In this document: one piece after another, positions 1 to 50,444 of the stretch | How positions within the stretch are numbered: position 1 is the first letter of the stretch | Layout of the letters: each line of letters starts with the position of its first letter | Assembly (NCBI GenBank): GCA_027492975.1 | Contig: JAPUDS010000025.1 | Span: 1 to 50,444, forward strand | Origin: Candidatus Saccharimonadota bacterium | GTDB lineage: Bacteria > Patescibacteriota > Saccharimonadia > Saccharimonadales > Saccharimonadaceae | DNA: 50,444 nt | Direction: 5' to 3' | Notes under the pieces: model-generated | The model's database searches: none | What the model was told of the DNA's origin: nothing | Seen by the model: only the letters and a program-made list of their open reading frames with translations | Position numbers and translations under genes: made by a program

Positions 1-977
1 AGATACCGCCGCACCGCGAGTCGCGACGAGACAACACCGATAAGCGCACCGATAGCTATCATGATAACAACGACAACCGGGCTGTACATGACGAGATTTG
101 TATGCAGGTCACCAGTTGCAACTCCGTACGCGCTGAGTTTCGGCTCCGCAGTAAGAAACAGGAAGATGCCGATACCGGTTGCGACAAGTGCCGCGAAAAA
201 TCCATACATCACTGCTTCGACCACGAACGGTCCGCGGATAAAGTTTTTGTCCGCACCGATGAGTTTCATCATTTCTATCTCGTCTTTACGACTAAAGATC
301 GCCATGCGGATAGTGTTAAAGATGATGAGCATGGAGATGGCGATAAAGACGATACCGGCAACAAGCCCGCCCTTCTCTGCCGTACTGGCCCAGCTGCTGA
401 TAGTCGCGATGGACTTCGCTCGGTCGCCGCTAAATGTCGGCTGTAAGCCTGGTTGCGTGTTCAGTGCTGCCTGAACATCTTCGTCTTCTCTGACAAACCG
501 CTCAAGTGCCGACGTATTTGAGGGATCACGCACAACCAGCTTCAGGATAGGATAGTACGGCTGCTCGGGAAGTTCGGCGATAATTTTCAACTGGTCGGCT
601 GTCAGCTTTCCGCTGTCGAGCAGGTTTTGTTTGGTCTGTTCTTTGCTGATGTAGTTGACTTCGATAACATCGGGCTGCTCTGAAAACTTCTGGCGCAGTA
701 GCGCGATCTGTTTGTCTGTGGCGCCCGACTTGAGATTTATAGGAATATCGACCTTGGCGCGAATATCCTGGACTGTGTCATTGAGCACCACTCGTGCAAC
801 AAATGTCGTCAAAATGATCAGGAGCGTTATGGTCATAACCGCCGTTGCTGCCGTCGTCAGCCAGAGGTTGCGCGTAAAATTATTGACGCCGTAGCGCATC
901 ATACGTGTCCAGGTGATCCATTTTCTACGGAACTTTTTGTTGCCGCCTAGTTGAGCGTGAATATCGTGCTTGCTCAT
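1..977 (-). CDS. ftsX: Cell division protein FtsX (3' end cut by window edge)
   Basis: FtsX is the membrane half of the FtsEX complex, which couples cytoplasmic ATP hydrolysis to peptidoglycan hydrolases at the division septum. Translating the minus strand from the ATG at 977 gives about 325 residues with the family layout: a short cytoplasmic N-terminus, one membrane segment near residues 25-45, an extracellular domain of about 150 residues, then three membrane segments and a C-terminal LAVRRY at the window edge. The cytoplasmic RKDEIEMMKLIGA motif typical of FtsX is present. The start codon overlaps the ftsE stop as ATGA, so the two are translationally coupled. The stop codon lies outside the window, probably only a few codons away. 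Confidence 0.93.
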   Translation of the reverse strand, partial: MSKHDIHAQLGGNKKFRRKWITWTRMMRYGVNNFTRNLWLTTAATAVMTITLLIILTTFVARVVLNDTVQDIRAKVDIPINLKSGATDKQIALLRQKFSEQPDVIEVNYISKEQTKQNLLDSGKLTADQLKIIAELPEQPYYPILKLVVRDPSNTSALERFVREDEDVQAALNTQPGLQPTFSGDRAKSIATISSWASTAEKGGLVAGIVFIAISMLIIFNTIRMAIFSRKDEIEMMKLIGADKNFIRGPFVVEAVMYGFFAALVATGIGIFLFLTAEPKLSAYGVATGDLHTNLVMYSPVVVVIMIAIGALIGVVSSRLAVRRY

Positions 978-1657
978 TGCTGGTATGTCCCCTTCGACTG
1001 GTCAGACGCTATACGCCCGTGTTCTATAGTGATAACGCGGCGCTTTAGTTTGTTCACGATCTCGGCGTTGTGTGTCGTTAAAATAACCGTTGTGCCGTAG
1101 CGATTGATTTTCTCGAGTAGTCGAACGATATCCCAGCTGTGTTTCGGGTCAAGGTTTCCGGTCGGTTCGTCGGCGATAAGAATCTTTGGTTGACGCACCA
1201 CGGCCCGAGCTATAGCAACACGCTGGCGTTCACCACCCGAAAGCTGATGCGGGAATTTCTTCTCCTTGCCCGTGAGGCCAACAAGTTCTATGACTTTCGG
1301 AACAGTCGAACGGATCTCGCGGTTCGTCATACCGGCAATCTCAAGTGCAAATGCGATGTTCTCAAAAACAGTTCTGTTCGGCAACAGTTTGAAATCCTGG
1401 AACACGACGCCTATCTTGCGGCGTAACAGCGGGATGTGTTTGTTGCGTAGCGTGTCATAGTCTATGCCGCCGACAACAATCTTGCCGCTTGTTTGTCTCT
1501 CTTCGCGCGTCAGAAGCTTCAAAAGTGTTGACTTCCCCGCACCGCTTGTCCCGACGATGATGACGAATTCCTTCGGCTCTATATGGAGACTTACCCGGTT
1601 AATCGCCGGTGACCCATCTTTTGAAAACGATTTGGAAACCCTATCGAGCAAAATCAT
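974..1657 (-). CDS. ftsE: Cell division ATP-binding protein FtsE
   Basis: FtsE is the ABC ATPase of FtsEX. The 227-residue product has Walker A GTSGAGKST, the Q-loop in VVFQDFKLLP, the signature LSGGERQRVAIARA, Walker B ILIADEPTGNLDP and the switch His in TTHNAEIV. The FKLLP and RTVFENIAFALE stretches are characteristic of FtsE rather than general LolD-type ATPases. The ATG at 1657 gives the family length. No strong ribosome-binding site is visible; a TATGCT box lies about 20 bases upstream. It is followed directly by ftsX with a 4-base overlap. Confidence 0.95.
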   Translation of the reverse strand: MILLDRVSKSFSKDGSPAINRVSLHIEPKEFVIIVGTSGAGKSTLLKLLTREERQTSGKIVVGGIDYDTLRNKHIPLLRRKIGVVFQDFKLLPNRTVFENIAFALEIAGMTNREIRSTVPKVIELVGLTGKEKKFPHQLSGGERQRVAIARAVVRQPKILIADEPTGNLDPKHSWDIVRLLEKINRYGTTVILTTHNAEIVNKLKRRVITIEHGRIASDQSKGTYQQ

Positions 1658-1706
1658 AATAGTACTACCATTTTAGCATATCCGGTTCATAGAACCTGAT
1701 TCGGCT

Positions 1707-2789
1707 CTATAGTATACTTCGCCACTCAAGATACGCGTCGATAAACCCGTCGATTTTGCCGTCGAGTACGCCTGAAGTATCTTTGTCTTCGTATTTCGTC
1801 CGTGTGTCTTTGACGAGCTGGTATGGATGCAGAACATAGTTACGAATTTGGTTGCCCCAACTAGCTGACTCGCCGGCGCGGAGATCGGCGAGCGTTTCGG
1901 CGTGCTGCTCTGTCTGCATCTGCGCCAGTTTTGAACGCAATATCTTCAGCGCAGTTTCTTTGTTCTGCAACTGCGAACGCTCGTTTTGGATAGCAACGAC
2001 CGTGCCCGTAGGAGTATGCGTCACACGAACGGCACTGTCGGTTGTGTTAACACTCTGACCGCCATGACCGCCAGCGCGGTAAACATCTATTTTTAGATCT
2101 TTTTCATCGATCTGTACTTCGTCGGGTGCAGCAATCTCCGGCATGATTTCAACGAGCGCAAAACTCGTCTGGCGCAGACTATCGCTGTTAAACGGACTGA
2201 GTCGAACTAGCCGGTGTACACCGTGTTCGCTCTGTAGCTTCCCGTAGGCGTACGGCCCAGAAACACTATACGTCGCGCTTTTTAGTCCCGCCTCTTCACC
2301 GGGACTACGGTCGATAAGTTCTGTCGTCATACTATTTTTCTCCGCCCAACGCAGGTACATACGCTCAAGCATCTCTGTCCAGTCCTGTGCGTCAGTGCCG
2401 CCCGCACCTGCGCTCAACTTCAAGATGGCCGCATGGTCATCGTATTCGCCGCGAAACAGAAGGTCCTTTTTGAGCCGTTCAAATTCTGCCTCGAGAGCAT
2501 CCACCTGGTCGTTGAATTCACCGAGCATACTGTCATCACCGATCGCCATGAGCTCAGCCATATCAGCCACCTGAATACGCAGCGTTTGCCACGGTTCTAC
2601 CTGAGATCGAAGGCTTGCCGACTGCTTACTGAGATTCTGCGCCCGTTCGACATTATTCCACACCTCGCTTGTTGCGAGCTGTTCGTCGATACCAGCCAGT
2701 TCTCCTGCTTTTGCGTCGACATCAAGCTGCTCATACGCAGCGCTGAGCTTCGTTTGTAGGTTAGTTAGTCTCTCGAGTAGTGGTTGCAT
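1707..2789 (-). CDS. prfB: Peptide chain release factor 2 (RF2)
   Basis: RF2 reads UAA and UGA stop codons and triggers release of the finished peptide. The 360-residue protein carries the RF2 stop-recognition tripeptide SPF at 198-200 and the catalytic GGQ at 243-245 in a [15 protein letters not shown] context. I start at the ATG at 2789 (MQPLLERL), 2 bases after the murL stop; the open frame continues 16 codons further upstream into murL but without family similarity. Unlike E. coli prfB, there is no in-frame UGA after about codon 25, so the autoregulatory +1 frameshift is absent. Its presence with UGA used as stop in neighbouring genes supports the standard code. Confidence 0.96.
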   Translation of the reverse strand: MQPLLERLTNLQTKLSAAYEQLDVDAKAGELAGIDEQLATSEVWNNVERAQNLSKQSASLRSQVEPWQTLRIQVADMAELMAIGDDSMLGEFNDQVDALEAEFERLKKDLLFRGEYDDHAAILKLSAGAGGTDAQDWTEMLERMYLRWAEKNSMTTELIDRSPGEEAGLKSATYSVSGPYAYGKLQSEHGVHRLVRLSPFNSDSLRQTSFALVEIMPEIAAPDEVQIDEKDLKIDVYRAGGHGGQSVNTTDSAVRVTHTPTGTVVAIQNERSQLQNKETALKILRSKLAQMQTEQHAETLADLRAGESASWGNQIRNYVLHPYQLVKDTRTKYEDKDTSGVLDGKIDGFIDAYLEWRSIL

Positions 2790-2791
2790 CT

Positions 2792-4114
2792 TTATTGTAC
2801 CTCTCGAAGCCGTTTCGGCAGATAGTGAGCCGTCCACTCCTGCGCTGGACCCATAGCACGGTAGTCAAAATGCCCTTCCGGCACATCAAACGGCAACTGA
2901 CAGGCAACTGTACCATACCGGGCGCGGGCCATAGTATACGCCGTACGAAGTTCTTCAACTTCACTAACGCATTCAAGCGGTTTCATGACGCCGCCAACAC
3001 CAAGCAGCCCTTTGAACGCTGCTTGTACTTTCAGATTTTGTGACACAAACAAATTAACACCGTCAAATATTCTGCGCAGTTCATACGGTATAACAAACGG
3101 TGAGAAAAGCAGGAACGCGTTTGCGCATTTTGGACACACACCGCACCAATGCAGCTCAGTGTTCAACTTCCCTTGTTCATAGTTTACTCGGTTACAAGAT
3201 GAAAACCCATACGAATACGGCGCCCAGCAAACCTCTTCAAAAAGTTCCGCGATACGAAGTTCTGAAAACGGCCGTAGTGGCGAGCCGACATACAATCCGG
3301 GAGAAATAAGCTGCGTAACGTAGTCCGCAAACAACTGTTCTGCTGACCAAGTTTTAGACCACTGATGATTTACCGGCAACGTGCCGACCATGGCATGCGA
3401 CTCATTTCCTTCGGCGCCAACAGCGGCAAGTACGGTATTTTTACCATGCAATACGGCGTCGATGAGCGCATAGGCAAGTACTATGAACGTCACCGGTACG
3501 TGGCCATTTAGCGCGCCATCCCGAGCGGCCTCGCCGAGAGCGATACTATCGAGAGAACGATGCGCAAGACAAGGTTCCTTGCTGTTGAGGCGAGAAATAA
3601 TCTTTGGACAAATTTTTGTCGACGTCATATACCACGTGGTGTAGTTCATACCTTGCTCGTTGAGCAGTTGCCCGAGTAGCAGAGAGTCTTTGCCGCCACT
3701 CTGAAGCGACAAAAGCCCTTCGCCCGTATATGGGTGCGACCCCGGATCTTTGCCGTGCCCTTCTACCCGCGCCATAGTTTCCGGATCGAGATGATTTTCA
3801 AAGATAAATTGACTCAACCCTTCTGTATACACCCGGTTGATCAGTTCCGCCTGTTTCGGGGAGAACTTTTTGCCGCGGTACTTTATCTGCTCCACAGGAA
3901 AGCATTTGTAGTATGACGTCCCCGCAACAAACAACGCAAGTTCCAGACATCGCTCCAACACATCCTTTTGTATGGCAACTGTCGAAGGTTCAAACCTGAC
4001 AGTTTCCATAAAGCGCCGCTTGCCATCAAAACTATATGAGAATGTCGCTGTCATCGTCTTTTCATCAAATCCATAGCCTTCGAAGAAAAATGTTGAATAT
4101 CGGTTTGCGCCCAC
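2792..4114 (-). CDS. murL: MurL-like UDP-MurNAc-L-Ala-L-Glu epimerase (PP-loop family)
   Basis: MurL, described in Xanthomonas, converts the terminal L-Glu of UDP-MurNAc-L-Ala-L-Glu to D-Glu with ATP, replacing glutamate racemase. The product of about 440 residues has an N-terminal beta-rich part, a PP-loop ATP-binding motif SLQSGGKDS (around residues 136-144) and a C-terminal Cys cluster WCGVCPKC, matching my recollection of the family's length and layout. It lies 4 bases after murD, the arrangement known for murD2-murL. I start at a GTG at 4114, preceded by GAGGGG 10 bases upstream; an ATG at 4192 is also possible but would overlap murD by 74 bases with no matching sequence. It could be another PP-loop enzyme; context favours MurL. 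Confidence 0.75.
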   Translation of the reverse strand: MGANRYSTFFFEGYGFDEKTMTATFSYSFDGKRRFMETVRFEPSTVAIQKDVLERCLELALFVAGTSYYKCFPVEQIKYRGKKFSPKQAELINRVYTEGLSQFIFENHLDPETMARVEGHGKDPGSHPYTGEGLLSLQSGGKDSLLLGQLLNEQGMNYTTWYMTSTKICPKIISRLNSKEPCLAHRSLDSIALGEAARDGALNGHVPVTFIVLAYALIDAVLHGKNTVLAAVGAEGNESHAMVGTLPVNHQWSKTWSAEQLFADYVTQLISPGLYVGSPLRPFSELRIAELFEEVCWAPYSYGFSSCNRVNYEQGKLNTELHWCGVCPKCANAFLLFSPFVIPYELRRIFDGVNLFVSQNLKVQAAFKGLLGVGGVMKPLECVSEVEELRTAYTMARARYGTVACQLPFDVPEGHFDYRAMGPAQEWTAHYLPKRLREVQ

Positions 4115-4118
4115 TGTT

Positions 4119-5414
4119 TTATAGCCCCTCCACGAGCTGAATAAATTGATCCCCTCTGTCCGAAAAGTTTTTGAACATATCGAAACTCGCACACGCCGGG
4201 CTCATGATAACTACATCTCCGGGTTCGGCTAGTGCATGCGCTCGCCGCACGATCGGCTCAAGCGTTGTTTCACTATGCAGTTCATATAGCTCTGTACAAC
4301 CAACCGAGTCGAGAGCCGCTGCCAGTTTGGTTCGCGTCTGCCCTATAAGGTGTATTTGTTTGATATTCGATTGCGCCTGTATGGCTGCTGCCAGTTCAGT
4401 AAACTCCACGCCCTTATCATAGCCGCCAAGTATCAGTACTTCCGGTTCTCGAAATGAGCGTACGGCAGCAATAGCCGCACCAGGGGCAGACGAATAGTTA
4501 TCATCGTAGTACCGCACATCGTTCAGTTCGCGAATCAGTTTCAGTCGGTGTGGCAACCCCGAGAAACTCGCAAGACCAGCTCGCATCGCATCGAGTGGAA
4601 ACATGTTGTCATACGCAAGCACGGCACTCATGGCAGCGCAGGCATTTTCAACGTTGTGTGTACCCGGAATTTGCAAAATATCAGTTCCGCATATCTGTTC
4701 TCCATGAACAAAAAATGTATTCGAATCAACATAGACACCACCATCTTCTGGCACGTTATAGCGAATTTTTCGCCCTTCCCCACCCATGGCAATACGCCGC
4801 GATAACTCGTTCGATGGATGATATACGACCGTGTCACCGCTCGTTTGAAAGGCGGTTACATTTGCCTTCGCGCCGACGTATTCGTCCATGGACGCGTGGA
4901 TATCCAGATGGTCAGGTTCGATCATGAGAACAACCGCTATATGCGGGCTTTTTTCAAGATCCCAAAGCTGAAAACTACTCATCTCGAACACAACAACATC
5001 GGTAGACTGGATGGTCGGCAATACTTCGAGCGCAGAGACCCCGATATTGCCAACGAGATGAACTGTTTTTCCGGCGGCACGCAGTATAGACGTTATGAGA
5101 CTTGACGTTGTCCCTTTGCCTTTTGTACCCGTCACACCGATGATAGGTGCTGGGCACTGCACGAAAAATTCATTGGTCGCCGACCATATCTTGCGAGCAG
5201 ACGACAATTTATCTGGTCGAAGCGAAGCGGTGCGTATCACCATGTCGTAACGGTCAAGATCTTCGAAAGCGCCCTCGCCCATCACGGTATTCACCCCAGC
5301 CGGAATATCGGTCACATCCTTTTCGTCAAGTATAGTGACACTGGTCCCTTTTTGCTGCCAGTACAGCAGGCTCGTTTTCCCCTCCATACCGTACCCCGCA
5401 ACCGCAACATTCAT
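4119..5414 (-). CDS. murD: UDP-N-acetylmuramoyl-L-alanine--glutamate ligase (MurD/MurD2)
   Basis: This is a Mur ligase that adds glutamate to UDP-MurNAc-L-Ala in cytoplasmic peptidoglycan precursor synthesis. It has a Rossmann-like N-terminus (VAVAGYGMEGKTSL), the ATP loop GVTGTKGKGTTSSLI, the SSFQLWD and EPDHLDIH motifs of the central domain, and a C-terminal domain with HRLKLIRE and YYDDNYSSAPGAA. The length of 431 residues is normal. I prefer the ATG at 5414 (MNVAVAGYG) to the upstream ATG at 5432, which overlaps the preceding gene. Because murL follows 4 bases later, the substrate may be L-Glu rather than D-Glu (MurD2-type); this is inference from context and cannot be read from the sequence. 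Confidence 0.9.
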   Translation of the reverse strand: MNVAVAGYGMEGKTSLLYWQQKGTSVTILDEKDVTDIPAGVNTVMGEGAFEDLDRYDMVIRTASLRPDKLSSARKIWSATNEFFVQCPAPIIGVTGTKGKGTTSSLITSILRAAGKTVHLVGNIGVSALEVLPTIQSTDVVVFEMSSFQLWDLEKSPHIAVVLMIEPDHLDIHASMDEYVGAKANVTAFQTSGDTVVYHPSNELSRRIAMGGEGRKIRYNVPEDGGVYVDSNTFFVHGEQICGTDILQIPGTHNVENACAAMSAVLAYDNMFPLDAMRAGLASFSGLPHRLKLIRELNDVRYYDDNYSSAPGAAIAAVRSFREPEVLILGGYDKGVEFTELAAAIQAQSNIKQIHLIGQTRTKLAAALDSVGCTELYELHSETTLEPIVRRAHALAEPGDVVIMSPACASFDMFKNFSDRGDQFIQLVEGL

Positions 5415-5421
5415 ATCTCGC

Positions 5422-6705
5422 CTACCCTTCAAATAATGGTTCCAGTTTTGCTGATAGTTCCCTAATAAATGCTATATCGCTGTTACCGTAGGCGCCGAAC
5501 GCCCAGCAGTTTGCAGCAAGAAACTGACGTGCCGTTTCAACAATTTGTTCCTTCGTAACTGCCGTGATCGCTTCCGGCTGCTTCATAAAGTCCTCAACCT
5601 TACCATCAAAGAAGTACCGGCTCGCATACCAGTTGTTGATACGCCCCACCGTCTGTGCTCCCATTTGGTGTCGTCCGAGCGCATAACTCCGCGATGCTTC
5701 GACTTCTTTCTCGTCAACATCGCCTGCGGTTACGGCAGCTACTTCTTCAACCATGATGTCTATGAGTTGGTTGACCGTGTCGATGTTTGCCTGCGCCCCA
5801 AAATCCCAAGAACTGTTGTGTTCATAGGTCGACGTGTCAGAAAACATACTGTACACTACGCCTTTTTTACGAGCACGTCCAAGTATACGAGAACGAAGTG
5901 TGCCGGTGAGGATATGGTTCAAGAAATCCATCGCGTTATCTTCTTCATCGCTGAGCCGCCGCGAAACATTGAGCGATAGTCCAAATGTCAGATTTGGTGC
6001 ATCTTTGCGGCGGATCAGGAACGACCCGGCGCTATGCAGCTCATCAACCGGTATGGGGAGTCGTTCGCCCTCAGGCAGCTCCCAAGCATTCAATAAATCT
6101 TCAAGTTTCCCCTGTTGACGAGCAAAATCTCCCGCCACCACAAACCGCATATTCCCGGCCGTATGTGTTCGCTTATAGTGTTCTTTGATGTCACTTAGTC
6201 TTATATCGCCGAGAACTGCGAGACGCTCGGGAAACGTCAGCGTGTCTTCGCCCAGCTCCTGTGCTAGTTTCGGCCAGAGCAGCCGGTCCGGCACATTCAG
6301 ATACCCTGTTAGTTCGCTCTTTACGTTCCCTCGTTCACTGATAAACTCGTCTTCAAGAAACAGCGACTGGGTAATCGCCGTTCGTTGCAGATCAAGTATC
6401 CGATCCCACTCAAACTGAGCGCACTCCGCTTCGTAGACCATGGATGTATCAGAGGTAAACGCGTTATGGTATGCACCGTTTTTTGTAAATTCGGCTTCGT
6501 ACTCATGCGCGTCTTTACAGAGACGATTTGCCCCGAACGCCATATGTTCCATGATGTGTGCTGTCTCACAAATACCTTTGTCACGCACAAACCGGTTACC
6601 GGCGCGAAAATGAAACTGTGTACTCATAACTTGAGCACCGGGTACGTCAATAACCAGCCCACGTGCTCCATTTTTCAGGATGAGCTCACTGACAGTATGC
6701 TTCAT
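5422..6705 (-). CDS. M16-family zinc metallopeptidase (processing-peptidase-like)
   Basis: The inverted zinc motif HxxEH is seen as HIMEH at residues 50-54, and a later acidic helix (SERGNVKSEL, near 130-140) supplies the third metal ligand expected about 76 residues on. The 427-residue length fits a two-domain M16B enzyme such as PqqL or mitochondrial-processing-peptidase-like proteins. No signal peptide is visible, so a cytoplasmic location is likely. The gene lies between secA and murD with gaps of 2 and 7 bases and has GGAAG before its ATG, so it is co-transcribed with them. The substrate is unknown. Confidence 0.9.
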   Translation of the reverse strand: MKHTVSELILKNGARGLVIDVPGAQVMSTQFHFRAGNRFVRDKGICETAHIMEHMAFGANRLCKDAHEYEAEFTKNGAYHNAFTSDTSMVYEAECAQFEWDRILDLQRTAITQSLFLEDEFISERGNVKSELTGYLNVPDRLLWPKLAQELGEDTLTFPERLAVLGDIRLSDIKEHYKRTHTAGNMRFVVAGDFARQQGKLEDLLNAWELPEGERLPIPVDELHSAGSFLIRRKDAPNLTFGLSLNVSRRLSDEEDNAMDFLNHILTGTLRSRILGRARKKGVVYSMFSDTSTYEHNSSWDFGAQANIDTVNQLIDIMVEEVAAVTAGDVDEKEVEASRSYALGRHQMGAQTVGRINNWYASRYFFDGKVEDFMKQPEAITAVTKEQIVETARQFLAANCWAFGAYGNSDIAFIRELSAKLEPLFEG

Positions 6706-6707
6706 CG

Positions 6708-9323
6708 CTACTTCCGTTTCCGGGCCGCCCGTGCCGCTTTTCGCTTCTTCTTGACCGCTTTTTTCTTACCGCGCGCTTCGGTTTTCGCCTTCTTGACTTT
6801 AAACTCGTCGTCACCATGCTTTTCCGGCATACCTATCTCATTGACACCGGTTTCGACGGCTCCTTTTGCAGCTTGTGTTAGTTCTGATTCATAGGTCTCG
6901 TCCGTCACCTGAGCCGGCCTGATATCCTGGCGCCGCACGGTAAAGATAGTTCGCAAGACCTCTTGTCGGAGCATACCCTGCAAGCCTTCAAACAGCTTTT
7001 GGGATTCGCTCCTGTACTCAACAAGCGGGTCGCGCTGGCCAACGCTACGCCAATGAATCCCATCACGCAAATGTTGCATATTTTCGAGGTGATTCATCCA
7101 GAGAACATCGAGCACTTGAAGGTATACTTCGCGCTCAACACCACGGAGTAACTCGTCGCCAATCTCTTTTTCCTTTGTTTCGTAAAGTTTTTTGGCAGCC
7201 TTTAGCGCAAGTGCTGTCCGAGCGCTATCTTTTTTCTCCTGGCCAATTTTCTCGAGATCTTTTGCTTTCAAAGGAATGGAGATCTCAAACTCGTCGACAA
7301 ACTTCGGGTTGTTTTTGGCCGGCAACAACGTTAGTTCTTTCACCCGTTCGGTCAGCAAACGTTCGATCTCGGGTTTAATATTTTCACCTTCCAAAATCTC
7401 GCGGCGAATTTTGTACACAACTTTGCGATGACGGTTGATAACATTGTCGTACTGAACAACGTTTTTGCGCGTATCGTAGCTATAGCCTTCGACGCGTTTT
7501 TGTGCCGCTTCGAGTGTTTTAGACACCGCCTTGTTTTCGATAGGTTGATCTTCCTCAACCCCAAGTCGTTCCATGAGCAGCGCTATTCGTTCTCCCTGGA
7601 AGATACGCATCAGGTCATCTTCGGTCGAGACGTAGAACTGGCTCGTGCCCGGATCGCCCTGACGACCGCCGCGGCCACGCAGCTGGTTGTCTATACGCCG
7701 AGCTTCATGCCGCTCACTGCCGATAACCGCAAGACCGCCCAGCTTTCTTGTTTCATCGGTCAGAACGATATCGGTACCACGACCAGCAATGTTTGTCGCA
7801 AGCGTCACCGCGCCTTTTTCACCGGCTTTTGCAACAATTGCCGCCTCGCGCTCGTTATTTTTCGCATTGAGTAGTTCATGCGGAACACCTGCCTTCTTCA
7901 GTGCAACGGAAATAAGTTCGTTTTTCGTGATAGAGGCCGAGCCGATCAGCACCGGACGACCTTCTTTGTGAAACTGTTTAACATCCTCGACCAGCGCTTT
8001 GATCTTACCCTTTTCGGTTTTAAAGATCTTGTCGGTTTTGTCCTCGCGGATCATCGGCCTGTTCGGTGGAACCTGAACAACATCGAGTCCGTAAATCTGC
8101 TGGAACTCCTCCGCTTCGGTAAAGGCCGTCCCGGTCATACCAGATAACTTCGCATACAAACGGAAATAGTTCTGGAACGAAATAGTCGCAAGCGTCATGC
8201 TTTCTTGCAGCACCGACACTGCTTCTTTTGCTTCGATAGCCTGGTGTAAGCCTTCGTTGTAACGGCGTCCGTGCATGAGGCGTCCGGTAAATTCATCGAC
8301 GATAATCACTTCGTTGCTCGTGTTCACAACATAGTCTTTGTCGCGCTTGAACAGCGTCTCGGCACGCAGCGCCTGATCCATATGATAAACACTACGTACA
8401 TGCTCCGGACTATACAAATTCTTGATGCCAAGCATCTTTTCCACTTTATCAACACCTTCGTCAGTCAGCGCCACGCTGCGCCGTTTTTCATCGAGGATAT
8501 AGTGTTCTGGCTTCAAAGTCCGCGCCAGTTTTGCAAATTTGACGTAATTTTCCGGGTTTTCAGCCGCGGGAGCACTGATGATAAGTGGTGTTCTAGCTTC
8601 GTCGATAAGGATAGAGTCAACCTCGTCAACGATCGCGAAATTTAGCTCACGCTGGCGGAGCAAGTCAACTTCATTCACCATGTTATCACGGAGGTAGTCG
8701 AACCCAAATTCATTGTTGGTGCCGTAGGTAATATCGGCGGCGTACGCTTCTTTGCGAGTACAAGGACGAAGTTTCTTTACACGCGGGTCGTCATGGTCAG
8801 GGTTATCGTACTTCGGGTCAAACACAAATGACTGGTCGTTGATGATACAACCAACGCTGAGACCCAGATAGTGATGCACTTCACCCATCCAACCGGCGTC
8901 GCGCTGTGCTAGATAATCATTGACTGTCACGATATGAACACCCTTACCCGACAGCGCATTCAGATAACTCGGCAGCGTTGCCATGAGTGTTTTACCTTCA
9001 CCGGTCCGCAGTTCGGCAACATTGCCCTCATGCAGCACTATACCGCCCATAAGCTGCACGTCATAATGGCGCTGTCCAAGCACTCGGTCGGACACCTCAC
9101 GCATAAGCGCAAATGCATCCGGCAAGATAGTATCGAGTGTTGTTCCTTTTTTCTCGAGGCGTTTTTTTAGTACCTCAGTTTGCCGCTTTAGCTCAGGTAC
9201 TTTCATCGCGTGATACTTCTCGGCAAGTGCATTTACCTCAGCGACTCGCTTTTGGAGCCGTTTGAGCGTCCGTTTTTGCGGATCACCGAAAACTTTTGTT
9301 AGCGCAGTTTGTTTACTTACCAT
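6708..9323 (-). CDS. secA: Preprotein translocase ATPase SecA
   Basis: SecA drives preproteins through SecYEG. The product of about 871 residues has the helicase motifs AELRTGEGKT, VDEVDSILIDEART and the later TNIAGRGTDI and QLRGRGGRQGD, plus the preprotein cross-linking and scaffold regions. The C-terminus ends in a Lys/Arg-rich tail (residues about 840-871) and lacks the CxCxS zinc-binding SEC-C module used for SecB contact. I start at the ATG at 9323; a GTG at 9338 lies inside the GAGGGTGA element that probably serves as ribosome-binding site. It is the first gene of the secA-M16-murD-murL-prfB run; a TATACT -10 box is at 9371-9376. Confidence 0.96.
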   Translation of the reverse strand: MVSKQTALTKVFGDPQKRTLKRLQKRVAEVNALAEKYHAMKVPELKRQTEVLKKRLEKKGTTLDTILPDAFALMREVSDRVLGQRHYDVQLMGGIVLHEGNVAELRTGEGKTLMATLPSYLNALSGKGVHIVTVNDYLAQRDAGWMGEVHHYLGLSVGCIINDQSFVFDPKYDNPDHDDPRVKKLRPCTRKEAYAADITYGTNNEFGFDYLRDNMVNEVDLLRQRELNFAIVDEVDSILIDEARTPLIISAPAAENPENYVKFAKLARTLKPEHYILDEKRRSVALTDEGVDKVEKMLGIKNLYSPEHVRSVYHMDQALRAETLFKRDKDYVVNTSNEVIIVDEFTGRLMHGRRYNEGLHQAIEAKEAVSVLQESMTLATISFQNYFRLYAKLSGMTGTAFTEAEEFQQIYGLDVVQVPPNRPMIREDKTDKIFKTEKGKIKALVEDVKQFHKEGRPVLIGSASITKNELISVALKKAGVPHELLNAKNNEREAAIVAKAGEKGAVTLATNIAGRGTDIVLTDETRKLGGLAVIGSERHEARRIDNQLRGRGGRQGDPGTSQFYVSTEDDLMRIFQGERIALLMERLGVEEDQPIENKAVSKTLEAAQKRVEGYSYDTRKNVVQYDNVINRHRKVVYKIRREILEGENIKPEIERLLTERVKELTLLPAKNNPKFVDEFEISIPLKAKDLEKIGQEKKDSARTALALKAAKKLYETKEKEIGDELLRGVEREVYLQVLDVLWMNHLENMQHLRDGIHWRSVGQRDPLVEYRSESQKLFEGLQGMLRQEVLRTIFTVRRQDIRPAQVTDETYESELTQAAKGAVETGVNEIGMPEKHGDDEFKVKKAKTEARGKKKAVKKKRKAARAARKRK

Positions 9324-9370
9324 ATCAATTATTGTCACCCTCTCGCATTAAACAGTCGTTCTTCGTTACT

Positions 9371-9376
9371 ATAGTA
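9371..9376 (-). promoter_or_regulatory. Probable -10 box of the secA operon
   Basis: On the minus strand TATACT is followed after about 48 bases by the secA ATG, in the 108-base gap after hpf. No convincing -35 box was found, so the call rests on the -10 match and the position. Confidence 0.4.
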
Positions 9377-9431
9377 TACAGCGAACAGGCGGCTTATGGT
9401 AGCCTCTTCACAGAGAAAAATAGAAGAAATT

Positions 9432-9791
9432 TTACCCGATATGCTGCTTAAAGCGCGCAACACGCGCCCGCCAACCTTTGGCTGGTTTGTTCGTCTCTTT
9501 GTACTTGCGTAGTTGATCGGCGAGTTTTGCCTCGACGATATCGATGGCTGCAAGCATATTCATGGTTGAATCCTTAGCCGTCAGCACCTTGCCAGGTACG
9601 ATCACTTTGGCGTCGCACTCGTATTTGTTGCCATTTGCACGATTTACTTCCCGTAGTACAACCTCGGCGCTAAATGTCTTTCTGGCATGGCGCGGCAAAA
9701 AACGACTGAGTGCCCCGATCTTTTTTACGACGTATTTCTTGGTTGACTCATCCGGTGTGTAACGTACGCCGGTAATTTCAATTCTTTCCAT
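9432..9791 (-). CDS. hpf: Ribosome hibernation promoting factor / ribosome-associated inhibitor
   Basis: This family binds the 30S decoding region and silences or dimerises 70S ribosomes in slow growth. The 119-residue product has the single YfiA/HPF domain, seen from MERIEITGVRYTP through the KKIGALSRFLPRH helix and the DSTMNMLAAIDIVEAKLADQL helix. It has no C-terminal dimerisation domain of the long HPF type, so it is the short form. A very strong ribosome-binding site, GAGGAGGT, sits 3 bases before the ATG at 9791. It lies downstream of serS-pyrD. Confidence 0.92.
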   Translation of the reverse strand: MERIEITGVRYTPDESTKKYVVKKIGALSRFLPRHARKTFSAEVVLREVNRANGNKYECDAKVIVPGKVLTAKDSTMNMLAAIDIVEAKLADQLRKYKETNKPAKGWRARVARFKQHIG

Positions 9792-9835
9792 AGAACCTCC
9801 TCTTATTACTAAAGAAGCTTGTACCTACTAGTGTA

Positions 9836-10975
9836 TCACTTTTTGCCGCGGGATGCCTGGCCGACCGCTTCGGAAATATGCGCGTACCCGTCTGCCTTCA
9901 ACAGCCGAACAAGCCCGCGGTTGATCTCGCCGACCAGTTGCGGTCCTTCATAAATCAGTCCGGTTATCAGCCCCACCAGGCTCGCACCGGCTTTTATTTT
10001 CTCATATGCGTCCTCGGCGCTCATTATGCCGCCAATACCGATGATAGTCAGTTTCGTTCCGCACTTTTTATACGTCCGGCGAACAAGTTCCGTCGTTATG
10101 TCTTTGGTTGGTTTACCGCTCAAATTCCCTTTGACGCTGCCAGGAAGTTCATCATCAAGCTTCGCAAGACTCCTGTCTTTGAGTAGATTTCCTATCGCAA
10201 CCCCAGCCACTTTGTACCGGATGATAACATCAAGTAACCTATCGAATTCGTCCGCCGGTAGGTTGATGGGCATTTTTATAACAACCGGCTTCGTAAGGTG
10301 CAGTTTATCCACCGCCGCTAGTAGTTTTTCAAGCCGCCCTGCGGTTGTAAATGGCTCGCCACCAAACGTATTTGGACATGAAATGTTGATCTCGAGCACA
10401 CCCACCTGCTCCAGTGCGTCAAATACCGCCAAACTCTTGCAATAATCCCGAACACCAGCCGCGTCTCCGACTGACGTTTTTGAGTTTGTTTTTGCAACCG
10501 AAACAGTCAGCGGAAAATTATCAAAGAGTTTTGCACTATACGCCCCGACGCGCTCACTCACCACCGATGTTCCTTCGCTCGGCAGTCCGGCATTGACGAC
10601 AAGCGACTTGCTTTTTGGCAGTCGATGAAACCACGCCCCTTCGTTACCTTCGTACTCACCCCAGGTCACAGATCCACCCGTCATCCAACCGAAACCAACG
10701 TTTCGCATAATCCCCGGCAGCTCTATCTTTTTATCAAAACCAGCACTTAAACCGACTGGATTTCGAAATCCTACGCCAAATACCTTCGTCTCGAGCATGG
10801 CATCACGATGAGCCCATAACTTCGGCAAACTTCGTACGCCCGGCACTTTCTGCACTTTTTTCGATGTCCGAACCAGCCCTTTATGTACCGCGTCGGGTTC
10901 GTGCCGAAACATGAGCGGCTTTGCGACCTTTTGATACCCGAGTCGTGAAACCGTTCGAACAAACCGTTTAACCAT
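9836..10975 (-). CDS. pyrD: Dihydroorotate dehydrogenase, class 2-like
   Basis: This enzyme oxidises dihydroorotate to orotate in pyrimidine synthesis. The 379-residue barrel has an N-terminal helical extension (residues 1-60, basic and hydrophobic) as in the membrane-associated quinone-dependent class 2 enzymes, then NPVGLSAGFDK, the NISCPNT loop at 197-203, GLSGKPTKD-like phosphate loop and IGIGGIMSAEDAYEKIKAGASLV. The catalytic-base position in NISCPN is Cys200; class 2 enzymes normally have Ser there and class 1 enzymes Cys. It starts immediately after the serS stop (adjacent, no gap) with GAGAAG as weak ribosome-binding site. Confidence 0.9.
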   Translation of the reverse strand: MVKRFVRTVSRLGYQKVAKPLMFRHEPDAVHKGLVRTSKKVQKVPGVRSLPKLWAHRDAMLETKVFGVGFRNPVGLSAGFDKKIELPGIMRNVGFGWMTGGSVTWGEYEGNEGAWFHRLPKSKSLVVNAGLPSEGTSVVSERVGAYSAKLFDNFPLTVSVAKTNSKTSVGDAAGVRDYCKSLAVFDALEQVGVLEINISCPNTFGGEPFTTAGRLEKLLAAVDKLHLTKPVVIKMPINLPADEFDRLLDVIIRYKVAGVAIGNLLKDRSLAKLDDELPGSVKGNLSGKPTKDITTELVRRTYKKCGTKLTIIGIGGIMSAEDAYEKIKAGASLVGLITGLIYEGPQLVGEINRGLVRLLKADGYAHISEAVGQASRGKK

Positions 10976-12223
10976 CTATAACTTCTCTCGATTTTCAAGA
11001 TATGGCCGCAGCACTTCCGGTACTGTCAGAGTACCGTCTTCGTTCTGATAATTTTCGATGATGGCGATAAGCCCGCGCGCAAAGCTGATGGCTGTGCCAT
11101 TTAGCGTATGGACCGCCTCTATAGTTCCGTCCGACCGTCGCACACGAATATTGAGGCCGCGCGCCTGAAAATCCGTGCAGTTACTACAACTCGTTAGCTC
11201 ACGATATTTCTCGTCGACCGGCGACCAGTACTCTATGTCGTATTTCTTTGCAGCCGGCGCTCCGAGATCGCCCGCAGCAATATCGATGACATGATACGGC
11301 ACACCAAGCGCCTGCCAAATCTCTTCTTCGATACTCAAAATCTTCTCATGCATCGCTGGCGATTCTTCTGGCAAGCAAAAACTATACATCTCGAGCTTAT
11401 TAAACTGATGCACCCGGAAAAGCCCTCGTGTATGCTTGCCGTACGTCCCCGCCTCCTTACGGTAGCATGGACTGTATCCGGCATACAGTAGCGGCAAATC
11501 TTTTTCGTTCAAAATTTCATCGGCATGATAGCCAGTGAGCGGTGCTTCTGCGGTACCGATCATCGTCAAGTCTTCGCCCTCGATAAAATACTCGTTGCCG
11601 CTTGCATCACCTTTCGGCGCAAACCCAGAACCCTCCGCCACTCGGCTGTTTACCATATGGGGTACCAGCATATACTCAAACCCGTGCTTTCGCACAACCC
11701 CAAGTGCAAACTGTAGCAGGGCATTTTCGAGTAGCGCGAGATCTCCTTTTACGTAGTAAAATTTCGCACCAGCCACTTTCGCACCACGTTCAAAATCCAC
11801 CCAGCCGCGCGACATGGCAAAGTCGAGATGGTCTTTTGCACCGGTTTTTTGCTCGCCCCATCGCTTTACCTCAACACTATCTTCTTCACCGCCGAGCGGC
11901 ACGTCATCAAAAATAACATTTGGAACTTTCCTTAGTAACTCGCGGCACTCCGCCTCGGCATTCGTCAGATACTCTTCACGCTCAGCAAGCGCAATCTTGA
12001 TCTGTTTTCCTTCGTCTATCAGCGCCTGTTCCGGCCGACCGCCTTTCATTTTTGTAGCAATCTCATTGCGCCTGGTCCGCAGCTCATCAACCTGACGCTG
12101 CAACTCACGGCGATTGTCGTCACACTCAAGCAACGTTACGATATCGACGTCTTTGTACCCTTTTGCGTGGGCAGACTTCTGGACGTACTCTGCATTCTCC
12201 CGAATAAAACGAATATCTAACAT
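10976..12223 (-). CDS. serS: Seryl-tRNA synthetase
   Basis: Class II synthetase charging tRNA-Ser. The 415-residue protein has the N-terminal antiparallel coiled-coil arm (residues about 25-100, rich in Arg, Glu and Lys), then motif 2 (CYRKEAGTYGKHTRGLFRVHQF) and motif 3 (GTAISFARGLIAIIENYQ), with TAEAPLTGYH in the serine-binding region. The length is typical. A good sigma70-type promoter lies upstream and the 5' leader contains a strong hairpin (separate entries). pyrD follows with no gap. Confidence 0.96.
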   Translation of the reverse strand: MLDIRFIRENAEYVQKSAHAKGYKDVDIVTLLECDDNRRELQRQVDELRTRRNEIATKMKGGRPEQALIDEGKQIKIALAEREEYLTNAEAECRELLRKVPNVIFDDVPLGGEEDSVEVKRWGEQKTGAKDHLDFAMSRGWVDFERGAKVAGAKFYYVKGDLALLENALLQFALGVVRKHGFEYMLVPHMVNSRVAEGSGFAPKGDASGNEYFIEGEDLTMIGTAEAPLTGYHADEILNEKDLPLLYAGYSPCYRKEAGTYGKHTRGLFRVHQFNKLEMYSFCLPEESPAMHEKILSIEEEIWQALGVPYHVIDIAAGDLGAPAAKKYDIEYWSPVDEKYRELTSCSNCTDFQARGLNIRVRRSDGTIEAVHTLNGTAISFARGLIAIIENYQNEDGTLTVPEVLRPYLENREKL

Positions 12224-12235
12224 ACTCTTTCAATT

Positions 12236-12263
12236 GTAGCACGACGAGCAAGGCTCGTGCTAC
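12236..12263. repeat. 9-bp inverted repeat (hairpin) in the serS leader
   Basis: GTAGCACGA at 12236-12244 pairs perfectly with TCGTGCTAC at 12255-12263, with a 10-base loop that can itself pair as CGAGC/GCTCG in an alternative register. It occupies most of the predicted serS 5' leader, starting 12 bases before the ATG, and there is no U-tract, so it looks like a leader structure rather than a terminator. Confidence 0.6.
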
Positions 12264-12277
12264 GAGCTTAGTGTTAC

Positions 12278-12305
12278 ATTATAGCACATTTTATAAATAT
12301 GTCAA
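12278..12305 (-). promoter_or_regulatory. serS promoter
   Basis: On the minus strand, TTGACA (12300-12305), a 16-base spacer and TATAAT (12278-12283) match the sigma70 consensus almost perfectly. The start of transcription is expected near 12271, giving a leader of about 48 bases before the serS ATG. Confidence 0.75.
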
Positions 12306-12314
12306 CTTACTTGA

Positions 12315-12439
12315 CCTGAACCCTCGAAACACTCCCCACTCCCCGCATTCGCCAAATCGCTAACTGTAATTTCCTGTCTTGATTTGGCTTTTCGCAGGTG
12401 CAAAAAATGCGGAGTCGGGGGAGGTTTTCGGGATTCAGG
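12315..12439. repeat. 125-bp imperfect palindromic element between permease gene and serS
   Basis: The outer arms 12315-12349 and 12406-12439 are complementary over about 30 positions with a few bulges (ends CCTGAA/TTCAGG and GCATT/AATGC). An inner 8-bp stem GCCAAATC (12351-12358) / GATTTGGC (12381-12388) is nested inside. Similar 11-base sequences (GTCAACTTACT and GTTAACTTATT) flank it. It may be a small non-autonomous mobile element or a structured RNA terminating the upstream operon. Confidence 0.55.
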
Positions 12440-12450
12440 GGTACGTTAAC

Positions 12451-13806
12451 TTATTCTGTTCTGAGCGCTTCTATCGGGTCAAGTTTGGCGGCTTTGCGTG
12501 ACGGGAACCAACCAGCAACGATCGCAACGAGCATGAGGCCGATCACCAGAGCGATATTTTGCCACCAGACAAATATCAGCAGCGAGTTTCCTTCGCCCAG
12601 CGTCAACACTTCGGTAATCCACGGGTTCATCGCCGTCCCGATACCGAAAGCGAGCAGCACACCGATCACGCCGCCGATACAGCCGATCCACGCCGCCTCA
12701 TACCGGAACAGTTTTCCGACTCCTTTACCCGGCATACCGAGCGCCTTCATGAGACCGATCTGGCTCGTTCGTTCGAGCACCGAGATGTACTGCGTGTTGA
12801 TGATACCGAACACACTAGCGATAAGCGCCAGCACCCCAAATCCGGTAACGATACCTTGAAGCACGTTAACCATCGTGAAAATCATCCCTGAGATATCCTG
12901 AGCCGTCATGGCCGAAAAACCTTTGTCTTTGATGCTATCTTTAACCTCTGTCACATCAGCACTTTTGGCGACGATAACAGTGGCACTGATGTATCGCTGA
13001 TACTGGTCCGTACCTTCAGTCAACCAGTTTGACAGATCTTCAGCTTTGACATCAGAGATAAACACTGCTGTACTCGCCGAAAATGACGTACTCGACTGAG
13101 CGCTCACCGCACGGATAGTCAGCGGCACTTCTCTTGTTTCCTGAGCATAGAGCGCCTTCACCGCCTCGACACCACCCCTGAGCATCGCTTCCTGTGTTTC
13201 AGCTTCGGTCGGCACTTTGCCGGCTTTGACGAGAGTGAGTGTTATGGTCGTTCCGACGAGTTCGGACGGTTTTTTGCCGAGCGTGTTTGCATATGACTCG
13301 GGTATCACTGCCTCATCGGCACCGATCTGCTCGCCAAGCGCCGGCAGCGTTCCGGCCGCAACAGTCGCAAGCACGGTCGGATCATATACCGTCACATCAC
13401 TAGTGTAGCGTTGCTCGATCCCTTCAAACGTCACAAACTGCGTCGAGATCAGATATGTCGGGCGTACCTGGTCAACCCCGGGGATAGTTTTGAGCGTCGC
13501 TACATCGTCGGCGGTAAGCATTTCCATAGAAACACCGCCGTAGTCGCCAGAGTTTTCGCTGTATTTGCGCAGCCCGCCAGTCATAGCGGCCGCATCATTC
13601 ATCGGCTCCCGAGTCACAAACACCGACTGCGGATCAACGTTGCTTTTGATAAGCTTATCGGCGTACTGCCGCGCGCCCTCGCCTGCCGCCAGACTAACAG
13701 CGATAGTAAAAGCACCAACCGCTATCGCGAGGCTAGTGAGTAGCGTTCTCCCTTTGGCCTGCCGAAGATTTCTTGCGGCGCGGCGCATGATATCGACACG
13801 TTTCAT
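12451..13806 (-). CDS. ABC transporter permease, MacB/FtsX-like
   Basis: The 451-residue protein has the MacB topology: an N-terminal membrane segment in RTLLTSLAIAVGAFTIAVS (residues about 18-40), an extracytoplasmic MacB_PCD-like domain (about 50-290), then three C-terminal membrane segments of the FtsX domain with SQIGLMKALGM in the cytoplasmic loop. It partners with the ATPase immediately upstream (4-base overlap ATGA). Such pairs move lipids, peptides or lipoproteins by mechanotransmission; the substrate is unknown. It is the last gene of the padR operon. Confidence 0.88.
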   Translation of the reverse strand: MKRVDIMRRAARNLRQAKGRTLLTSLAIAVGAFTIAVSLAAGEGARQYADKLIKSNVDPQSVFVTREPMNDAAAMTGGLRKYSENSGDYGGVSMEMLTADDVATLKTIPGVDQVRPTYLISTQFVTFEGIEQRYTSDVTVYDPTVLATVAAGTLPALGEQIGADEAVIPESYANTLGKKPSELVGTTITLTLVKAGKVPTEAETQEAMLRGGVEAVKALYAQETREVPLTIRAVSAQSSTSFSASTAVFISDVKAEDLSNWLTEGTDQYQRYISATVIVAKSADVTEVKDSIKDKGFSAMTAQDISGMIFTMVNVLQGIVTGFGVLALIASVFGIINTQYISVLERTSQIGLMKALGMPGKGVGKLFRYEAAWIGCIGGVIGVLLAFGIGTAMNPWITEVLTLGEGNSLLIFVWWQNIALVIGLMLVAIVAGWFPSRKAAKLDPIEALRTE

Positions 13807-14537
13807 AGCATAATCCTCCGAGCCGACAGCGGTCGTTTATCCGCCGTCGTCGCTTTCTCTTTATGTCGTTCTATCGTATCTATATGACCATCTTTTATGT
13901 AGATCTGTATATCGCATTTTTGTGCGAGATCATGGTCATGCGTCACAACGATAAGTGTCGCTTTTCGCCGTTTATTGTATGAAAACAAAAGTTGTTCGAT
14001 AACCTCACCAGTCGTACTGTCAAGGTTGCCTGTCGGTTCGTCAGCAAAAAGTATCTTCGGATCGTTCACGATAGCCCGAGCTATAGCAAGCCGTTGCCGC
14101 TGCCCGCCCGACAAATCTTTTGCCTTGGCCCGTTTTTTGTCGAGTAACTGTACAGCAGCGAGCGCACTCTCTATCTTTTCACGGCGTGCTCGGCGCGGCA
14201 CCTGAGCGATCTCGAGCGGTAACGCGACATTGTTGTAACATGACTCGTTACCCTGTACGAAAAAGCTTTGGAAAATAAAGCTCATTTGCTCAGAGCGGAA
14301 AGCATCGACTTTCTTCTGCTTCAGCGTCAAAATATTTTCACCGCCGATACGTATCTCTCCGGAAGTCGCCCTGTCGAGCCCGCTCATAACGTGCATGAGC
14401 GTACTTTTGCCGCTACCGCTTTTGCCGACGATAGCCACGCTCGCACCATCAGGGATCGTGAAGCTAACGCCTCCTAGGGCAGTGAAAGCCTGTGCCTTCT
14501 TGCCGTATACTTTTGTAACATTTTTAACCTCAATCAT
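13803..14537 (-). CDS. ABC transporter ATP-binding protein, MacB/LolD-like
   Basis: The 244-residue ATPase has Walker A GKSGSGKST, a Q-loop (FIFQSFFVQG), signature LSGGQRQRLAIARA, Walker B ILFADEPTGNLDS and switch His in VVTHDHDLAQ. The EPTGNLDS signature and the RMIFQ-like loop place it with MacB/LolD ATPases. It overlaps the permease gene by 4 bases, so the two are translated together. It belongs to the padR-pspC operon, suggesting a role in envelope stress or antimicrobial-peptide response (inference). Confidence 0.9.
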   Translation of the reverse strand: MIEVKNVTKVYGKKAQAFTALGGVSFTIPDGASVAIVGKSGSGKSTLMHVMSGLDRATSGEIRIGGENILTLKQKKVDAFRSEQMSFIFQSFFVQGNESCYNNVALPLEIAQVPRRARREKIESALAAVQLLDKKRAKAKDLSGGQRQRLAIARAIVNDPKILFADEPTGNLDSTTGEVIEQLLFSYNKRRKATLIVVTHDHDLAQKCDIQIYIKDGHIDTIERHKEKATTADKRPLSARRIML

Positions 14538-14557
14538 GATACTTATTGTACTACAGA

Positions 14558-16198
14558 TCAGTCGGTTTCTTCATCTGCACCGACAATCACCCGGCCGCAA
14601 TCATTTGACACTGTTTGCGCTGAGCGTTCACTGTTGTTAAATACCAGCTTCCCTCCGGACACCGCCTGTACCCGCACCACTGAATGTGGCTCACTGGGGG
14701 TTGAATTTCCTGGGCAAACATCGGGCTGCTCTACTGCGAGAGTTCTCACGACGCCAGCCTCGACGAGCCCGCCTTTGTTGCGTACCGTCAGATCACTGAT
14801 GGTTGCCTGCGCGAGGTTAGCCGCACCGCTATTTTCGTTCGTGAGCATCACAGTGCCATACACCCCCAGCAGCTCAAAGCCAGCTGATTTTTGAGACACG
14901 GCGAGTGTATCCTGCTGCTTTTCACTGTAGTACGAAACATTTGCGACCCCTTCTGTCTCCAGATGTTCGAGAGCCGGGCCATAAATTCGCAGCACCGGCA
15001 GCACTAGGTAGTCGCGACCATCCCACGCCCGCTTACCGTCCGACCGTACCAACTTCACGTGGGCCGACTGGCCATCCTCGGCTATGTCAAACTGCGGCTT
15101 TACCCCCGGTAGCGCGTCCAGCTCCCATCTTGCTTTATCCGCAACGATATAGTCTATCCGAACTGCGACCGAAGTGCCCGCATCGGCTTCAACCGTTAAC
15201 GTCTTCATATCGTTAAAGGCAGCCGGCAGATTGACGCTGGTCGTGACCTGAGAGTTGTAGATGGTGGTCTGCTCACTGAAACGTCCATACATCCCAACAC
15301 CGAGCCCGCCAGCAAATACCGCTAGGCCAGTTGCGATAATCACCGCTACCGCCACGCCTGTTTTTTTCGTCCACTTGCGACGAAAGAGCGCTGTCGCAAG
15401 CAGGATACATAGCGCCGCAAACAGCACGCCGCTCAGCGCAAACAGTCCGACAACCGCCTTGACCCACCAAGCACTGAGTTGCCATGACCACGACGATATC
15501 AAGCCGCTGTCGTTATATAACGTCAAGCCAAATACCCCAAACGGTATCGCTATCAGTACACCGATCGCTACAAGGACGAGAACGATCCCGGTTCCAACGG
15601 CTAGGACTGTTTTTAGTACCCGCGCCGACTCACTCACCGCCGGTCCCGCTTGTTCACCGAGTTGTTTGAGCGACGCCAGCGTCACCGGCTGACCACTCAT
15701 GCGCAACCTTTCAGCGGCTGTCCGCGCCGGCGGGATGACGAGCCATAAGATAAGGTACACGATCAGCGCCGTTCCAAATGACGCTATAAGTACGACTAGA
15801 AAAATCAGTCGCGCCCAGAGCGGGTCGATACCGATGTATTTTGCGATACCAGAGAGAACGCCGCCAAGCACCGCCCCGTCAACGTCGCGATAAACTCGCT
15901 TTTCCGGGCCATCCGGTTCACTCCCAACAGCAATATCGCCGATACCTTCCGGTGCAAAATCGCTCGGTTCACCCAGTTGAGCTCGAACGGCAGCAACATC
16001 ATCAGCGGCGATCACGCCACCGGCCGCCACGCCTCGTTCCGCGAGCAGTTCCGTGATGCGAATCTCGATATCGCCGAGCAACTCCGAGTCATCAGCATAC
16101 CGCTCCAGTGCGGCGATGTACTTTTGTATTTCTTTTTTAGCATCCAGCTCGATATCGTAAGCGATTTTGGCGAGATGTATTCGAGTAATTTCTTTCAT
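14558..16198 (-). CDS. PspC-domain membrane protein with C-terminal adhesin-like (DUF4097-type) region
   Basis: In order: a cytoplasmic helical N-terminus with a repeated ITELL/LGEP region (residues 1-90), a PspC domain (about 100-160: RVYRDVDGAVLGGVLSGIAKY, then a membrane segment), further membrane segments near 190-225, 240-270 and 280-305, then an external beta-rich tail of about 240 residues resembling DUF4097-type repeats (for example AFNDMKTLTVEADAG and ISDLTVRNKGGLVEAG). PspC-domain proteins sense envelope stress. It lies between padR and the ABC pair, with a 12-base gap after padR. The exact function is not known. Confidence 0.82.
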   Translation of the reverse strand: MKEITRIHLAKIAYDIELDAKKEIQKYIAALERYADDSELLGDIEIRITELLAERGVAAGGVIAADDVAAVRAQLGEPSDFAPEGIGDIAVGSEPDGPEKRVYRDVDGAVLGGVLSGIAKYIGIDPLWARLIFLVVLIASFGTALIVYLILWLVIPPARTAAERLRMSGQPVTLASLKQLGEQAGPAVSESARVLKTVLAVGTGIVLVLVAIGVLIAIPFGVFGLTLYNDSGLISSWSWQLSAWWVKAVVGLFALSGVLFAALCILLATALFRRKWTKKTGVAVAVIIATGLAVFAGGLGVGMYGRFSEQTTIYNSQVTTSVNLPAAFNDMKTLTVEADAGTSVAVRIDYIVADKARWELDALPGVKPQFDIAEDGQSAHVKLVRSDGKRAWDGRDYLVLPVLRIYGPALEHLETEGVANVSYYSEKQQDTLAVSQKSAGFELLGVYGTVMLTNENSGAANLAQATISDLTVRNKGGLVEAGVVRTLAVEQPDVCPGNSTPSEPHSVVRVQAVSGGKLVFNNSERSAQTVSNDCGRVIVGADEETD

Positions 16199-16210
16199 AT
16201 TCTTCCTTTC

Positions 16211-16606
16211 TTATAACTTCTTTAACGTAGCGTTGAGTTCAGTGATCTTCTGGGCAGTATGTGCAACTACCTCGTCGCCATATTCGGTGGTTCGATAGTA
16301 TTTTCGCGGCGGTCCTTGTTCGCTTTCCTGCCATTCATGCCGTAGCAGACCGTCTTTTTGTAGCCGACTCAGCAGAGGGTAGATAGTTCCCTCCACTACC
16401 ACCAGCTCTGCATCACGCAGCCTGGCGATGATATCGCTCGTGTATTTCGGCTCGGGCGAGCAGACTTTGAGCACACAGTATGCTAAAAAACCCTTTCTTA
16501 GTTGTGTCGCCAGCTGCTCGGCATAGTTCGCTGCTTTATGCGCCGCATACGCTTCAGCGTTGCCGTCAAGTCCATCGACAAAACCGTCCATGTCATTGTC
16601 ATCCAT
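16211..16606 (-). CDS. PadR-family transcriptional regulator
   Basis: PadR proteins are winged-helix repressors, often of membrane-stress or efflux operons. The 131-residue product has the core LRKGFLAYCVLKVC helix, the winged-helix with VVEGTIYPLLSRLQKDGLL and the wing GPPRKYYRTTEYG. I start at the ATG at 16606 because AAAGGAG lies 5 bases before it; an in-frame upstream ATG at 16642 falls within the operator. It is the first gene of the operon padR, PspC protein, ATPase, permease and probably represses it. Confidence 0.92.
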   Translation of the reverse strand: MDDNDMDGFVDGLDGNAEAYAAHKAANYAEQLATQLRKGFLAYCVLKVCSPEPKYTSDIIARLRDAELVVVEGTIYPLLSRLQKDGLLRHEWQESEQGPPRKYYRTTEYGDEVVAHTAQKITELNATLKKL

Positions 16607-16632
16607 GGCCGCTCCTTTCAAGTTAGTTATTA

Positions 16633-16677
16633 TGTATTTCATAGTACTATGTTATACAAGGTATTTGGCAATGTCAA
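16633..16677 (-). promoter_or_regulatory. padR operon promoter with overlapping dyad operator
   Basis: A dyad spans 16633-16658: TGTAT, two bases, CATAG, TA, CTATG, two bases, ATACA; all ten outer and inner paired positions match. On the minus strand TTGACA (16672-16677) and TAACAT (16649-16654, 17-base spacer) or TATAAC (15-base spacer) form a promoter whose -10 lies inside the dyad. The ATGT/ACAT-type spacing resembles known PadR sites, so autorepression is likely. Confidence 0.7.
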
Positions 16678-16700
16678 GTAATTCGTATGGATTGAAGTTC

Positions 16701-16729
16701 TTGAAACATAACCGATTTTATCGTACAAT
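16701..16729 (+). promoter_or_regulatory. Promoter of the sensor kinase gene
   Basis: TTGAAA (16701-16706), 17 bases, TACAAT (16724-16729), with the kinase ATG 23 bases further on. It diverges from the padR promoter; the two -35 boxes are about 24 bases apart. Confidence 0.65.
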
Positions 16730-16752
16730 AGTCACTGTAACGTAGAGTTATC

Positions 16753-18735
16753 ATGCTACATATAAAAATAAATAGAAAAATCCTTGTCGCGACCGCTGTT
16801 CTTACAGTAGCTTCTTGTGCCCTGCTACTCTCCCGCGGCGCATCTGCCATGGAGTATATCCTGGAGCAGCAAATCTCCGGTCCGAGCTCCCCGACAGATG
16901 TTTGCCCAAACATCCCTGGCATTCAGACCTCCCTGCCCTCTGGCATGCAGCTTGATGAAAGCGGCAACTGTTATACGCCGTCCATTCCCCCGGTAACGCC
17001 GATCGTCACAGACCTCTGTAACAACCTCCCGGGAATACAAACAAGTCTGCCGAGCGGCTACTACAAAAGCAGCGGCAATTGCTACCCGCAACCCCTAGCG
17101 CCCGCTGAACCTGTTGACGTTTGCTCGAACCTCGAAGAAGTCCAGCTCGCAGTCCCGGACGGCTACTATCTTGACGAGTCAAACAACTGCGTCCAGCTAC
17201 TCGAACCGCTCGATGAATGTCCGAACATCCCCGGTCCGCAGGCAACAATTCCCGGCGGCATGACGCTGCAGGACGGCATGTGTTACACGCCAGAGCTCAG
17301 CACGACAGAGAACGATCCAGACTCGAACTCAACCACGAGCAAAAACGAGAACAGTAAGTCGGCATCACTCCAGAAAGTACCAGGTTTTCTGCAACCACTC
17401 GCGGAGTCGGTCATCACCGCCATACCAGAAAGTGCAAAGGAATGGCTCCGTGAACTTCCTGCGAACACCGCCGAAGTCGTTCCGTACTACGTCTTTCTGA
17501 TCGTTGTTGTCCTCGCACTCATCCCTATCCTCCAAGCAGTTCGCGAAGCGCTGTATGCTCGTCAGATCGGCCTTCTGCTACAACGCGAACGCAGTCTGGC
17601 GGAACAGAAAGATAACTTCGTAACACTCGCTTCGCACTACCTCAGAACACCGATCACACTGATGAGCGGCGGGCTTGATACCGTCGTCGCATCAAATGAA
17701 CTCACTGCCGAACAGGTCAATCCGCTCAAGCTAGAGCTCATGGCGCTTAGTGAAAGAGTCGGTTCGATCCTTCAAGACGTTGATTCAAATGCAGCGCTCC
17801 AGGGCATCAGCGCCCCGCCAGAAGGGCCAGCGAAAAAGTCAGTCTGGCGTTCGGGTTGGTTCTGGGGACCGATCGTCGGCTCCGTTATACTGACGCTCGT
17901 TGCTCATTTCCTGCTCGTCGTCGTCGGCAACAAAGAGATCGGTGTGACCCATACGTTCTTTCACTTCGTCGTCGCCGCTGTCGCCTTCCTCGTCCTCTAC
18001 CTCGGTGTTCGCAATGCGCACCTCAAAAGCCGCCTGCGCGCTGAAAACCAACTGCTTGTCGAGCACGAGAAAACCATCGACGAGGCCCGAAACAAGTTTA
18101 TCTCAGAAACCACTGTTGCGCTCGAAGAGCCCCTCGAACGGATCAACGGCCAGCGCACCATCCTCCAAGAAGCATCGTCGGCACACTTTTTCGACGAAGG
18201 GTATGCGCGTATCGAATCTATCCTCCAGAAATTCCTGTTGCTTAGCCAGGTACAAGCTGGCGCCGACCGCGACTTAGAAGCTATAGATGTTCACGAAGCC
18301 ATCGACAATCTCATCGTGACCTATGCTGGCCCCATCTCCGAAAAACGTCTCACCGTCACAAACGCGACATCACCTACCTTCATCAAACAAAACCGGCTGT
18401 TGTTCAACTTTGTCCTCAGTTCGCTTATCGACAATGCGATAAAATTCAACCAAGAAGGCGGCACTATAGAGATCAGTATAGAGCCGGACAGTAAAATGTT
18501 GCTGATAAAAATTACCGACAATGGTATCGGCATAAGCAGTGAGAAACTAAGCCAGCTTTTCAAGCCGTTTTCGAGAACCACTTCAGCGGTCGAGTTCAAC
18601 TACGAAGGACTTGGGTTTAGTCTCTTTCTCGACAAGATTATCATGGATTACACGGGTGGCGATATCGGCGCAGAGTCAACCGAAAACGAAGGAACTCAGC
18701 TGTTTATCTCGAGTCCTGCCGTGAAAGGCGCGTAG
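16753..18735 (+). CDS. Membrane sensor histidine kinase with extracellular Cys repeats and two dimerisation helices
   Basis: In order: a signal/membrane segment (10-32); four extracellular repeats of about 35 residues, each with two Cys and a pattern like CPNIPGIQTSLPSGM...NCY (50-180); a Ser/Asn-rich linker; a membrane segment (244-263); a HisKA-type helix with ASHYLRTPIT, phospho-accepting His295; two more membrane segments (370-391, 402-420); a second HisKA-like helix (FISETTVALEEPL, 449-461) where the His position is Val455; and a HATPase_c domain with N box LIDNAIKF (Asn561), DNGIG and GLGFSLF. No response regulator gene lies nearby, so the partner is unknown. The gene is convergent with the DUF2207 gene. 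Confidence 0.85.
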   Translation: MLHIKINRKILVATAVLTVASCALLLSRGASAMEYILEQQISGPSSPTDVCPNIPGIQTSLPSGMQLDESGNCYTPSIPPVTPIVTDLCNNLPGIQTSLPSGYYKSSGNCYPQPLAPAEPVDVCSNLEEVQLAVPDGYYLDESNNCVQLLEPLDECPNIPGPQATIPGGMTLQDGMCYTPELSTTENDPDSNSTTSKNENSKSASLQKVPGFLQPLAESVITAIPESAKEWLRELPANTAEVVPYYVFLIVVVLALIPILQAVREALYARQIGLLLQRERSLAEQKDNFVTLASHYLRTPITLMSGGLDTVVASNELTAEQVNPLKLELMALSERVGSILQDVDSNAALQGISAPPEGPAKKSVWRSGWFWGPIVGSVILTLVAHFLLVVVGNKEIGVTHTFFHFVVAAVAFLVLYLGVRNAHLKSRLRAENQLLVEHEKTIDEARNKFISETTVALEEPLERINGQRTILQEASSAHFFDEGYARIESILQKFLLLSQVQAGADRDLEAIDVHEAIDNLIVTYAGPISEKRLTVTNATSPTFIKQNRLLFNFVLSSLIDNAIKFNQEGGTIEISIEPDSKMLLIKITDNGIGISSEKLSQLFKPFSRTTSAVEFNYEGLGFSLFLDKIIMDYTGGDIGAESTENEGTQLFISSPAVKGA

Positions 18736-18745
18736 CAGCGGCTAC

Positions 18746-20494
18746 CTACCAGCCGCCGCCACCTCCCCCGCCGCCACCACCGCCCGAGAAACCGCCTCCG
18801 CTCGAACCGCCGCTACTGGAACTACTCGACGACGCCGAGCTGCTTGCCTGTGTAAAGCTACTCATGGCACTTGAAAATACCACCGCGTTGAAAGCGGTTT
18901 GTCCGCTGTACCAGTCCGGTGCGCTACCGACAGTTTCGTAGTATTTGCCGAGCTCGGTATTCCATTTCTTTTCCTGACCAAAGAGTACCGCATAGGGCAA
19001 GACTTTTTCGTATAGTTTTATGAGGAGTTTTGGATCGTTCGGGTCGCCGTCGGCTATTTCCGGTATTTTTTCAGCTGTTTCCGGACTCTGCAGCAAGCGT
19101 ATACGTTCGGTTTCGGCGACACCGATATACATCTCAAGCCCTTTGAGATATCGTCGAAGCGCGAGGCCTTTGTCGGTCAAACGCCACGCAATCACCGACA
19201 TACCGAACATAACCGCGGCGGCGATACACCAGAGAAATGACAGTGTCACGAGTCCGACTATGAGAGCTATAAGCGCCATGCGGCGCGCCCAGGCTTTTGT
19301 CGTATCATCAAACTCACGTAGACCATAGGTACCGCGAATCAGTTTGTCGAGGTCGGCGTCATTGTTGAGGGTGCGCTTGAAGTAGCTCGTGTTGTTTTGC
19401 AGCTCTTTGAGATTTAGGCGATCCCCGACTGCCGGCAAAAATGCAAACGTATCTTTCAAAAGCTCCTGCTCTTCCTCGCGGAGACCGCTCACATCTCGTT
19501 CGATAACGAGTTCATACTCGGCTGACGAAAACCATTTGGCTTTTTTTACTTCGTAAATCTTCACATAATGCCGCACCGCAAGATCAAGCAGCTGGGCAGT
19601 CATGACCGATACACTGTAGCCGCCGACGCGTGCCGACGTGGTGACGCTTGCCTCTTTTGGTGGTATGTACTCGGGTACGATGGTTCCGAGCTCTTTCGTG
19701 CGGTCTGTCCGCCTGAACCAACTCACTATAAACCAGATTATCGCCCCTACCGCGAGTGGTCCGACGATAAACTGCACGATCAGCCATAGGACGAACAACT
19801 TTTCCATGAGCGACTGCTGGTAACCGGCGAATGTCTCCGGTTGAAACCCGATAGCCACCGTCACTCCTTCGAAAGGTGCGAGATTTTCAGCTTGCGCAGT
19901 AAAACCATCGTCAGTTGTTTCCAGCTGACAGCGCGAGGTCGACCCCTCGCGGCCACTGTAGCAGGCGGTATCGCCCGTTAGCGCAGTTTGCAGCGACGGG
20001 TCGATAGTTAGGTTGAGCGTTGTTTGAGCTATGGGCACCGGCCACTCTGTTCCGAGAGCGTCCCAGTAAAACTCATCACGCCCGGTGTCGCTGTAGTACC
20101 TCGTTACGTCGCGCAGTGTATAGGCTATAACATAGGTCTGCGTGCCGTGCACATAGACATCGGCATCGCCGATACGGAGGTTATTGTCAGTCCAGTGGTA
20201 TGGAAGTGTTGTTCCATTTACATCGGTAACATTCGTAAGACTAAAGGATATGCTGTGTCCGTTGTATTCTTTGACAAACGCTCGCTCCAGTCCGTGATTT
20301 TGGTCATAGTTCGGGAACTCCGCTGTTATCGTCTCCCTAACGCTCAGTGTCGAACGGTTATCGCTATCTCGCCCAAGCGTCATAGCGATGTCAAATGAAC
20401 TGATGGTAAAGTCGTTGGTACTCGCCGCACGTGCTGGTGGCATACTCAAGAAACTCAGCACCAACACCAGTATACCCACGGCAAACTTTTTCAT
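18746..20494 (-). CDS. DUF2207 membrane protein with glycine-rich tail
   Basis: The 582-residue protein has a signal peptide (1-23), an extracytoplasmic DUF2207 domain (about 28-225, including the YSDTGRDEFYWDALGTEW motif typical of the family), a membrane segment near 235-262, a cytoplasmic region containing PPKEASVTTSARVGG, another hydrophobic pair near 410-440, and a C-terminal Ser/Gly tail ending in a run of eleven glycines plus Trp. DUF2207 proteins are widespread envelope proteins of unknown function. It is 23 bases downstream of the propeller protein gene; TACAAT lies 6 bases before its ATG. Confidence 0.85.
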   Translation of the reverse strand: MKKFAVGILVLVLSFLSMPPARAASTNDFTISSFDIAMTLGRDSDNRSTLSVRETITAEFPNYDQNHGLERAFVKEYNGHSISFSLTNVTDVNGTTLPYHWTDNNLRIGDADVYVHGTQTYVIAYTLRDVTRYYSDTGRDEFYWDALGTEWPVPIAQTTLNLTIDPSLQTALTGDTACYSGREGSTSRCQLETTDDGFTAQAENLAPFEGVTVAIGFQPETFAGYQQSLMEKLFVLWLIVQFIVGPLAVGAIIWFIVSWFRRTDRTKELGTIVPEYIPPKEASVTTSARVGGYSVSVMTAQLLDLAVRHYVKIYEVKKAKWFSSAEYELVIERDVSGLREEEQELLKDTFAFLPAVGDRLNLKELQNNTSYFKRTLNNDADLDKLIRGTYGLREFDDTTKAWARRMALIALIVGLVTLSFLWCIAAAVMFGMSVIAWRLTDKGLALRRYLKGLEMYIGVAETERIRLLQSPETAEKIPEIADGDPNDPKLLIKLYEKVLPYAVLFGQEKKWNTELGKYYETVGSAPDWYSGQTAFNAVVFSSAMSSFTQASSSASSSSSSSGGSSGGGFSGGGGGGGGGGGW

Positions 20495-20517
20495 ATCCTC
20501 ATTGTACTACGAAGTCA

Positions 20518-23049
20518 CTATGAGCGGCGCACGACACATGCAACACCAGCGGCCAGCAGACCACCTGCGCCAAACAGTAGAACGAGTACGTTCGTCCCTG
20601 TTTCCGCCAAGCCTCCGTCTGCGAGTACACCGATATACAGCGGATCAACTATGACGCCGTTAGCAAGCCCATCCTCATCGAAATCGCTACCATCTATAAG
20701 GGTATAGGAAATCGTTGTTTGGTTACTAGCGCTTGTTATAACAACCTGGTTGGTTATGTCTTGAAGTTCGCCGGAGTCGCTCGCTTTTTTGTAGACACGG
20801 AGGCTCGAAACATCACTGTAGTACGTACCGAGCGTGATGACTGCCCCGCTTGAGCCGCCGCTAGTTGCGCAGTTGATCTTGAAAGCTATACCTCCAAGAA
20901 GATCGATACCTGTCGGAAGAGTTAACCCTGCGGTGCTCAGTGATTGCACGCTATCAGAGTCCAGCTCGTAACAAGTCATAGAGGTAACCGACAGTGAAGA
21001 GTTAGTGATGGCTTGTTCGGTACTTGCTTGCTTGGAAGAGTCTAGGGTCGAGAGAAGAACGGTATCAGTAGCTGGTCCTTCGGTGGAAGCGAGGTAGATA
21101 TGGCCGCCGTCAACACCCGCGGCTAGTTTCGAGCCATCAGCAGAGCTAGTGATAGCACCCCAACGGTATAGGCCGGCGGTAGTTTGTTCGGTCCAGGTGA
21201 GACCCGAGTCAGTGGAAGTGTAGATGTAGCCAAAATTATTACTGTTTGATGTTGCTGCCGCTAGTTTAGTACCGTCGGCGCTAGAAGCGATATCTCGCCA
21301 GGCATGTGAACCGGCGGCAGTGCGTTCGGTCCAGGTTGCGCCGGAGTTAGTAGAAGTGTAGATACGGCTAGTGTCCGCCACGGCTAGCTTGGTGCCATCA
21401 GTTGAGCTGGTGATGGCGTACCAGTTGCGCGAGCCGGCGCCAGTTCGCTCAGTCCAGGTAACACCAGAGTCGGAGGAGGTGTAGATATATCCACCATACA
21501 CACCCGCGGCTAGCTTGCTGCCATCGGCAGAACTAGTGATAGAGTACCAGTTGCGTAAGCCAGCAGCGGTTTGTTCAGTCCAGGTGGCGCCAGAGTCGGT
21601 CGAGGTGTAGATATAACTGCCCCATCCGGCTGCGGCGAGTTTGGTGCCGTCAGCACTAGAAGCAGCAGTCCGCCAGTAACGCGAGCCGGCGGCAGTACGT
21701 TCGGTCCAGGTTGCGCCTGAGTCGATCGAGGTGTAGATGTAGCCACTCTCAGCTCCCGCAATAAGTTTGGCACCATCCGAAGAGCTGGTGATGAAACTCC
21801 AGTTACGCGAGCCGGCCGTAGTTTGTTCGGTCCAGGTTGCACCTGAATCTGAGGAGGTATAGATGGAGCCATAAGCCGCAGCTGCTAGTTTTGTGCCATC
21901 ATCAGAGCTAGTGATAGACTGCCAGCGCCGTGAACCCACCACGGTCAACTCGGTCCAGGTGAGACCGGCGTCCGAGGAAGTGTAGATGGAGCCGCTACTT
22001 GCCACCGCGGCTAGTTTAGCGCCGTCAACACTGAAAGCGATAGACTGCCAGTTGCGACTACCCGCAGCGGCTTGATTGGTCCAGCTAATGCCTGAGTCGG
22101 TGGAAGTATAAATAGAGTTCGTAATTGCAGCCAGCTTAGTACCATCAGCATTGGAGGCAATGGAACGCCAGTTGCGTGAGCCAGCGGCGGTTTGCTGAAC
22201 CCAGGTAGAACCAGAGTCTGATGAGGTATAGATATAGCCATTAGAATTCTGACCCACTACTGCGGCGAGTTTCGTACCGTCCGCGGAGCTTGCGATGGAG
22301 CGCCAAGTGCGCAAACCTGCGGCGGTTTGTTGAACCCAGGTAGAACCAGAGTCTGATGAGGTATAGATATAGCCACCATCACCATCACTCCCGTATTGAT
22401 CCACTACTGCTAGCTTAGTACCATCAGCACTGGAGGCGATGGAATTCCACAGATGCTGTGAATCACCGATAGTATGTTCCGTCCAGGTGAGACCGGAGTC
22501 TGAGGAGGTATAGATAGAGCCATACTCTTCCACTGCAGCTAACTTGACACCATCAGCGCTAGAAGCGACGGAATACCATATGTGCCAACCAGTTGTAGTG
22601 CGTGCGGTCCAGGTGAGGCCGGAGTCGGTGGAGGTGTAGATATAGCCGCCGTAAACCGCAGCGGCAAGTTTAGTGCCATCAGCCGAACTAGTGATCGCGT
22701 TCCACTGCCTCACGCCGGCCGAGGGTCGTTCGGTCCAGGTCGCCCCGGAGTCTGAAGACGTATAGATAGAACCAATAGTACCACCACCGCCCACCACAGC
22801 AGCCAGTTTCGTGCCATCAGCTGAGCTCGCTATGGACGCCCAATCCATCCGGTCCCCCGCTAGATTCGTCTCCGCCTTCTCCCACACATAGTCACCAGGT
22901 AATGCATGCGAAAGTGGTAAGTAAGCGGAGCCGATGATAAATCCGATGAGTAGTAGGATAGATGCTAGATAACGGTTGCGTGTGTTTCTAGTGCGTGAAG
23001 CTTTTTGTTTATATCCGGAAGTACTCTGGAAGATACGAAGAATAGACAT
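20518..23049 (-). CDS. Surface protein with 14 BNR/Vps10-like repeats and LAETG sorting tail
   Basis: The 843-residue protein has a basic N-terminus and signal segment (residues 28-50, ending ALPGD), then 14 repeats of 38-48 residues built on W..I(A/T)SS.DGTKLAA ... IYTS(S/T)DSG.TWTE, typical of sialidase/BNR or Vps10-like beta-propeller blades. A Cys-containing domain of about 160 residues follows, then a C-terminal sorting signal: LAETG, a hydrophobic stretch and a final RRS. Fourteen blades would make two seven-bladed propellers (inference). The repeats show no catalytic sialidase residues, so a binding role in surface contact is more likely than enzyme activity. Its promoter and leader resemble those of the BspA-like gene. 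Confidence 0.85.
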   Translation of the reverse strand: MSILRIFQSTSGYKQKASRTRNTRNRYLASILLLIGFIIGSAYLPLSHALPGDYVWEKAETNLAGDRMDWASIASSADGTKLAAVVGGGGTIGSIYTSSDSGATWTERPSAGVRQWNAITSSADGTKLAAAVYGGYIYTSTDSGLTWTARTTTGWHIWYSVASSADGVKLAAVEEYGSIYTSSDSGLTWTEHTIGDSQHLWNSIASSADGTKLAVVDQYGSDGDGGYIYTSSDSGSTWVQQTAAGLRTWRSIASSADGTKLAAVVGQNSNGYIYTSSDSGSTWVQQTAAGSRNWRSIASNADGTKLAAITNSIYTSTDSGISWTNQAAAGSRNWQSIAFSVDGAKLAAVASSGSIYTSSDAGLTWTELTVVGSRRWQSITSSDDGTKLAAAAYGSIYTSSDSGATWTEQTTAGSRNWSFITSSSDGAKLIAGAESGYIYTSIDSGATWTERTAAGSRYWRTAASSADGTKLAAAGWGSYIYTSTDSGATWTEQTAAGLRNWYSITSSADGSKLAAGVYGGYIYTSSDSGVTWTERTGAGSRNWYAITSSTDGTKLAVADTSRIYTSTNSGATWTERTAAGSHAWRDIASSADGTKLAAATSNSNNFGYIYTSTDSGLTWTEQTTAGLYRWGAITSSADGSKLAAGVDGGHIYLASTEGPATDTVLLSTLDSSKQASTEQAITNSSLSVTSMTCYELDSDSVQSLSTAGLTLPTGIDLLGGIAFKINCATSGGSSGAVITLGTYYSDVSSLRVYKKASDSGELQDITNQVVITSASNQTTISYTLIDGSDFDEDGLANGVIVDPLYIGVLADGGLAETGTNVLVLLFGAGGLLAAGVACVVRRS

Positions 23050-23090
23050 AGTAGTCTAACTACTCCTGTTTTTTATCTTGATTGTTAAAT

Positions 23091-23156
23091 CTCTCTTTTT
23101 GTTTGCTCGTTGTCAAACTTAAGCTTTACTGTAGGCGAAAACTATACAAAAGTCAA
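23091..23156 (-). promoter_or_regulatory. Promoter and conserved leader element of the propeller surface protein gene
   Basis: Minus strand: TTGACT (23151-23156), 17 bases, TACAGT (23128-23133); then AAGTTTG, an 8-base loop and CAAAC (hairpin 23101-23118), followed by AAAAAGAGAG (23091-23100). The same order of elements precedes the BspA-like gene at 27016-27082, while the loop sequence differs. Confidence 0.65.
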
Positions 23157-23189
23157 CTTTTTTTCCATCCCCCAACCTACACCCCAGTC

Positions 23190-23214
23190 TTGCTTGAGGC
23201 CTGGCCTCAAGCAA
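23190..23214. repeat. Short odd-length palindrome (GGCC-T-GGCC core)
   Basis: TTGCTTGAGGCC (23190-23201), a single T, then GGCCTCAAGCAA (23203-23214): perfect 12-bp arms. It lies in the 228-base gap between lysS and the propeller gene and shares its architecture with elements at 27116, 27145, 43266 and 43614. The rest of this gap shows no gene. Confidence 0.7.
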
Positions 23215-23277
23215 AGGAACAAAAGGAGCTGGAACTGTCGGTTTACGGGTGAGTGCGAGAAGGACGGTTTTCGCGTT

Positions 23278-24777
23278 TTAAAGCCTTGTATCGGGGTAGA
23301 TGGTCCTAGTTGTCTCGTCGATATCGCTACGGAGCTGCGGGAACGGCACGCCTTCACGAGCCGTTACCCCCTCAAAGACCCAGAAAACACGCTCACTATA
23401 GCCAAGACCGCAAGCCGGCGGCATACCGTACTCAAGCATTTCGACAAAGTCGATGTCAAGCATCATCGCCTCGTCATCACCTGCCTCGCGGAGTACCTGC
23501 TGCTCTTTAAACCGGGTCAGCTGGTCTACCGGGTCGTTTAACTCGCTAAAGAGGTTGCACAGCTCACTGCCAGCGATAACCACCTGTGCGCGCTGGGTTG
23601 TTTCCGGACGGTCAGGATTGGTTTTTGAGAGCGGCGAGATAAATGTCGGTGTGTTCACGAGCCATATCGGGCCCGCCACGTCTTTACGAATATTTTTCCA
23701 GAGCTTGTCGATACCGCGCGACTTGTTTTCGGACTGCTCGACCTCAAGGTTGTTCGCTGTTAGTGCTTCTTTGACCTGCTCGAGTGTACAGTCAAACGGG
23801 TTGATGCTGTAGTGCTTTTCGATAGTTTCAGCATAGTCCCAACGCCCCCACTCGCCACTAAGGTCTACGTCAAACCGCCCTAGTTTGAACTGAAGCGTGC
23901 CAAATGTTTCCTGTAAGATATATTTGAACAGCCCTTCCTGAAACGCGATACCTTCTTGCCAGTCGGCGTACGCCCAATACCACTCCATGGCGACGTGTTC
24001 TGGCAAATGCTCGTCGCTGTAGTTTTCGTTGCGAAAGCGCGGGCCGAGGTCGTAGACTTTTTCAAATCCAGCCCCAAGCAGTCGCTTGAGCGGCAGCTCG
24101 TGGCTGATACGGAGATAAAAATCTTGGTCAAGCGCGTCCATGTGCGTTATGAACGGGTTTGCATCTGCGCCACCGGTCGTATGCTCGAGCACTGGTATGT
24201 TCACCTCCAGGAAGCCATGTTGGTTCAGATAATCCCTCGTTGCCTGCCAAAACTTACTACGGCGAACGAAGCGCTCGCGAACGTCAAGGTTTACGTTCAT
24301 ATCAACATAACGGCGGCGGAAACGCTCTTCTTTGTTCGTCAGCTCTTCCGGCATCGGCCGCAGCGACTTTGTCAGCAGCCGTAGCTTCTTCACCGCAACA
24401 GAGATCTCGCCTGTTTTCGTTTTGACAACTGGACCTGTCGCCTCGACAAAATCCCCGGTGTCAATCAGTGACAGTTGCTCCATACCGAGCAGTCCGTTTG
24501 CGGCATCTAGCGGTGCAACATCATTCGTGCTCAAGAAAAGCTGGATCGAGCCACTATAGTCACGAATCACCAAAAAGCCAAGTTTACCAAATTTACGGAT
24601 CGCACTCACCCGTCCCGCAACCGTTACTTCCTTGTTTTTGAGTTCATCAAAACGCGTAACGATATCGCCAGCCATATGTGTCCGATGCGCATCGCTCGGA
24701 AACGGGTTTACACCGAGATTTTTCAGCTCGTTAAGTTTCCTCAGCCGCTCATCGCGATAATCTTTCAGTGTTGCCAT
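23278..24777 (-). CDS. lysS: Lysyl-tRNA synthetase, class II
   Basis: The 499-residue enzyme has an N-terminal OB-fold anticodon-binding domain (GRVSAIRKFGKLGFLVIRD, residues about 53-75), the class II motif 1 region (FWQATRDYLNQHGFLEVNIPVLEH), motif 2 (KVYDLGPRFRNENYSDEHLPEH) and a C-terminal motif 3 region (GLGYSERVFWVFEGVTAREGVPFPQ). The motif 3 end has GYSERVFW in place of the usual GLGLGIDRL, and the final R is displaced (VTAREG), an unusual variant worth checking. A TATAAT lies 11 bases before the ATG, so the mRNA may be almost leaderless. It is divergent from the EamA gene. Confidence 0.93.
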   Translation of the reverse strand: MATLKDYRDERLRKLNELKNLGVNPFPSDAHRTHMAGDIVTRFDELKNKEVTVAGRVSAIRKFGKLGFLVIRDYSGSIQLFLSTNDVAPLDAANGLLGMEQLSLIDTGDFVEATGPVVKTKTGEISVAVKKLRLLTKSLRPMPEELTNKEERFRRRYVDMNVNLDVRERFVRRSKFWQATRDYLNQHGFLEVNIPVLEHTTGGADANPFITHMDALDQDFYLRISHELPLKRLLGAGFEKVYDLGPRFRNENYSDEHLPEHVAMEWYWAYADWQEGIAFQEGLFKYILQETFGTLQFKLGRFDVDLSGEWGRWDYAETIEKHYSINPFDCTLEQVKEALTANNLEVEQSENKSRGIDKLWKNIRKDVAGPIWLVNTPTFISPLSKTNPDRPETTQRAQVVIAGSELCNLFSELNDPVDQLTRFKEQQVLREAGDDEAMMLDIDFVEMLEYGMPPACGLGYSERVFWVFEGVTAREGVPFPQLRSDIDETTRTIYPDTRL

Positions 24778-24788
24778 ATGTGTCTAGT

Positions 24789-24794
24789 ATTATA
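24789..24794 (-). promoter_or_regulatory. -10 box of lysS, 11 bases before the start codon
   Basis: Minus-strand TATAAT with only 11 bases to the ATG; transcription would start about 4-5 bases before the start codon. No good -35 match is visible. Confidence 0.5.
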
Positions 24795-24818
24795 CCTTAA
24801 ATATACGCTCCCCGATAT

Positions 24819-24840
24819 GTATGCTATATTGAAAGCATAC
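24819..24840. promoter_or_regulatory. Inverted repeat over the EamA gene promoter
   Basis: GTATGCT (24819-24825) and AGCATAC (24834-24840) are perfect inverted 7-mers spaced 8 bases apart. They overlap a possible TATATT -10 box (24825-24830) just before the plus-strand ATG at 24846. It could be an operator or a short leader hairpin. Confidence 0.4.
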
Positions 24841-24845
24841 GAACC

Positions 24846-25766
24846 ATGAAAAAATCAAAAACGTTTTGGCTTTGGGCTGCTGTGCTGCATTCGGTGATAG
24901 CCGCACCAAATACTATGCTCATAAAAACGGTGACGAACATATCCGACCCGTTCTACTGGAACATGGTGCGGTTTCTCATCGTGTTTGCTATCTGTCTGCC
25001 ATTTATCGTGAAATACTGGCGCGCTCTCACGAATAAAAAGGCTTTGAAATGGGTGCTCGGTTCGGCTATCTGTGCAACTATAGCGGTTCTTTCGCACACC
25101 ATCGCGATACAGATAAGTCTGGCGAGTTACGTTTCTATCATTTCGCTCATGAACCCGATATTTCTCGTTCTTCTTAGTCCGCTGTTTACAAAAGAACGCA
25201 TCTCTCGTCGTGCTATCGCAGGCATCACACTCGCAGCACTTGGTGCTATGGTGATCGTTTTCGTGCCGATAGCTCTGTACCAGAACAACTTTGCGTTTTA
25301 CCCTATGGCGACAGTACTCGTACTCCTGAACTGTCTCGCCTTTACGTTCTCTATCATCTTTATCCGCAGAGCCGATGAACAAGGCGCTTCTTTGACCGGT
25401 AGTATCGGAATAAATGCACTTGTCATAGTTCTTGTCTCATGGCTGCTCTTTATGCTTATCGGCGACAAATCCTCGACGCCACAGTCGTGGTCATTCTTCA
25501 TCACGGCGCTATATGCCGGAGCTGTCGTGGGTATACTGGCGCGAAGTATTTCCGTAAAAATCTTCGAAAATATCGGCACAGCATTTACCAGCGTTTTGTT
25601 GTACTTCGAAACATTCCTCACCATCCTCCTCCCTGTTCTTATACTCAAAGAACAGCTCTCTGTCATAACAGTGCTTGGCGGCATACTAATCCTACTTGGC
25701 GTCTACGTCGTTGAGTCTCACAAACATCCCCACGCCGGACACCACACCCAGTGGCGTCATCATTAA
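24846..25766 (+). CDS. EamA/DMT-family transporter
   Basis: The 306-residue protein is hydrophobic throughout, with about ten membrane segments arranged as two EamA repeats: the first half ends in SLASYVSIISLMNPIFLVLLSPLFTKE and the second in GTAFTSVLLYFETFLTILLPVLILKEQLS, the repeat signature in which a helix pair is followed by a Lys-Glu turn. Family members export metabolites such as amino acids or nucleosides; the substrate cannot be read here. The C-terminus ends in a His-rich tail (HKHPHAGHHTQWRHH), possibly metal-binding. Confidence 0.88.
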   Translation: MKKSKTFWLWAAVLHSVIAAPNTMLIKTVTNISDPFYWNMVRFLIVFAICLPFIVKYWRALTNKKALKWVLGSAICATIAVLSHTIAIQISLASYVSIISLMNPIFLVLLSPLFTKERISRRAIAGITLAALGAMVIVFVPIALYQNNFAFYPMATVLVLLNCLAFTFSIIFIRRADEQGASLTGSIGINALVIVLVSWLLFMLIGDKSSTPQSWSFFITALYAGAVVGILARSISVKIFENIGTAFTSVLLYFETFLTILLPVLILKEQLSVITVLGGILILLGVYVVESHKHPHAGHHTQWRHH

Positions 25767-25783
25767 GTATCGCCCTACTGGCT

Positions 25784-26983
25784 TTATACTCTGCTACGTA
25801 CTCTAGTTCGAAGAACAAGTAGGCCAGGTATAACCATGAGAAAAGCAATAGTAAGTAGCTTCCATGAGTTCGCGCCGGTGTCGGCTAGTGTCTCCACTCC
25901 ACCACCCTGTTCTTCTGTGATGCTATTTGTGTTTGATACATACACAAAATTCAGTACACTCTGGTTAGCTCCTGCCGTCAGTGTGATGGTCTGCGACGCC
26001 GGTGCTTCGTAACCAGCGATGGCTGGCGGTGTAAAGGTAACTGTCTGACCGGCAAAGTAGAGCAGCGTATGGATGTCTGTCGGAGTGGCATCTGGATTGA
26101 CCGCGAACACCGAGGATATACGAAGGTCGTATATTCCCTCTCCGTACATTGTCACCGGTGGCGCTAGCGTGTTGCCATCTTTATCCTCGTAGTAGATGGT
26201 CAACGGCGATGGGTTCACGACCAAGCCGCCATAATATCTGTCGAGCTGCTCATCTGGCAAGACCGTCATGTTTGGCGCGTATAGAAATGTAACCCAGCCG
26301 TTCCCCCAGCCGCCGTCCGGGTTTTGATAAGCAAACGGACTACCGAACTGATCGTAATATTCGAAAACCGGATCACCCTCTATAAAAACTTCCCCGAGAC
26401 GATTCTCCTCAAAAGCACCAAGGCCAATAAACGTCACGGAACTCGGAATCGTTAATGTGCTAAGGCGATTAGTACTAAAAGCCTCTCTATCTATGAAAAT
26501 TACTTAATTACCTATGACAACAGTTGTCAATTGGTTATCCTCAAAAGCACTCCGCCCGATAGATGTTACTGAGTTAGGTATGATAACTGAGGTAAGGTCG
26601 TTGGAGTCAAAAGCGTATTCACCTATCTCTATCACGGTATTTGGTATGGCAACAGAAGTAAGATCTGATGCATAAAAGGCCCAGTCCCCGATACCTGTTA
26701 CCGTTACTCCACCTATAGTACTCGGTATATCGACATCTCGCGGACATATAGGATTGCCCCAGACATTATCTTCGTAAATATAGTATGTGAGTATAGTCCC
26801 ATCCCCTGCGTCAAAATCAAAACAAGAGTCTGGTGGTGTGGCAGCATAGGAGGTTTCAGGACGTTGAAGGAAGAGAGCTGTTGTGGTTAGAGTGGCTATG
26901 ATGAGAAGTGATGAACTAGCAAGAACAAGAGCACGGTGAGAAATAGTGCTTATGTGAAATACTACGCTGCGTGTTATACGCAT
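25784..26983 (-). pseudogene. BspA-like leucine-rich-repeat surface protein with LADTG tail, interrupted by one in-frame TAA
   Basis: Read as one frame of 400 codons: signal peptide (about 20-48, ending SYAA), BspA-type repeats (for example LTSVIIPNSVTSIGRSAFEDN, about 95-200), a MucBP-like linker domain (YYEDKDGNTLAPPV ... GYEAP), and a C-terminal sorting signal LADTG plus hydrophobic stretch and RSRV. A TAA at 26504-26506 interrupts the repeat between VVIGN and VIFIDREAF; the expected residue there is Ser (IPNSV-like), so a single base change (TCA to TAA) explains it. Frame is preserved on both sides. It is a pseudogene, a read-through gene, or a sequence error. A secreted 159-residue fragment could still be made. 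Confidence 0.8.
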
Positions 26984-27015
26984 ACTTCCGCTTCCTTGTC
27001 TCTTTGTTAAACTAA

Positions 27016-27082
27016 CTCTCTTTTTGTTTGCCCCGCATCAAACTTACAATCTATCGTAAAGCATGAGTACTTTAAAAGTCAA
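27016..27082 (-). promoter_or_regulatory. Promoter and conserved leader element of the BspA-like gene
   Basis: Minus strand: TTGACT (27077-27082), 18 bases, TACGAT (27053-27058), then AAGTTTG, an 8-base loop, CAAAC (27026-27043) and AAAAAGAGAG (27016-27025). It matches the element before the propeller gene at 23091-23156 in order and sequence, except for the hairpin loop and the spacer. Confidence 0.65.
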
Positions 27083-27115
27083 GAAAATCTATATTCCTCT
27101 AGTCTAGGTCTAGTG

Positions 27116-27144
27116 ATTTCCGATAGGACAGTCCTTTCGGAAAT
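27116..27144. repeat. Odd-length palindrome (GGAC-A-GTCC core), copy 1
   Basis: ATTTCCGATAGGAC (27116-27129), A, GTCCTTTCGGAAAT (27131-27144): 13 of 14 arm positions pair. It abuts a second palindrome at 27145. Confidence 0.7.
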
Positions 27145-27167
27145 TTTCCAAGGACTGTCCTTGGAAA
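27145..27167. repeat. Odd-length palindrome (GGAC-T-GTCC core), copy 2
   Basis: TTTCCAAGGAC (27145-27155), T, GTCCTTGGAAA (27157-27167), perfect 11-bp arms. Its CCAAGGACTGTCCTTGG core is identical to the palindrome inside prmC at 43614-43638. It precedes the NatA promoter by about 20 bases. Confidence 0.75.
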
Positions 27168-27207
27168 GAATACTGCGCGAGATAGTTCTGTGGTGTACAC
27201 TAGATAT

Positions 27208-27939
27208 ATGACAAAAGCAATCATTTCTGTCGACCATTTCACTATGAAATTTGGCGACACAACAGTTATAGACGATCTCTCGTTTGAGGTGCGTCGAGGT
27301 GAGACCTTTGGGTTACTCGGTAGTAACGGTTCCGGCAAAACGACGACTATCCGCGCCCTCCTCGGCGCCTACATCCCCACCGCAGGCAAACTGACCATCA
27401 ACGGCAAGCCATACCGCGTTGACGGTTCGGTTCGACTTGGCTACCTACCCGAAGAACGCGGCTTATACAAGAAGGAAAGCGTTATCGACACCATGGTCTA
27501 TTTCGGTCGACTCAAGGGTATGAGCGCACGTGATGCTCGGGCTTGGTCGCAGCAGTATCTGGAACGCGTTGAGCTCGGCGACAAAGCCGGAATTCGCCTC
27601 GACAAGCTCTCAGGCGGTCAGCAACAAAAAGTCCAGCTCGGTATCACTGTTATGAATAACCCTGAGCTACTTATACTCGACGAACCAACCAAAGGATTTG
27701 ACCCGGTCAATCGCCGCCTACTTATGGATATCATAGAAGAACATCAGAAAAAAGGTGCGACAGCCATCTATATCACCCACCAGATGGAAGAGGTTGAACG
27801 TCTTTGTGACCGAATTTTACTACTCAAAAACGGCAATGCCGCAGCGTATGGTACTGTCAAAGAGGTCAAAAAGAAGTACGGTGGCAAGAGTCTGGACGAT
27901 ATTTTTGTTGAAATTTATGGAGGCCGCGACAATGCATAA
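27208..27939 (+). CDS. ABC transporter ATP-binding protein, NatA-like
   Basis: The 243-residue ATPase has Walker A GSNGSGKTTT, a Q-loop region LGYLPEERGLY (the PEERGLY motif is typical of NatA/ABC-2 sodium or drug exporters), signature LSGGQQQKVQLG, Walker B LLILDEPTKGFDP and switch His in YITHQMEEVE. I start at the ATG at 27208; the open frame begins at GTG 27190, but TACACT only 6 bases before the ATG suggests a leaderless transcript. The stop overlaps the start of the permease gene by 8 bases. Confidence 0.9.
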   Translation: MTKAIISVDHFTMKFGDTTVIDDLSFEVRRGETFGLLGSNGSGKTTTIRALLGAYIPTAGKLTINGKPYRVDGSVRLGYLPEERGLYKKESVIDTMVYFGRLKGMSARDARAWSQQYLERVELGDKAGIRLDKLSGGQQQKVQLGITVMNNPELLILDEPTKGFDPVNRRLLMDIIEEHQKKGATAIYITHQMEEVERLCDRILLLKNGNAAAYGTVKEVKKKYGGKSLDDIFVEIYGGRDNA

Positions 27940-29140
27940 TCTCGGAACTGTTTTTAGCTTTGAATTTCTCAGAACTGTTAAGAAAAAGGTGTTTTGGATC
28001 AGCATCCTGCTCTTCCCGGTCATGATAGCCGCTATCGCGGCAATAGCCTACACATCCGGAAAAGCAACCGACGAAGCTCTCAAAGAATCCCAGAGCGAAA
28101 AATTCTCGCTCGCCATAGTCGACGAGTCGGGTGTCGTTTCGCCCCAGCTCATAGAGGCCTTTGGCGCAACAGTCAAACCTGACAGAGAAGCTGGTGTAAC
28201 AGCCGTCAAAAGTGGTCAAGTCGACGCATTTTTCTACTTTCCGAGCGATATCAGCAAAAATCCCGTAGAAATTTACGCTCAAGATGCCGGCATGTTCGAC
28301 AACAGCAAGTACGATGCGGTCGCGAAATTGTTACTCGAACAGTCCGTCAGTTCATCGGTGAGTGAAAGTGTCAAAGCTATCCTACAAGGCAACATCACGA
28401 CCAACACCGTCACCTACAAAGATGGGGTCGAGTTTGACGGCATAAAAACCATGATCATCCCTGGCATCTTCCTCGTCTTGTTCTATTTCGTTATCGCCAT
28501 GTTCGGCAACCAAATGCTCAACAGTACGGTCGAAGAAAAGGAAAATCGCGTCATAGAAATGCTTCTGACCTCCGTTGAAACGCGCACGCTTATCATCGGG
28601 AAGATCCTTGCCCTGATAGTCCTGGGATTGGTGCAAGTTCTGCTCATCCTCATCCCGACCATCCTTGGGTATCTCCTCCTGAAGGACCAGTTATCGCTGC
28701 CGAGCCTTGATCTCGCCTCCCTGACATTTGACTGGGGTCGCATAGCGGCTGGTTTCGCGATATTTGTTCTCAGTTTCCTTTTCTTCACCGGGCTGCTCGT
28801 TACTATCGGTGCTTCAGTACCTACCGCAAAAGAAGCTGGACCGTTTATCGGCGCTGTCATGCTGCTTATCTTCGGACCGCTGTACGCCGCTTCGCTCTTT
28901 GTTTCAAATCCAGAAGCAGGGATCGTTCAGTTCCTCAGTTATTTCCCGCTCACCGCACCAATCCCGCTTTTGCTACGCAACGCCATCGGCAACCTACAAC
29001 CCCACGAAGCGCTTATCTCGCTTGGTATCTTGCTAGTCTGCACCGTGCTCGTTGTCAATCTCGCCGTTCGCGTCTTCCGCTACGGTGCACTGGAGTACAG
29101 CCGTAAACTGAGCTTCAAGGAAATCCTTGGCAAAAACTAG
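27932..29140 (+). CDS. ABC-2 family permease, NatB-like
   Basis: The 402-residue protein has one N-terminal membrane segment (VFWISILLFPVMIAAIAAIAY, about 19-39), an extracytoplasmic domain of about 130 residues, then five or more membrane segments from about residue 175, with EEKENRVIEMLLTSVETRTLIIGKI, the hallmark loop of NatB/ABC-2 exporters. I start at the ATG at 27932, which has GGAGG 9 bases upstream and overlaps the ATPase gene; the longer frame back to 27755 is an out-of-frame shadow of natA. Substrate unknown; Na+ or a peptide antibiotic are family possibilities. A bidirectional terminator follows. Confidence 0.9.
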   Translation: MHNLGTVFSFEFLRTVKKKVFWISILLFPVMIAAIAAIAYTSGKATDEALKESQSEKFSLAIVDESGVVSPQLIEAFGATVKPDREAGVTAVKSGQVDAFFYFPSDISKNPVEIYAQDAGMFDNSKYDAVAKLLLEQSVSSSVSESVKAILQGNITTNTVTYKDGVEFDGIKTMIIPGIFLVLFYFVIAMFGNQMLNSTVEEKENRVIEMLLTSVETRTLIIGKILALIVLGLVQVLLILIPTILGYLLLKDQLSLPSLDLASLTFDWGRIAAGFAIFVLSFLFFTGLLVTIGASVPTAKEAGPFIGAVMLLIFGPLYAASLFVSNPEAGIVQFLSYFPLTAPIPLLLRNAIGNLQPHEALISLGILLVCTVLVVNLAVRVFRYGALEYSRKLSFKEILGKN

Positions 29141-29165
29141 CACGTACAAAGCGTAAACTAATTAA

Positions 29166-29191
29166 AAATCCCGCTGCACTCAGCGGGATTT
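29166..29191. terminator. Bidirectional terminator between the ABC exporter and greA
   Basis: AAATCCCGCTG (29166-29176), loop CACT, CAGCGGGATTT (29181-29191), followed by TATTATTTG on the plus strand and TTTAATTAG on the minus strand. It serves the two convergent genes. Confidence 0.85.
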
Positions 29192-29209
29192 ATTATTTGA
29201 CACTTTACT

Positions 29210-29665
29210 TTAACGCACTGCGTCGATAGTATACGTCGTCTCGCCTTTTGGCGTGGTGATCGTCACTTTGTCACCGACTCTTTTGCCCATGAGCGCGGCA
29301 CCGATAGGAGATTCGTTGCTGATTTTCCCCTCCATCGGGTCAGCTTCTACTGATCCAACAACCGTATAGGTCACCTTTTTGCCGTTATGAAGGTCAACCG
29401 TGCTGCCGACGCGCACGATACCGTTTGCTTTTTGAGGCTTGATAAGCTCAAAATTTTGCAGGATGTCTTCGATCTCTACAACACGAGTCTCGACGATCCC
29501 CTGTTCTTCGCGGGCAGCGTCGTACTCGGCATTTTCGCTAAGATCACCGTAGTCACGAGCGGCGGCAATCTTTTCGGCGATTTCAGCACGACGCTCTTTA
29601 AGCTCGGCGAGTTCTTTCTCGAGTTCTACCTTGCCTTCGGCGGTAATTTGATACACTTTTCTCAT
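29210..29665 (-). CDS. greA: Transcription elongation factor GreA
   Basis: GreA reactivates backtracked RNA polymerase by stimulating transcript cleavage. The 151-residue product has the N-terminal coiled coil with the acidic tip motif DYGDLSENAEYDAAREEQ and the C-terminal FKBP-like domain (SPIGAALMGKRVGDKVTI). I start at the ATG at 29665, preceded by AAAGGAG 9 bases upstream; upstream codons in frame show no similarity. It follows proS on the minus strand. Confidence 0.96.
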   Translation of the reverse strand: MRKVYQITAEGKVELEKELAELKERRAEIAEKIAAARDYGDLSENAEYDAAREEQGIVETRVVEIEDILQNFELIKPQKANGIVRVGSTVDLHNGKKVTYTVVGSVEADPMEGKISNESPIGAALMGKRVGDKVTITTPKGETTYTIDAVR

Positions 29666-29702
29666 AGTCTTGTCTCCTTTCTCGGTCTGGGCAATAATAA
29701 GG

Positions 29703-29758
29703 CGCGCTACTTTGCAGCGCGTCACGGGATATTTTAGAAGTGTGTCTACAAGCTTCTA
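29703..29758 (-). terminator. Two hairpins between proS and greA (weak terminator or leader)
   Basis: CGCGCT (29703-29708)/AGCGCG (29716-29721) is followed on the minus strand by a T-rich CCTTATTATTG, and TAGAAG (29735-29740)/CTTCTA (29753-29758) forms a second stem. Neither has a clean U-tract, so partial termination or a greA leader structure are both possible. Confidence 0.35.
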
Positions 29759-29774
29759 CCCTAGCTCCCAAACT

Positions 29775-31022
29775 TTAGGACACAACCAGTCTAGCAAGCA
29801 GCTCATCGACTGTCAAGAGCTCTGTTTCATCTGCGCTACGGGCTTTGTATTCTACCTTTTGATCAGCCACTGTCTTAGCGCTCACAACGATCCGATGCGG
29901 GATGCCGTAGAGGTCAGCATCGGCAAATTTTTCGCCAGGACGCGCATCGCGGTCGTCCCAAAGCGTTTCTATGCCTTTACTTACGAGCTGCTCGTATAGT
30001 TTCTGCGCTTCTTCGGCTACGTCGTCGCCGATTTGTACCAAATACACCCGTGCTGGCGCAACTGCTTCCGGCCAGACGAGACCCTTGTCGTCAGCAAACA
30101 GCTCCGCGATCAGCCCCATGATACGGCTCGGACCGATACCGTAACTCCCCATAAACACTTTTTGCTGCTCGCCCTTTTCATCAGTATAGACAAGATCCAG
30201 CGCGTCAGAGAACTTCGTACCGAGAGTGAAAATATTGCCTACCTCGACCGCTTTTTTCTCCACCAACTCATCTCGTGAGATGCCAAGATCACTGAGCACT
30301 TCGTCGGTATAGACCTCTTCATTGATGGCAAGTTTTTTCGCTTCGTGAACATATATCGTGTCTTCACCGACATCGCTTAGCGTCTGAAACTCGTGGCTAT
30401 ACTTTGAAAAACTACCGCCGCTCGCAAAGGTTTTGTAAGTGATCTCGCCTAAGCCCAGCCGATCATACACGGCGTGATACGCCTCCGTTATCTTGTCGTA
30501 AAATTCGTCGTGCTCCGCCCTATCTCTCGAAAACGAATACAGGTCTTTCATCCAGAACTCCCTGCCCCGCATCAGCCCACTCTTTGAACGGAGTTCGTTA
30601 CGAAACTTTATCTGAAACTGATATGGATACACTGGCAAGTCTTTATAGCTCGCAATGTAGGTTTTCATGAGTTTCGTCAGTGGTTCTTCGTGAGTTGGCG
30701 CAAGACCAAGTTCGGTACCACTTGCTAGTTTTGTTTTGAACCAAACATCGATGATTTCGTCACTCCACCGCCCTGACGCCTCCCACGTATCTTTTTGCTG
30801 CAAGGCTGTTAGGCTGATTTCGTTGCCACCTATAGCATTCATCTCTTCGCGGATAACCTGCATGATGTTATCAAGAACACGTTTTCCGAGCGGTAGATAC
30901 GCATAGACACCGGCCATTTCTTTATATATAAACCCGGCACGGATAAGCAACTGAGCGTTTTTCGCTACCTCATCAGCCGGTGCTGTTTTGCTTGTTTTAG
31001 TAAATAGCTCGGAGAGTCTCAT
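29775..31022 (-). CDS. proS: Prolyl-tRNA synthetase, short form without editing domain
   Basis: Class II synthetase charging tRNA-Pro. The 415-residue protein has motif 1 (YAYLPLGKRVLDNIMQVIREEM), the TxE loop LAPTHEEPLTKL, motif 2 (FRNELRSKSGLMRGREFWMKDLYSF), motif 3 (GSYGIGPSRIMGLIAE) and the C-terminal anticodon-binding domain. Bacterial-type enzymes are about 570 residues with a 180-residue editing insertion between motifs 2 and 3; here only about 30-40 residues fill that gap (near VHEAKKLAINEEVYTD), so editing of Ala-tRNA-Pro in cis is lost. The start at 31022 is close behind the CPBP gene. It sits in the conserved rseP-proS neighbourhood. Confidence 0.95.
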   Translation of the reverse strand: MRLSELFTKTSKTAPADEVAKNAQLLIRAGFIYKEMAGVYAYLPLGKRVLDNIMQVIREEMNAIGGNEISLTALQQKDTWEASGRWSDEIIDVWFKTKLASGTELGLAPTHEEPLTKLMKTYIASYKDLPVYPYQFQIKFRNELRSKSGLMRGREFWMKDLYSFSRDRAEHDEFYDKITEAYHAVYDRLGLGEITYKTFASGGSFSKYSHEFQTLSDVGEDTIYVHEAKKLAINEEVYTDEVLSDLGISRDELVEKKAVEVGNIFTLGTKFSDALDLVYTDEKGEQQKVFMGSYGIGPSRIMGLIAELFADDKGLVWPEAVAPARVYLVQIGDDVAEEAQKLYEQLVSKGIETLWDDRDARPGEKFADADLYGIPHRIVVSAKTVADQKVEYKARSADETELLTVDELLARLVVS

Positions 31023-31028
31023 ATACTT

Positions 31029-31778
31029 TTATTGTACCAGACTTACTCCGTAGAGCGGTAGGATAAACAGCAGCACATATGCTAGTCCGTTTTTAAAGGA
31101 ATGTACCAAAATTCCAGGCCAGACAGACTGGAATTTTTCACGCAAATAACAGAGAAAGATACTGAGAATAAACACGTCTATACCGACATTGAACTGACCG
31201 TGGAGTACCGCAAATGTCAGGCTTGTCAAAATAGTACTCAGCCAAAAACCATTCCGTTCCCGTATCCGGCCAAATAGATACCCGCGGAACAACAGCTCTT
31301 CGAACACCGGCGCGATAACAACGAGTAACAGGAACGCGATAACATATTCCATACCGCTCGATATATGATCAAATCCGATTTCCTGCTTCTGCCCTAGATC
31401 AAGTCCAGGTACCGGTGCGAAATAAAGCACTGCAGTTACAAGCGCTGTCGAAATAAAATACAGCGCCCAGCCAAATATCGCCCATGTGATCATCGGCGCG
31501 CGAAATCGCTCCCATAGACCTAACTTTTTTCGGATATCAACCCAAGATAAGCGGCGAATGATGAAGGGCGAAATAACGATGGCTGCCGACACAACATAGA
31601 TGATGGCCGCAAGTGCCAACGTACCAACCGATGTCCCAAACCAGGCGTACACACTTTCGCTCGCAAAATAATACAGTGGTAACCCAACAAGGATGGCCGA
31701 TGTAAACAGAAATACTCCACCCGCCCAGAGGCAATACAGTATCGCCCAGAGACCGTTTTGAATACTTTTTTTATTCAT
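31029..31778 (-). CDS. CPBP-family intramembrane protease (Abi/Rce1-like)
   Basis: The 249-residue membrane protein has the three CPBP motifs: EELLFRG (Glu160, Glu161, Arg165), FAVLHG (His193) and HSFKN (His226, Asn230), spread over about seven or eight membrane segments. Family members cleave after membrane-anchored or prenylated sites, or protect against bacteriocins. It lies between rseP and proS, with ATG spacing of 0 bases to the rseP stop, in a place where no such gene occurs in the classical cluster. Confidence 0.9.
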   Translation of the reverse strand: MNKKSIQNGLWAILYCLWAGGVFLFTSAILVGLPLYYFASESVYAWFGTSVGTLALAAIIYVVSAAIVISPFIIRRLSWVDIRKKLGLWERFRAPMITWAIFGWALYFISTALVTAVLYFAPVPGLDLGQKQEIGFDHISSGMEYVIAFLLLVVIAPVFEELLFRGYLFGRIRERNGFWLSTILTSLTFAVLHGQFNVGIDVFILSIFLCYLREKFQSVWPGILVHSFKNGLAYVLLFILPLYGVSLVQ

Positions 31779-32963
31779 CTAATGCCCCAGTTTCATGATA
31801 TCTGCGATAACGATGAGGGCAAACAACCCCATAAGGACCATAAAGCCCGTGCCGTGTATCTTCTCTTCCGTCTCTCTCGTGAGCGGCTTTCTAAGCACCT
31901 TACGGTAGAGAAACGTTACGAACCAGCGGCCACCATCAAGTGCTGGTATCGGCAGCGCATTCATAACCGCAAGTGTCAGTGCGATCAGAGCCGTAACAAG
32001 CAGCAACGAACCGAGCCCGTCGGCACGCGCTGATGGAAATAACATACCCAGAATCGCTATGGGACCACCGACGTTTTGATTGACTTCGGCAAGCTTTTCT
32101 CCGCCCGCTTCCCTGACCTCGCTATTGAAACTCAATTTCTGTGCAACACCAGTCACGAAGTTAACAAACGTTGTGCCGAGACTCTGGAATGTATATGCCG
32201 TGAATTGTCCAGTCAGCACAACCCCTACTATCGGTGCGCTCCATGTCGAGCGATAGGTCGTTCTCTGACTTCCGGAGAGTCCCAAATAGCCTTGTTTGTC
32301 ACTATTTTCCGATCGTAGCGTTACCGAGGCTGTCTGTTCAGTACCATTTTGCCGAAAGACTACGTCGACAGTTTTGCCGACATTTTCTTTCGTGATTTGC
32401 GTTAGTTTCGTGGCGTCATCGAGAGGAACTCCGGCGATACGGATGATCTCATCGCCTTTTTGTATACCTGCTTTATCCGCCGGCAGCCCCTTTGATACGG
32501 AAGCGACAGTCACCGGTGCTGTCTGCACGATCGTGTCACTCGGTACCGTAAACTGTCCATCTATTATTTTTGGCAAACCCATAGCTGCAACTATCGTCAA
32601 CAAGACGGCAGCCGTCACCCAGTTCACAAATACGCCAGCTAGCAATATCTTCGTTTTTGCCCAAAAACTTACCGATCCGAAATCACCTTTCTTGTTTGAC
32701 GAGTCATTTTCTCCCTGTAAATTTACAAAACCGCCGAGCGGTAACCAGTTGAGACTGTACAGAACGTTTTTGCCGAGTACACTGCTCTTAACCACCCAGC
32801 CTTTTGCGCGAGGCGGAAAACCTATGCCGAACTCCTTGACGCGCACGCCGTTCCGACGAGCAACAACACCGTGACCGAATTCGTGCATAGCAACGAGCGC
32901 CACAAGAATCAGTAGCCCTATAACAACTGACAGTATGAAATTTAGCACGCTTAGAATATCCAC
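31779..32963 (-). CDS. rseP: Site-2 protease RseP/RasP-like (M50)
   Basis: Intramembrane zinc protease that cuts anti-sigma factors and leftover signal peptides. The 394-residue product has the active-site HEFGH at residues 27-31 in the first membrane segment, a PDZ domain (about 140-205, VASVSKGLPADKAGIQKGDEIIRI), and the C-terminal NALPIPALDGGRW motif in the last membrane part. The uppS gene lies directly upstream with no gap, as in many bacteria, but cdsA, usually between them, is absent. Confidence 0.94.
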   Translation of the reverse strand: MDILSVLNFILSVVIGLLILVALVAMHEFGHGVVARRNGVRVKEFGIGFPPRAKGWVVKSSVLGKNVLYSLNWLPLGGFVNLQGENDSSNKKGDFGSVSFWAKTKILLAGVFVNWVTAAVLLTIVAAMGLPKIIDGQFTVPSDTIVQTAPVTVASVSKGLPADKAGIQKGDEIIRIAGVPLDDATKLTQITKENVGKTVDVVFRQNGTEQTASVTLRSENSDKQGYLGLSGSQRTTYRSTWSAPIVGVVLTGQFTAYTFQSLGTTFVNFVTGVAQKLSFNSEVREAGGEKLAEVNQNVGGPIAILGMLFPSARADGLGSLLLVTALIALTLAVMNALPIPALDGGRWFVTFLYRKVLRKPLTRETEEKIHGTGFMVLMGLFALIVIADIMKLGH

Positions 32964-33668
32964 TCACCCTCCATGCCGGCGATTCCGGCGGTTATATTCT
33001 TCCAGTATACCAGCTACATCCCCGGAACGCATATCGGGCCAGTACTTATCAAGGAAAATAAATTCGCTATAGGCGCTTCGCCACAGCATAAAGTTACTCA
33101 GCCGCTGTTCGCTACTCGTCCTGACGATAAGATCACATGGTGGCACCTCAGGATGATCCAGGTAATCAGCAAAGCTATGCTCATCAACCGTCGCCGGGTC
33201 AACGCCTGCTCGAAGCATTGCCCGCGCCGCATGCGCGATCTCACGCTGCCCGCCGTAGTTAAAGCACATAACCAGCGTCGCTCGTTTATTGTCTTTTGAT
33301 TCGGCTTCTGCCTCTTCAACCATCTGCAAAATATCTTTCGGCAGTGTTTCCCTGTCGCCCAACATCACAAATTTACAATCTTCAGCAAGCAACTGCTTCA
33401 GCTCCGTTTTAAAGAGTCGCTTCAGAATCTTCATGAAAGCATTTACTTCGTCAGCGGCTCGATTCCAGTTTTCAGTTGACCACGTATAAAACGATATATA
33501 ACGCACACCCTGCTCGACTAATTCTCTTAGCACATCTTCCAGCGCCGTAACGCCAGCAAGATGCCCTTCCCAGGCCGGCAAGCCATGATTTTTTGCCCAA
33601 CGGCGATTACCATCGATAATCAACCCAACATGGGTCGGAATTTCGCGTTGCCGTTGTACTTCTTCCAA
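32964..33668 (-). CDS. uppS: Isoprenyl transferase (undecaprenyl diphosphate synthase)
   Basis: UppS makes the C55 carrier lipid for peptidoglycan and glycan export. The 234-residue product has HVGLIIDGNRRWAKNHG (catalytic Asp19), YISFYTWSTENWNR and the C-terminal DLIVRTSSEQRLSNFMLWRSAYSEF with the family Arg, Ser and Glu residues. No ATG fits the N-terminus: the start is a TTG at 33668, 28 bases after frr. The rseP gene follows directly. Confidence 0.94.
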   Translation of the reverse strand: MEEVQRQREIPTHVGLIIDGNRRWAKNHGLPAWEGHLAGVTALEDVLRELVEQGVRYISFYTWSTENWNRAADEVNAFMKILKRLFKTELKQLLAEDCKFVMLGDRETLPKDILQMVEEAEAESKDNKRATLVMCFNYGGQREIAHAARAMLRAGVDPATVDEHSFADYLDHPEVPPCDLIVRTSSEQRLSNFMLWRSAYSEFIFLDKYWPDMRSGDVAGILEEYNRRNRRHGG

Positions 33669-33696
33669 AATCTATAATCCAAATTCTATGTTCAAT

Positions 33697-34251
33697 TTAT
33701 ACCGTCATGACTTCTTTTTCTTTGGCTTTGAAGATATCTTCTATTTTTGAATGAAATACTTTCATATCGTCATCAAGTCCCTTTTCGACACGCTTTACAT
33801 CGTCTTCGGACAGCTCTTTGGCATCTTTCATGCGCTTTGCTTCTTTGAGCGCATCCTGGCGAATATTGCGCAGCACAATCCGGCAATCCTCCACCTTGTC
33901 GCCAAGCTGTTTTACCATGTCGCGGCGACGCTCCTCGGTCAGTGGCGGCACGGGTACGCGAACGATATGTCCGTCATCACTCGGGTTAAATCCGAGACTG
34001 GAAGCATCGCGAATTCCCGCTGCTATCGCCTGAACCTGACTCGGATCAAACGGCGACACCTGAAGCAATTGTGGTTCGGGTACTGTTATATTCGCAACTT
34101 GCTTGAGAGGCATTTCCACTCCGTATGCCTTCACCATAACCCCGTCAAGCATATCCGGGTGTGCTCGACCGGTTCGAATCTTTTTCAATTCATCTTCGAA
34201 AAACTCTAGCGCCTGCTGCATTTTTAGTTCGTACGACTTTGTATCAAACAC
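33697..34251 (-). CDS. frr: Ribosome recycling factor
   Basis: RRF splits post-termination ribosomes with EF-G. The 184-residue protein has the family layout: long helix (ALEFFEDELKKIRTGRAHPDML), the beta domain with VKAYGVEMPLKQVANITVPEPQLLQVSPFD, and the C-terminal helices with TEERRRDMVKQLGDKVEDCRIVLRNIRQDA. It starts at a GTG (34251) with GAGAGGA 7 bases upstream. It leads the frr-uppS-rseP-CPBP-proS run. The usual upstream neighbour pyrH is missing; a plus-strand cassette lies there instead. A minus-strand TATACT is at 34283-34288. Confidence 0.95.
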   Translation of the reverse strand: MFDTKSYELKMQQALEFFEDELKKIRTGRAHPDMLDGVMVKAYGVEMPLKQVANITVPEPQLLQVSPFDPSQVQAIAAGIRDASSLGFNPSDDGHIVRVPVPPLTEERRRDMVKQLGDKVEDCRIVLRNIRQDALKEAKRMKDAKELSEDDVKRVEKGLDDDMKVFHSKIEDIFKAKEKEVMTV

Positions 34252-34303
34252 TGTAAATTCCTCTCGTTAAACTAATGCCTTTAGTATAACACTTCGAGTC
34301 TGC

Positions 34304-34309
34304 TATACT
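34304..34309 (+). promoter_or_regulatory. -10 box of the pilin-phosphatase gene
   Basis: TATACT at 34304-34309, preceded by TGC, lies 28 bases before the GTG at 34338; it faces the frr -10 box on the other strand about 16 bases away. No clear -35 box is visible. Confidence 0.4.
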
Positions 34310-34337
34310 TAAAGTCAAAGCGTAAGCATAAACCACA

Positions 34338-35414
34338 GTGAAAAAAAGATTCCTCATCACTCTCGGATTTCTCGTTGTTTTGTCGGTACCACTACTTGCG
34401 GTAGTCCCTGTCGCACAAGCGGCATCCTGTAACGGCGTTGAAACGTCCATAGACTTTCACTGTGACGACTACACAACTGACAGTATCAGCTCTATCCTCC
34501 TGTATATTATCAGTTTTATGGCAGTCGGTGTTGGGATAGCTGTTGTTGTTGGTATAATTTTCGGCGGCATCACCTACGCCGCGAGCGATGGCGAAGAGAG
34601 CAAGGCGAAAGAAGGCAAAGAAATCATCGCAAATTCCGTCATCGGGCTCTTCTTGTTTATCTTCCTCTACGCCGGAGCTAATTTCCTCATACCGGGCGGT
34701 GCGTTTAACCTCAACGCAAAACCGCCAGCAGTCGCTAGCTCTTCACCGAGCACAAAAACCGACACTGACACCGACGCCGATACCGACGCCTCTTCTAAAA
34801 CTACTATCCCAAAGTTAAAAAACGTATCAAATTTTCGAGATGCAGGAGCAGCTGGAGGCATAAAAAGCGGCATTCTTTATCGCTCCGGCCTACTTGCAGA
34901 TGCATCTAAAGCGGATAAAGAAGCTCTCGCAAAGTTGTTGGACGGTGGTCTCGTTATAGATCTCCGAACCAGCGATAACAAAAGCAAGAACGGTAAAGAT
35001 CCGAAACTTGAGGGTGTTGCCCATGTAGATATCCCTATCGTCGGCACAACTAACTACACAAAATTTGTAGATGGCAAAGAAGGAGAGAAAGCCAGCGCTG
35101 CATTTGGAAAGGCGCTCAAAGCCATCGCAAACGCAGATGGACCAGTTCTCATCCACTGCACCCACGGCAAAGATCGCACTGGCTGGCTGACTGCCATGGC
35201 AATGTACGCGATCGGCGCGAGCGACAGCCAAGTGATGACTGAGTATATGAAAAGTTCCGGCCAAACAGCAGGTAAAAACGTCACAAAAGACATGCTCAAC
35301 GCCGGACTAAGCGCCGTTAAGAAAAAGTACGGTACCGTTCAGAAATACCTCACCGAAGGACTTGGCTTGACTAGTAGCGATATCGCTGCACTAAAAAAGA
35401 AGTTGGCGGCGTAA
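34338..35414 (+). CDS. VirB2/TrbC-like pilin domain fused to an extracytoplasmic tyrosine phosphatase
   Basis: The 358-residue protein has a signal peptide (1-28, AQA|AS), a short Cys pair (31, 42), then two membrane segments (52-78 and 99-118) separated by the hydrophilic loop SDGEESKAKEGKEIIANS, which is the pattern of VirB2/TrbC pilins common in Patescibacteria. A Thr/Asp-rich linker (134-155) joins it to a Tyr-phosphatase domain with NFRDAG at 165-170, RSG at 182-184, and the P-loop HCTHGKDRTG at 273-282 (Cys274, Arg280), as in PtpB/Y-phosphatase-3 family enzymes. Topology places the phosphatase outside. It starts at a GTG without a clear ribosome-binding site and is followed after 4 bases by another membrane protein gene. 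Confidence 0.82.
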   Translation: MKKRFLITLGFLVVLSVPLLAVVPVAQAASCNGVETSIDFHCDDYTTDSISSILLYIISFMAVGVGIAVVVGIIFGGITYAASDGEESKAKEGKEIIANSVIGLFLFIFLYAGANFLIPGGAFNLNAKPPAVASSSPSTKTDTDTDADTDASSKTTIPKLKNVSNFRDAGAAGGIKSGILYRSGLLADASKADKEALAKLLDGGLVIDLRTSDNKSKNGKDPKLEGVAHVDIPIVGTTNYTKFVDGKEGEKASAAFGKALKAIANADGPVLIHCTHGKDRTGWLTAMAMYAIGASDSQVMTEYMKSSGQTAGKNVTKDMLNAGLSAVKKKYGTVQKYLTEGLGLTSSDIAALKKKLAA

Positions 35415-35418
35415 CGAT

Positions 35419-36021
35419 ATGGAAAACAGTCCTTTTCAGCCTGGAGCACAACAGCAAAACACAACTGACGAATGGTTTCATTCGCTTCCAGGACCAGCCG
35501 TGGAGCCCCCGAAGAAAAAGCCTTTCAAACTCATCGCACTCGTAGTGGCACTTGCGCATCTCGTGGTCAGTATCGCAGCAGCTCTATTTGTCGCTAGCCA
35601 AGGGCCTCGGTGCTTAACGACCGCCGATCTACAAGAATTACTCGGACGAACCGATGTCGATGCTATATCGTCGTCAAGTGATTTCTTCTTTAACTATCAA
35701 GTCGAGTTTACACCCAGCTCAACCAGCTACAACACCGACGCAGAAACGACCGGAGTAGAAATCGTCAAGCAAATCAGTACTTTCTACGAAAATCACCCTA
35801 ACAAATCAATCATTCTCACACTCACGAGCGAATACTTCAACGACAGCGACACCTCTCTTGCCAAACAGCGGATCGAGATCATCCGTGCAGACCTACTCAC
35901 CGCTGGTATCTCGTCTGAGCATATCATCGTTAAAGAGCCTACAACAAACGATCCCGAAAATGACGCTGAAATGGCAACCACTGTCAATATTGCGATCACC
36001 TCGACCGCAACCTGCAAATAA
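35419..36021 (+). CDS. Single-pass membrane protein, possible divergent OmpA/MotB-like domain
   Basis: Not clearly recognised. The 200-residue product has a Pro-rich cytoplasmic N-terminus (1-40), a membrane segment (about 43-64), and an external domain of about 135 residues. Its last part, IVKQISTFYENHPNKSIILTLTSE, SLAKQRIEIIRADLLTAGI and ATTVNIAIT, has the helix-strand order of OmpA/MotB peptidoglycan-binding domains, with an arginine-bearing helix (AKQRIEIIRADL) in the usual place, but the key Asp/Arg pair is not convincing. It shares an operon with the pilin-phosphatase (4-base gap) and ends in a strong terminator. Confidence 0.6.
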   Translation: MENSPFQPGAQQQNTTDEWFHSLPGPAVEPPKKKPFKLIALVVALAHLVVSIAAALFVASQGPRCLTTADLQELLGRTDVDAISSSSDFFFNYQVEFTPSSTSYNTDAETTGVEIVKQISTFYENHPNKSIILTLTSEYFNDSDTSLAKQRIEIIRADLLTAGISSEHIIVKEPTTNDPENDAEMATTVNIAITSTATCK

Positions 36022-36049
36022 AATACTTCCGCCCACTGGCGGAAGTATT
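36022..36049. terminator. Bidirectional terminator between the plus-strand cassette and tsf
   Basis: AATACTTCCGCC (36022-36033), loop CACT, GGCGGAAGTATT (36038-36049): 12-bp perfect stem with T-rich flanks; it closes the convergent cassette and the rpsB-tsf operon. Confidence 0.85.
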
Positions 36050-36066
36050 GTAACCGTCTGCGTCAA

Positions 36067-36663
36067 CTACTCGCTGACACCAAGTTCGATACGCCTGAAC
36101 TGGCGTACGACGATATTTTCACCGAGTTTCGAAATATGCTCTTTGACCAGTTCACCAACAGAGATATCCGGATTTTTTATAAACGGCTGTTCGAGCAGCG
36201 TTTTTTCGGCAAAGTATTTTTTCAGCTGACCATCGACCATTTTTTCGGCGATTTCCTTCGGTTTACCCGAAGCCGTTGCCGTCTCGACGAGTTCTGCTTT
36301 TTTCGCTTCGCTCACTTCGGCTGGTACATCTTCTAGCGATATATACTCTGGGTTCGTCGCCGAAACATGGAGTGCGATATCGTGCACAAGCGCCTTAAAG
36401 TCATCTGTTCGCGCGACAAAGTCCGTCTCACAGTTAACTTCGACAACAACGCCAATTCGGCCGCTGTGAACATAAGCGTCCACCAAACCTTGCAATGCTT
36501 CACGCTCACCGCGTTTTTCAGCCTTTGTCAGACCTTTTTTGCGCATTGCTTCAAGCGCTTTGTCAAAATCGCCTTCAGCCTCAACGAGCGCGGTTTTTGC
36601 ATCAGTCAAACCAACACCAGTAAGGTCCTTGAGTTTCTTGATCTCATCTATAGAAATTGCCAT
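36067..36663 (-). CDS. tsf: Elongation factor Ts
   Basis: EF-Ts exchanges GDP for GTP on EF-Tu. The 198-residue protein has the N-terminal UBA-like domain (IKKLKDLTGVGLTDAKTALVEAEGDFDKAL) and the core motif VVVEVNCETDFVARTDDF. It is a short EF-Ts with one core subdomain, as in Thermus and many small genomes. Two adjacent ATGs occur; I choose the second (36663), 6 bases after GGGGG. It follows rpsB after 8 bases. Confidence 0.95.
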   Translation of the reverse strand: MAISIDEIKKLKDLTGVGLTDAKTALVEAEGDFDKALEAMRKKGLTKAEKRGEREALQGLVDAYVHSGRIGVVVEVNCETDFVARTDDFKALVHDIALHVSATNPEYISLEDVPAEVSEAKKAELVETATASGKPKEIAEKMVDGQLKKYFAEKTLLEQPFIKNPDISVGELVKEHISKLGENIVVRQFRRIELGVSE

Positions 36664-36674
36664 CATTTGCCCCC

Positions 36675-37385
36675 TTACTTCTCTACCTTCGCGGCCGAAA
36701 CCTTCTTGCCCTCTTCTATCGCCTCGGCGACATAGTCAAGGATGAGTTGTAGCCCTTTTATAGCATCATCGTTCGCTGGGATGACATAGTCGATCTTGCT
36801 CGGGTCGGCATTTGTATCGACGATAGCAACGACAGGCACGCCGAGTTTGTTAGCTTCAGCAACAGCGTTTTTATCTTCAAGAATATCGGTCACAAATACC
36901 ACGCCGGGCTTGCCGTTTAGATCCTTGATACCACCGTATTTTCTGTTAAGATCGTCAATCTCTTCCTGATAGCGCTGTACTTCGAGCTTGCTGTAGCGAT
37001 TTGCCAGCTCGCCGTTATCCATGCGGCGTTCGAGATTTTTAAGATTTTTTATCTGACTGGTTACGGTTGCAACATTTGTCAGCATACCGCCCATCCACCG
37101 CTCAGTGACATATGGTTGGCCGACTTTTACGGCAGTTTCCTCAACAAGCGCCTTCGCCTGTTTTTTGGTACCAACGAGCAGGACCTGCTTGCCACCCGAG
37201 ACAGCTTTGGTGATAAACGGCAGCGCTGCTTCCAGCCCCTCAACCGTCTTCGTCAGGTCGATGATGTGACTATCCTGACGCTTACTGTGGATGTACTGCG
37301 ACATTTTCGGGTGCCACCGGCTCGTTTTGTGTCCGAAATGAACACCGGCTTCGAGCAAAGCCTTGATATCTACCGTCACGGCCAT
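36675..37385 (-). CDS. rpsB: 30S ribosomal protein S2
   Basis: The 236-residue protein has the S2 signature LLEAGVHFGHKTSRWHPKMSQYIHSKRQDSHIIDL, RWMGGMLTN, and the NADPSKIDYVIPANDDAIKGLQLI C-terminal motif. I start at the ATG at 37385 (MAVTVDIK), preceded by AAGGA 4-5 bases upstream; 24 further in-frame codons upstream belong to the structured leader. tsf follows. Confidence 0.96.
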   Translation of the reverse strand: MAVTVDIKALLEAGVHFGHKTSRWHPKMSQYIHSKRQDSHIIDLTKTVEGLEAALPFITKAVSGGKQVLLVGTKKQAKALVEETAVKVGQPYVTERWMGGMLTNVATVTSQIKNLKNLERRMDNGELANRYSKLEVQRYQEEIDDLNRKYGGIKDLNGKPGVVFVTDILEDKNAVAEANKLGVPVVAIVDTNADPSKIDYVIPANDDAIKGLQLILDYVAEAIEEGKKVSAAKVEK

Positions 37386-37404
37386 GATATCCTTCTCCCT
37401 TCGT

Positions 37405-37465
37405 CCATACCTTGTTCTTCGACGCTTTAACCATTTCTGGCAGGATTTAAACGTCAAAGGTACGG
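37405..37465 (-). promoter_or_regulatory. Structured leader of rpsB, possible S2 autoregulation site
   Basis: Minus-strand leader of about 105 bases. Outer stem CCGTACCTT/AAGGTATGG (37457-37465 with 37405-37413, one G-T pair) encloses a second stem GACGTTTAA/TTAAA-CGTC with one bulged G. The structure ends 11 bases before the ribosome-binding site. Ribosomal protein genes often have such leaders, but this is a prediction from pairing only. Confidence 0.45.
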
Positions 37466-37496
37466 ATTGCTTCGTTAATAAATATTACAAGAGAAG

Positions 37497-37525
37497 ATTA
37501 TAGCAAATAACAGAGAAAGCCGCAA
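37497..37525 (-). promoter_or_regulatory. rpsB promoter
   Basis: Minus strand: TTGCGG (37520-37525), 17 bases, TATAAT (37497-37502) with an upstream TGC (extended -10). The -35 box overlaps the end of the permease intergenic space. Confidence 0.65.
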
Positions 37526-37526
37526 G

Positions 37527-39413
37527 CTACTCGTCGCGCATGTCCTTGAGTGGACTACGCACGAGGTTGCGTGAAAGCGGCAAGAGCATCGCCGTCAAGG
37601 CCACAAACACAACCAGACCGACCAGCAAACCGGCCGCCTCAGGCCACCAGCCAACCAGCGTGAATGGTACTGTTTCTCTGCTTTCGATAAACATCAGTCG
37701 CGCCGATGTTGTCATAGCGTCCGAATAGTTCGCGCTCAAAATCCACGCCGTGAGCGTACCGATCGCCAGTGCACTAGCTGCGATGATCAACCCGAAAGCA
37801 GTCACATAGATGGTATATACCGCCCGAATATCGTTACGCTTTGCACCAATTGCCCGGAACACAGCCGTCTCGCGCCGGCTGTCGGTTATTACACGACCGA
37901 CCATACCCATCATGAGTATCGCGGCAACGACACTAACAATTACACCGGCCACCTGCAAGGCACGTGTCGCGTTCGTCATGAGGTCCTCTATCAGCACACT
38001 ATTACTACCAAAATACGAAATCATCAGTTTATCGCGACAATCCCAGCCGCTACAACCTTCGTCGGTCACGAACTTGCGTGTATCGGCAGCATTCGAGAAC
38101 TCAACCAGGGTTCCAACACCCGTATACATCGACATTTGCATATCCGACGCGCTAGCTAACGGTAAAAACTTGTCACGAATTGACGCATCGACCAACTCCG
38201 TCGGAACCACCCATTGTCCGCGTAGCGACGACCCGCCAATCATCATCGCTAAACTATCGAGTGTGCTTAGGTTCGCATAGTCCGGCACGCTCGGTGACAG
38301 ACCAACAACACGTAGCGTCAGTTTCTTTTCGGCCGGCAAAACTTCGAGACCGTATTTGACGTTAAACTCCGTTTGCTTCGCCATATACTGCTTTTCGGCC
38401 GTGGTACGCGTATCCTTTGCTACCACCACTGGACCACAGCTGGTTTCGTCGGGCAGTGCATATATCTGGCTTGGCATTTCAAACGTTTTGTCGTTTTTGC
38501 GTCGTTCAATCTCGGCAATTTGCTGTTTTGCCTGCTCGACAAACTGTTTTGACGATGGATTTCGGTAACAAACCTCCAGCGTCAAGCCAGCCGCACGACT
38601 CTTGACCTCGTCTATACGTGCCAGCTGCTCGGCAGATGTTGCTGTTTTTTGTAGCGGACTCAGTCCAAGTAGCGACTCAGCCTCAGAATACGGCACGATC
38701 ACTGGTACCGCCTCCTCTGCAGATGCCACCGTCGACAAGTCAGCTCCTTCCAGCAAAAACGGGTTGACGATAGTGCGCGGTAGATATGAGAGCGTCGAAA
38801 GCGTATCCTCGGGCCCAAACATCGGCGTTTCAGCCTCGCCTTTTTCGGCAGTCTTAAACGATTCTTTACCACCTTTCATACGCGTCAAGCCACCGGTATC
38901 ACCAAACGATTCGTTAGTATATATACCGATAGGACTATGGCCGGTAGCCGCCTTTCGAGTGATATCAAGACTAGTCGGCAATTTTTTAAACGCTTCAGCG
39001 TACACTTGCTGTGCCGCCAAACTCTGCATATTGAGCTGTTCCTTGCCGCCCTCTTCGTATTTCTCAACAGCCGGCGGCTCGCTCGCTGCGTCATATTGTA
39101 AACCAAGCCGCTTCGCATCGGCTTTTTTCTGCTCGACAATCTGTTTATGACGTTCTTTGGCCTGCACGATCAACTCGGGCGAGCTATAATCTATCTGATC
39201 AAAGCTTGCATTGTACGCACTGGTGATATACCGACTAGATAAACCGTTTTCGCTGTAGCGGACATAGCTGCCGACAGTACCTCGAACAACCGTAAATGCA
39301 AACACCAGCACAGCAAAGAGTAGACTCGCCAGCACTGCTGTCACGACAGTTCGCACCTTGCGTGTCCGAAGTTTCGTCGCCGCCAGGATAGCCGCATCAC
39401 TTAGGCGAATCAT
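37527..39413 (-). CDS. ABC transporter permease, MacB/FtsX-like (large)
   Basis: The 628-residue protein has one N-terminal membrane segment (about 22-45), a large extracytoplasmic domain of about 400 residues including a YRNPSSKQFVEQAKQQIAEIE helix, and three C-terminal FtsX-type membrane segments (about 485-510, 540-565, 590-612) with RETAVFRAIGAKRNDI in the loop. Two Cys pairs (about 281/332 and 447/451) in the external part could form disulfides. The ATPase gene overlaps by 4 bases. It is larger than the MacB-like permease at 12.5 kb. Substrate unknown. Confidence 0.87.
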   Translation of the reverse strand: MIRLSDAAILAATKLRTRKVRTVVTAVLASLLFAVLVFAFTVVRGTVGSYVRYSENGLSSRYITSAYNASFDQIDYSSPELIVQAKERHKQIVEQKKADAKRLGLQYDAASEPPAVEKYEEGGKEQLNMQSLAAQQVYAEAFKKLPTSLDITRKAATGHSPIGIYTNESFGDTGGLTRMKGGKESFKTAEKGEAETPMFGPEDTLSTLSYLPRTIVNPFLLEGADLSTVASAEEAVPVIVPYSEAESLLGLSPLQKTATSAEQLARIDEVKSRAAGLTLEVCYRNPSSKQFVEQAKQQIAEIERRKNDKTFEMPSQIYALPDETSCGPVVVAKDTRTTAEKQYMAKQTEFNVKYGLEVLPAEKKLTLRVVGLSPSVPDYANLSTLDSLAMMIGGSSLRGQWVVPTELVDASIRDKFLPLASASDMQMSMYTGVGTLVEFSNAADTRKFVTDEGCSGWDCRDKLMISYFGSNSVLIEDLMTNATRALQVAGVIVSVVAAILMMGMVGRVITDSRRETAVFRAIGAKRNDIRAVYTIYVTAFGLIIAASALAIGTLTAWILSANYSDAMTTSARLMFIESRETVPFTLVGWWPEAAGLLVGLVVFVALTAMLLPLSRNLVRSPLKDMRDE

Positions 39414-40216
39414 ATGACCACCTCCCCGTCTTTGACGCTAATCACCCGGTCGGCCCGCGCCGCAATATCCATGTCATGCGTTACCACTACAACGGTCGTT
39501 CCGAGCTCGCTCCGAATAGCCTCAAACAGGTCGATGATCGCTTTACCGTTTTTCGAGTCCAGGTTTCCGGTCGGTTCATCAGCCAGCAGTAGTTTGGGTG
39601 AATTCATCAACGCCCGCGCTATCGCTGCTCGTTGCATCTGCCCGCCAGATAACTCTTTCGGATAATGCTTCAACCGGTCAGCCAGCCCGGTTTTATATGC
39701 CAGATCACCAGCTTTTTCATGCCGCTGTCGACGTCGCATACGCGCAAACATTGCTGGCACCTCGAGGTTTTGCTCCAGCTTCAAAAACGGCTGCAAGTAG
39801 AAAAACTGAAACACGAAACCGATAGTTTTTGACCGAAATTCAGCCAGTTTACCATCGCGTGCTTTTTGCAGATTCTGTCCCGAAACCTCAACCACACCAC
39901 TCGTTGGTTTATCGAGTGCACCCATCAGCTGCAAGAGTGTACTTTTGCCACTACCACTCGGTCCGGTTATCGCCACAAACTCGCCTTCGTGGATCTCAAG
40001 ATTGACGCCACGCAGCGCCTCGACCTTTTGTCGGCCAAGTTTATAGGTCTTCTTGACGTCAGAGAATCGCACCAATACCGGCGTATCGCGTACCACTGTT
40101 TTTGGACGAGTCGGCCGTTGATACGACCGCAGTGCCATGATAGCTTTATCGCTATCGCCGTCAAACAAATCCAAAAAAGCTTTAACCTGTTTCTCGCCCA
40201 CTGGTTCGGTTGTCAT
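39410..40216 (-). CDS. ABC transporter ATP-binding protein, MacB/LolD-like, with N-terminal extension
   Basis: The 268-residue ATPase has Walker A GPSGSGKST, Q-loop FVFQFFYLQPFL, signature LSGGQMQRAAIARA, Walker B LLLADEPTGNLDS and switch His VVTHDMDIAA. About 50 N-terminal residues (EKQVKAFLDLFDGDSDKAIMALRSYQ) precede the domain and are not part of the family core. I start at the ATG at 40216, with TATACT 9 bases upstream (leaderless type). The gene diverges from rpmE2. Confidence 0.9.
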   Translation of the reverse strand: MTTEPVGEKQVKAFLDLFDGDSDKAIMALRSYQRPTRPKTVVRDTPVLVRFSDVKKTYKLGRQKVEALRGVNLEIHEGEFVAITGPSGSGKSTLLQLMGALDKPTSGVVEVSGQNLQKARDGKLAEFRSKTIGFVFQFFYLQPFLKLEQNLEVPAMFARMRRRQRHEKAGDLAYKTGLADRLKHYPKELSGGQMQRAAIARALMNSPKLLLADEPTGNLDSKNGKAIIDLFEAIRSELGTTVVVVTHDMDIAARADRVISVKDGEVVI

Positions 40217-40225
40217 AGTAGCGTT

Positions 40226-40286
40226 AGTATAGCATGAGTGTTTCCACAGAAACACCTTTGACTTTTAGAGACAAAACAGATATAAT
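40226..40286. promoter_or_regulatory. Divergent promoters of the ABC operon and rpmE2 with an inverted repeat between
   Basis: Plus strand: TTGACT (40258-40263), 17 bases, TATAAT (40281-40286), 12 bases before the rpmE2 ATG. Minus strand: TATACT (40226-40231), 9 bases before the ATPase ATG. Between them GTGTTTC (40238-40244) and GAAACAC (40249-40255) form a perfect inverted repeat overlapping the minus-strand -35 area; an operator or small hairpin is possible. Confidence 0.55.
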
Positions 40287-40298
40287 CCTTGCTTGACT

Positions 40299-40631
40299 AT
40301 GAAAAAAGATTTACACCCTACCGACTATCGCTTCGTTGTGTTCCAGGACGAAGCTGCCGGTTTTGCTTTTTTGACGCAAAGTACGGCAACCAGCAACGAA
40401 ACTATCAAATGGGAAGACGGCAACGAATACCCGCTCGTAAAAGTACATATCTCCAGCGCTTCTCACCCGTTCTTCACCGGTGAAGAAAAGATTATCGACA
40501 CCGAAGGCCGCGTCGATCGCTTCGAAGCCCGCCGTAAAGCCGCGGAAGAACGCCGCAAGGCACTCGCGAACAAGGCAAAGAAAGCTGCTGTCACGAAAGA
40601 AAAGAAAGCTGCAAAAGCAGACACAAAATAA
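40299..40631 (+). CDS. rpmE2: 50S ribosomal protein L31, type B
   Basis: The 110-residue product has the L31 core [20 protein letters not shown] ... [20 protein letters not shown] and lacks the zinc-binding cysteines of type A, so it is the zinc-independent paralogue. A Lys/Ala-rich tail (residues about 78-110) extends beyond the core. I start at the ATG at 40299 rather than the TTG 6 bases earlier; TATAAT ends 12 bases before it. A strong terminator follows. The rpmE-prfA-prmC order is found in many bacteria. Confidence 0.94.
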
Positions 40632-40644
40632 CCATGAAAGCAGA

Positions 40645-40672
40645 AAAATCGTCCTCTAGCCAGGACGATTTT
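40645..40672 (+). terminator. Terminator after rpmE2
   Basis: AAAATCGTCCT (40645-40655), loop CTAGCC, AGGACGATTTT (40662-40672), followed by CTTATAT. It has an A-tract before and a T-tract after, so it can act in both directions. Confidence 0.85.
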
Positions 40673-40707
40673 CTTATATCAACAGTAGTGTTTCTGGCCA
40701 GTGGAGC

Positions 40708-40983
40708 TTAATAGTACCGCGCAACACAGATTGCCGATTTGTATCCAATTTTCGGATACTTTTTCTGAGCATATGCAAGCTCACTTGCTTTACGCGCATT
40801 ACATTCGTTATACGTATAACCACACATCATATAGCCGGCTTGGCTCGCGCCTATCTTCATGCAATAGTCTTTGACCCGCGCTTGCACGGCGTTTGCATTG
40901 GATATCGGCGCAGCAACCGCGCCAACAGTCGATAACATTAACACCGCACCGAACACAATTACACCCCTGTTAGCTCGCTTCAT
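40708..40983 (-). CDS. Small secreted Cys-containing protein, unknown function
   Basis: Not recognised. The 91-residue product has a clear signal peptide (basic MKRANRG, hydrophobic 8-24, cleavage near ANA|VQ at about 32) and a mature part of about 60 residues with four cysteines, many Tyr and Lys, and a C-terminal CVARYY. Four Cys suggest two disulfides. A good ribosome-binding site, AAGGAG, lies 6 bases before the ATG at 40983, which supports a real gene. It is divergent from prfA and sits inside the rpmE2-prfA pair. Confidence 0.72.
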
Positions 40984-41055
40984 AGTTTCTCCTTATTTCA
41001 ACCATTTAAGTATATCTCTTCGCAGACTATCTGTAAACAGATGTAGAGTGCTCTG

Positions 41056-41083
41056 TTGGCTGTCGACTACCATCTGCTATAAT
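41056..41083 (+). promoter_or_regulatory. prfA promoter, -10 box 9 bases before the start
   Basis: TTGGCT (41056-41061), 16 bases, TATAAT (41078-41083) preceded by TGC. The ATG is at 41093, so the transcript would begin at or within a few bases of the start codon. Confidence 0.65.
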
Positions 41084-41092
41084 ATCTCTGTT

Positions 41093-42157
41093 ATGGCAGA
41101 AATTTCTCTCGATATCAACGCGCTTCACGACGAACACGCTGACTTAACGGCTTTTTTGGCGCGTCCCGACGCGTTTTCCGACCCTGAGTTTGCCGCAAAA
41201 AACCGACGGCTACTCGAGCTTGATGAGCTTATCGCTAGCGCTGAGCGACGAACTGAACTGGAAAAACAGATTGTCGAAGCAAAAGAGCTAGCTAGCGGTG
41301 GTGATGAGCTGGCCGAGCTTGCAAAAGAAGAGTTACCGCAGCTCGAAACTGAGTTGGACGCACTCAACGAAAAACTCTTTGTCATGCTCACCCCGAAAGA
41401 CCCGAACGACGAGAAAAACGTCATCGTCGAGATTCGTGCCGGTGCCGGCGGTGACGAAGCCTCGCTATTTGCCGGGGAACTTTACCGCATGTATCTGCGT
41501 TGGTGCGAGTCGCACGGCTACAAAACTGATCTCATGAGTGAAAGTTCGAACGAGTCAGGCGGCTACAAAGAAGTTATTTTTGAAGTTACAGGCGACGCAC
41601 CGTACGCCAGGCTCAAGTTTGAATCCGGCGTTCACCGCGTCCAGCGCGTACCAGTTACCGAGAGCCAAGGACGCATCCATACCAGTACCGTCACCGTTGC
41701 AGTTCTTCCCGAAGCCGAAGAAACCGACATCGACATCAAAGACAGCGATCTCCGCATAGATATTTACCGTGCGTCCGGTCACGGCGGTCAAAGCGTCAAT
41801 ACGACCGACAGCGCCGTCCGCATCACCCACCTACCAACCGGCCTTGTCGTCACCAACCAGGACGAAAAATCCCAGCTGAAAAATAAGCTTAAGGCCATGA
41901 GTGTACTCCGTTCCCGCCTGCTTCAGATAAAAGTCGACGAAGAAAATGCCAAACTGACCGCCGAACGCCGCGAACTCATCGGTTCAGGCGACCGCAGCGA
42001 GAAAATCCGTACCTATAACTTCCCGCAAGATCGTATAACCGACCACCGTATCGGCTACAGCCGCTCCGGTATCCCACAGGCCCTCGACGGCAACATCGAC
42101 GATATTATGGACAAGCTTGCGAGCCGCGAACGCGAACTCAAAGCGCAAAATACTTGA
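41093..42157 (+). CDS. prfA: Peptide chain release factor 1 (RF1)
   Basis: RF1 reads UAA and UAG. The 354-residue product has the RF1 tripeptide PVT at 187-189 (PxT) and the catalytic GGQ at 231-233 in [17 protein letters not shown] start at the ATG at 41093 (MAEISLDIN); the frame is open 74 codons further upstream but that part reads through the opposite-strand small gene and promoter. The gene ends 3 bases from the convergent toxin gene, with no terminator between. Confidence 0.96.
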
Positions 42158-42160
42158 GAT

Positions 42161-42418
42161 TTAGCGATACACCTCACGTCGGTGTGCAACCTTCAGTATT
42201 ATCACCAACACTTTGCTATCATGTACTTCATAAATAACCCGATAATCACCGACCCGAAGCCGCCAGACTTTCTGCCCAACCAATTTCTTAACACCGACAG
42301 GCCGCGGGTTATTCGCTAGACCATAGATAGCTTTAGCTATCGTTTTTCCTTCGGCTTTTTCTAGTTTCTGAAGCTCTTTTGCTGCACTTTTTGCAAACTC
42401 AATCTCGTAAATCTTCAT
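42161..42418 (-). CDS. RelE/ParE-family toxin
   Basis: The 85-residue protein is a type II toxin of the RelE fold: basic helix FAKSAAKELQKLEKAEGKTIAKAI, then the beta-sheet with WRLRVGDYRVIYEV and the C-terminal strand VLVIILKVAHRREVYR, which carries the conserved Arg, His, Arg and Tyr residues of mRNA-cleaving RelE toxins. It overlaps the antitoxin gene by 20 bases, as usual. The pair lies in reverse orientation between prfA and prmC. Confidence 0.92.
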   Translation of the reverse strand: MKIYEIEFAKSAAKELQKLEKAEGKTIAKAIYGLANNPRPVGVKKLVGQKVWRLRVGDYRVIYEVHDSKVLVIILKVAHRREVYR

Positions 42419-42638
42419 AGCTTAGGCCCATCTCCGCAAGTACTTTGTCAAAAGCAACGGTCGGCTCTTTGTGTCGCGCAGCCAATTCGGCTTTTTCGTC
42501 CAACGTAGACAGCTTCTTCGCGAACATATTGTTAATAATCGAGGATATAGAGGTATTTTCCTCGACTGCCTTGTGCTGAATATATTTCTTAACATATGGG
42601 TTTAGATAGATGGTAGTCTTTTCATTAGATTGAGACAT
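42399..42638 (-). CDS. RHH-type antitoxin of the RelE module
   Basis: The 79-residue product begins with a ribbon-helix-helix DNA-binding fold (KTTIYLNPYVKKYIQHKAVEENTSISSIINNMFAKKL) and ends in an acidic, probably flexible tail (AFDKVLAEMGLSYEDLRD) that would wrap the toxin. AAGGA lies 9 bases before the ATG at 42638. It overlaps the toxin gene and its own promoter carries three tandem TGACGTCA-type sites. Confidence 0.9.
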   Translation of the reverse strand: MSQSNEKTTIYLNPYVKKYIQHKAVEENTSISSIINNMFAKKLSTLDEKAELAARHKEPTVAFDKVLAEMGLSYEDLRD

Positions 42639-42659
42639 GGTGCTATGTCCTTCGTGTGA

Positions 42660-42694
42660 GCTCCAGAGGAGCCTCGTTATCTGCTCGATAACGA
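42660..42694 (-). promoter_or_regulatory. Two hairpins in the antitoxin leader
   Basis: GCTCC (42660-42664)/GGAGC (42668-42672) with a 3-base loop, and TCGTTATC (42674-42681)/GATAACGA (42687-42694) with a 5-base loop, lie between the promoter and the ribosome-binding site. Confidence 0.5.
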
Positions 42695-42713
42695 TTAATT
42701 TAGTACATCGACC

Positions 42714-42742
42714 ATTATAGCGTCATGACGTCATGACGTCAA
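42714..42742 (-). promoter_or_regulatory. Toxin-antitoxin promoter with tandem palindromic operator
   Basis: Minus strand: TTGACG (42737-42742), 17 bases, TATAAT (42714-42719). The spacer plus -35 hold nearly three tandem copies of the 8-base palindrome TGACGTCA, so the operator sits exactly between the two boxes. RHH antitoxins typically bind such repeats to autorepress. Confidence 0.75.
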
Positions 42743-42759
42743 TAGTTTTTATACGATGG

Positions 42760-42894
42760 TTATAAAATAAATTGAGCCCGCAAACGCGAGCTCAAAGTAA
42801 AGACGCCATCCATAAATTCTTGCCGTGCATGTTCTAGCTCTTCAGGACTTGCATCATCAGCGAGGCCATATGTTCCTTTTTGTGTTTTACGACC
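42760..42894 (-). pseudogene. Possible 44-codon gene remnant
   Basis: The minus-strand frame ending in TAA at 42760-42762 is open for 44 codons with protein-like composition (KTQKGTYGLADDASPEEL, EHARQEFMDGVF) but has no usable start: a TAA precedes it at 42895-42897. It may be a truncated relic or chance coding. It lies within a promoter-to-terminator unit. Confidence 0.25.
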
Positions 42895-42899
42895 TTATG
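42764..42899 (-). ncRNA. Candidate small transcript in the antitoxin-prmC gap
   Basis: A minus-strand promoter, TTGACA (42929-42934), 17 bases, TATATT (42906-42911), and a terminator hairpin TTGAGCTCGC/GCGGGCTCAA (42786-42795 with 42772-42781, one G-T pair, GTTT loop) followed by TTTATTTTAT, delimit a transcript of about 135 bases. AAGGA before ATGGCC (near 42863) would permit only an 11-codon peptide. It may be a small RNA, a small-protein gene or a relic. Confidence 0.4.
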
Positions 42900-42908
42900 A
42901 AGTACAAT
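42880..42908 (+). promoter_or_regulatory. prmC promoter
   Basis: TTGTGT (42880-42885), 17 bases, TACAAT (42903-42908), 19 bases before the prmC ATG. It overlaps the divergent minus-strand promoter at 42906-42934, so the two cannot easily be occupied together. Confidence 0.55.
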
Positions 42909-42927
42909 ATAGCACAAGAGCTATAAA

Positions 42928-43776
42928 ATGTCAAGTCCTTACACTACCATCTCTGAGAAACTGCGGGAAACTGAACAACTTTTTTCCAAAGCCGGCATCC
43001 CTTCGCCTCGCCTTGACGCTGAGGTTTTGCTCGCGTACACCCTGGGCGTCACCCGCCCCTATCTCCACGCCCATGCTACCGACACTTTGCAGGGTGTGAC
43101 CCTGCAACAGATGAATAAACTGGTTGAACGGCGGTTACAACGCGAGCCGGTAGCGTACATCACTGGCGAAAAAGAATTCTACGGCCGAAAATTTATAGTA
43201 ACACCTGACGTGCTCATTCCCCGCCCCGAGACGGAAGACCTCGTCGACTTAGCGCTCGACATAATTCCGAAAGGTCAGACCTTTCGGATTGTAGAAGTGG
43301 GCACAGGATCGGGATGTATCGGTATCACACTGAAACTCGAACGGCCAGAGTTGGATGTAACACTCAGCGATATCAGTTCCGAGGCACTCGGAGTAGCGAA
43401 AAAAAACGCCAAACAGCTCGGCACAGATGTACGATTCGTCGAAAGCGACCTTCTATCATCCTTCATCCTTCATCCTTCATCCTTCTCGCTCATCGTCGCC
43501 AATCTCCCCTACGTCGACAAAACCTGGAAAACCTCACCAGAGACAGCACACGAACCCGCCCTGGCGCTCTACGCTGATGACAACGGCCTACGCCTCATAT
43601 ATGCGCTCATCGAGTCTCCAAGGACTGTCCTTGGAGACGGTGGTTGGTTGCTGCTTGAGGCGGATCCAGAGCAGCATGAGGACATCATTGCATTTGCCGC
43701 TCAACATGATTTCAAACACGTAGAAACAAGCGGCTACGCCCTCAGCTTTACGAAGCAGACGCAAGCGTCACAGTAA
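42928..43776 (+). CDS. prmC: Release factor glutamine methyltransferase PrmC
   Basis: PrmC (HemK) methylates the Gln of the GGQ motif in RF1 and RF2, both encoded in this window. The 282-residue product has the N-terminal helical domain, IPRPETEDLVDLAL, the AdoMet motif VEVGTGSGCIGITL (about 119-132) and the catalytic motif VANLPYVD, with NLPY instead of the common NPPY. Three repeat elements lie inside the coding sequence: palindromes at 43266-43288 and 43614-43638, and four copies of CATCCTT at 43457-43484 just before the catalytic motif. The gene end overlaps the convergent htrA gene by 29 bases. It is separated from prfA by the toxin-antitoxin module. Confidence 0.92.
   Translation: MSSPYTTISEKLRETEQLFSKAGIPSPRLDAEVLLAYTLGVTRPYLHAHATDTLQGVTLQQMNKLVERRLQREPVAYITGEKEFYGRKFIVTPDVLIPRPETEDLVDLALDIIPKGQTFRIVEVGTGSGCIGITLKLERPELDVTLSDISSEALGVAKKNAKQLGTDVRFVESDLLSSFILHPSSFSLIVANLPYVDKTWKTSPETAHEPALALYADDNGLRLIYALIESPRTVLGDGGWLLLEADPEQHEDIIAFAAQHDFKHVETSGYALSFTKQTQASQ
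43266..43288. repeat. Odd-length palindrome inside prmC (GGTC-A-GACC core)
   Basis: TCCGAAAGGTC (43266-43276), A, GACCTTTCGGA (43278-43288), perfect 11-bp arms; it encodes PKGQTFR between the N-terminal part and the AdoMet motif. Confidence 0.7.
43457..43484 (+). repeat. Heptamer tandem repeat (CATCCTT x4) inside prmC
   Basis: Four perfect tandem copies of CATCCTT within the reading frame, encoding SSFILHPSSF just before the NLPY catalytic motif. A gain or loss of one unit would shift the frame. Confidence 0.9.
43614..43638. repeat. Odd-length palindrome inside prmC (GGAC-T-GTCC core)
   Basis: GTCTCCAAGGAC (43614-43625), T, GTCCTTGGAGAC (43627-43638), perfect 12-bp arms; encodes ESPRTVLGD. 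The core is identical to the intergenic copy at 27145-27167. Confidence 0.8.
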
Positions 43777-44947
43777 CGGTCGACTCTTTGCCGTCGCGCA
43801 AGTAGGTTATAGTCACTTTGTCCCCCACTGAGTGTTGTGCTATGAGGCTCGCGAACGGATGCGTGCTGTCAACATTCGTTCCGTCGACTTTCGTGATGAT
43901 ATCTTTTTCTTTAAAACCTGCTTTGTCGGCTGGACTACCCGAAACGACAGCTGGCTGGCTGCTACCGCTCGTGATATATGCACCGTTTTTTACACTAAGA
44001 TCATACTGACTCACAACATCCGGCGTGATAGAAACGTACCGAACGCCTATGTATGGTTTCTCTACTTTACCGGAAGCAAGCAGCGTCTTCACCATACCTT
44101 TGACATCGTTTATAGGGATAGCGAAACCGATACCCTGGGCATCTGTCGCAACAGCCGTGTTCATGCCGATCACTTCGCCGCTGAGGTTCACGAGCGGCCC
44201 GCCGGAGTTACCCGAGTTGATAGCGGCGTCAGTTTGGATAAGGTTTTCCAACTGTTCGGTTTCCGTCCCGGTACTGCTAGCGGCAATCACCGGACGACCT
44301 AGTGCCGAGATAATACCAGTCGTCACTGTGTTCTGATACTCACCGAGCGCATTGCCGATGGCGATAACTTTCTGTCCAACCTTCATCGCTGACGAATCGC
44401 CAAGTTTGACCACCGCAAGATCCGTGACATTTTTTATCTTGATAAACGCCACATCGTTATTTGGGTCGCTACCAACAAACGACACGTCGTCGTAACTCGT
44501 ACCATCCGCAGCGATAACCTGAATACTCTTCGTTGTTGAAGAAACAACATGTTTATTTGTCATGATGTATCCGTCAGCACTGATAATAATCCCTGTCCCT
44601 GCGCTCTGTCTGGAGGTAGGATAACCGAAGTAATTTTGTGTTGTAGATTCGGTAACGATAGAGACAACGCTTGGACTCACTTTGGTCGCAACGCTTGCGA
44701 TAACATCGCCCTCCTGTGAAACAACTGTTTCGCTGTTGACGGTATTTGTCGTCGTTAGTGTGCCTGTTGCCCAAAAAACAACAGGTCCCGCAAAACCGAG
44801 GATAAGACACATCGCCCCTATAAGAAGAGCGAACACACCCCTGCTCATCCGTTTTTTGGATGTCGCAGGTGGTGATGATGGTGATGGTGTGGGTACGTGA
44901 GCCGCTGGTACGTTGTGCTGCTGATTTAGTGATGTTTCTGGTTGCAT
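43748..44947 (-). CDS. HtrA/DegP-like trypsin-type serine protease with PDZ domain
   Basis: Membrane-anchored envelope quality-control protease. The 399-residue product has a Pro/Ser-rich cytoplasmic N-terminus, a membrane anchor (about 36-60), the catalytic triad His133 (TNKHVV), Asp165 (NNDVAFIKI) and Ser248 (GNSGGPLV), and one PDZ domain (about 300-395, with ADKAGFKEKDIITKVDG). I start at the ATG at 44947, with GGGAGG 11 bases upstream; an ATG at 44989 extends into the gap to the next gene. Its 3' end overlaps prmC (opposite strand). Confidence 0.93.
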   Translation of the reverse strand: MQPETSLNQQHNVPAAHVPTPSPSSPPATSKKRMSRGVFALLIGAMCLILGFAGPVVFWATGTLTTTNTVNSETVVSQEGDVIASVATKVSPSVVSIVTESTTQNYFGYPTSRQSAGTGIIISADGYIMTNKHVVSSTTKSIQVIAADGTSYDDVSFVGSDPNNDVAFIKIKNVTDLAVVKLGDSSAMKVGQKVIAIGNALGEYQNTVTTGIISALGRPVIAASSTGTETEQLENLIQTDAAINSGNSGGPLVNLSGEVIGMNTAVATDAQGIGFAIPINDVKGMVKTLLASGKVEKPYIGVRYVSITPDVVSQYDLSVKNGAYITSGSSQPAVVSGSPADKAGFKEKDIITKVDGTNVDSTHPFASLIAQHSVGDKVTITYLRDGKESTVTVTLASAS

Positions 44948-44992
44948 AGTTCTAGTTTCCCTCCCTTTTCTGATAAAACACTGAAGCAATGG

Positions 44993-45772
44993 TTACGCTA
45001 AACTCGTCGGATCAAACGCGTTGAAAAACAACAAAACGATAAAAATTCCTGCAAGCGAGAACAGTATCGGCATGGCGAGGTCACGCCAAATATGCCGCGA
45101 GTCCTCGCGGTGGTATAGATAATTGTAAACAACGAGCACCATATAGCCAAGCAGCGAAACGACGATAGATATCTGAGGAATCTTCAGAGGTGTGTACGCG
45201 ATAGTCCAGTAGTAGGCTAGCCAGCTCAGCTCAGCGACGATCACTCCCCAACTTAGACTTATGACGACATCTTCATGTTCATCATTGAACACATTGATGA
45301 TATGCCTCGCCGTCACGAACCCGATAAGCCACCCGAGAAGCGTTACGATCGCTACGTTGAAGTTATGAGCGATAGTAAAAAGCGCCATAGTGGAAATAAA
45401 CTGGGCTATACCTCCCTGGATAATAACCCAAAAACGTTTCGACAGCGGCTTGAGCACAACCAACCAAACGGCGAAGAAGACTGTCAGGACTATCTGATAC
45501 GGAACATTCCCCATATTTTGCCAGAGGAGCGTCACGATACTCAACCCGACGAGCGTGTCGAGCAGGTTGGTTTGCATATTTGCAATCCAAAACCGCGGAC
45601 GAACGGCAAAAACACGCCATTTACTCAAGATCACGAGTAGATACGCAAGGTATGGCTGACCTTCAAAACCGATGATGAGCACGAGCAATAATGCAGCATA
45701 TGCCGCGTTGAGCAATACATATACAACCTCGCTGATCTTTGTCCGCCTAGCGGCGGATTTAATTAGTTCCAT
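44993..45772 (-). CDS. Multi-pass membrane protein of unknown function
   Basis: Not recognised. The 259-residue product has about eight membrane segments (near 18-36, 42-52, 70-86, 92-112, 120-138, 145-160, 172-195, 202-222, 232-252 are hydrophobic), with a basic N-terminus (MELIKSAARRTK) and a conserved-looking charged loop FNDEHEDVV. It has no transporter signature I recognise. TATAAT lies 8 bases before the ATG (leaderless type). It is followed by htrA after 45 bases and may be co-transcribed. Confidence 0.7.
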   Translation of the reverse strand: MELIKSAARRTKISEVVYVLLNAAYAALLLVLIIGFEGQPYLAYLLVILSKWRVFAVRPRFWIANMQTNLLDTLVGLSIVTLLWQNMGNVPYQIVLTVFFAVWLVVLKPLSKRFWVIIQGGIAQFISTMALFTIAHNFNVAIVTLLGWLIGFVTARHIINVFNDEHEDVVISLSWGVIVAELSWLAYYWTIAYTPLKIPQISIVVSLLGYMVLVVYNYLYHREDSRHIWRDLAMPILFSLAGIFIVLLFFNAFDPTSLA

Positions 45773-45841
45773 TTCCTAGTATTATAACACTTATCATCGT
45801 CGAAATACGTCGTCACTCAGAAAAAATCACTCGTGATCTTT

Positions 45842-47425
45842 TCACTCGTTTCCCAGTATGATGACAAAATCAGCCGTTGACTGCACGCTACTAGGTAGTG
45901 TTGTGCCCGCAGGCTTCACGCCGAGAATACTCGACAACTTCGCTTGCGTTTTCGGTTTTTTACCACCGGTTGTGTCGTACCACACGACCGAAGAAGTTGG
46001 TGTGTATGTCGTGTCACCAACAGAGGTATTCAAAAGACCAGCCTGGGTTAACGTAGTCTGCTTGGCCGCTGCCGCGCCAACCTTTCCAGAACCATTTAGG
46101 ACAACTATCGCCGCATCTTCACTCTCGATATCACCACCGTTCATTTGAGACTTTATATATGCTTGAATCTTTGTAAAGTCATCTATACCCGCAACCGGCT
46201 TGACGATACTCTGTCCGTTATAGCTACCAGTCGTCACGACTCGTTTATTGTTGTCGTTTAGGTTGATGTGAACGATACTGGAGATCTGTTTTCCAAGATC
46301 AGCAAGCGTTTTCACCTCCGCTGTCGAGAAGTTCGTCCGTACATTGTTACCGAGTGCATCCATGATAGAAAAGATTTTTGACGGATTTGACAGCGTGCCG
46401 AGACTTAATGCTTTGTCGCGTATCGCAACGATCATCTTTTGCTGGTTTTGTTCACGGACGAAGTTACTACCCTCAAACCCATACCCGCCGCCATCGCCGC
46501 GAGCTCGAACAAAAGCAAGTGCTTGTTCACCCTGCAGCGTCACCTGCCCGTTTGGAACTTTGAGCTTCGTGTTGAAGTCGTACAGCCCTCTCGGATCGCT
46601 ACTCTCAACCATCACCGGTACACCACCAAGTGCTGTTGTTAGCTCTCGCACTACCGTATAGTTCACTTTTACGTAGTACTGGATATCGAGGCCAAAAACC
46701 TCTCCAACCTTGTCTCCGAGAGCATTGGCGCCCTTTGATACGTCGCCATTTTCGGCATAGCACTGGTAGAGAGCATTTATCTTGCCGGAGTACCCAGCAA
46801 CACACGCCGTATCATAGTCAACCCAAAGGTCACGCGGCATACTCACCATAGAAGCTGTTTTGGTTGATTTGTTGACGCTGAGCACCATGATACTATCTGT
46901 CAGCGCCGCACCATCATGGCCTATATCGTCCTCAGAAGTGCCGAAAAGCATGACATTTGTCCAGCCGTTCGCGTCTTTTTTGAGTTCAGCCCCAGCACCA
47001 AGCAGATCAAGAACGCTACCGCTCCCAAACACTCGTCCACTCACAGCCATAAGTTTGTTCAGAAAGAAAATACTGCCGCCAACGAGCAGTAACACAACTA
47101 TACATGCCGAAATAACACTTTTACGGCGATACCACGAGGTGTGTTTGCGTCGCTTCTTTTTCGAAGACCGATCATCATCGACTGCACGGAGCGACTCATC
47201 GATATCAGTTCGCTTCAGACCGCTATTTTGCGCTACTTCCGGTCGCGGCAGTATCTCGTGTTGTTCATGCGCAACCGCCGTGTTTGTTCGCTCGGCCTTG
47301 GAACGCAAAAATTGCTGTGGCACCTCAGGAGTGGCTAGGTTTTTTCTCTGCAATCCACCAACATCAGACGTTTTGCGCCTCAAGGTAAAACCGTCAATAC
47401 TCGGTCGTGGTTCGTGTTGCTTCAT
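45842..47425 (-). CDS. LytR-CpsA-Psr (LCP) family cell-wall glycopolymer ligase with LytR_C domain
   Basis: LCP proteins transfer undecaprenyl-linked glycopolymers to peptidoglycan outside the membrane. The 527-residue product has a long charged cytoplasmic N-terminus (1-100), a membrane anchor (103-123), the LCP domain (about 155-385, with TDSIMVLSVNK, SMPRDLWVDYD, the VRELTTALGGVPV core and FVRARGDGGGY containing the catalytic Arg cluster) and a C-terminal LytR_C domain (about 435-520, IVVLNGSGKVGAAA). TATAAT lies 11 bases before its ATG. It is divergent from lepB. Confidence 0.93.
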   Translation of the reverse strand: MKQHEPRPSIDGFTLRRKTSDVGGLQRKNLATPEVPQQFLRSKAERTNTAVAHEQHEILPRPEVAQNSGLKRTDIDESLRAVDDDRSSKKKRRKHTSWYRRKSVISACIVVLLLVGGSIFFLNKLMAVSGRVFGSGSVLDLLGAGAELKKDANGWTNVMLFGTSEDDIGHDGAALTDSIMVLSVNKSTKTASMVSMPRDLWVDYDTACVAGYSGKINALYQCYAENGDVSKGANALGDKVGEVFGLDIQYYVKVNYTVVRELTTALGGVPVMVESSDPRGLYDFNTKLKVPNGQVTLQGEQALAFVRARGDGGGYGFEGSNFVREQNQQKMIVAIRDKALSLGTLSNPSKIFSIMDALGNNVRTNFSTAEVKTLADLGKQISSIVHINLNDNNKRVVTTGSYNGQSIVKPVAGIDDFTKIQAYIKSQMNGGDIESEDAAIVVLNGSGKVGAAAAKQTTLTQAGLLNTSVGDTTYTPTSSVVWYDTTGGKKPKTQAKLSSILGVKPAGTTLPSSVQSTADFVIILGNE

Positions 47426-47517
47426 TGTCGTCCCCCATTATACCGTATGGTCGGTTTGTTATGCTGAGAAAACACTGGCTATCCGACGAAATTACGCTCC
47501 CCTGATAAGAGTAAGCT

Positions 47518-47546
47518 TTGTTTTTCGCAAACTATCCGTGTATGCT
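47518..47546 (+). promoter_or_regulatory. lepB promoter, -10 box 9 bases before the start
   Basis: TTGTTT (47518-47523), 17 bases, TATGCT (47541-47546) preceded by GTG; ATG at 47556. The transcript would start at or near the start codon. Confidence 0.5.
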
Positions 47547-47555
47547 AGATAAACG

Positions 47556-48155
47556 ATGACTATGCAGATAGATACCCGACTCGCAACACGCCTGAAAGAT
47601 ATCGGCGGTGTTATTTTGTTTGTGGCTGCCGTATTTATCGGCGCCATGCTTATAAACACATTTCTTTTCCGTAGTTTCAACGTTGACGGCCCGAGTATGG
47701 AGAGCACGCTGCACACCGGCGACCGACTCATCGTTAACCGGCTACCGGTAACATGGAGCAAGATACGCGGCACTGACTATGTCCCAGACCGTGGGCAGAT
47801 AATCGTCTTTAAAAATCCGAAATGGCAGGCCGGCGAAGTCAACGAGTACATCGTCAAACGCGTTATCGCCTTTCCGGGCGAGCAAGTCGTAGTAAAAAAC
47901 GGCAAGATGATGGTCTATACTGATGATCATCCAGAGGGGATCGATGTTGACACCGTACACCCTGGCGCATTGCAACCGACAGATGGTTCTGTCGACATGG
48001 TCGTGCCAGACGGTCAGATATTTGTTGCCGGTGACCACCGACAAGACCCGTATTCGCTCGACTCGCGCAATGGCCTCGGCACGGTCCCGTTTTACGACAT
48101 CATAGGCCCGGTCAGCATGCGGATCTTCCCGTTTGACCAGATACGCTTCTTGTAG
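47556..48155 (+). CDS. lepB: Signal peptidase I
   Basis: LepB removes signal peptides of exported proteins. The 199-residue product has one membrane segment (18-36), the catalytic Ser47 (GPSMEST), Lys101 (VKRVIAFPGE) and the C-terminal motif GDHRQDPYSLDSRNGLG. Two in-frame ATGs (47556, 47562) occur; I use the first, 9 bases after the -10 box. The stop is 2 bases from the convergent parB stop. Confidence 0.95.
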   Translation: MTMQIDTRLATRLKDIGGVILFVAAVFIGAMLINTFLFRSFNVDGPSMESTLHTGDRLIVNRLPVTWSKIRGTDYVPDRGQIIVFKNPKWQAGEVNEYIVKRVIAFPGEQVVVKNGKMMVYTDDHPEGIDVDTVHPGALQPTDGSVDMVVPDGQIFVAGDHRQDPYSLDSRNGLGTVPFYDIIGPVSMRIFPFDQIRFL

Positions 48156-48157
48156 TG

Positions 48158-49045
48158 TTAGCCGAGTAGTTTCTCGAGTGCTTTTAGTTCATCTTCAGTT
48201 TTGTAGCTGATGATAATTTGCCCGCTTTCACCGCCCATTGTTTTTTGTACAACAGGTAGTGCTATGCGTTTTTCGAGACGTTTTGTAAACACCGTTTGGG
48301 TTCGTGTCGAGCGAACAGCGGTGGCACGTTTTTCGCTCGGCGCAACGCCTTTTTTATAGCCGATAACATACTGCTCAGCCTTACGGACGCTCCAACCTTC
48401 TTTCACGATATGCTCGAGTAGGTCGCGCTGAGCTTTTTCATCGCCGTTCAGCGCGAGAAGCTGGCGTGCATGACCTTCTGTTATCACCCCTTCTGCAACA
48501 GCCTGTTTCGCAAAATCCGGCAGCTGCAAAAGACGCATGTAGTTGCTGATAGCCGCAACCGACTTCCCGCCGACACGTTTGCCTATCTCTTCGATAGTCA
48601 TGTTGAACTGAGTCTTTAGTTTCTGATACGCTGTCGCTGTTTCCATAGGGTTGAGGTCTTCGCGCTGCAAGTTTTCTATGAGTGCGAGCTCTAGTTTATG
48701 CTGACCGGTCAAGGTCCTCACGAGTGCCGGGATTTTCGCAAGGCCTGCAAGACCCGATGCACGCCAACGGCGTTCTCCAGCAACGATCACAAACCCCTTT
48801 TTACCCGGTGACACGACGATAGGCTGTAACACACCATGTTCTTGTATCGACGCCGCAAGTTCCTGAAGCGCCACTTCATCGATAGTCCGCCGCGGCTGGT
48901 CAGGGCTTGGCTGGATTTCTTCAAGTTTTATGTAGCGAAGTTCCGAGATCTGCTCGTCGCTGACAAGCGTTGGGTCAAATGTTTCGTCTAAAACGTCGGT
49001 CGGAATAAGTGATTCGAACCCTCTACCAAGTGCATTTTTTGCCAT
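48158..49045 (-). CDS. parB: Chromosome partitioning protein ParB
   Basis: ParB binds parS sites, spreads and loads SMC near the origin. The 295-residue product has the N-terminal ParB/Srx CTP-binding domain with LKLEEIQPSPDQPR and the GERRWRA motif in VIVAGERRWRASG, a central helix-turn-helix (IGKRVGGKSVAAISNYMRLLQLP, then ITEGHARQLLAL), and a C-terminal dimerisation part. The ATG at 49045 has AAGGAG 8 bases upstream and lies 4 bases after parA. No perfect parS consensus was found nearby by eye. Confidence 0.95.
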   Translation of the reverse strand: MAKNALGRGFESLIPTDVLDETFDPTLVSDEQISELRYIKLEEIQPSPDQPRRTIDEVALQELAASIQEHGVLQPIVVSPGKKGFVIVAGERRWRASGLAGLAKIPALVRTLTGQHKLELALIENLQREDLNPMETATAYQKLKTQFNMTIEEIGKRVGGKSVAAISNYMRLLQLPDFAKQAVAEGVITEGHARQLLALNGDEKAQRDLLEHIVKEGWSVRKAEQYVIGYKKGVAPSEKRATAVRSTRTQTVFTKRLEKRIALPVVQKTMGGESGQIIISYKTEDELKALEKLLG

Positions 49046-49049
49046 AAAC

Positions 49050-49829
49050 TTAACTCCTTGTCTGCCCAACCCGTGTTACAACTTCCTTTGAAAGCGTTTT
49101 GTACGCCCGAGCACCTTTACACCACTTATCATATGCCCCGACCGGTTCGCCATGGCTCGGCGCTTCAGCGATGCGTACATTGCGCGGTATGGCTGTTTCA
49201 AACACCTTGCCTGGAAAATGCTTCTTTACTTCGTCATAGACCTGCTGGCTAAGTGTTGTCCGGCTGTCGAGCATCGTCACGAGTACGCCCAGTAGCTCAA
49301 GTGTTGGATTCATACCTTTGCGTATGAGCTGGATGGTTTCGAGCAACTGACCGAGCCCTTCGAGCGCATAAAATTCTGCCTGAACTGGTAGTAGTACGTA
49401 GTTTGCGGCTATCATACCATTTACCGTTAGCAGACTAAGCGACGGCGGCGAGTCGATGATGATGTAGTCATAGCCGTCATACCCAGCTATCGCGTCTTTG
49501 AGGCGCGTAAAACGCCGTTCGGCGCGTGCTAGTTCAACCTCGGCATTCGCAAGTTCCGGTGTCGCCGGGACAAGCGACAGGTTTTTGTACTCAGTACTCA
49601 GCGTCACCGCGCTCAGCGGCAGTGTGTTTTGTATAACATCCAAAACCGTTTTTTCGAGTCCTTGTTTGTCCACGCCGAGACCGCTCGTCGCGTTACCCTG
49701 CGGGTCAAAATCTATCAGCAGGACGTTTTTGCCGGCCTGTGCCAAACAGTACGACAAGTTGATACTCGTCGTCGTTTTCCCGACGCCGCCTTTTTGATTT
49801 GTCACCGCTATAACGACTGGCTGTGCCAC
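49050..49829 (-). CDS. parA: Chromosome partitioning ATPase ParA
   Basis: ParA (Soj) ATPase for chromosome segregation with ParB. The 259-residue product has the deviant Walker A KGGVGKTTTSINL, Walker A' DFDPQGNATSGLG and Walker B IIIDSPPSLSLL. I start at a GTG (49829), with GAGGGG 9 bases upstream, giving MAQPVVIAVTNQ; the open frame reaches 49901 but lacks similarity there. A minus-strand TATACT is at 49860-49865. parB follows after 4 bases. Confidence 0.95.
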   Translation of the reverse strand: MAQPVVIAVTNQKGGVGKTTTSINLSYCLAQAGKNVLLIDFDPQGNATSGLGVDKQGLEKTVLDVIQNTLPLSAVTLSTEYKNLSLVPATPELANAEVELARAERRFTRLKDAIAGYDGYDYIIIDSPPSLSLLTVNGMIAANYVLLPVQAEFYALEGLGQLLETIQLIRKGMNPTLELLGVLVTMLDSRTTLSQQVYDEVKKHFPGKVFETAIPRNVRIAEAPSHGEPVGAYDKWCKGARAYKTLSKEVVTRVGQTRS

Positions 49830-49859
49830 TCTTTGTTTCCCCTCTTGTTTATAGATTCT

Positions 49860-49865
49860 AGTATA
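49860..49865 (-). promoter_or_regulatory. -10 box of parAB
   Basis: Minus-strand TATACT about 30 bases before the parA GTG and just after the rplU terminator. No clear -35 box. Confidence 0.4.
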
Positions 49866-49880
49866 GCACGAGCACCATGA

Positions 49881-49907
49881 AAAACGCCTCGTAAATTCCA
49901 CGAGGCG
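49881..49907 (-). terminator. Terminator after rplU
   Basis: Minus strand: CGCCTCGT (49900-49907), 7-base loop, ACGAGGCG (49885-49892), then TTTT. It separates rplU from parAB. Confidence 0.85.
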
Positions 49908-49927
49908 CTAGCCGAGAGCCCCTCCTC

Positions 49928-50233
49928 TTACTTTATAGACGTTACTTCTATACGGCTGTATTTCTGCCGATGTCCGTTCTCGGTATGGACGCGTTTTTTC
50001 GCTTTGTAGCGGATAACGCGGATCTTATCGCCCTTTACTTCTGGCTCGACAACTTTGGCTTTTACTTTCACACCCTTTACGAGCGGTGTGCCGACGGTCG
50101 TTTTGTCACCGTCGATGAGTAGCAGCGCGTCAGTCTCGAGCTCTTTTGTGCCTTCCGGGAGGAGGTCCACCAGGAGGGTCTCTTTTTCGGTGACAATATA
50201 TTGTTTGCCGCCTACTTTAATGACTGCTTTCAT
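49928..50233 (-). CDS. rplU: 50S ribosomal protein L21
   Basis: The 101-residue product has the L21 pattern: MKAVIKVGGKQYIVTEKETL, TVGTPLVKGVKVKAKVV and the signature VIRYKAKKRVHTENGHRQKYSRIEVTSI. AAGGAT lies 5 bases before the ATG at 50233. A promoter is present upstream and a terminator downstream, so it is a single-gene unit; the usual partner rpmA is not next to it. Confidence 0.96.
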   Translation of the reverse strand: MKAVIKVGGKQYIVTEKETLLVDLLPEGTKELETDALLLIDGDKTTVGTPLVKGVKVKAKVVEPEVKGDKIRVIRYKAKKRVHTENGHRQKYSRIEVTSIK

Positions 50234-50268
50234 AGCGTATCCTTACTTATTGATTAACTCAAGCGATG

Positions 50269-50297
50269 ATTATAACAGAGACAGTTTTCCCTGTAAA
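50269..50297 (-). promoter_or_regulatory. rplU promoter
   Basis: Minus strand: TTTACA (50292-50297), 17 bases, TATAAT (50269-50274), about 35 bases before the rplU ATG; the spacer contains a small dyad ACAG/CTGT. Confidence 0.65.
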
Positions 50298-50304
50298 GAG
50301 TAGT

Positions 50305-50444
50305 CTACGCCGGTCGCCTCGCGACAACCATACCGCCGCCGACTATCGTGAGAGCTACTGCCCCTCCGAATATCATCCTCCAGCTTACTCCTGTCTCCGC
50401 CAACGTTCCTTCGCCACTAGTAGCGCTCGCAAGAACACCTACAT
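50305..50444 (-). CDS. C-terminal end of an LAETG-anchored surface protein (start outside window)
   Basis: About 46 codons at the window edge end in TAG at 50305-50307. The translated end has the motif LAETG followed by a hydrophobic stretch of about 20 residues and ARRPA, the same C-terminal sorting-signal pattern as the propeller protein (LAETG) and the BspA-like gene (LADTG). The rest of the protein lies beyond the window. Confidence 0.75.
   Translation of the reverse strand, partial: VGVLASATSGEGTLAETGVSWRMIFGGAVALTIVGGGMVVARRPA

Follow-up and report, generated by a model that had tools for sequence, protein, structure and literature searches.

The Pilin-Phosphatase Gene and Its Product

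The window, that is, the whole stretch of 50,444 nucleotides analysed here from a Candidatus Saccharimonadota bacterium, a tiny organism of parasitic type, carries a gene in which a T4SS pilin module is fused to a PtpB-type phosphatase domain (Table 1), and this fusion was confirmed as real. Together with a partner gene it stands as an island on the plus strand, flanked by the minus-strand genes frr and tsf. Two further genes of the window are also recorded: the minus-strand gene at 20518-23049 encodes an 843-aa protein with many 'TSSDSGxTWTE' repeats and an end of the form LAETG-hydrophobic-RRS, probably a sortase-type surface protein, and the plus-strand gene at 16753-18735 encodes a sensor histidine kinase whose part outside the membrane holds repeated 'DVCPNIPGIQTSLPSG' motifs.

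Table 1. Features of the pilin-phosphatase cassette (window coordinates).
Feature	Position	Strand	Basis
Pilin-phosphatase fusion gene	34338..35414	+	ORF, GTG start, 358 aa
Predicted signal peptide	34338..34418	+	n-region MKKR, possible cleavage between AQA and A; hydropathy and by eye
PGG-type T4SS pilin module, residues 29-123	34422..34706	+	PF18895, array-pilin identity, AlphaFold2 helices, conserved columns
Ser/Thr/Asp-rich linker, residues 124-160	34707..34817	+	Sequence; pLDDT <50 in AlphaFold2
Y_phosphatase3 (PtpB-type) domain, residues 161-358	34818..35411	+	Pfam; Foldseek
Catalytic P-loop HCTHGKDRTG (Cys274, Lys278, Asp279, Arg280)	35154..35183	+	Invariance in six aligned fusions
Partner gene: membrane helix 37-59 and OmpA-like outer domain ~91-194	35419..36021	+	AlphaFold2, Foldseek, conserved adjacency
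Terminator-like hairpin between cassette and tsf	36022..36049	.	Scored on minus strand; consensus match only

Hydropathy of the fusion protein indicated a signal peptide at about residues 3-31 and membrane segments at about 47-85 and 94-123. The AlphaFold2 model, for which an alignment of six fusions was the input, gave helices at 50-81 and 87-117 followed by a confident phosphatase fold. The signal peptide and two membrane segments agree with those reported in an earlier note on this DNA. The pilin hairpin itself was modelled at medium confidence (pLDDT ~58-71), which counts against the explanation that we favour below. The module has a loop DGEESKAKEGKE between its helices, the end motif PGGAF, and two cysteines, Cys31 and Cys42, which lie between the signal peptide and the first helix, are invariant in the six aligned fusions, and would fit a disulphide outside the membrane. 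The Pfam family T4SS_pilin (PF18895) matched residues 59-109 with 29.7 bits against a cut-off of 26.6, and the NCBIfam mycoplasma ICE pilin family NF045849 gave a sub-threshold match to residues 51-116. The Pfam family TrbC/VirB2 (PF04956) had no match to the fusion protein, and therefore the label 'VirB2-like' rests on PF18895; in this respect the pilin likeness claimed in the earlier note is supported. A sequence search for a solved structure of this pilin class found none, the best hit (E 0.083) being an unrelated protein.

The phosphatase half was matched by Y_phosphatase3 (PF13350) over residues 159-357, covering profile positions 2-239 of 240, with 138.1 bits against a cut-off of 22.2, and the top Foldseek match of its fold in the PDB was PtpB (1ywf, E 2e-11). 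A structure prediction had been suggested as a check, and its outcome was this PtpB-like fold. The motifs HCTHGKDRTG and NFRDAG lie in the ORF translation at exactly the residues previously given, 273-282 and 165-170. The P-loop is complete. Cys274 and Arg280 of the CX5R signature are both present and are invariant in the six aligned fusions, as are His273, Gly277, Lys278, Asp279, Thr281 and Gly282 and, outside the loop, Asn165, Arg167, Asp168 and Asp208.

Cleavage of the signal peptide would leave the N-terminus of the pilin outside and its short loop DGEESKAKEGKE inside, with the C-terminus again outside; retention would give a protein of three passes, its C-terminus likewise outside. The phosphatase is thus predicted to lie outside the cell under either outcome, as had been proposed, and this location agrees with the closest phosphatase domains, which ride on secreted or wall-anchored proteins (L126, G235).

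A Two-Gene Cassette at a Common Locus

A first scan of genome contigs with the single fusion protein as query found no relatives. Pilin-phosphatases were found in seven assemblies from at least three genera, at one common locus and with the same OmpA-like partner; besides the window, fusion and partner are carried by G129, G096, G419, G428, G046 and JAUIBD010000007 (locus L124). The cassette is flanked throughout by tsf/rpsB at one end and by recF or frr/uppS at the other, and the partner adjoins every complete fusion cassette examined. Between genera the fusions have diverged to about 40% identity. A fragment of a phosphatase of the same clade lies at a contig end in G042. In G027, which belongs to the window's own genus, the cassette is absent, frr adjoins tsf and PF13350 has no match; the cassette is therefore inessential. 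Recurrence with conserved synteny led us to reject both an assembly artefact and a fusion confined to its own genome. The outcomes that the earlier note had named as counting against it did not appear: pilin similarity was detected, the phosphatase is predicted outside, and the fusion occurs in other assemblies of Saccharibacteria. The two-gene cassette with its OmpA-like partner, the exchange of cargo and the many pilin-headed enzymes of the phylum, described below, are context beyond that note.

A Pfam search with the partner gene gave no significant match. Its predicted outer domain folds like OmpA/MotB/Pal domains (AlphaFold2 and Foldseek; top matches E 6e-6 to 6e-5). The GC content is even, at 48%, across pilin, phosphatase and partner, compared with 50% for the window, and recent foreign DNA was accordingly rejected on composition. 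A phage origin was rejected as well, PHROGs having no match for the fusion or the partner gene.

Relationship of the Pilin Module to the Resident T4SS

The genome's own T4SS cluster (contig G000:C30), near dnaA, encodes VirB4 (P-loop_TraG), a TrsD-like protein, PrgI, an array of six pilins and a putative VirB6-like membrane protein, the last with no profile match. The fusion gene lies outside this cluster, which counts against co-assembly. Residues 23-125 of the fusion are 65% identical to an array pilin of the same genome (L008:9717-10175), and in the pilin tree the window's module is sister to that pilin with support of 100/99. The cassette pilin likewise pairs with the array pilin of its own genome in G046 (100/97) and G374 (96/97), and with weaker support in G419 (91/70). 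A single clade of the eight cassette pilins, which were grouped by locus and not by tree, an earlier quick tree having already been seen, was rejected at a cost of 115 log-likelihood units (p-AU 2e-9). For the pilin half, one vertical inheritance of the whole fusion was rejected on the same test. Since partner and locus are common and the pilin half is lineage-specific, the pilin half has undergone conversion or re-fusion that fits it to the array of its own genome. Such matching could also be neutral, by gene conversion without selection.

The same cluster encodes a 765-aa secreted protein (L265:8098-10395) with Exo_endo_phos, Phage_lysozyme2 and M23 domains, beside VirB4 and PrgI and adjoining a 1004-aa VanY-domain protein. 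Related proteins of ~1,480-1,610 aa bearing an Exo_endo_phos (EEP) domain lie beside VirB4 in G049 and G051 (L254, L255). The domain kinds of the 765-aa enzyme are those found as pilin cargo elsewhere.

Relatives of the Phosphatase Domain

The pilin-borne phosphatases fall in a compact supported clade (98/98), which also holds an actinobacterial secreted phosphatase and a phosphatase from G235. The former, from an Actinomycetales MAG (L126:5704-6567), is the nearest by identity to the window domain (51-53%), and the pairing with it has only moderate support (89/72). Actinobacteria are the usual hosts of Saccharibacteria in culture (PMC10633639), and on these sequence comparisons genes may have been exchanged with them. 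The G235 protein (L264:6279-9071) is a 930-aa secreted protein with Y_phosphatase3, Exo_endo_phos and Big_7 domains and an LPXTG-like end (sub-threshold), a single protein with both kinds of cargo seen at the cassette locus. The occurrence of this clade without a pilin in G235 and L126 counts against the favoured explanation. The phosphatase half mixes with non-pilin carriers, for which four changes are needed, at least two of them forced by starred branches.

Y_phosphatase3 was also observed near the C-terminus of surface-type proteins of 1,600-2,500 aa with Listeria-Bacteroides or Big_2 repeats in the genera g2 and g12 (L089-L101). Among the ORFs fetched, these proteins of about 2,000 aa have no pilin module, and they were rejected as members of the pilin-phosphatase family because their domains are distant.

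Other Enzymes Behind the Pilin Module

G374 has the same locus and partner, but there the pilin is followed by an Exo_endo_phos domain in place of the phosphatase. Elsewhere in the class, the pilin module carries behind it an alpha/beta hydrolase (G149, G135), NAGPA (G135, G482), a phage lysozyme (Phage_lysozyme2; G135), a C39-type peptidase (G289, G365), NlpC/P60- or CHAP-like domains with sub-threshold scores (G115, G089, G482) or, after a Big_2 domain, GH114 (G471). Up to 21 pilin-domain matches per genome occur in one genus. Of 189 distinct ORFs with a pilin domain in the loci fetched, 59 continue for 150 residues or more beyond it; the loci were picked for long frames, so that this proportion is not a frequency. 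Within Saccharimonadales, a single pilin subclass bears nearly all of the C-terminal cargo found.

Several related arrangements were observed. G135 alone has at least five pilin-headed enzymes (L246, L247, L110, L111, L248), with a lysozyme, a C39-like peptidase (by eye), an NlpC-like domain plus hydrolase, NAGPA, and Big_2 plus hydrolase. In other Patescibacteria classes there are giant pilin-headed proteins of 1,100 to >5,200 aa with Ig-like repeats (L313-L324, L331, L332), which often adjoin a second pilin-headed protein of ~650-750 aa. T4SS-array pilins with N-terminal extensions, 250-520 residues before the pilin domain, were also seen (L113-L123, e.g., L113:6362-8221).

Discussion

In this study, the explanation that we favour, by a modest lean, is a surface phosphatase built on a T4SS pilin, which assembles together with the T4SS pilin complex, or docks on it, and acts at host contact. 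The signal peptide would direct the fusion to the membrane, where the two-helix module would sit with its short charged loop inside and its C-terminus outside, as the predicted topology implies, and the flexible linker would hold the PtpB-type phosphatase at the cell's exterior. The module and a pilin of the genome's own array belong to one subclass, 'PGG', and the module would be kept matched to that pilin; on this shared subclass and matching, we infer that the fusion joins the pilin complex as a low-copy 'cargo pilin', and co-assembly with the T4SS is a good inference. The OmpA-like partner may tether the complex to peptidoglycan, and the phosphatase would act at the host-cell contact, where phospholipid head groups, phosphoproteins or phosphorylated envelope components would be its most likely targets.

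The hairpin might instead be a plain membrane anchor, holding an ecto-phosphatase on the membrane of the epibiont itself, unconnected with the T4SS, where the enzyme would scavenge phosphate or nucleosides or trim the cell's own surface. We consider this unlikely, yet it deserves weight: the fusion lies at a locus separate from the T4SS cluster, the same phosphatase clade occurs in G235 on a protein with an LPXTG-like end, the OmpA-like partner suggests an envelope complex, and the giant pilin-headed proteins of other classes, with their Ig-like stalks, suit a plain anchor. Those above 3,000 aa are hard to fit in a pilus, which counts against co-assembly. An anchor, however, has no need to follow the resident T4SS pilin, as the modules of the window, G046, G374 and, with less support, G419 do; nor would it account readily for the concentration of Saccharimonadales cargo on one pilin subclass or for the overlap between cargo kinds and the T4SS cluster's own secreted enzyme. 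Co-assembly is preferred mainly because the pilin tracks its own array and the T4SS-cluster enzyme shares the cargo kinds.

It is improbable that the pilin module serves as a loading tag with which the phosphatase enters the actinobacterial host, either through the T4SS or along with it, in the manner of the cargo-bearing ('evolved') tip proteins of type VI systems. A single carrier domain with modular enzyme cargo, of kinds suited to attacking or remodelling the envelope of a host, and an epibiotic lifestyle with an essential T4SS without known substrates (PMC10633639, PMC12102498) would suit such an injected effector; a membrane-spanning pilin, however, is an awkward transported substrate, and for most cargo kinds (lysozyme, NlpC/P60, NAGPA) the site of action is extracellular. 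A relic or inactive display protein, with a non-catalytic phosphatase serving adhesion, might draw on the divergence between genera and is very hard to reconcile with the invariance of His273, Cys274, Asp279, Arg280, Asp208 and the other invariant residues listed above.

Returning to the cargo pilin, the interest of the fusion is mainly as an entry to a widespread modular class of pilin-headed proteins. In Ca. S. epibionticum, epibiotic growth requires the T4SS pilin arrays (PMC10633639), and the T4SS of Saccharibacteria, its pilin array included, is essential to such growth (PMC10633639, PMC12102498). Published work describes VirB2-like arrays of 2-11 genes and their essentiality, with the T4SS substrates left open (PMC12102498, PMC10633639, PMC12857230). 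The other enzymes on the same module in relatives suggest an unrecognised way to display enzymes towards host cells. More broadly, and with somewhat less than even confidence, Patescibacteria may use the VirB2-like pilin as a general carrier, with cargo pilins displaying or delivering exchangeable enzymes (phosphatases, nucleases, lysozymes, peptidases, esterases and glycosidases) through the T4SS at the epibiont-host contact. If true, this would make them the first enzymes recognised as cargo of the essential T4SS of Patescibacteria. Enzymes on the array's own pilin type are concrete, testable candidates for what the T4SS places at host contact, and the module can serve as a search handle with which pilin-headed enzymes may be listed in any Patescibacteria genome, cultivated ones included. 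In the published open-licence papers searched, we found neither pilin-enzyme fusions nor giant pilin proteins described for Patescibacteria; PF18895 is named in a single paper, and the searched text of PMC12102498 and PMC10633639 holds no mention of enzyme fusions of VirB2-like pilins.

The fusion resembles the T4SS VirB2-like pilins of Patescibacteria (PMC12102498, PMC10633639) in its signal peptide, two-helix hairpin, PF18895 match and 65% identity to its own array pilin. Unlike them it adds an enzyme of ~200 residues, and its gene, next to that of an OmpA-like partner, is not part of the T4SS cluster; at 358 aa and between frr and tsf, it is not a small stand-alone pilin of a T4SS cluster. 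With PtpB of M. tuberculosis (1ywf) and a phosphatase of C. difficile (8dhi/8dhj), it shares the fold and the P-loop HCxxGKDRTG at ~20% structural-alignment identity, whereas those are separate soluble enzymes and its own domain is pilin-borne and compact (~195 residues). The closest phosphatase domain found, that of the Actinomycetales MAG, is 51% identical over residues 160-357, but follows a signal peptide and another N-terminal region, with no pilin module. Evolved VgrG proteins of type VI systems are enzyme-bearing tip or tube proteins of a secretion system. Their machine and carrier fold are unrelated to the pilin fusion, and the likeness is an analogy only, in that both place modular enzyme cargo on a structural component of a secretion system.
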